NCBI GenBank assembly: GCA_002170735.1 | Contig: NHIV01000025.1 | Coordinates: forward strand, 1-19,917 | Reading direction: 5' to 3' | DNA length: 19,917 nt | DNA from: a bacterium TMED198 | Lineage (GTDB): Bacteria > Fidelibacterota > Marinisomatia > SCGC-AAA003-L08 > D37C17 | Shown here: in pieces, positions 1-19,917 of the stretch | How the letters are laid out: the number at the start of each line of letters is the position of its first letter | How positions within the stretch are numbered: the first letter of the stretch is position 1 | Notes under the pieces: generated by a model | Told to the model about the DNA's origin: nothing | Database searches by the model: none | What the model saw: only the letters and a program-made list of their open reading frames with translations | Program-made: the position numbers and the translations under genes

Positions 1-213
1 AATTACTCCATCTTTAGTTGCCCAAATATATGCTGTATGTCTTTTACTTTCTAATTTTTCAATCATTTTTGCTCTAGGCATATTAACATCTAAGCCTTCA
101 AATTCTCTCAGCACAGTTGTTACCATAAAAAAAATTAATAACATAAATATAATGTCAGGTAGTGATGCTGTGGAAATTTCTGATTTATTTTGAGTTCTTT
201 TAGTTAGTTTCAT
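1..213 (-). CDS. ExbD/TolR-family biopolymer transport protein, second copy (partial, C-terminus off the left edge)
   Basis: This is the N-terminal 71 residues of a second ExbD/TolR protein; the 3' end lies outside the window. ExbD proteins form the single-span part of an ExbB-ExbD proton channel that drives TonB-type outer-membrane transport or Tol-type envelope work. A basic N-terminus (MKLTKRTQNK) is followed by one hydrophobic span at about residues 18-36. Within it, Asp20 in SLPDIIFMLLIFF matches the membrane aspartate that ExbD uses for proton transfer. The ATG at 213-211 lies one base beyond the stop codon of the preceding exbD copy, so the two are co-transcribed and probably translationally coupled. 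Which system it powers cannot be told here. Confidence 0.88.
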   Translation of the reverse strand, partial: MKLTKRTQNKSEISTASLPDIIFMLLIFFMVTTVLREFEGLDVNMPRAKMIEKLESKRHTAYIWATKDGVI

Positions 214-214
214 T

Positions 215-616
215 TTAAAATTCTGGAGGATTGGCTATTGAAATTTTACTAGCATTAGCCTCTTTTAGTTTATCTAATACATTTAAATACGCCTGATATT
301 TTGTTCTCTTATGAGTCTGAACAGAAAAAATTATATTTGGATTTCCAGCAATTTTTTTATCAATTTTCTGTTTTAATGCCTTTAATTTTATTGGCACATC
401 ATCTATTAATATTTTTCCACTTTCATTAATTAAAATATTTGAAATATTTTTTTTGTTTACTTCTAGTTCATTACCTTCAGCGGGTAGAACCAAACTTATA
501 CCTTTATCCATAGATATAGTTGTTGTAACCAAGAAAAAAACTAATAACAAAAAAGCAATATCAGCCATTGATGATGAATTTACTTCAGTCATTCCTCTTC
601 TTTTTTTCTTAATCAT
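215..616 (-). CDS. exbD: ExbD/TolR-family biopolymer transport protein, first copy
   Basis: A 133-residue inner-membrane protein with the ExbD/TolR architecture. It has a short basic cytoplasmic N-terminus (MIKKKRRGM), one transmembrane span at about residues 17-36, and a periplasmic domain to the C-terminus. The conserved proton-carrying aspartate is Asp19 in SSSMADIAFLLLVFF. The length is normal for the family (about 130-145). It sits 3 bases after the ExbB-like gene and one base before a second ExbD, giving an ExbB-ExbD-ExbD transcript. It should assemble with the ExbB protein as a proton-motive-force-driven motor acting across the periplasm. TolR is the main alternative name; no TolA, TolB or Pal gene is visible to settle it. 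Confidence 0.9.
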   Translation of the reverse strand: MIKKKRRGMTEVNSSSMADIAFLLLVFFLVTTTISMDKGISLVLPAEGNELEVNKKNISNILINESGKILIDDVPIKLKALKQKIDKKIAGNPNIIFSVQTHKRTKYQAYLNVLDKLKEANASKISIANPPEF

Positions 617-619
617 TTT

Positions 620-1231
620 TTACTTTGAAAAGGATTTTTTTACTGCTTGAATTAATGCACTAGAAGATTTTTGCATTGTAACAATCTGATTATCAATAAT
701 ATACAAGACTGCATTTTGTAGTATTTGTAATATAACTGCAGCAATCAATCCAAATGCTGTTGTTAAAAGGGCAACAGAAATACCACCAGCAACAATTTTA
801 GGACTAATATCATTAGCCGCTTTAATATCATTAAATGCTTCAATCATTCCCCAAACAGTTCCTAGAAAACCTATCATTGGAGCAATAGCAATACATAAAG
901 AAATCCATGACATATTCTTTTCTAAAGAAGCCATTTCTATAGTACCAGCTTGATCTAATGATTTTTCAGTTGCTTCAGGTCCTTCAGGTGCACTTTCAAC
1001 TGCTACATAACATAAGTTAGAAACAGGACCAACAGAATTTGCACAGTGATTTTGAGCTTCCTTGATGTTATTTGATTTAATATAATCAGAAATTTCGTTA
1101 GCAGTATTTAGATTACTTGATAAACCTTTAATTAGGTGGTATAATCTTTCAACAACCAAAGCACATCCAATAATCAAAATAGCAAGAATTGGCCACATGA
1201 ATCCACCACCATCTAAAAATAATTGTACCAT
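620..1231 (-). CDS. exbB: MotA/TolQ/ExbB-family proton channel protein
   Basis: A 203-residue membrane protein of the MotA/TolQ/ExbB family, the multi-span part of the ExbB-ExbD motor. Hydrophobic segments lie at about residues 11-30, 108-132 and 147-175, with a cytoplasmic loop of about 75 residues after the first, which is the family topology. The signature IAPMIGFLGTVWGMIEAF occupies about residues 115-133. Thr125 and the Thr157-Thr158 pair lie where ExbB/TolQ carry conserved membrane threonines. The ATG at 1231-1229 is preceded by AGGAT about 8 bases upstream. It is the first gene of the exbB-exbD-exbD run and lies 94 bases downstream of the S41 protease stop codon. Confidence 0.9.
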   Translation of the reverse strand: MVQLFLDGGGFMWPILAILIIGCALVVERLYHLIKGLSSNLNTANEISDYIKSNNIKEAQNHCANSVGPVSNLCYVAVESAPEGPEATEKSLDQAGTIEMASLEKNMSWISLCIAIAPMIGFLGTVWGMIEAFNDIKAANDISPKIVAGGISVALLTTAFGLIAAVILQILQNAVLYIIDNQIVTMQKSSSALIQAVKKSFSK

Positions 1232-1325
1232 ATTTTTTTATCCTATTTTTTTTTATCCATTTTATTAATATTGAAATTATTTATTAATCTATATCTAATA
1301 AAAGCTTTATTTAACATTAACATAT
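1232..1325. other. Intergenic region between the protease and exbB
   Basis: This 94-base, very AT-rich spacer separates two minus-strand genes. It holds the weak ribosome-binding site of exbB (AGGAT close to the start). I see no strong terminator hairpin and no convincing -35/-10 pair, so either read-through from the protease or an unrecognised promoter could serve exbB. Confidence 0.4.
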
Positions 1326-2891
1326 TTATTTAATTAGTAAATTATCGTATTCATTAAAATATTTTAACGCTTTTCTAATTTGTATATTTTTTAAAGCAGT
1401 TATTTTATAAAAATATTTTCTTCCCCATTTTGCATTTGCAATTTCAGCTAATATTCTTCCTCCAAGGTACTCCCAATCCTTATCAATTTCATCACAAGTA
1501 ATATCAAGTTCATCATCATTTTTTTTAACAAAAGAACATAAATTTTTACTAAAGGTTATATTTAGATCATTGTTTTTATATTTCTTTTCAAAATCAGAAA
1601 AGATATTAGGAATTTCTTTTTCTGATTTTATTTTTTTTGCATATTTAAAAATTAATCGATCTTTATGAAGAAGAATTGATTTAGTGGATTCTGATAGCTC
1701 TAGATTGTCCTTAATTATTATATCAGGAGTAATTCCACCACCGCCATAAACTACTCTTCCATTTTTAGTATAATGAATTTCTGTACTTAAAGAATCATTT
1801 AATTCATCATCATAAATTTCTGTATAATATTCATCTAAGCCATGATCATAAGGTCTTTGTATTAACCTGCCTGATGGAGTATAGTACTTTGCAATTGTAA
1901 TTCTAGCTGCTGATCCATCTCTAAGTGTAAACTGTCTTTGCACTAATCCCTTTCCAAAGCTTCTTTCTCCTAAAACAATTCCACGATCTAAGTCTTGAAG
2001 AGCCCCTGCAACTATTTCGCTAGCACTTGCAGATCCTTCGTTAATTAGTACTATTACAGGGAAAAATTTATCATTAGACTGTTTTTTAGCCCTAAATACA
2101 CTACTTGAGCCCCTTACTTTTCCAATTGTATATAAAAGGGTATCATTACTTGATATAAATAAATCTAATATGTCAACAGCTTGATCCATCATCCCACCGC
2201 CATTATTTTTTAAATCCAAAAGAAGTTGTGTCATTCCTTGTTTTTCAAGATTATCTATTTCATCTTTTAACTCATTATAAGTGGTTTTGGCAAATCTATT
2301 TAGTTTAATGTAGCCAGTTTTCTCATCAATTAAGAATGAAGATAACAAGCTATTAATTGGGATTTTATCTCTTGTTAAGGTAATTTCAAAATCATCAACG
2401 CCATCTCTTCTAATTGTTACATCAACTGTAGTTCCTTTTGGGCCTTTTAGTTTTTTTAGTACATCTTCTTGCTTAATCTTATAAGCAGATTCATAATTAA
2501 TTTTAACTATTTTATCTCCTGATAGTATGCCAGCTTTATCTGATGGAGTTCCAGGAATAGGGGAAATAACAGTAATATATCCATCCATCATTGAAAATTC
2601 AATACCAATACCTTGAAATTCACCGTCAAATTGTTCTTTAACTATGTCAAACTGTTTTTCAGAGATATATGATGAATGTGGATCTAATTCTTCAAGCATA
2701 CCATTTATAGCACCTTCAATAGTTGCATCCCAATCAACATCATCAACATAGTAGTCATTGATCAACCTAATTACTTCTGACAACGATTTCATTTTTCTAA
2801 AAGGATCTTGATTGCTAGAATTAATTAAGAACATTATAACTACTCCTAAAATCAGGATCCACAAAATTCTATTCTTTTTTATAATCTTCAT
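1326..2891 (-). CDS. ctpA: C-terminal processing peptidase, S41 family (CtpA/Prc type)
   Basis: A 521-residue periplasmic serine protease that trims or degrades proteins from their C-termini. A signal anchor covers about residues 8-24. The CtpA N-terminal domain (GAINGMLEELDPHSSY, about 61-75) follows, then a PDZ domain at about 85-170 that binds substrate C-termini, then the S41 catalytic domain. The Ser/Lys dyad is visible: Ser289 in EGSASASEIVAGALQD and Lys314 in RSFGKGLVQ, 25 residues apart as in E. coli Prc. The C-terminal 120 or so residues are lysine-rich and poorly conserved. The gene is divergent from uvrA across 54 bases. Substrates cannot be inferred from the context. Confidence 0.93.
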   Translation of the reverse strand: MKIIKKNRILWILILGVVIMFLINSSNQDPFRKMKSLSEVIRLINDYYVDDVDWDATIEGAINGMLEELDPHSSYISEKQFDIVKEQFDGEFQGIGIEFSMMDGYITVISPIPGTPSDKAGILSGDKIVKINYESAYKIKQEDVLKKLKGPKGTTVDVTIRRDGVDDFEITLTRDKIPINSLLSSFLIDEKTGYIKLNRFAKTTYNELKDEIDNLEKQGMTQLLLDLKNNGGGMMDQAVDILDLFISSNDTLLYTIGKVRGSSSVFRAKKQSNDKFFPVIVLINEGSASASEIVAGALQDLDRGIVLGERSFGKGLVQRQFTLRDGSAARITIAKYYTPSGRLIQRPYDHGLDEYYTEIYDDELNDSLSTEIHYTKNGRVVYGGGGITPDIIIKDNLELSESTKSILLHKDRLIFKYAKKIKSEKEIPNIFSDFEKKYKNNDLNITFSKNLCSFVKKNDDELDITCDEIDKDWEYLGGRILAEIANAKWGRKYFYKITALKNIQIRKALKYFNEYDNLLIK

Positions 2892-2945
2892 ATTTATCTA
2901 AATCATTTATTTAATTGAACTAATTTTGTACTTTTAAAGTTGCAT
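2892..2945. promoter_or_regulatory. Divergent promoter region between ctpA and uvrA
   Basis: This 54-base AT-rich gap must carry the start signals of both ctpA and uvrA. It contains the 15-mer ATTTATTTAATTGAA at 2905-2919, which recurs exactly in the other divergent gap at 6702-6716. TAATTTTG at 2921-2928 fits the TAnnTTTG promoter core described for Bacteroidetes, but no paired upstream element is certain. Neither gene has a clear Shine-Dalgarno sequence. Assignment as promoter rests on gene layout. Confidence 0.4.
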
Positions 2946-5786
2946 ATGAACAAGAAAATCCAAAATAAGTCTTCTATTAAAAACTTAATTGTTAAAGGAG
3001 CCAGAGAGAATAATTTAAAGAATATTTCTATTGAAATCCCTAGGAATAATTTTGTAGTTATAACTGGTTTATCTGGATCTGGAAAGTCATCTCTAGCTTT
3101 TAATACAATATATGCTGAAGGTCAGAGGCGTTATGTAGAGTCCCTATCTGCATATGCCAGACAATTTTTAGGAGTCATGGAAAAGCCAAAAGTGGATTAT
3201 ATTGAAGGTCTTTCTCCTGCAATATCTATTGAACAAAAAACAACGAATAGAAATCCACGATCAACCATTGGCACAATAACAGAAATTTATGATTATTTAA
3301 GGTTACTTTTTGCTAGAGTAGGAAAGCAGCACTGCCCCAAATGCAAAAACGAAGTAGATAGTCAAACCCCACAACAAATTGTTGATTCAATTTTAAAGCT
3401 TAAAGAAGGAACAAAATTTCAAATTCTTTCACCTGTTGTTAATGAAAAAAAAGGAGAGTTCAAGGATGTTTTAGCAGGAATAGCTAAGCAAGGTTTTCAG
3501 AGATTGAGAATTGATAATGAGATCAAGGATATTGCTGATAAAATTGCTCTAAAAAAAACTGTTAAACATACAATTGAGATAGTTGTTGATAGACTAATTA
3601 TGAATGATTCTATTAAAGATAGGCTAACTGCATCAATTGAACTTGCTTTAAAAATGGGTAGGGGAGTTGTAACAATTAACTTTTTGGAATCTAAAAAAGA
3701 TATTTTTTTTAGTCAAAATTTTGCATGTATAAAATGTAATATTTCATTTGAGAAGTTAGAGCCCAGGCTGTTTTCATTTAACTCGCCATTTGGGGCTTGT
3801 AAAAAATGTGATGGCTTAGGAACGCTCCTAAATATTGATCCAGATTTAATTGTGACTGATAACAATTTAAGTATTAGTCGTGGAGCCATAAGGCCAATAG
3901 GAGAAAATTTAGGAGGCCGCTGGTCTGAATCAAAATTAAAGAGCCTTTCTGAAAAGTATTCCTTTTCATTGCATGAGCCCTGGAAATTAATAAATCCTGA
4001 AATTCAAAATATTATATTATATGGTGACAAAAAAAAGATAAATGTTAATTATTCTTCAAAATCATTTAAAGGAGAATATTCGACCAAGTATGAAGGTATA
4101 ATTCCAAGGCTAAATAGACGTTACAAACAGACGAGATCAGGCTACATTAGATCATGGATAGAAAATTTTATGTCTGTTCAGGATTGCCCCTCATGTAAGG
4201 GTTCTAGATTGAGTCCAAACAGTTTAAGTGTGTTTATTGAAGATAAAAATATTAATAATATAGTTAATCAAAATATAAAATCTCTTTCTGAATTTATAAT
4301 TAGTCTTAAACTCAATAGGCAGGGCCATGAAATTGCAAAGCCTATTATAATGGAAATTAGATCTCGTTTAGAATTTTTAATAAATGTTGGACTTTCTTAT
4401 TTAACCTTAAGTAGATCTGCATCTACACTTTCAGGTGGTGAGGCTCAAAGAATTCGCTTGGCAACCCAGATAGGTTCGCAGTTGATGGGAGTATTGTATA
4501 TACTTGATGAGCCTTCAATTGGACTGCATCAACGTGATAATATCAAGCTTATTCAAACTCTTCAATATTTAAGAGATATCGGTAATACGATTATTGTTGT
4601 TGAACATGATAAAGATGCTATGCTAGCTTCAGATTGGATTGTTGATATTGGTCCAGGAGCTGGCATCAATGGTGGAGAGGTCATATTTTCTGGTGAATCT
4701 AAAAAGATACTAAAAAATAAAAAATCACTAACTGGTAAATATTTAAATGGTTCAAAGTCAATTCCATTGCCCAAACAATATAGAAAGGGAAATAAAAAGT
4801 TTATTAACCTTATAGGCGCACGTGGTAACAATCTAAAAGATATAAGTATTTCAATTCCTCTATCAAAGTTTGTATGTGTAACAGGTGTTTCTGGATCCGG
4901 GAAGTCTACTTTAATCAATCAAACACTATTTCCTATTTTATCAAGAGAACTATTTTCTAGCAATTTAAAACCTTTAGATTTTTCTGGAATTGAGGGGTCT
5001 CTATATATAGATAAAATTATAAATATTACTCAATCACCTATTGGGCGAACTCCTAGGTCTAATCCTTCAACATATACAGGAATTTTTACACATATTAGAG
5101 AATTATTTTCAAAGCTTCCTGAATCAAATTTAAGAGGCTATAGACCTGGCAGATTTTCATTTAATGTAAAGGGTGGAAGATGTGAATCTTGTGAAGGCGG
5201 AGGAGTTATAAAAATTGAAATGCATTTTTTGGCTGATATGTATATTGAATGTGAGCAGTGCAATGGAAAGCGATATAATAGAGATACGCTGGAGATTAAT
5301 TATAAAAATAAAAATATTTTTGATGTTTTAGATATGACAGTTGATGATGCACTTAATTTTTTTGTTAATCATCAACCAATAAAGCGGAAGTTACAAACCC
5401 TTAAAGATGTTGGATTGGGGTATATTAAATTGGGTCAGTCTGCTATAACACTTTCTGGAGGTGAATCACAAAGGATTAAGCTGTCAACTGAGCTTAGCAA
5501 AATAGGAACAGGACGAACTTTTTATATACTGGATGAACCTACAACTGGGTTGCATTTTGAAGATATAAAAATGCTGCTAAATGTTATTCATAGATTAGTT
5601 GATAATGGTAATACTGTACTTGTTATAGAACATAACATGGATGTAATAAAATCTTCTGATTGGATAATAGATTTAGGCCCTGAAGGTGGAGATGAGGGAG
5701 GAGAAATAATTGCAGAAGGTACTCCTCATGATGTATCACTGATTAAAGATTCATATACAGGACAATTCTTGGCAAAAGAACTATAG
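2946..5786 (+). CDS. uvrA: Excinuclease ABC subunit A (UvrA)
   Basis: UvrA is the damage-recognition ATPase of nucleotide excision repair; a dimer loads UvrB at lesions. The 946-residue product has the full double-ABC architecture. The first Walker A (GLSGSGKSS) is at about residue 41, with its signature LSGGEAQRIRLA and Walker B YILDEPS at about 495-525. The second Walker A (GVSGSGKST) is at about 650, with LSGGESQRIKLS and YILDEPTTGLH at about 836-868. Zinc-binding CxxC pairs are visible (CIKC...CKKC near 260, CESC...CEQC near 745). I chose the ATG at 2946; an in-frame TTG two codons upstream is less likely. No Shine-Dalgarno is evident. The stop TAG abuts the stop of the convergent downstream gene. 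Confidence 0.97.
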   Translation: MNKKIQNKSSIKNLIVKGARENNLKNISIEIPRNNFVVITGLSGSGKSSLAFNTIYAEGQRRYVESLSAYARQFLGVMEKPKVDYIEGLSPAISIEQKTTNRNPRSTIGTITEIYDYLRLLFARVGKQHCPKCKNEVDSQTPQQIVDSILKLKEGTKFQILSPVVNEKKGEFKDVLAGIAKQGFQRLRIDNEIKDIADKIALKKTVKHTIEIVVDRLIMNDSIKDRLTASIELALKMGRGVVTINFLESKKDIFFSQNFACIKCNISFEKLEPRLFSFNSPFGACKKCDGLGTLLNIDPDLIVTDNNLSISRGAIRPIGENLGGRWSESKLKSLSEKYSFSLHEPWKLINPEIQNIILYGDKKKINVNYSSKSFKGEYSTKYEGIIPRLNRRYKQTRSGYIRSWIENFMSVQDCPSCKGSRLSPNSLSVFIEDKNINNIVNQNIKSLSEFIISLKLNRQGHEIAKPIIMEIRSRLEFLINVGLSYLTLSRSASTLSGGEAQRIRLATQIGSQLMGVLYILDEPSIGLHQRDNIKLIQTLQYLRDIGNTIIVVEHDKDAMLASDWIVDIGPGAGINGGEVIFSGESKKILKNKKSLTGKYLNGSKSIPLPKQYRKGNKKFINLIGARGNNLKDISISIPLSKFVCVTGVSGSGKSTLINQTLFPILSRELFSSNLKPLDFSGIEGSLYIDKIINITQSPIGRTPRSNPSTYTGIFTHIRELFSKLPESNLRGYRPGRFSFNVKGGRCESCEGGGVIKIEMHFLADMYIECEQCNGKRYNRDTLEINYKNKNIFDVLDMTVDDALNFFVNHQPIKRKLQTLKDVGLGYIKLGQSAITLSGGESQRIKLSTELSKIGTGRTFYILDEPTTGLHFEDIKMLLNVIHRLVDNGNTVLVIEHNMDVIKSSDWIIDLGPEGGDEGGEIIAEGTPHDVSLIKDSYTGQFLAKEL

Positions 5787-6695
5787 TTGAATTTTTAAAG
5801 CAACCGGTCTATGATCAGAAATATAGAGCTTGTAGTCATTGAAAGAATTAAAATAATAATATTCAATGTTGAGCACGTTACACTCAAAAGAGTAGTCGAA
5901 GAGTTCATTTGAAAGCAGTATGTGATCAATATGAGAGGGGTAACTTGGGTAGGACCAGTTGTTTGATGTGCAGGATGATGCTAGAGGATAGTCAGCAAAG
6001 ACATACTTAGTAGTATTATTAAAAGGCTCAAAGACATTGTCTTCATCAATTAGGTTGTCATTTAGATCTCCTAGAAGAATAACCTTATCATTTGGGTGGT
6101 TCATTGTGATGTATTCATCTAAAAGAGCGCTTGCTTCCCTTCTTCTGTATTCAGACCCAGTGCAACATTTAAAGTGAGTGTTAATTATAATCATCTCTTC
6201 GTTGTTCCACTTAATCTTTATAAGTTGAGGGGGTCTCCATGCAAAGTAGTACTCATCCTCCTCCAATATTTTATAACTCTCTTCAATGGATACGGACTGA
6301 GTGTTGAAGATTGCTGCTAAGCTGTAGCTGCCCTCATCAGAAAAAATATTTTCCCATTTATTTGATCCTTCAATTATTTTATTGAAAGCATACTCTGAAC
6401 CAATCTCCTGAAACACAAGAAGGTCCATATTTAGTGTATCAATAATTGATGAAATAAAGTTAGCGGTTGTATCACCATTTGATGGAAAGTTCTCTAGGTT
6501 CCATGTGAGAATATCTAGACTTGAATTTTCGCCAACTAGAAGGCTCGGATACTTGCAGTACACATCAGGGTCGTAATAGATATCAAGATAGTTATTTCCA
6601 TTGTTTGGATTTTCATTGGATTTTATTTCTTTTGAGCAGGTTGAAAAAAGTAAAATAATTAATGTATAAAACTGTATTTTATGAAATAAGTTCAT
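5781..6695 (-). CDS. Endonuclease/exonuclease/phosphatase-family protein, putative lipoprotein
   Basis: A 304-residue protein of the DNase I-like endonuclease/exonuclease/phosphatase fold. The fold residues are present in order: Asn66 (LTWNLENFP), Glu97 (LVFQEIG), His174 (INTHFKCC), Asp210/Asn212 (LLGDLNDN), Asp257 (PSHIDHILLS) and Asp294-His295 (ISDHRPVAL). These bind the metal and hydrolyse a phosphodiester or phosphomonoester. The N-terminus (hydrophobic residues 8-18, then FSTC with Cys20) looks like a lipoprotein signal with an imperfect lipobox, so the enzyme probably sits on the cell envelope facing outward. Its substrate (DNA, nucleotides or lipid phosphate) is unknown; nutrient scavenging is a guess. 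The gene is convergent with uvrA, sharing the palindrome CTATAG, and looks richer in G+C than uvrA. Confidence 0.82.
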   Translation of the reverse strand: MNLFHKIQFYTLIILLFSTCSKEIKSNENPNNGNNYLDIYYDPDVYCKYPSLLVGENSSLDILTWNLENFPSNGDTTANFISSIIDTLNMDLLVFQEIGSEYAFNKIIEGSNKWENIFSDEGSYSLAAIFNTQSVSIEESYKILEEDEYYFAWRPPQLIKIKWNNEEMIIINTHFKCCTGSEYRRREASALLDEYITMNHPNDKVILLGDLNDNLIDEDNVFEPFNNTTKYVFADYPLASSCTSNNWSYPSYPSHIDHILLSNELFDYSFECNVLNIEYYYFNSFNDYKLYISDHRPVALKIQL

Positions 6696-6727
6696 ATCAT
6701 AATTTATTTAATTGAATTGTAAATAAT
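6696..6727. promoter_or_regulatory. Short divergent promoter region between the EEP-family gene and tdh
   Basis: Only 32 bases separate the two divergent start codons, so promoter elements must reach into the coding sequences. The 15-mer ATTTATTTAATTGAA at 6702-6716 is identical to one in the ctpA/uvrA gap. Neither start has a Shine-Dalgarno sequence. The regulatory call rests on layout and the shared motif. Confidence 0.4.
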
Positions 6728-7693
6728 ATGTCTAAAAATATTTTAATTACAGGTGCATCGGGAGAGATTGGAACAGCTCTCATTAACAGCCTATCAGATC
6801 ATAGCATAGTTGGATTGGATTTATCAGATCTTCACAAGTCTTCATCAAAAAAAGTGATGAATTTTTACAAGGGCAGTTTAGTTAACAAGGAGTTAATCAG
6901 TAATATTTTTTCTAAGTATAAATTTGATGAGGTCTATCACTTAGCAGCACTGCTTTCCTCAAAATGTGAGAAGGAACCGGAGCTAGCTCATGATGTAAAT
7001 GTAAATAGTACTGTCAATTTACTTACCCATTGCAAGATCCAAGGCGATGGAATTAAATTTTTTTTCCCTAGTTCGATTGCAGTCTATGGAATGCCAGATA
7101 AAAGTGTTGGCAATATAAACTCTGTTTTAGAAACAGAGTTTCTTGATCCTGTCACTATTTACGGATGTACAAAGCTGTATTGCGAGATGATTGGCAAGTA
7201 CTATGCAAAGGTATTTGGGGTAGATTTTCGTTCTATTCGATTCCCAGGTATTATTTCAGCACTTACATTGCCAACGGGAGGTACCAGCGACTATATTCCA
7301 GAAATGTTCCACAGCGCCGTTAACAATAGGCGCTATGTCTCTTTTGTAAATGAAAGCTCTCAGCTGCCGTTTATGACCATGCCTGAAGCGGTTGATGCTA
7401 TAGATAAGCTGATGCAAGCACCGGATGATAAGATTTTAAGTAGAATCTATAACATCCGGTCTTTCTCGCTTTCAGCGCTTAGATGTAAGGAAAAAATACT
7501 CTCTTACTTTCCAAAGGCCAATATACAGTTTAGTTCTAACTCTGAAAGACAGTGGTTAGTAGATTCATGGCCTAACGATGTAAACGATGATTTGGCAAAA
7601 GAAGAATGGGGTTGGGCTTCAACTTATACTATTGATTCAGCTATTGAGCAGTATTTAATCCCTAATTTAAAGAAAAATTATCAAGAGAATTAA
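6728..7693 (+). CDS. tdh: L-threonine 3-dehydrogenase, short-chain (NAD-dependent epimerase-like) type
   Basis: A 321-residue extended short-chain dehydrogenase. The NAD-binding motif TGASGEIG is at residues 8-15. The catalytic Tyr145-x3-Lys149 pair lies in [11 protein letters not shown], with the active-site serine around Ser115/Ser116 in FPSSIAVYG. The FPSSIAVYG block, and [15 protein letters not shown] further on, resemble the non-zinc, UDP-galactose-epimerase-like threonine dehydrogenases. These oxidise L-threonine to 2-amino-3-oxobutyrate. The assignment is strengthened by the next gene, kbl, which starts one base after this stop and consumes that unstable product. A generic sugar epimerase is the alternative, but the kbl neighbour makes it unlikely. 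G+C looks higher than in flanking genes. Confidence 0.88.
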
Positions 7694-7694
7694 T

Positions 7695-8882
7695 ATGGAA
7701 TTTTTTTTAAAATATTTATCTGATGAGCTTAATAATATAAAGGAAGAAGGTCTCTATAAGTCTGAGAGAGTAATTAGCTCATCTCAGTCAACAACAATTG
7801 ATGTCAACAGATCCGATGTTCTAAACTTCTGCGCAAATAATTACCTTGGACTATCTAACAACCCAATGCTTATCAAGGCAGCCAAAGAGGGAATAGACAA
7901 GTGGGGTTTTGGCCTAAGCTCAGTTAGGTTCATATGCGGTACTCAGGAGATCCATAAAACGCTAGAAGAAAAGATTTCAGGTTTTTTACATCAGGAAGAC
8001 ACCATTCTATACACCTCCTGTTTTGATGCAAATGGGGGGCTTTTTGAAACACTTCTTGGTAGCAATGATGCAATTATTTCTGATGCATTAAACCATGCAT
8101 CTATCATTGATGGCGTTAGGCTCTCTAAGGCCAAGCGTTTTAGGTATCCCAACTCTGATATGAACGCTTTGGAGCAGATGTTAAAGGATTCACAGGATTG
8201 TAGAACTAGACTTATTACAACGGATGGTGTGTTTTCCATGGATGGATATGTAGCAAGGCTGGATGATATTTGCAACTTGGCTGAGAAGTATAACGCACTT
8301 GTACATGTTGATGATTCTCACGCAACTGGTTTTTTTGGTAAATCAGGGAGAGGATCTGTGGAATATAAAAATGTGATCGATAGAGTACATATAATTACCT
8401 CAACTTTGGGTAAAGCACTTGGAGGCGCTTCTGGAGGATTTACAAGTGGTAAAAAAGAAATAATTGATATGTTAAGGCAGAGATCTAGGCCATATTTGTT
8501 TAGTAATACAGTTGCGCCAGCCATTGTATGCGCATCAATTGCAGCCATTGATTTAATATCAAATTCTTCTAATCTTATTGATAAGCTTAATGAAAATACA
8601 AACTACTTTAGAAACAGCATGAAGGATATTGGGTTCGATATAAAGGATGGTGTACATCCGATTGTTCCAGTGATGATTTACGATGCAAAGAAGGCTCAGC
8701 TAATAGCATCAGATATGCTTGATGAAGGCGTTTATGTTATAGGCTTTTCATTTCCAGTGGTTCCAAAGGGTGAGGCGAGGATCAGGGTTCAGCTCAGCGC
8801 TTTACATTCAAAGGAGGAAATAGATATTGCTTTATCTGCCTTTGAAAAAGCAGGACATAAACATGAGGTTATACAGTATTAG
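7695..8882 (+). CDS. kbl: 2-amino-3-ketobutyrate CoA ligase (glycine C-acetyltransferase)
   Basis: A 395-residue PLP enzyme of the alpha-oxoamine synthase group. It cleaves 2-amino-3-oxobutyrate with CoA to give glycine and acetyl-CoA, the second step of threonine degradation. The PLP-binding lysine is Lys240 in [15 protein letters not shown]. The cofactor-contacting block [12 protein letters not shown] is at about residues 204-215, and [11 protein letters not shown] near the N-terminus is typical. Length matches E. coli Kbl (398). It starts one base after the tdh stop, so the pair forms an operon in which the labile intermediate is passed on directly. Related enzymes (serine palmitoyltransferase, BioF, HemA) share the fold, but the tdh neighbour settles the choice. 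It converges on the peroxiredoxin gene with a 3-base gap. Confidence 0.93.
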
Positions 8883-8885
8883 TTC

Positions 8886-9338
8886 TTAATATTCTTTAAG
8901 AATATCTAGAGCATGGGTTTTAGTTTTAACCTTTTCATAGGCCTTTTCAACCACACCATTTTCATCTATAACATATGTATATCTATTGATGCCCATATAT
9001 TCTCTTCCCATAAATTTCTTTTTACCCCATACCTTATATTCTTCCAACATCTGATGGGATTCATCACACAGCATTGGATACTGAAAGTTATATTTTTCAA
9101 CAAACTTTTTTTGTTTGGGAACAGAGTCTGCTGATACACCAATAACTGAAATATTCTTGCTATGAAATGTTTTGAATTCATCACGGAACCCCTCACTTTC
9201 GACAGTTCAGCCTGGTGTACTTGCCTTGGGAAAGAAAAAAAGGACTAACTTTTTGCCACTAAACTCTGATAGTGTCCTCATATTACCATAGGCATCAGGC
9301 AGATTAAATTCCGGGGCTTTTTCACCAATTTTTAGCAT
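8886..9338 (-). CDS. bcp: Selenocysteine-containing peroxiredoxin, Bcp/PrxQ family (in-frame TGA as Sec at residue 44)
   Basis: A thiol peroxidase of the Bcp/PrxQ family, 150 residues if the in-frame TGA at 9209-9207 is read as selenocysteine. Translation from ATG 9338 gives MLKIGEKAPEFNLPD, then LVLFFFPKASTPG, the TGA, then TVESEGFRDEF and so on without another stop to TAA at 8888-8886. In Bcp the residue after TPG is the peroxidatic cysteine that attacks hydroperoxides, so TGA replaces the catalytic residue exactly. Thr41 and Pro42 of the PxxxT(S)xxC motif and the C-terminal GRExMGINRYTYVIDENG block are intact. The usual resolving cysteine at +5 is Glu49; the only cysteine is Cys91. AAGGA precedes the ATG by 5 bases. 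A nonsense-mutated pseudogene is the alternative, but a hairpin downstream and the precise position argue for Sec. Confidence 0.9.
9174..9191 (-). promoter_or_regulatory. Candidate bacterial SECIS hairpin
   Basis: In the mRNA sense the stretch reads GGGTTC-CGTGAT-GAATTC, a 6-bp stem (two G-U pairs) closing a 6-nt loop. It starts 16 nt after the TGA and the loop starts 22 nt after it. G is the second loop base. These features fit the known bacterial SECIS consensus: a short stem-loop within about 16-37 nt of the UGA with a G among the first two loop bases, bound by SelB. It was found by eye; no folding energy was computed. Confidence 0.6.
9207..9209 (-). other. In-frame TGA, predicted selenocysteine codon
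   Basis: The codon reads TGA on the minus strand and is codon 44 of the peroxiredoxin gene, in the context TPG-TGA-T. Every Bcp homologue I know has Cys, or Sec in rare cases, at this place. TGA does act as a stop in this genome (the ispF end at 14141-14143), so global reassignment of TGA is not the explanation. Confidence 0.87.
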
Positions 9339-9416
9339 ATGTATTCCTTAAAATATTATGTTATAGATTATTGCAAAAAATATAGATTAAATTTAGAATA
9401 AACAACAGGATTTAAA
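9339..9416. promoter_or_regulatory. Divergent promoter region between the selenoprotein peroxiredoxin and the glutaredoxin
   Basis: This 78-base gap separates two divergent redox genes. On the plus strand TTGCAA at 9371-9376 and TAGAAT at 9394-9399 are 17 bases apart, a reasonable sigma70-type promoter for the glutaredoxin operon, followed by an ACAGGA ribosome-binding site at 9405-9410. On the minus strand AAGGA lies just upstream of the peroxiredoxin ATG; I did not find a clear promoter for it. Shared regulation of the pair is possible. Confidence 0.4.
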
Positions 9417-9668
9417 ATGGTTAAAATTTATTCAACAAGCTGGTGCGGTCCTTGCAAGATGGCGAAAAGAATTTTAGATGAAAGGGGCACATCATATAAA
9501 GAAATTAACATAGAAGAAGAAAATATTTCAAGAGAAAAGCTTAAAGAGATTACAGGAGGAATGACCGTACCTCAAATTGTTATTAATGATAATTGTATTG
9601 GTGGTTTTGATCAGCTTTTTGCATTACATCAAAGCGGAGAATTGGATTCATTGCTAAAAGATGATTAA
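9417..9668 (+). CDS. grxC: Glutaredoxin (GrxC-like) with CGPC active site
   Basis: An 83-residue single-domain protein of the glutaredoxin 3 size and fold. The redox motif is Cys10-Gly-Pro-Cys13 in STSWCGPCKMAKRIL; classical glutaredoxins have CPYC, while WCGPC is the thioredoxin motif. The glutathione-binding features are glutaredoxin-like: Thr50-Val51-Pro52 (cis-proline loop) and Gly62-Gly63-Phe64-Asp65. It reduces disulfides or mixed thiols, probably with glutathione, in the cytoplasm. It heads a plus-strand run and its last 8 bases overlap the next gene. It is transcribed divergently from the selenocysteine peroxiredoxin, which lacks the usual resolving cysteine, so it is a candidate reductant for that enzyme (inference). 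Confidence 0.88.
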   Translation: MVKIYSTSWCGPCKMAKRILDERGTSYKEINIEEENISREKLKEITGGMTVPQIVINDNCIGGFDQLFALHQSGELDSLLKDD

Positions 9669-10299
9669 ACATATTCCTGAAAATATTATTGAGTATTGTA
9701 ATGATCATTCTGAACAAGACAATGACTTGCTTATTGAACTAAAAGATTTTACTCAAAAAAATGAAGAAATTCCTCAAATGCTTTGTGGTTCACAGGTTGG
9801 CAGCTTTTTACAAATGTTAATAAGGTCAATTGATGCTAGAAAAATACTTGAGCTGGGTATGTTTACAGGGTATAGTGCATTAAAGATGGCCTATGCATGC
9901 TCTAAAAGTTCTGAAATCCATACTTGTGAAATAATGGATAAGCATATATCAACAGCTCAGTCATTTTTTAGTCGATCTGAAGTGGGTAATAAAATTATTA
10001 TTTATCCAGGGCCTGCACTTAGCTCAATAGAGCAAATGGAAATTAACAGCTTTGATTTTGCTTTTATAGATGCAGATAAAAATAACTACTTAGAATATTA
10101 TAAACGATGTCGATTATTAATAAAGTCTAAAGGCATTATTGTTCTTGATAATATGCTTTGGAGTGGTGAGGTATTGAACCCAAAAGATCAAGAATCTAAA
10201 GTTCTAAAAAAAACAGCAAGTTTCATAAAGGGCGATGATATGATGTATAGTATGTTAATTCCAATTAGAGATGGTTTGATGGTATGCATAAAGAAGTAG
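9661..10299 (+). CDS. Class I SAM-dependent O-methyltransferase (caffeoyl-CoA/catechol OMT-like, COG4122)
   Basis: A 212-residue soluble methyltransferase of the cation-dependent O-methyltransferase group. The SAM-binding motif I is ILELGMFTGYSALKMA at about residues 62-77. The acidic metal-binding set is visible as Asp137 and Asp139 in DFAFIDADKNNY and Asp163-Asn164 in IVLDNMLWSG. Length is normal for bacterial members (about 210-220). The natural substrate of most bacterial members is unknown; a catechol-like hydroxyl is typical. It overlaps grxC by 8 bases and the start of coaBC by 16 bases, so all three are translationally linked, but the neighbours do not reveal its substrate. Confidence 0.87.
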   Translation: MIKHIPENIIEYCNDHSEQDNDLLIELKDFTQKNEEIPQMLCGSQVGSFLQMLIRSIDARKILELGMFTGYSALKMAYACSKSSEIHTCEIMDKHISTAQSFFSRSEVGNKIIIYPGPALSSIEQMEINSFDFAFIDADKNNYLEYYKRCRLLIKSKGIIVLDNMLWSGEVLNPKDQESKVLKKTASFIKGDDMMYSMLIPIRDGLMVCIKK

Positions 10300-11492
10300 G
10301 AGCATTTAAAAATAAAAATGTGTTGGTTGTTATTACTGGCTCAATTGCCGCTTACAAGGCATGTGAGGTTATTCGATTTCTTGTTAAGGAAGGTTCAAAG
10401 GTTAAGGTCATGATGAGTGAGTCTTCCCAAAAGTTTATTGGCCTTGCAACTATCTCCGGCCTTATAAATAATGAGGTCTATACAGATCTTTTTCCTCCCA
10501 AATCAGATTCGGGAATTGAGCATGTTTCACTTGCTATAGAGATGGATATAATTGTTGTTTTACCAGCAACCGCCAATGTATTGTGTAAAGTTGCAAGTGG
10601 CGTTGCAGATGATTTAGTATCAACAACCCTTTCAATATGTGAGCAACCAACGATTTATTTTCCTGCAATGAATTTTAGAATGTGGTTCAATAAAGCAACC
10701 ATAGAATCTGTTGAAAAAATAAGAAAGAAGGGTCAGACTATAGTTGAGCCAGATGATGGAGAGCTTGCAACTAGACACAAAGGGAGGGGAAGGCTTCCTA
10801 GCTTTAATGTTATTATAAATGAGATTAGGAAAATATTACATGTTAACCTTCCACTTGAAAATAAGAAGGTTCTTGTTACTGCGGGCCCAACTCGAGAGTC
10901 AATTGATCCCATAAGGTATATTTCAAACAGATCATCAGGTAAAATGGGCTATAGCATTGCGAGTATCTGCAAGAACTATGGGGCTGAGGTAACGTTGATA
11001 AGCGGTCCAGTTAGCTTACAGCCTGAACCTGGAATCGAATGCTTCAATGTAGAAACTAATAAGAATATGCTTGATTGCATAGAAAATCAAATCAGTAGCA
11101 ACCACTATGATTACTTTTACATGGCAGCTGCAGTATCAGATTATAAGCCTAAAAATTTTTCCAACAAAAAAATTAAAAGAAGCAAGTCAGAGATGTCAAT
11201 TGATCTTGTGCCTTGCATAGATATAATTAAAACAGTCAGTAGTAAAATTGAAGGTAAGCTCATAGCTTTTGCTTTGGAAAGTAAGAATGGAGGCAGTGAA
11301 GCTAAAAGAAAATTAAAAGACAAAGGGGCAGATTTTATTGTTCTAAATCATCACAACAAGATTGAAAAAGCATTGGAGTCAGATACAAACCATGTGTTTG
11401 TTATTGCCAAGTCTGGGAATATTCAAGAAATTAAAAGAGACCACAAGCTTAGTGTTGCAAAAAAAATAGTAGATATTACTTTAGATAAATAG
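10284..11492 (+). CDS. coaBC: Bifunctional phosphopantothenoylcysteine decarboxylase / phosphopantothenate-cysteine ligase
   Basis: A 402-residue fusion enzyme carrying two consecutive steps of coenzyme A synthesis. The N-terminal CoaC flavoprotein domain (about 1-185) shows GSIAAYKA (19-26), the catalytic His80 in GIEHVSLA, PATAN (95-99) and PAMN with Asn130. The C-terminal CoaB ligase domain (about 193-402) shows GPTRESIDPIRYISNRSSGKMG and AAAVSDYKP. In the substrate-clamp segment, E. coli has a cysteine in ACGD; here the run is LATRHKGRGRLP, with Thr163 at that place. Other CoaC lineages also lack this cysteine, so activity is still expected. The start codon lies inside the methyltransferase gene. 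CoA supply links loosely to kbl, which uses CoA. Confidence 0.95.
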   Translation: MHKEVGAFKNKNVLVVITGSIAAYKACEVIRFLVKEGSKVKVMMSESSQKFIGLATISGLINNEVYTDLFPPKSDSGIEHVSLAIEMDIIVVLPATANVLCKVASGVADDLVSTTLSICEQPTIYFPAMNFRMWFNKATIESVEKIRKKGQTIVEPDDGELATRHKGRGRLPSFNVIINEIRKILHVNLPLENKKVLVTAGPTRESIDPIRYISNRSSGKMGYSIASICKNYGAEVTLISGPVSLQPEPGIECFNVETNKNMLDCIENQISSNHYDYFYMAAAVSDYKPKNFSNKKIKRSKSEMSIDLVPCIDIIKTVSSKIEGKLIAFALESKNGGSEAKRKLKDKGADFIVLNHHNKIEKALESDTNHVFVIAKSGNIQEIKRDHKLSVAKKIVDITLDK

Positions 11493-11536
11493 TTTTAAAA
11501 CTAGCAAAAAATAATGTAAATTCCGACCTGTTATCT
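11490..11536 (+). other. coaBC-ruvB junction with a 14-base palindrome
   Basis: A perfect palindrome, TAGTTTTAAAACTA, spans 11490-11503 and includes the coaBC stop codon. It has no spacer and no G+C-rich stem, so it is a poor Rho-independent terminator; it could be an operator or chance. The ruvB ATG at 11537 lacks a Shine-Dalgarno sequence (TTCCGACCTGTTATCT precedes it), which suggests a short or absent leader and perhaps a promoter here. Confidence 0.3.
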
Positions 11537-12577
11537 ATGATAAAATCATCTAAAAATTCTCAAGATATAGTTACTCCCAATAAAGTTGAAGAAGATTTTA
11601 ACGTTGAAGTGTCTCTTCGGCCTGATAATTTTTCTGAGTTTATCGGTCAGTCTGACATGATCGCTAATTTAAAAGTATTTATCAAAGCAGCTAAACAAAG
11701 AAAGGAGGCTCTTGATCATGTTCTACTATTTGGCCCTCCAGGCCTTGGAAAAACAACTATTGCAAATATTATTGCAAAAGAGTTAAATGTAAATATAAAC
11801 TTTTCTTCAGGACCTATATTGAAAATTCCTGGTGACGCTGTTGGGGTATTAACAAGCATTGCTCATGGTGATGTTTTTTTTATTGATGAAATCCATAGGA
11901 TGCCAACAGTTGTCGAAGAGTTCTTATATCCCGCAATGGAAGACTATACAGTAGACTGGACAATTGACAAGGGCCCAAATTCTAGAAGTATGCAATTAGC
12001 AATTAATCCTTTTACATTAATTGGAGCAACTACAAGGCTTGGAAATTTATCATCACCATTAAGAGATAGATTCGGAGTGGTCCTAAGACTGGATTACTAT
12101 GGAAATGAAGATTTATTTAAAATATTATTAAGATCATCAAAAATATTAAAGATTCAAATTGATGAAAATGGAGCAAAAGAAATTGCGCGTCGATCTAGAG
12201 GAACTCCAAGAATTGCAAATAGAATTTTAAGAAGAGCAAGAGATTTTGCGCAGATTGAGTCCGATGGTATAATTAATGAAAAAATTGCATGTAAATCTCT
12301 TGATAGGCTAGGAATTGATGCTAGCGGTCTTGATGATATGGATAGAAGAATTTTAGAGGCATTGGTAAAAAAGTTCAATGGGGGGCCAGTTGGAGTTGAT
12401 TCTTTGGGCGTTGCAATTTCTGAGGATCCTCATACTATTGAGGATGTTTATGAGCCCTTTCTTATAAAAGAGGGTTTTATACAAAGGACACCTCGTGGAA
12501 GAGTGGCTCTAGATAGAACGTACAAATATTTAGATATTGAAAACTATAATAACAATCAAACACAAATTTTTAAATAA
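11537..12577 (+). CDS. ruvB: Holliday junction branch migration helicase RuvB
   Basis: RuvB is the hexameric AAA+ motor that, with RuvA, drives branch migration of Holliday junctions in recombinational repair. The 346-residue product has the family start (SLRPDNFSEFIGQSDMIANL), Walker A GPPGLGKTT at 66-74, Walker B with DEIH at 117-120, sensor 1 GATTR at 163-167, and the arginine finger region SPLRDRFG ending near Arg178. The C-terminal winged-helix domain (about 265-335) includes GGPVGVDSLG and the DNA-contacting TPRGR. Length is normal. Neither ruvA nor ruvC is next to it here, unlike in many bacteria. The stop codon is followed after 10 bases by queA, a pairing common in bacteria. Confidence 0.97.
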   Translation: MIKSSKNSQDIVTPNKVEEDFNVEVSLRPDNFSEFIGQSDMIANLKVFIKAAKQRKEALDHVLLFGPPGLGKTTIANIIAKELNVNINFSSGPILKIPGDAVGVLTSIAHGDVFFIDEIHRMPTVVEEFLYPAMEDYTVDWTIDKGPNSRSMQLAINPFTLIGATTRLGNLSSPLRDRFGVVLRLDYYGNEDLFKILLRSSKILKIQIDENGAKEIARRSRGTPRIANRILRRARDFAQIESDGIINEKIACKSLDRLGIDASGLDDMDRRILEALVKKFNGGPVGVDSLGVAISEDPHTIEDVYEPFLIKEGFIQRTPRGRVALDRTYKYLDIENYNNNQTQIFK

Positions 12578-12580
12578 GGA
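12577..12580 (+). promoter_or_regulatory. Ribosome-binding site fixing the queA start
   Basis: AGGA at 12577-12580, overlapping the last base of the ruvB stop, lies 7 bases before the ATG at 12588. It selects that ATG over an in-frame upstream ATG at 12537 that lies inside ruvB and would add 17 non-homologous residues. Confidence 0.7.
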
Positions 12581-12587
12581 AAAAAAT

Positions 12588-13646
12588 ATGTTTTTTGGAT
12601 CAGCAGAAAAACCACCCAGATTATCATCGTTCGATTTAGAGGTACCAAATGCTAGAGTAGCTCAGCATCCATCTGAAAAAAGAGATCAGTGCAAGCTGAT
12701 GGTGCTTCACACAAAAGATCAAACAATTGAGCATACAAAGTTTAGTAAAATTGTTGATTATTATGAAAAAGGTGATGTTTTGGTTTTAAATGATACCAAG
12801 GTGTATCCAGCTAGATTATTTGCAAAAAAAGATAAATCTGAAGCAAAAGTTGAAGTTTTTTTATTAAGAGAATTATCTTCAGATTTATGGGAGGCAATGG
12901 TAAGGCCTGCTAGAAAAGTTAGAATTGGAAACAAATTAATTTTTGGAAAGGGAATTGAATGTGATGTTATAGATAATACAATTTCAGGTGGAAGAGTTAT
13001 TCGATTTGAAAATAATACCAACAATCTATATGATTTTATTGAAAAAAATGGACATTCACCATTGCCACCTTACATTAAAAGAGAAGCAACGGCCAAAGAT
13101 AAAAAAGATTACCAAACTGTTTATGCGGCTAATAGGGGATCTGTGGCCGCTCCAACTGCCGGCCTTCACCTAACAAAAGGATTAATTAATAAATTCGATA
13201 AAAAAGGAATAATTGTAACAAAGATTACATTACATATTGGCCTTGGAACATTCAGGCCAATTATGGTTGAAGATTTAACTAGGCATCAAATGGATTCTGA
13301 GTATTATGAAGTTTCTGCAGAAACTGCTGAAATAATCAACATAGCCAGAAAGAAAAAAAGAAATATCTGTCCAGTTGGAACATCAACCGTAAGAACTTTG
13401 GAAACTGTATGTGTTTCAGGTTTCAAAATTACAGCTAAAAGTGGTTGGACGGATAAGTTTATATATCCTCCTTATGAATTCAAAATGTGTGATAAACTGA
13501 TAACAAACTTTCATCAGCCACAGTCAACCCTTATGATGATGATTGCGGCAAAAGCAAAAAAAGATTTTGCTTTAAAGGCATACGAAGAAGCAATAAAAAA
13601 GAAGTATAACTTTTATTCTTACGGCGATGCTATGCTAATAATTTAG
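12588..13646 (+). CDS. queA: S-adenosylmethionine:tRNA ribosyltransferase-isomerase (QueA)
   Basis: QueA transfers and rearranges the ribosyl part of S-adenosylmethionine onto 7-aminomethyl-7-deazaguanine at position 34 of tRNA, giving epoxyqueuosine. The product is 352 residues (E. coli 356). Family blocks are seen in order: LSSFDLEVPNARVAQHPSEKRD near the N-terminus, GDVLVLNDTKVYPARLFA, VAAPTAGLHLT, HIGLGTFRPI and TNFHQPQSTLMMM towards the C-terminus. The start is set by an AGGA 7 bases upstream. It follows ruvB by 10 bases. The presence of queA implies queuosine-modified tRNAs for Asn, Asp, His and Tyr in this organism; tgt and the other queuosine genes are not in the window. Confidence 0.96.
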   Translation: MFFGSAEKPPRLSSFDLEVPNARVAQHPSEKRDQCKLMVLHTKDQTIEHTKFSKIVDYYEKGDVLVLNDTKVYPARLFAKKDKSEAKVEVFLLRELSSDLWEAMVRPARKVRIGNKLIFGKGIECDVIDNTISGGRVIRFENNTNNLYDFIEKNGHSPLPPYIKREATAKDKKDYQTVYAANRGSVAAPTAGLHLTKGLINKFDKKGIIVTKITLHIGLGTFRPIMVEDLTRHQMDSEYYEVSAETAEIINIARKKKRNICPVGTSTVRTLETVCVSGFKITAKSGWTDKFIYPPYEFKMCDKLITNFHQPQSTLMMMIAAKAKKDFALKAYEEAIKKKYNFYSYGDAMLII

Positions 13647-13654
13647 GGAGCGCC

Positions 13655-14143
13655 ATGTCATATAAAATTGGCCAAGGATTTGATGCGCATCAACTGATTG
13701 TTTCTTCTAAACCTTTTTTATTAGGAGGGGTCTCAATAGATTGTAATTTTACTGTTGAGGGCCATAGTGATGGAGATGCATTAATTCATTCAATAGTTGA
13801 TGCCATTTTGGGGGCCTTAAATGAAAGTGATATAGGCCACCACTTTCCATCATCAAATCCTAAATATAAAAACTTTTCAAGTTCAGAATTCTTACTTTTC
13901 ACAAAAGATTTATTGAATAAAAAAAAATATTCTATTTGCAATATTGATGCAACAATAATTCTTCAAAAGCCTAGCATTAGTAAGTATAGAGATAAGATAA
14001 AAAACAATCTATCTAAGCTTTTAGAAATTCCAGTTGATCAAGTCTCAATTAAAGCAACAACTACAGATAGGCTAGGCTTTATTGGAAGAGGAGAAGGAAT
14101 TGCAGTTCTATCCAATATATTAATTGTAGAGGAAAAAGCGTGA
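13655..14143 (+). CDS. ispF: 2-C-methyl-D-erythritol 2,4-cyclodiphosphate synthase (IspF)
   Basis: IspF cyclises the CDP-methylerythritol 2-phosphate intermediate in the non-mevalonate (MEP) isoprenoid pathway, releasing CMP. The 162-residue product has the zinc ligands Asp10 and His12 in GFDAH and His45 in EGHSDGDALIHSIVDAI. GALNESDIGHHFP and the C-terminal KATTTDRLGFIGRGEGIAV are diagnostic. GGGAG at 13646-13650 sets the ATG. It ends in TGA, the only TGA terminator among the 19 genes whose stop lies in the window, and this TGA overlaps the GTG start of gltX. ispE, the enzyme that makes its substrate, lies three genes downstream in the same run. Confidence 0.96.
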   Translation: MSYKIGQGFDAHQLIVSSKPFLLGGVSIDCNFTVEGHSDGDALIHSIVDAILGALNESDIGHHFPSSNPKYKNFSSSEFLLFTKDLLNKKKYSICNIDATIILQKPSISKYRDKIKNNLSKLLEIPVDQVSIKATTTDRLGFIGRGEGIAVLSNILIVEEKA

Positions 14144-15507
14144 TCAATGAACGAGTTAGATTTGCTCCTAGTCCTACAGGTTTTTTGCATTTAGGTGGCC
14201 TGAGAACAGCTTTGTTTAACTTTGCTTTTTGTAAAAAATATTCTGGCAAAATTATTCTTAGAATAGAAGATACAGATCAATCTAGAAAAGTAGATGGTGC
14301 AGTGACAAATTTAATAGAGTCATTAAATCAGTGTGATGTTACATTTGATGAGGGGCCACATGTTGGTGGAGAGTTTGGCCCATATTTTCAATCTCAAAGG
14401 CTTGATATCTACAGCACCTATTATAAAAAATTATTAGAAAATAATGATGCTTATATTGTTTTTAATGATGAAGACCCTAATCTTGATTATCGAAAAAGAA
14501 GGTATCAAGATGTTAAAAAAAGAATGATAGACCAAAAGTTTGTGGTAAAATTAAGGATTCCCAGAAATGAACTAATTTCTTTTTTTGATGAACTGAGAGG
14601 TCAAATTGAATTTGATTCCAATCTACTTAAAGATCCAATAATCATTAAGTCGGATGGATATCCAACTTATCACTTTGCAAATGTTGTTGATGACCATGAA
14701 ATGAAAATTTCTCATGTAATTAGAGGTGAAGAATGGCTTCCATCGTGCCCTATTCATGTACTATTATATAAATATTTAGGATGGTACCTTCCTAAATTTA
14801 CTCATCTTCCACTTCTATTAAATTCTGATAAAAGCAAATTATCTAAAAGGCAAGGAGATGTAGCTGTGGAGAGTTATCTTAAAAAGGGCTTTCTTCCTTC
14901 AGCTTTGATTAATTTTGTTTCTTTGTTGGGATGGCATCCTTCAGATGATACTGAAATTTTTTCAATGAATGAAATGATTAAAAATTTTAATATTGAAAAA
15001 ATTCAAAAAGGAGGAGCAGTTTTTGATTTAGAAAAGTTACGCTGGATGAATGGTGTTTATATTAAAAAAATGGATTACAGCTACTACATAAAATTTTTAA
15101 AAAAACACGATTTAAGCATTGATAAGAAAAAAACAGAAATTATTTTTGAGATTGTTAAAGAAAGAAGCTTAACATTATTAGAGATGTTAGAAGAATCAAA
15201 AATTTTTGTTAATGATTTGGATTTTAAAAATGACGACTTTAAAGTATTGAATTCGCAAAGCAGTCAGTTAATTTTTAAATATGTCAATGATAACATTGCT
15301 TCAGTTGATTTTAATAGTTTGATTGATATAGCTACCTTTATAAATCAAATTTCAGAAACATTGGAAATAAAAGGAAAAGATTTATTTTTTCCACTAAGAT
15401 TGGCAATTTACGGCAAGTCTAAAGGGCCAGAGATTCCTAGGATTATGGAGGCTTTAGGTAGAGATGAAACTGAAGGTAGAATTGCGAGAGTTTTGGTAAA
15501 TGTCTAA
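14140..15507 (+). CDS. gltX: Glutamyl-tRNA synthetase (GluRS), GTG start
   Basis: A class I aminoacyl-tRNA synthetase that charges tRNA-Glu. The 455-residue product opens with VRFAPSPTGFLHLGGLRTALF, in which HLGG (17-20) is the HIGH signature. The KMSKS loop is KLSKR near residue 235 (NSDKSKLSKRQGDVAVESYL). RIEDTDQSR and HVIRGEEWLPS are further GluRS blocks. The start is GTG at 14140, supported by AGAGGA at 14128-14133; no in-frame ATG is near. It overlaps the ispF stop by 4 bases and glnS by 8. Because a dedicated GlnRS gene follows, this GluRS is probably of the discriminating kind, charging only tRNA-Glu (inference). Confidence 0.95.
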   Translation: MINERVRFAPSPTGFLHLGGLRTALFNFAFCKKYSGKIILRIEDTDQSRKVDGAVTNLIESLNQCDVTFDEGPHVGGEFGPYFQSQRLDIYSTYYKKLLENNDAYIVFNDEDPNLDYRKRRYQDVKKRMIDQKFVVKLRIPRNELISFFDELRGQIEFDSNLLKDPIIIKSDGYPTYHFANVVDDHEMKISHVIRGEEWLPSCPIHVLLYKYLGWYLPKFTHLPLLLNSDKSKLSKRQGDVAVESYLKKGFLPSALINFVSLLGWHPSDDTEIFSMNEMIKNFNIEKIQKGGAVFDLEKLRWMNGVYIKKMDYSYYIKFLKKHDLSIDKKKTEIIFEIVKERSLTLLEMLEESKIFVNDLDFKNDDFKVLNSQSSQLIFKYVNDNIASVDFNSLIDIATFINQISETLEIKGKDLFFPLRLAIYGKSKGPEIPRIMEALGRDETEGRIARVLVNV

Positions 15508-17152
15508 TAAAAATTTTATAATTAATATTATTGATAAAGACTCTGATAGTCAAACTATTCATACAAGGTTCCCACCCGAACCAAATGGCTATCTGCACAT
15601 TGGGCATGCCAAATCAATTTATCTAAACTTTGAAATTGCTGAAAAATATAATAATGCAACTTGCAATTTAAGGTTTGATGATACCAACCCTTCTACAGAG
15701 CAACAGGAATTTGTAGATCAAATAATTCTAGATATTGAATGGCTAGGATATTCGATTTCAAATAGAACAATGTTTGCCTCTGATTATTTTGAACAAATGT
15801 ATAAATATGCTCTACAGTTAATTAAACAAGGTTTGGCATATGTAGATGATCAATCTGCTTCTGATGTTAGAAAAACTAGAGGGACTCTTACTTCTTCAGG
15901 TGTAGAAAGTAGATTTAGAAATAGATCCATTGATGAAAACTTAGATTTATTTCAAAAAATGAAAGATGGCCTTTACAAGGATGGAGAAAAAGTACTAAGA
16001 GCAAAAATTGATATGAGTTCTCCAAATTTGAATTTAAGAGATCCTGTAATGTATCGAATTATGCATGCTAATCATCATAGAACAAAAGATGCCTGGTGTA
16101 TTTATCCCATGTATGATTGGGCTCATGGAATAGAAGATTCAATAGAAGGTATTAGCCATTCTTTGTGTTCTTTAGAGTTTGAAGATCACCGTCCACTTTA
16201 TGATTGGTTTTTAAATCAGTTGAAAATTCATCACCCTAAACAGATTGAATTTGGAAGATTAAATCTAACCCATACCTTAATGAGCAAGCGAAAACTTGCA
16301 AAGTTAGTATATGACAAAGTGGTAGATGGGTGGGATGATCCAAGGATGCCGACAATATCAGGTTTAAGAAGAAGGGGTTATACACCTGATTCCATTAAAG
16401 CTTTTCTAAATGATATTGGAGTGACTAAACACGATGGTTTTATTGATTACTCTTTGTTAGAGTTTTTTGTAAGAGAAGATTTAAATAAAATTTCTTTAAG
16501 GGTAATGGGAGTTTTAGATCCACTAGAGATAGAGATAGTAAATTACCCAGAAGGTGAATCGGAATGGCTTACTGCTGAAAATAATCCCGAAGATAAATCT
16601 CAAGGAGAGCGTAAAATTCCTTTTTCAAAACATTTATATATTGAGAGATCTGATTTTATGGAAGATGCGCCTAAAAAATATTTTAGATTAAGTTTAAATA
16701 ATGAAGTTAGACTTAAGCATGCCTATTATATTGTATGTAAAAAGGTTATTAAATACAAAAACGGTCAAATAGCCAAACTATTATGTGAATATGATCCTTC
16801 AACAAAGGGTGGATGGTCAAATGATGGAAGAAAAGTCAAAGGCACTTTGCACTGGGTCTCTAAAGCTGATGCAATTGATGCAAACATCAATTTGTATGAT
16901 CATCTGTTTGAAATTGAAAACCCAGACTCTTCAGAAGGTGATTTTTTAGATCACATTTCAAAGAACTCTAAAAAAACTATTTCTAATTGCAAGTTAGAGC
17001 CTAGTTTAAAAGCTGCAAAGTTAGATCAAAAATTTCAATTTATAAGGTTAGGTTATTTTTGCTTAGACTCTAAAAATAACAAGGGCTTAACTTTTAATAG
17101 AACCATTTCACTTAGAGATTCTTGGGCAAAAAAAAATAAAGGGTCTAAATAG
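15500..17152 (+). CDS. glnS: Glutaminyl-tRNA synthetase (GlnRS)
   Basis: GlnRS charges tRNA-Gln directly with glutamine, replacing the GatCAB amidotransferase route used by most bacteria. The 550-residue product matches E. coli GlnS (554). The HIGH motif is in FPPEPNGYLHIGHAKSI (33-36) and KMSKS is LMSKRKL near residue 264. GlnRS-type blocks include NLRFDDTNPSTE and the C-terminal two-barrel anticodon-binding region ending in GLTFNRTISLRDSWAK. It overlaps gltX by 8 bases. A tRNA-Gln gene lies about 850 bases downstream in the same orientation, with only ispE between. The GlnRS/GluRS pair in tandem probably arose by keeping a eukaryote-derived GlnRS beside the native GluRS. Confidence 0.96.
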   Translation: MSNKNFIINIIDKDSDSQTIHTRFPPEPNGYLHIGHAKSIYLNFEIAEKYNNATCNLRFDDTNPSTEQQEFVDQIILDIEWLGYSISNRTMFASDYFEQMYKYALQLIKQGLAYVDDQSASDVRKTRGTLTSSGVESRFRNRSIDENLDLFQKMKDGLYKDGEKVLRAKIDMSSPNLNLRDPVMYRIMHANHHRTKDAWCIYPMYDWAHGIEDSIEGISHSLCSLEFEDHRPLYDWFLNQLKIHHPKQIEFGRLNLTHTLMSKRKLAKLVYDKVVDGWDDPRMPTISGLRRRGYTPDSIKAFLNDIGVTKHDGFIDYSLLEFFVREDLNKISLRVMGVLDPLEIEIVNYPEGESEWLTAENNPEDKSQGERKIPFSKHLYIERSDFMEDAPKKYFRLSLNNEVRLKHAYYIVCKKVIKYKNGQIAKLLCEYDPSTKGGWSNDGRKVKGTLHWVSKADAIDANINLYDHLFEIENPDSSEGDFLDHISKNSKKTISNCKLEPSLKAAKLDQKFQFIRLGYFCLDSKNNKGLTFNRTISLRDSWAKKNKGSK

Positions 17153-17153
17153 T

Positions 17154-17993
17154 ATTTATATATCTAATGCTAAAGTAAATTTAGGACTCAGAATTTTAAA
17201 TAAAAGAGATGATGGTTATCATAATATTGAATCATTTTTTATTGAGTTAGATTTTCACGATTCCTTAATATTTAAAGAATCTAAAAAATATTCATTAACA
17301 AGTTCGGGATACTCAGTTCCAAACGATGAAACAAATATAATTTTCAAGGCCTATGAAGCTATTAAACCAACAAAAATAAATAATGAATTTTCAATTTTTC
17401 TCGAAAAAAACATACCAATAGGCTCGGGGCTTGGTGGAGGAAGTAGCAACGCAGCCACAACACTAAAAACTCTGAATAAACTTTGGAATCTTAACTATTC
17501 AAATAAAAAACTATTAAATCTTGCTAGAAAGATAGGAGCAGACGTTTCTTTTTTTATTAGTGGGGGGATTCAAAAAGTAGAAGGAATTGGCGACATTTTA
17601 TCACCCATAAAAACCACAGCATTTGAAAGAAAAATTTTCTTGTTAGTAATTCCCAATTTTTCAATTTCAACGAGTTGGGCATATTCAGAAATAAAAAAGT
17701 ATTTGTCCTTAGACAATAATAGTGCTAAATTTTGCTCCCTTGATTTATCAAGGAATTTAAAGTTATTTGAAAATGTATTTGAGCATGTTGTAGTATCAAC
17801 ATATCCAGGGATTGGAGATATAAAAAAGATTTTATTATCTGAAGGTGCAATATATTCCAGTTTGTCGGGCAGCGGTTCGACTGTGTTTGGTATATTTAAT
17901 GATAAAGTTCAAGCAGAAATTGCTGCTTCGAAATTTCCATCTTATAAATCCATATTTTCTAAAATCCCAAATAAAGATATTACTCTTATTTAA
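17154..17993 (+). CDS. ispE: 4-diphosphocytidyl-2-C-methyl-D-erythritol kinase (IspE), non-canonical start
   Basis: IspE is the GHMP-family kinase of the MEP isoprenoid pathway, phosphorylating CDP-methylerythritol for IspF. The frame reads ISNAKVNLGLRILNKRDDGYHNIESFF, the ATP-binding block IPIGSGLGGGSSNAA (about residues 89-103), GADVSFF and the C-terminal SLSGSGSTVFG, all typical. The product would be 279 residues, a normal length (E. coli 283). The frame opens at 17091 after a stop, and no ATG, GTG or TTG occurs before the conserved AKVNLGL. The best start is ATT at 17154, with AAGGG about 10 bases upstream; ATA at 17160 is another candidate. The first conventional start codon, TTG at 17640, would remove the ATP site and cannot be right. 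Confidence 0.85.
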   Translation: MYISNAKVNLGLRILNKRDDGYHNIESFFIELDFHDSLIFKESKKYSLTSSGYSVPNDETNIIFKAYEAIKPTKINNEFSIFLEKNIPIGSGLGGGSSNAATTLKTLNKLWNLNYSNKKLLNLARKIGADVSFFISGGIQKVEGIGDILSPIKTTAFERKIFLLVIPNFSISTSWAYSEIKKYLSLDNNSAKFCSLDLSRNLKLFENVFEHVVVSTYPGIGDIKKILLSEGAIYSSLSGSGSTVFGIFNDKVQAEIAASKFPSYKSIFSKIPNKDITLI

Positions 17994-17999
17994 ATATTT

Positions 18000-18070
18000 T
18001 GGGGGATCGTTCAATGGTAGGACACATGGTTTTGGTCCATGGGATCGGGGTTCGACTCCCTGTCCCCCAG
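18000..18070 (+). tRNA. tRNA-Gln (anticodon UUG)
   Basis: A 71-base cloverleaf folds by hand. The acceptor TGGGGGA pairs with TCCCCCA, the D stem is GTTC/GGAC, the anticodon stem CATGG/CCATG closes loop TTTTGGT with anticodon TTG, and the T arm is CGGGG-TTCGACT-CCCTG. The discriminator is G and the CCA end is not encoded. The U1-A72 pair, G2-C71 and G73 are the identity features recognised by GlnRS, in accord with glnS in the same operon. It starts 6 bases after the ispE stop and ends 4 bases before the prs ATG, so it is probably cut from a protein-coding transcript. Confidence 0.96.
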
Positions 18071-18074
18071 CATT

Positions 18075-19010
18075 ATGAAAATTTTTTCAGGAAGAGCCAA
18101 TATACCTCTTGCAAAAGGAATATGTAATTATTTGAATGTTCCTTTGGGAGAGGTTAAAATTAAAGATTTTAGCGATGGTGAAATTGCTGTATCTTTTGAA
18201 GAGAATATAAGAAATGAGACAGTTTTTCTTATTCAATCTACAAATCCACCTTCAGATAACATCTTTGAATTACTTCTGCTTATTGATGCAGCAAAAAGAG
18301 CATCAGCAAAGGCGATTATACCAGTAATTCCATATTTAGGCTATGCAAGGCAAGATAGAAAAGAAAAGCCAAGAGTTCCTATTTCAGCTAGATTGATGCT
18401 AGACTTAATTGCTTTTGGAGGAATTGATAGAGTAATTTCAATGGATTTACATTCTCCTCAAATTCAAGGATTTGTTCAGGTTCCATTTGATCATTTATAT
18501 TCTAGCATTTCTATTCTAAACAGGCTAAAACAATTTCAGCTTAATGCTGATAATGGCGTTGTACTTGCTCCAGATATAGGTAGTGCTAAAATAAGCAGAT
18601 CATATGCTAAAAAGCTTGGAATTGGATTTGCGCTAATTGATAAACGTAGGCCTAAACCAAATCAAGCAGAAGTAGTTAATTTGGTTGGTGAATTAAATGA
18701 AAAACATGTTTTAATAGTTGATGATATGATTGATACTGCCGGAACAATATGTAATGCCGCAAAAACAGCTATGCAGAATGGTGCTTTATCTGTCAAGGCC
18801 ATTGCGACACATGCTGTTTTATCTGGTCCATCAATTGATAGATTAACTAAGGCACCTATTGAATCTGTTTTGGTAACAGATACAATCTATTTGCCCGAAA
18901 ACAAAAAGTTTGAAAAGTTGGAAATTATGAGCGTTGCTGAAACCTTTGGTGAGTCAATTAAAAGAATTGTTTCAGGAGAGTCACTGAGTTCATTGTTTAA
19001 TAATAAATAA
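18075..19010 (+). CDS. prs: Ribose-phosphate pyrophosphokinase (PRPP synthetase)
   Basis: Prs converts ribose 5-phosphate and ATP to PRPP, the precursor for purines, pyrimidines, histidine, tryptophan and NAD. The 311-residue product starts MKIFSGRANIPLAKGI, has the ATP-binding stretch YLGYARQDRKEKPRVPISAR near residues 95-114, and the PRPP-binding loop VLIVDDMIDTAGTI near residue 215. Length is normal. The ATG at 18075 lies 4 bases after the tRNA-Gln gene. An upstream in-frame start at 18039 is inside the tRNA and is rejected. No Shine-Dalgarno fits between tRNA and ATG, so translation is probably leaderless or initiates on the unprocessed transcript. It is followed by rplY and pth, a common bacterial order. 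Confidence 0.96.
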   Translation: MKIFSGRANIPLAKGICNYLNVPLGEVKIKDFSDGEIAVSFEENIRNETVFLIQSTNPPSDNIFELLLLIDAAKRASAKAIIPVIPYLGYARQDRKEKPRVPISARLMLDLIAFGGIDRVISMDLHSPQIQGFVQVPFDHLYSSISILNRLKQFQLNADNGVVLAPDIGSAKISRSYAKKLGIGFALIDKRRPKPNQAEVVNLVGELNEKHVLIVDDMIDTAGTICNAAKTAMQNGALSVKAIATHAVLSGPSIDRLTKAPIESVLVTDTIYLPENKKFEKLEIMSVAETFGESIKRIVSGESLSSLFNNK

Positions 19011-19016
19011 TTTTAC

Positions 19017-19021
19017 AGGAG
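19017..19021 (+). promoter_or_regulatory. Ribosome-binding site of rplY
   Basis: AGGAG lies 10 bases before the rplY ATG in the 21-base prs-rplY gap. It is one of the clearer Shine-Dalgarno sequences here and suits a highly translated ribosomal protein gene. Confidence 0.6.
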
Positions 19022-19031
19022 TTTAAGTCTT

Positions 19032-19721
19032 ATGGCTAAAGAATATAAAATTGAAATTAATAAAAGAGATGCTATTGGTAAGAAAGAAGTTAAAAAATTA
19101 AGATCAGAAGGAAATATTCCTGGAGTTTTTTATTCTAGAGAATCTAATGAAAGCATTCCTTTCCAAGTAGATAAAAAGCATTTCAATGAAGCACTTAAGT
19201 CAGGAGCAAATTTGTTTAATATTTCTGTAGGTAAGAATAAGCAGGTTGTTATTTTTAAAGCTGCCCAATATCATCCTGTAACTGATGAGATTTTACATTT
19301 AGATTTCTATGGAATTAAAATGGATGAAGTAATTACAGTTAAAGTTCCAATTAACTTTATTGGTCAGGCTCCAGGGGTTAAAGATGAAGGCGGAGTTTTA
19401 AATACTGCATTAACAGTTTTAGATATATCTTGTTTGCCTCTAGAAATTCCAGATTTTTTCGAGGTTGATATATCAAAGTTAAATATTGGTGATACAATTA
19501 GAGTTAGCGATTTAGAAGTTGATGAGAAATTTAAGTTTGAAACTGCTGAAGATGTATTAATTGTTTCTGTAACTCAGCCAATGAAAGAGGAAGAAGCTAC
19601 CACTGATGAAGAGGATGCAGAATTTCTTGATGGGGACGCTGCAGAAGCTTCAGATGGAGAAGAAGCAAAAACTTCAGGCTCTGATGACAAGGATGATTCC
19701 AAGTCTGAGGGCAACAGCTAG
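19032..19721 (+). CDS. rplY: 50S ribosomal protein L25, long form (general stress protein Ctc / TL5 type)
   Basis: A 229-residue ribosomal protein of the L25/TL5/Ctc family, which binds 5S rRNA. The N-terminal 5S-binding domain (about 1-92) has KRDAIGKKEVKKLRSEGNIPGVFY and ends VTDEILHLDFY. The C-terminal beta domain (about 95-185) has KVPINFIGQAPGVKDEGGVLN, DISCLPLEIPDFFEVDISKL and DTIRVSDLEV. From about residue 190 a low-complexity tail rich in Asp, Glu, Ser and Ala runs to the end (for example DGEEAKTSGSDDKDDSKSEG); such acidic tails occur in long-form L25 proteins. It follows prs by 21 bases and precedes pth by 2, the widespread prs-ctc-pth arrangement. Confidence 0.95.
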   Translation: MAKEYKIEINKRDAIGKKEVKKLRSEGNIPGVFYSRESNESIPFQVDKKHFNEALKSGANLFNISVGKNKQVVIFKAAQYHPVTDEILHLDFYGIKMDEVITVKVPINFIGQAPGVKDEGGVLNTALTVLDISCLPLEIPDFFEVDISKLNIGDTIRVSDLEVDEKFKFETAEDVLIVSVTQPMKEEEATTDEEDAEFLDGDAAEASDGEEAKTSGSDDKDDSKSEGNS

Positions 19722-19723
19722 AA

Positions 19724-19917
19724 ATGCAGCAGACTGCTATCTTTGGATTGGGTAATCCAGGAGTTAAGTATAGAGATACAAAACATAACTTTGGAGTATG
19801 GGCTGTAGATCAATATGCTAGTAGTAAGAATAAAATCTTTAAATCTGGAAAAGGAGATTATTATTTTGCAAAAGATGAGGATACTATATTAATTAAAACA
19901 ACTAAGTATATGAATGA
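19724..19917 (+). CDS. pth: Peptidyl-tRNA hydrolase (partial, C-terminus off the right edge)
   Basis: The first 64 residues of peptidyl-tRNA hydrolase, which recycles tRNAs from peptidyl-tRNA dropped by ribosomes. The start MQQTAIFGLGNPGVKYRDTKHNFG carries the family signature with Asn11 in GLGNPG and the catalytic His21 in TKHNFG. KTTKYMN at the edge matches the conserved P-x-TYMN block, with Lys for Tyr-preceding Thr. The ATG is 2 bases after the rplY stop, so the two are probably translationally coupled. The gene continues beyond the window. Confidence 0.95.
   Translation, partial: MQQTAIFGLGNPGVKYRDTKHNFGVWAVDQYASSKNKIFKSGKGDYYFAKDEDTILIKTTKYMN

Follow-up and report, generated by a model that had tools for sequence, protein, structure and literature searches.

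A Bcp/PrxQ peroxiredoxin gene of Candidatus Marinimicrobia with an in-frame TGA that is very probably read as selenocysteine

The DNA analysed in this work is a stretch of 19,917 nucleotides (hereafter named the window), which is contig C65 of the genome G000 (1,138,084 bases in 80 contigs, 65.86% complete). From its sequence we hold with strong confidence that its minus strand encodes a working Bcp/PrxQ peroxiredoxin of Candidatus Marinimicrobia (Neomarinimicrobiota, SAR406), in which the UGA at codon 44 would be decoded as selenocysteine (Sec). The comparisons described below make it very probable that this stop-interrupted gene, from an ocean lineage without cultured members, is functional.

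The interrupted Bcp frame and its relatives in the class

Translation of the minus strand confirmed the continuous frame of 150 codons that had been described previously, running from the ATG at 9338 to the TAA at 8886 with a single in-frame stop, the TGA at codon 44. The residues around this codon read PKASTPGUTVESEGFRD (U = TGA). The peroxidatic motif PxxxTxxC/U is therefore present as PKASTPGU, and the TGA occupies the peroxidatic position (TPG-U-T), as had been claimed. The Shine-Dalgarno-like AAGGA lies 6 nt 5' of the ATG. In the list of open reading frames of at least 60 amino acids the gene is represented only by a 62-residue fragment (8886-9074), which bears out the earlier remark that gene callers would see just this part. 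The features considered in the text are the following:

8886-9338, minus strand: putative Sec-containing Bcp/PrxQ peroxiredoxin gene of 150 codons with TGA at codon 44, assigned from profile matches and class orthologues
9207-9209, minus strand: in-frame TGA, putative selenocysteine codon, from the TGA/Cys column in 70 homologues
9173-9192, minus strand: candidate bacterial SECIS hairpin, with pairing at the family level and, taken alone, no stabler than shuffles
9345-9349, minus strand: AAGGA, Shine-Dalgarno-like, read from the sequence
9417-9668, plus strand: divergent glutaredoxin-3-like gene (CGPC), 81.9 bits with TIGR02181, under the cut-off of 90

Profile searches were performed with the TGA of codon 44 read as Cys. 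The protein gave 131.4 bits with the Pfam family AhpC-TSA (cut-off 26) and 164.8 bits over residues 2-146 with NCBIfam PRK09437.1, thioredoxin-dependent thiol peroxidase (cut-off 140). This full-length match above the curated cut-off places it in COG1225 (Bcp/PrxQ). The nearest solved chain was 5enu, a Cys protein (E 3.1e-27).

The conservation of the TGA was analysed in 120 genomes of the same class, G000 included, with an orthologue threshold of E <= 1e-41. An orthologue was found in 87 of them; it contained exactly one internal stop, TGA each time, in 75 genomes (identity of at least 48%) and no stop in 12 (identity of at least 46%), the remaining 33 giving weaker or partial matches and, in one case, none at all. 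Seventy homologues were extracted, namely 56 with TGA (from 55 of the 75 TGA genomes, plus the distant L172) and 14 with Cys (the 12 stop-free orthologues, L144 and the partial L145). The column aligned to codon 44 holds TGA in the 56 former and a Cys codon, TGT or TGC, in the 14 latter, with no other codon, and all 55 sequences from the TGA genomes carried their TGA at this position. L172 (44% identity, TGA) may be a paralogue rather than an orthologue, and the same may hold for L144 (G021, Cys, 42% identity). The TGA at codon 124 of L145 (G047, Cys) is near the contig end and was counted as the end of the gene, not as Sec. The preliminary description had reasoned that a chance nonsense mutation would rarely fall on exactly this residue, and it had pointed to an alignment of homologues and to other stops in relatives as checks; the placement proved not to be random, the column held only TGA or Cys codons, and each of the 75 stop-bearing orthologues had one TGA and no other stop.

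Named loci gave the same picture. Among the best 80 of at least 414 relatives, the active-site residue was U in 17 and Cys in 63, and all 17 U loci bore the name Candidatus Marinimicrobia or Neomarinimicrobiota. The closest named relatives among the matches listed were metagenome assemblies of this same group.

A second, more distant peroxiredoxin-like group was also visible in the class (E of about 1e-24 to 1e-34, about 34-46% identity), and many of its members likewise contain one internal TGA.

The hairpin 3' of the TGA and the selenocysteine machinery

In the TGA sequences, columns 18-24 (numbered from the U of UGA) pair with columns 31-37 around a six-base loop. This loop was CGUGAU, CGGGAU, CGUGAC or CGGGAC, with G at position 2, in 55 of the 56 rows, and at least six of the seven stem pairs were kept in 54 of them. 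The window hairpin carries G as the second base of its loop, CGUGAU, and can form six of the seven family pairs; two of these are G-U, and the seventh stays open. Its folding was compared with dinucleotide shuffles and received no support from them (z +0.77; 166 of 200 shuffles were as stable).

Covariation was assessed on 54 TGA rows, L168 and L172 (1 and 5 of 7 pairs) being excluded because their stems misfit the common register; each of them can form another hairpin. Against shuffles that do not preserve the relatedness of the rows, 94.7% of the cells were paired (87.2% in shuffles; 0/500 as high), 25 cells were changed on both sides (9.0 in shuffles; 0/500 as high) and four pairs showed such a change (2.3 in shuffles; 8/500 as high). 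The best slid register reached only 64.6% paired cells and seven both-side-changed cells, and RNAalifold recovered the same helix with six pairs. Pair 21-34 couples a synonymous site, the third position of a Gly codon, with the first base of a Phe/Leu codon, and it was A-U in 34 rows, G-C in 13, G-U in six and another combination in one. In synonymous-codon shuffles of the 56 TGA rows, two windows, beginning 1 and 4 codons past the TGA, had the lowest mean z values among the 42 taken along the gene (-1.53 and -1.65, respectively), with only 29% and 36% of the single rows in the lowest 5%. The same two windows were unremarkable within the set of 14 Cys rows (z -0.56 and -0.85). Twelve of these Cys rows had fewer than six of the seven pairs, ten of them belonging to the family f6. 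As judged from these alignments, a bacterial SECIS hairpin with a loop guanosine is found at the family level and is weak in the window sequence.

Two Cys rows, L142 (G105) and L143 (G091), keep the hairpin and come from genomes in which one or more selenium genes were found; they look like recent Sec-to-Cys reversions.

A tRNA-Sec gene was located in G000 (C31:18108-18199; 65.6 bits, gathering score 47), and ARAGORN called it tRNA-SeC with the anticodon tca. Scores at or above the gathering score were obtained in 80 of the 120 class genomes. A match of some kind was obtained in each of the 14 control genomes, of which only five passed the cut-off; therefore, the choice of cut-off matters. Together with the TGA/Cys column and the family covariation, this tRNA supports the selenocysteine reading proposed earlier.

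Selenium use is widespread in the class, matches at the set thresholds being obtained for selA in 90, selB in 85 and selD in 90 of the 120 genomes. In 74 of the 75 TGA genomes one or more of the three genes was present, as compared with three of the 12 genomes with Cys (Fisher p 4e-9, uncorrected for relatedness), and all three were present in 52 of the 75. The 75th TGA genome is G000 itself, which has the tRNA-Sec; selA, selB and selD were not found in its 65.86%-complete assembly. Of the machinery that the preliminary description had proposed to search for, the tRNA was thus recovered in G000 and the three proteins were not, in an assembly that is not the complete genome for which that description had counted their absence as refuting. 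The best selB match in G000 (C38, 196.4 bits, under the cut-off of 242.25) was read as EF-Tu and discarded, a reading that rests on the length of its frame, 401 codons, and on the proximity of a frame of 694 codons, the size of EF-G.

The surroundings of selAB were examined in five genomes of G000's own family. G014, G003 and G017 share the order rimM-trmD-rplS-GAF/HD-selA-selB-mutS-orf-yicC-gmk, and the block GAF/HD-selA-selB-mutS-orf-yicC-gmk is common to G022 and G011. The contig of G022 breaks off within the GAF/HD gene. For G011, a further 3.3 kb past this gene was retrieved, in which rplS, trmD and rimM were not found. Searches of G000 for mutS and trmD found neither, and the GAF/HD gene was not found there either in a search run without a positive control. 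Because these neighbours of selAB are missing too, a gap in the assembly is likely, and it is the simplest reading for the absence of selAB from G000.

These data bear on the possibility that the species has lost SelA, SelB and SelD, the Bcp gene being a relic that yields a truncated peptide only. The three missing genes and the weakness of the window's own hairpin speak for such a loss, which we nevertheless consider very unlikely, given the incompleteness of the assembly, the concomitant absence of the genes adjoining selAB in the related genomes, and the persistence in G000 of both the tRNA-Sec and a second redox frame interrupted by TGA (see below). Moreover, the small-genome family f6 shows Cys where the machinery was not found: selA, selB and selD were found in none of its 18 genomes, no tRNA-Sec over the cut-off appeared for it among the matches listed, and all nine of its genomes with an orthologue at E <= 1e-41 have a stop-free gene with Cys. 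A genome-wide reassignment of UGA, for instance to Trp or Gly, has nothing in its favour beyond the open Bcp frame and is extremely improbable, since TGA terminates the window gene 13655-14143 (one of 19 window frames checked), occurs just once in the Bcp gene, at the Cys column, and is matched in G000 by a tRNA-Sec with the anticodon UCA. Equally negligible is a pseudogene or sequencing error, in which TGT or TGC was mutated to or misread as TGA: the assembly is indeed fragmented and incomplete, but a lone TGA with no other stop recurs in 75 of 120 genomes, at the same codon in all 55 extracted. Decoding of codon 44 as Sec is the reading retained here.

The second TGA at a redox Cys of G000 is in locus L181 (C80, 238-2160), a frame of about 634 codons; two TGA codons lie close to its end, and the earlier one was taken as the stop. 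The internal TGA is within the motif FFAPN-U-PVC. The ResA-like domain to which this motif belongs scored 53.2 bits, under the family cut-off of 170, and follows a long N-terminal region; the hairpin 3' of the TGA has a three-base loop with G first.

One TGA was also present inside 91 of the 95 selD matches listed (L050 and L051 are among the selD set); therefore, SelD itself is probably a selenoprotein in the class. Table 1 of PMC5029168 gives three SAR406 genomes with an 'orphan SelD' and no other selenium genes, a pattern that, as the present results on other genomes suggest, missing data could explain.

Resolving cysteine, glutaredoxin neighbour and Sec/Cys history

In the mechanism that we propose, SelB bound to the hairpin would deliver Sec-tRNA(UCA) to the UGA of codon 44, and the selenolate of the resulting enzyme would attack peroxides and be converted into selenenic acid. 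The protein would work by a '1-Sec' mechanism, with an external thiol restoring the active site, and the likeliest donor would be the divergent glutaredoxin or a thioredoxin. Such '1-Sec' action of the window Bcp is probable because the resolving Cys that ordinary Bcp has at position +5 from the active site is replaced in it by Glu.

A resolving Cys at +5 is common in Bcp/PrxQ proteins without defining all members, and a residue of the +36 type can serve as resolving Cys in other PrxQ proteins. Among the named loci (best 80 of at least 414 relatives), +5 Cys was present in 62 of the 63 Cys homologues and in none of the 17 Sec loci, two of these Cys rows and three Sec rows having been scored by visual inspection as the pattern did not match them. 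In the class set, Cys was found at +5 in six of 56 Sec rows and none of 14 Cys rows, and at +36 in 16 of 56 Sec rows and 11 of 14 Cys rows. Proteins other than Sec proteins can also lack the +5 Cys, as judged from the alignment of 5enu, a Cys Bcp with a Gln-Leu-type sequence and no Cys in the +5 region.

The glutaredoxin-3-like gene is arranged head to head with the Bcp gene, with 78 bases between them. Neighbourhoods were compared over flanks of up to about 1.5 kb, some of them ended by contig edges. The divergent pair was present at 21 of the 56 TGA loci, all in families f1, f2, f3 and f5: at 15 of the 16 TGA loci of f1, the exception (L012) being at a contig end, and at all six of f2, f3 and f5. 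No such pair was seen within these flanks at the remaining 34 TGA loci or at the 14 Cys loci. On the grounds of sequence and gene order, the glutaredoxin is a possible reductant partner of the Sec-Bcp.

The history of the Sec and Cys states was analysed in a tree of 89 rows (the 70 class sequences and 19 hand-picked from the 63 named Cys loci), rooted at the midpoint. At least four Sec/Cys changes are required, and the well-supported branches force the same number. They probably represent a single acquisition of Sec followed by three returns to Cys, in family f6, in G091/G105 and in G058. L144 clusters with the outside Cys rows, and the placement of the long rows L172 and L144 is unsure. The association of the Sec/Cys state with the +5 and +36 Cys pattern is suggestive only because the gain and reversion events are few. 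Nested reversions within one class should be useful for asking why selenocysteine is retained or lost.

A more comprehensive scenario can be put forward tentatively, and we regard it as rather less probable than its failure. According to it, replacement of Cys by Sec and loss of the resolving Cys in Marinimicrobia would have given rise to a 1-Sec peroxidase whose reductant is a glutaredoxin, transcribed divergently and co-regulated with it, and the later Sec-to-Cys reversions would have occurred mainly where the +36 Cys could substitute as resolving residue.

Known selenocysteine-containing peroxiredoxins

PrxU of Eubacterium acidaminophilum is a peroxiredoxin with Sec at the peroxidatic position. 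The window Bcp shares this feature with PrxU (NF040737) and belongs to a different subfamily, reaching 40.6 bits with that profile against a cut-off of 270. Its homology with the ordinary Cys Bcp/PrxQ proteins (PRK09437; 5enu, 3gkk, 5iox) is full-length; these have Cys where the window protein has Sec, and the +5 resolving Cys so frequent in the named Cys homologues is absent from it.

The preliminary description regarded a Sec-Bcp in this lineage as apparently little described, which overstated its novelty. According to the passages considered here, a Sec-containing Prx of COG1225 (Bcp) with the motif TxxU was described from marine metagenomes in 2005 (PMC1088965), 253 Sec-Prx (pfam00578, TxxU) were reported in GOS samples (PMC2398784), Prx was entered as COG1225 (Bcp) with TxxU (PMC9312934), and the PxxxTxxU motif has been described (PMC13188914). 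Sec-Bcp is an established family, and the window protein is a new member of it. The proteins of PMC1088965, PMC2398784 and PMC9312934 agree with the window Bcp in COG, TxxU motif, UGA with bacterial SECIS and marine source. The passages drawn upon name no host phylum for them, whereas the window Sec-Bcp is placed in Candidatus Marinimicrobia, and to these reports it adds the gene context, the state of the resolving Cys and the Cys reversions. No description of a Sec-Bcp in Marinimicrobia/SAR406 was found in the passages covered, PMC8318568 and PMC5029168 included. Table 1 of PMC1794560 tabulates 12 Sec-Prx with five Cys-to-Sec events and no Sec-to-Cys event; relative to that table, the three reversions proposed here are new.

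Elsewhere in the window, a candidate broken gene at 17152-17640 was rejected as an artefact of requiring an ATG, GTG or TTG start. The whole frame 17091-17993, which we take to resemble ispE, is open throughout, and the list of open reading frames gives only its C-terminal part because it has no such start codon near the N-terminus.
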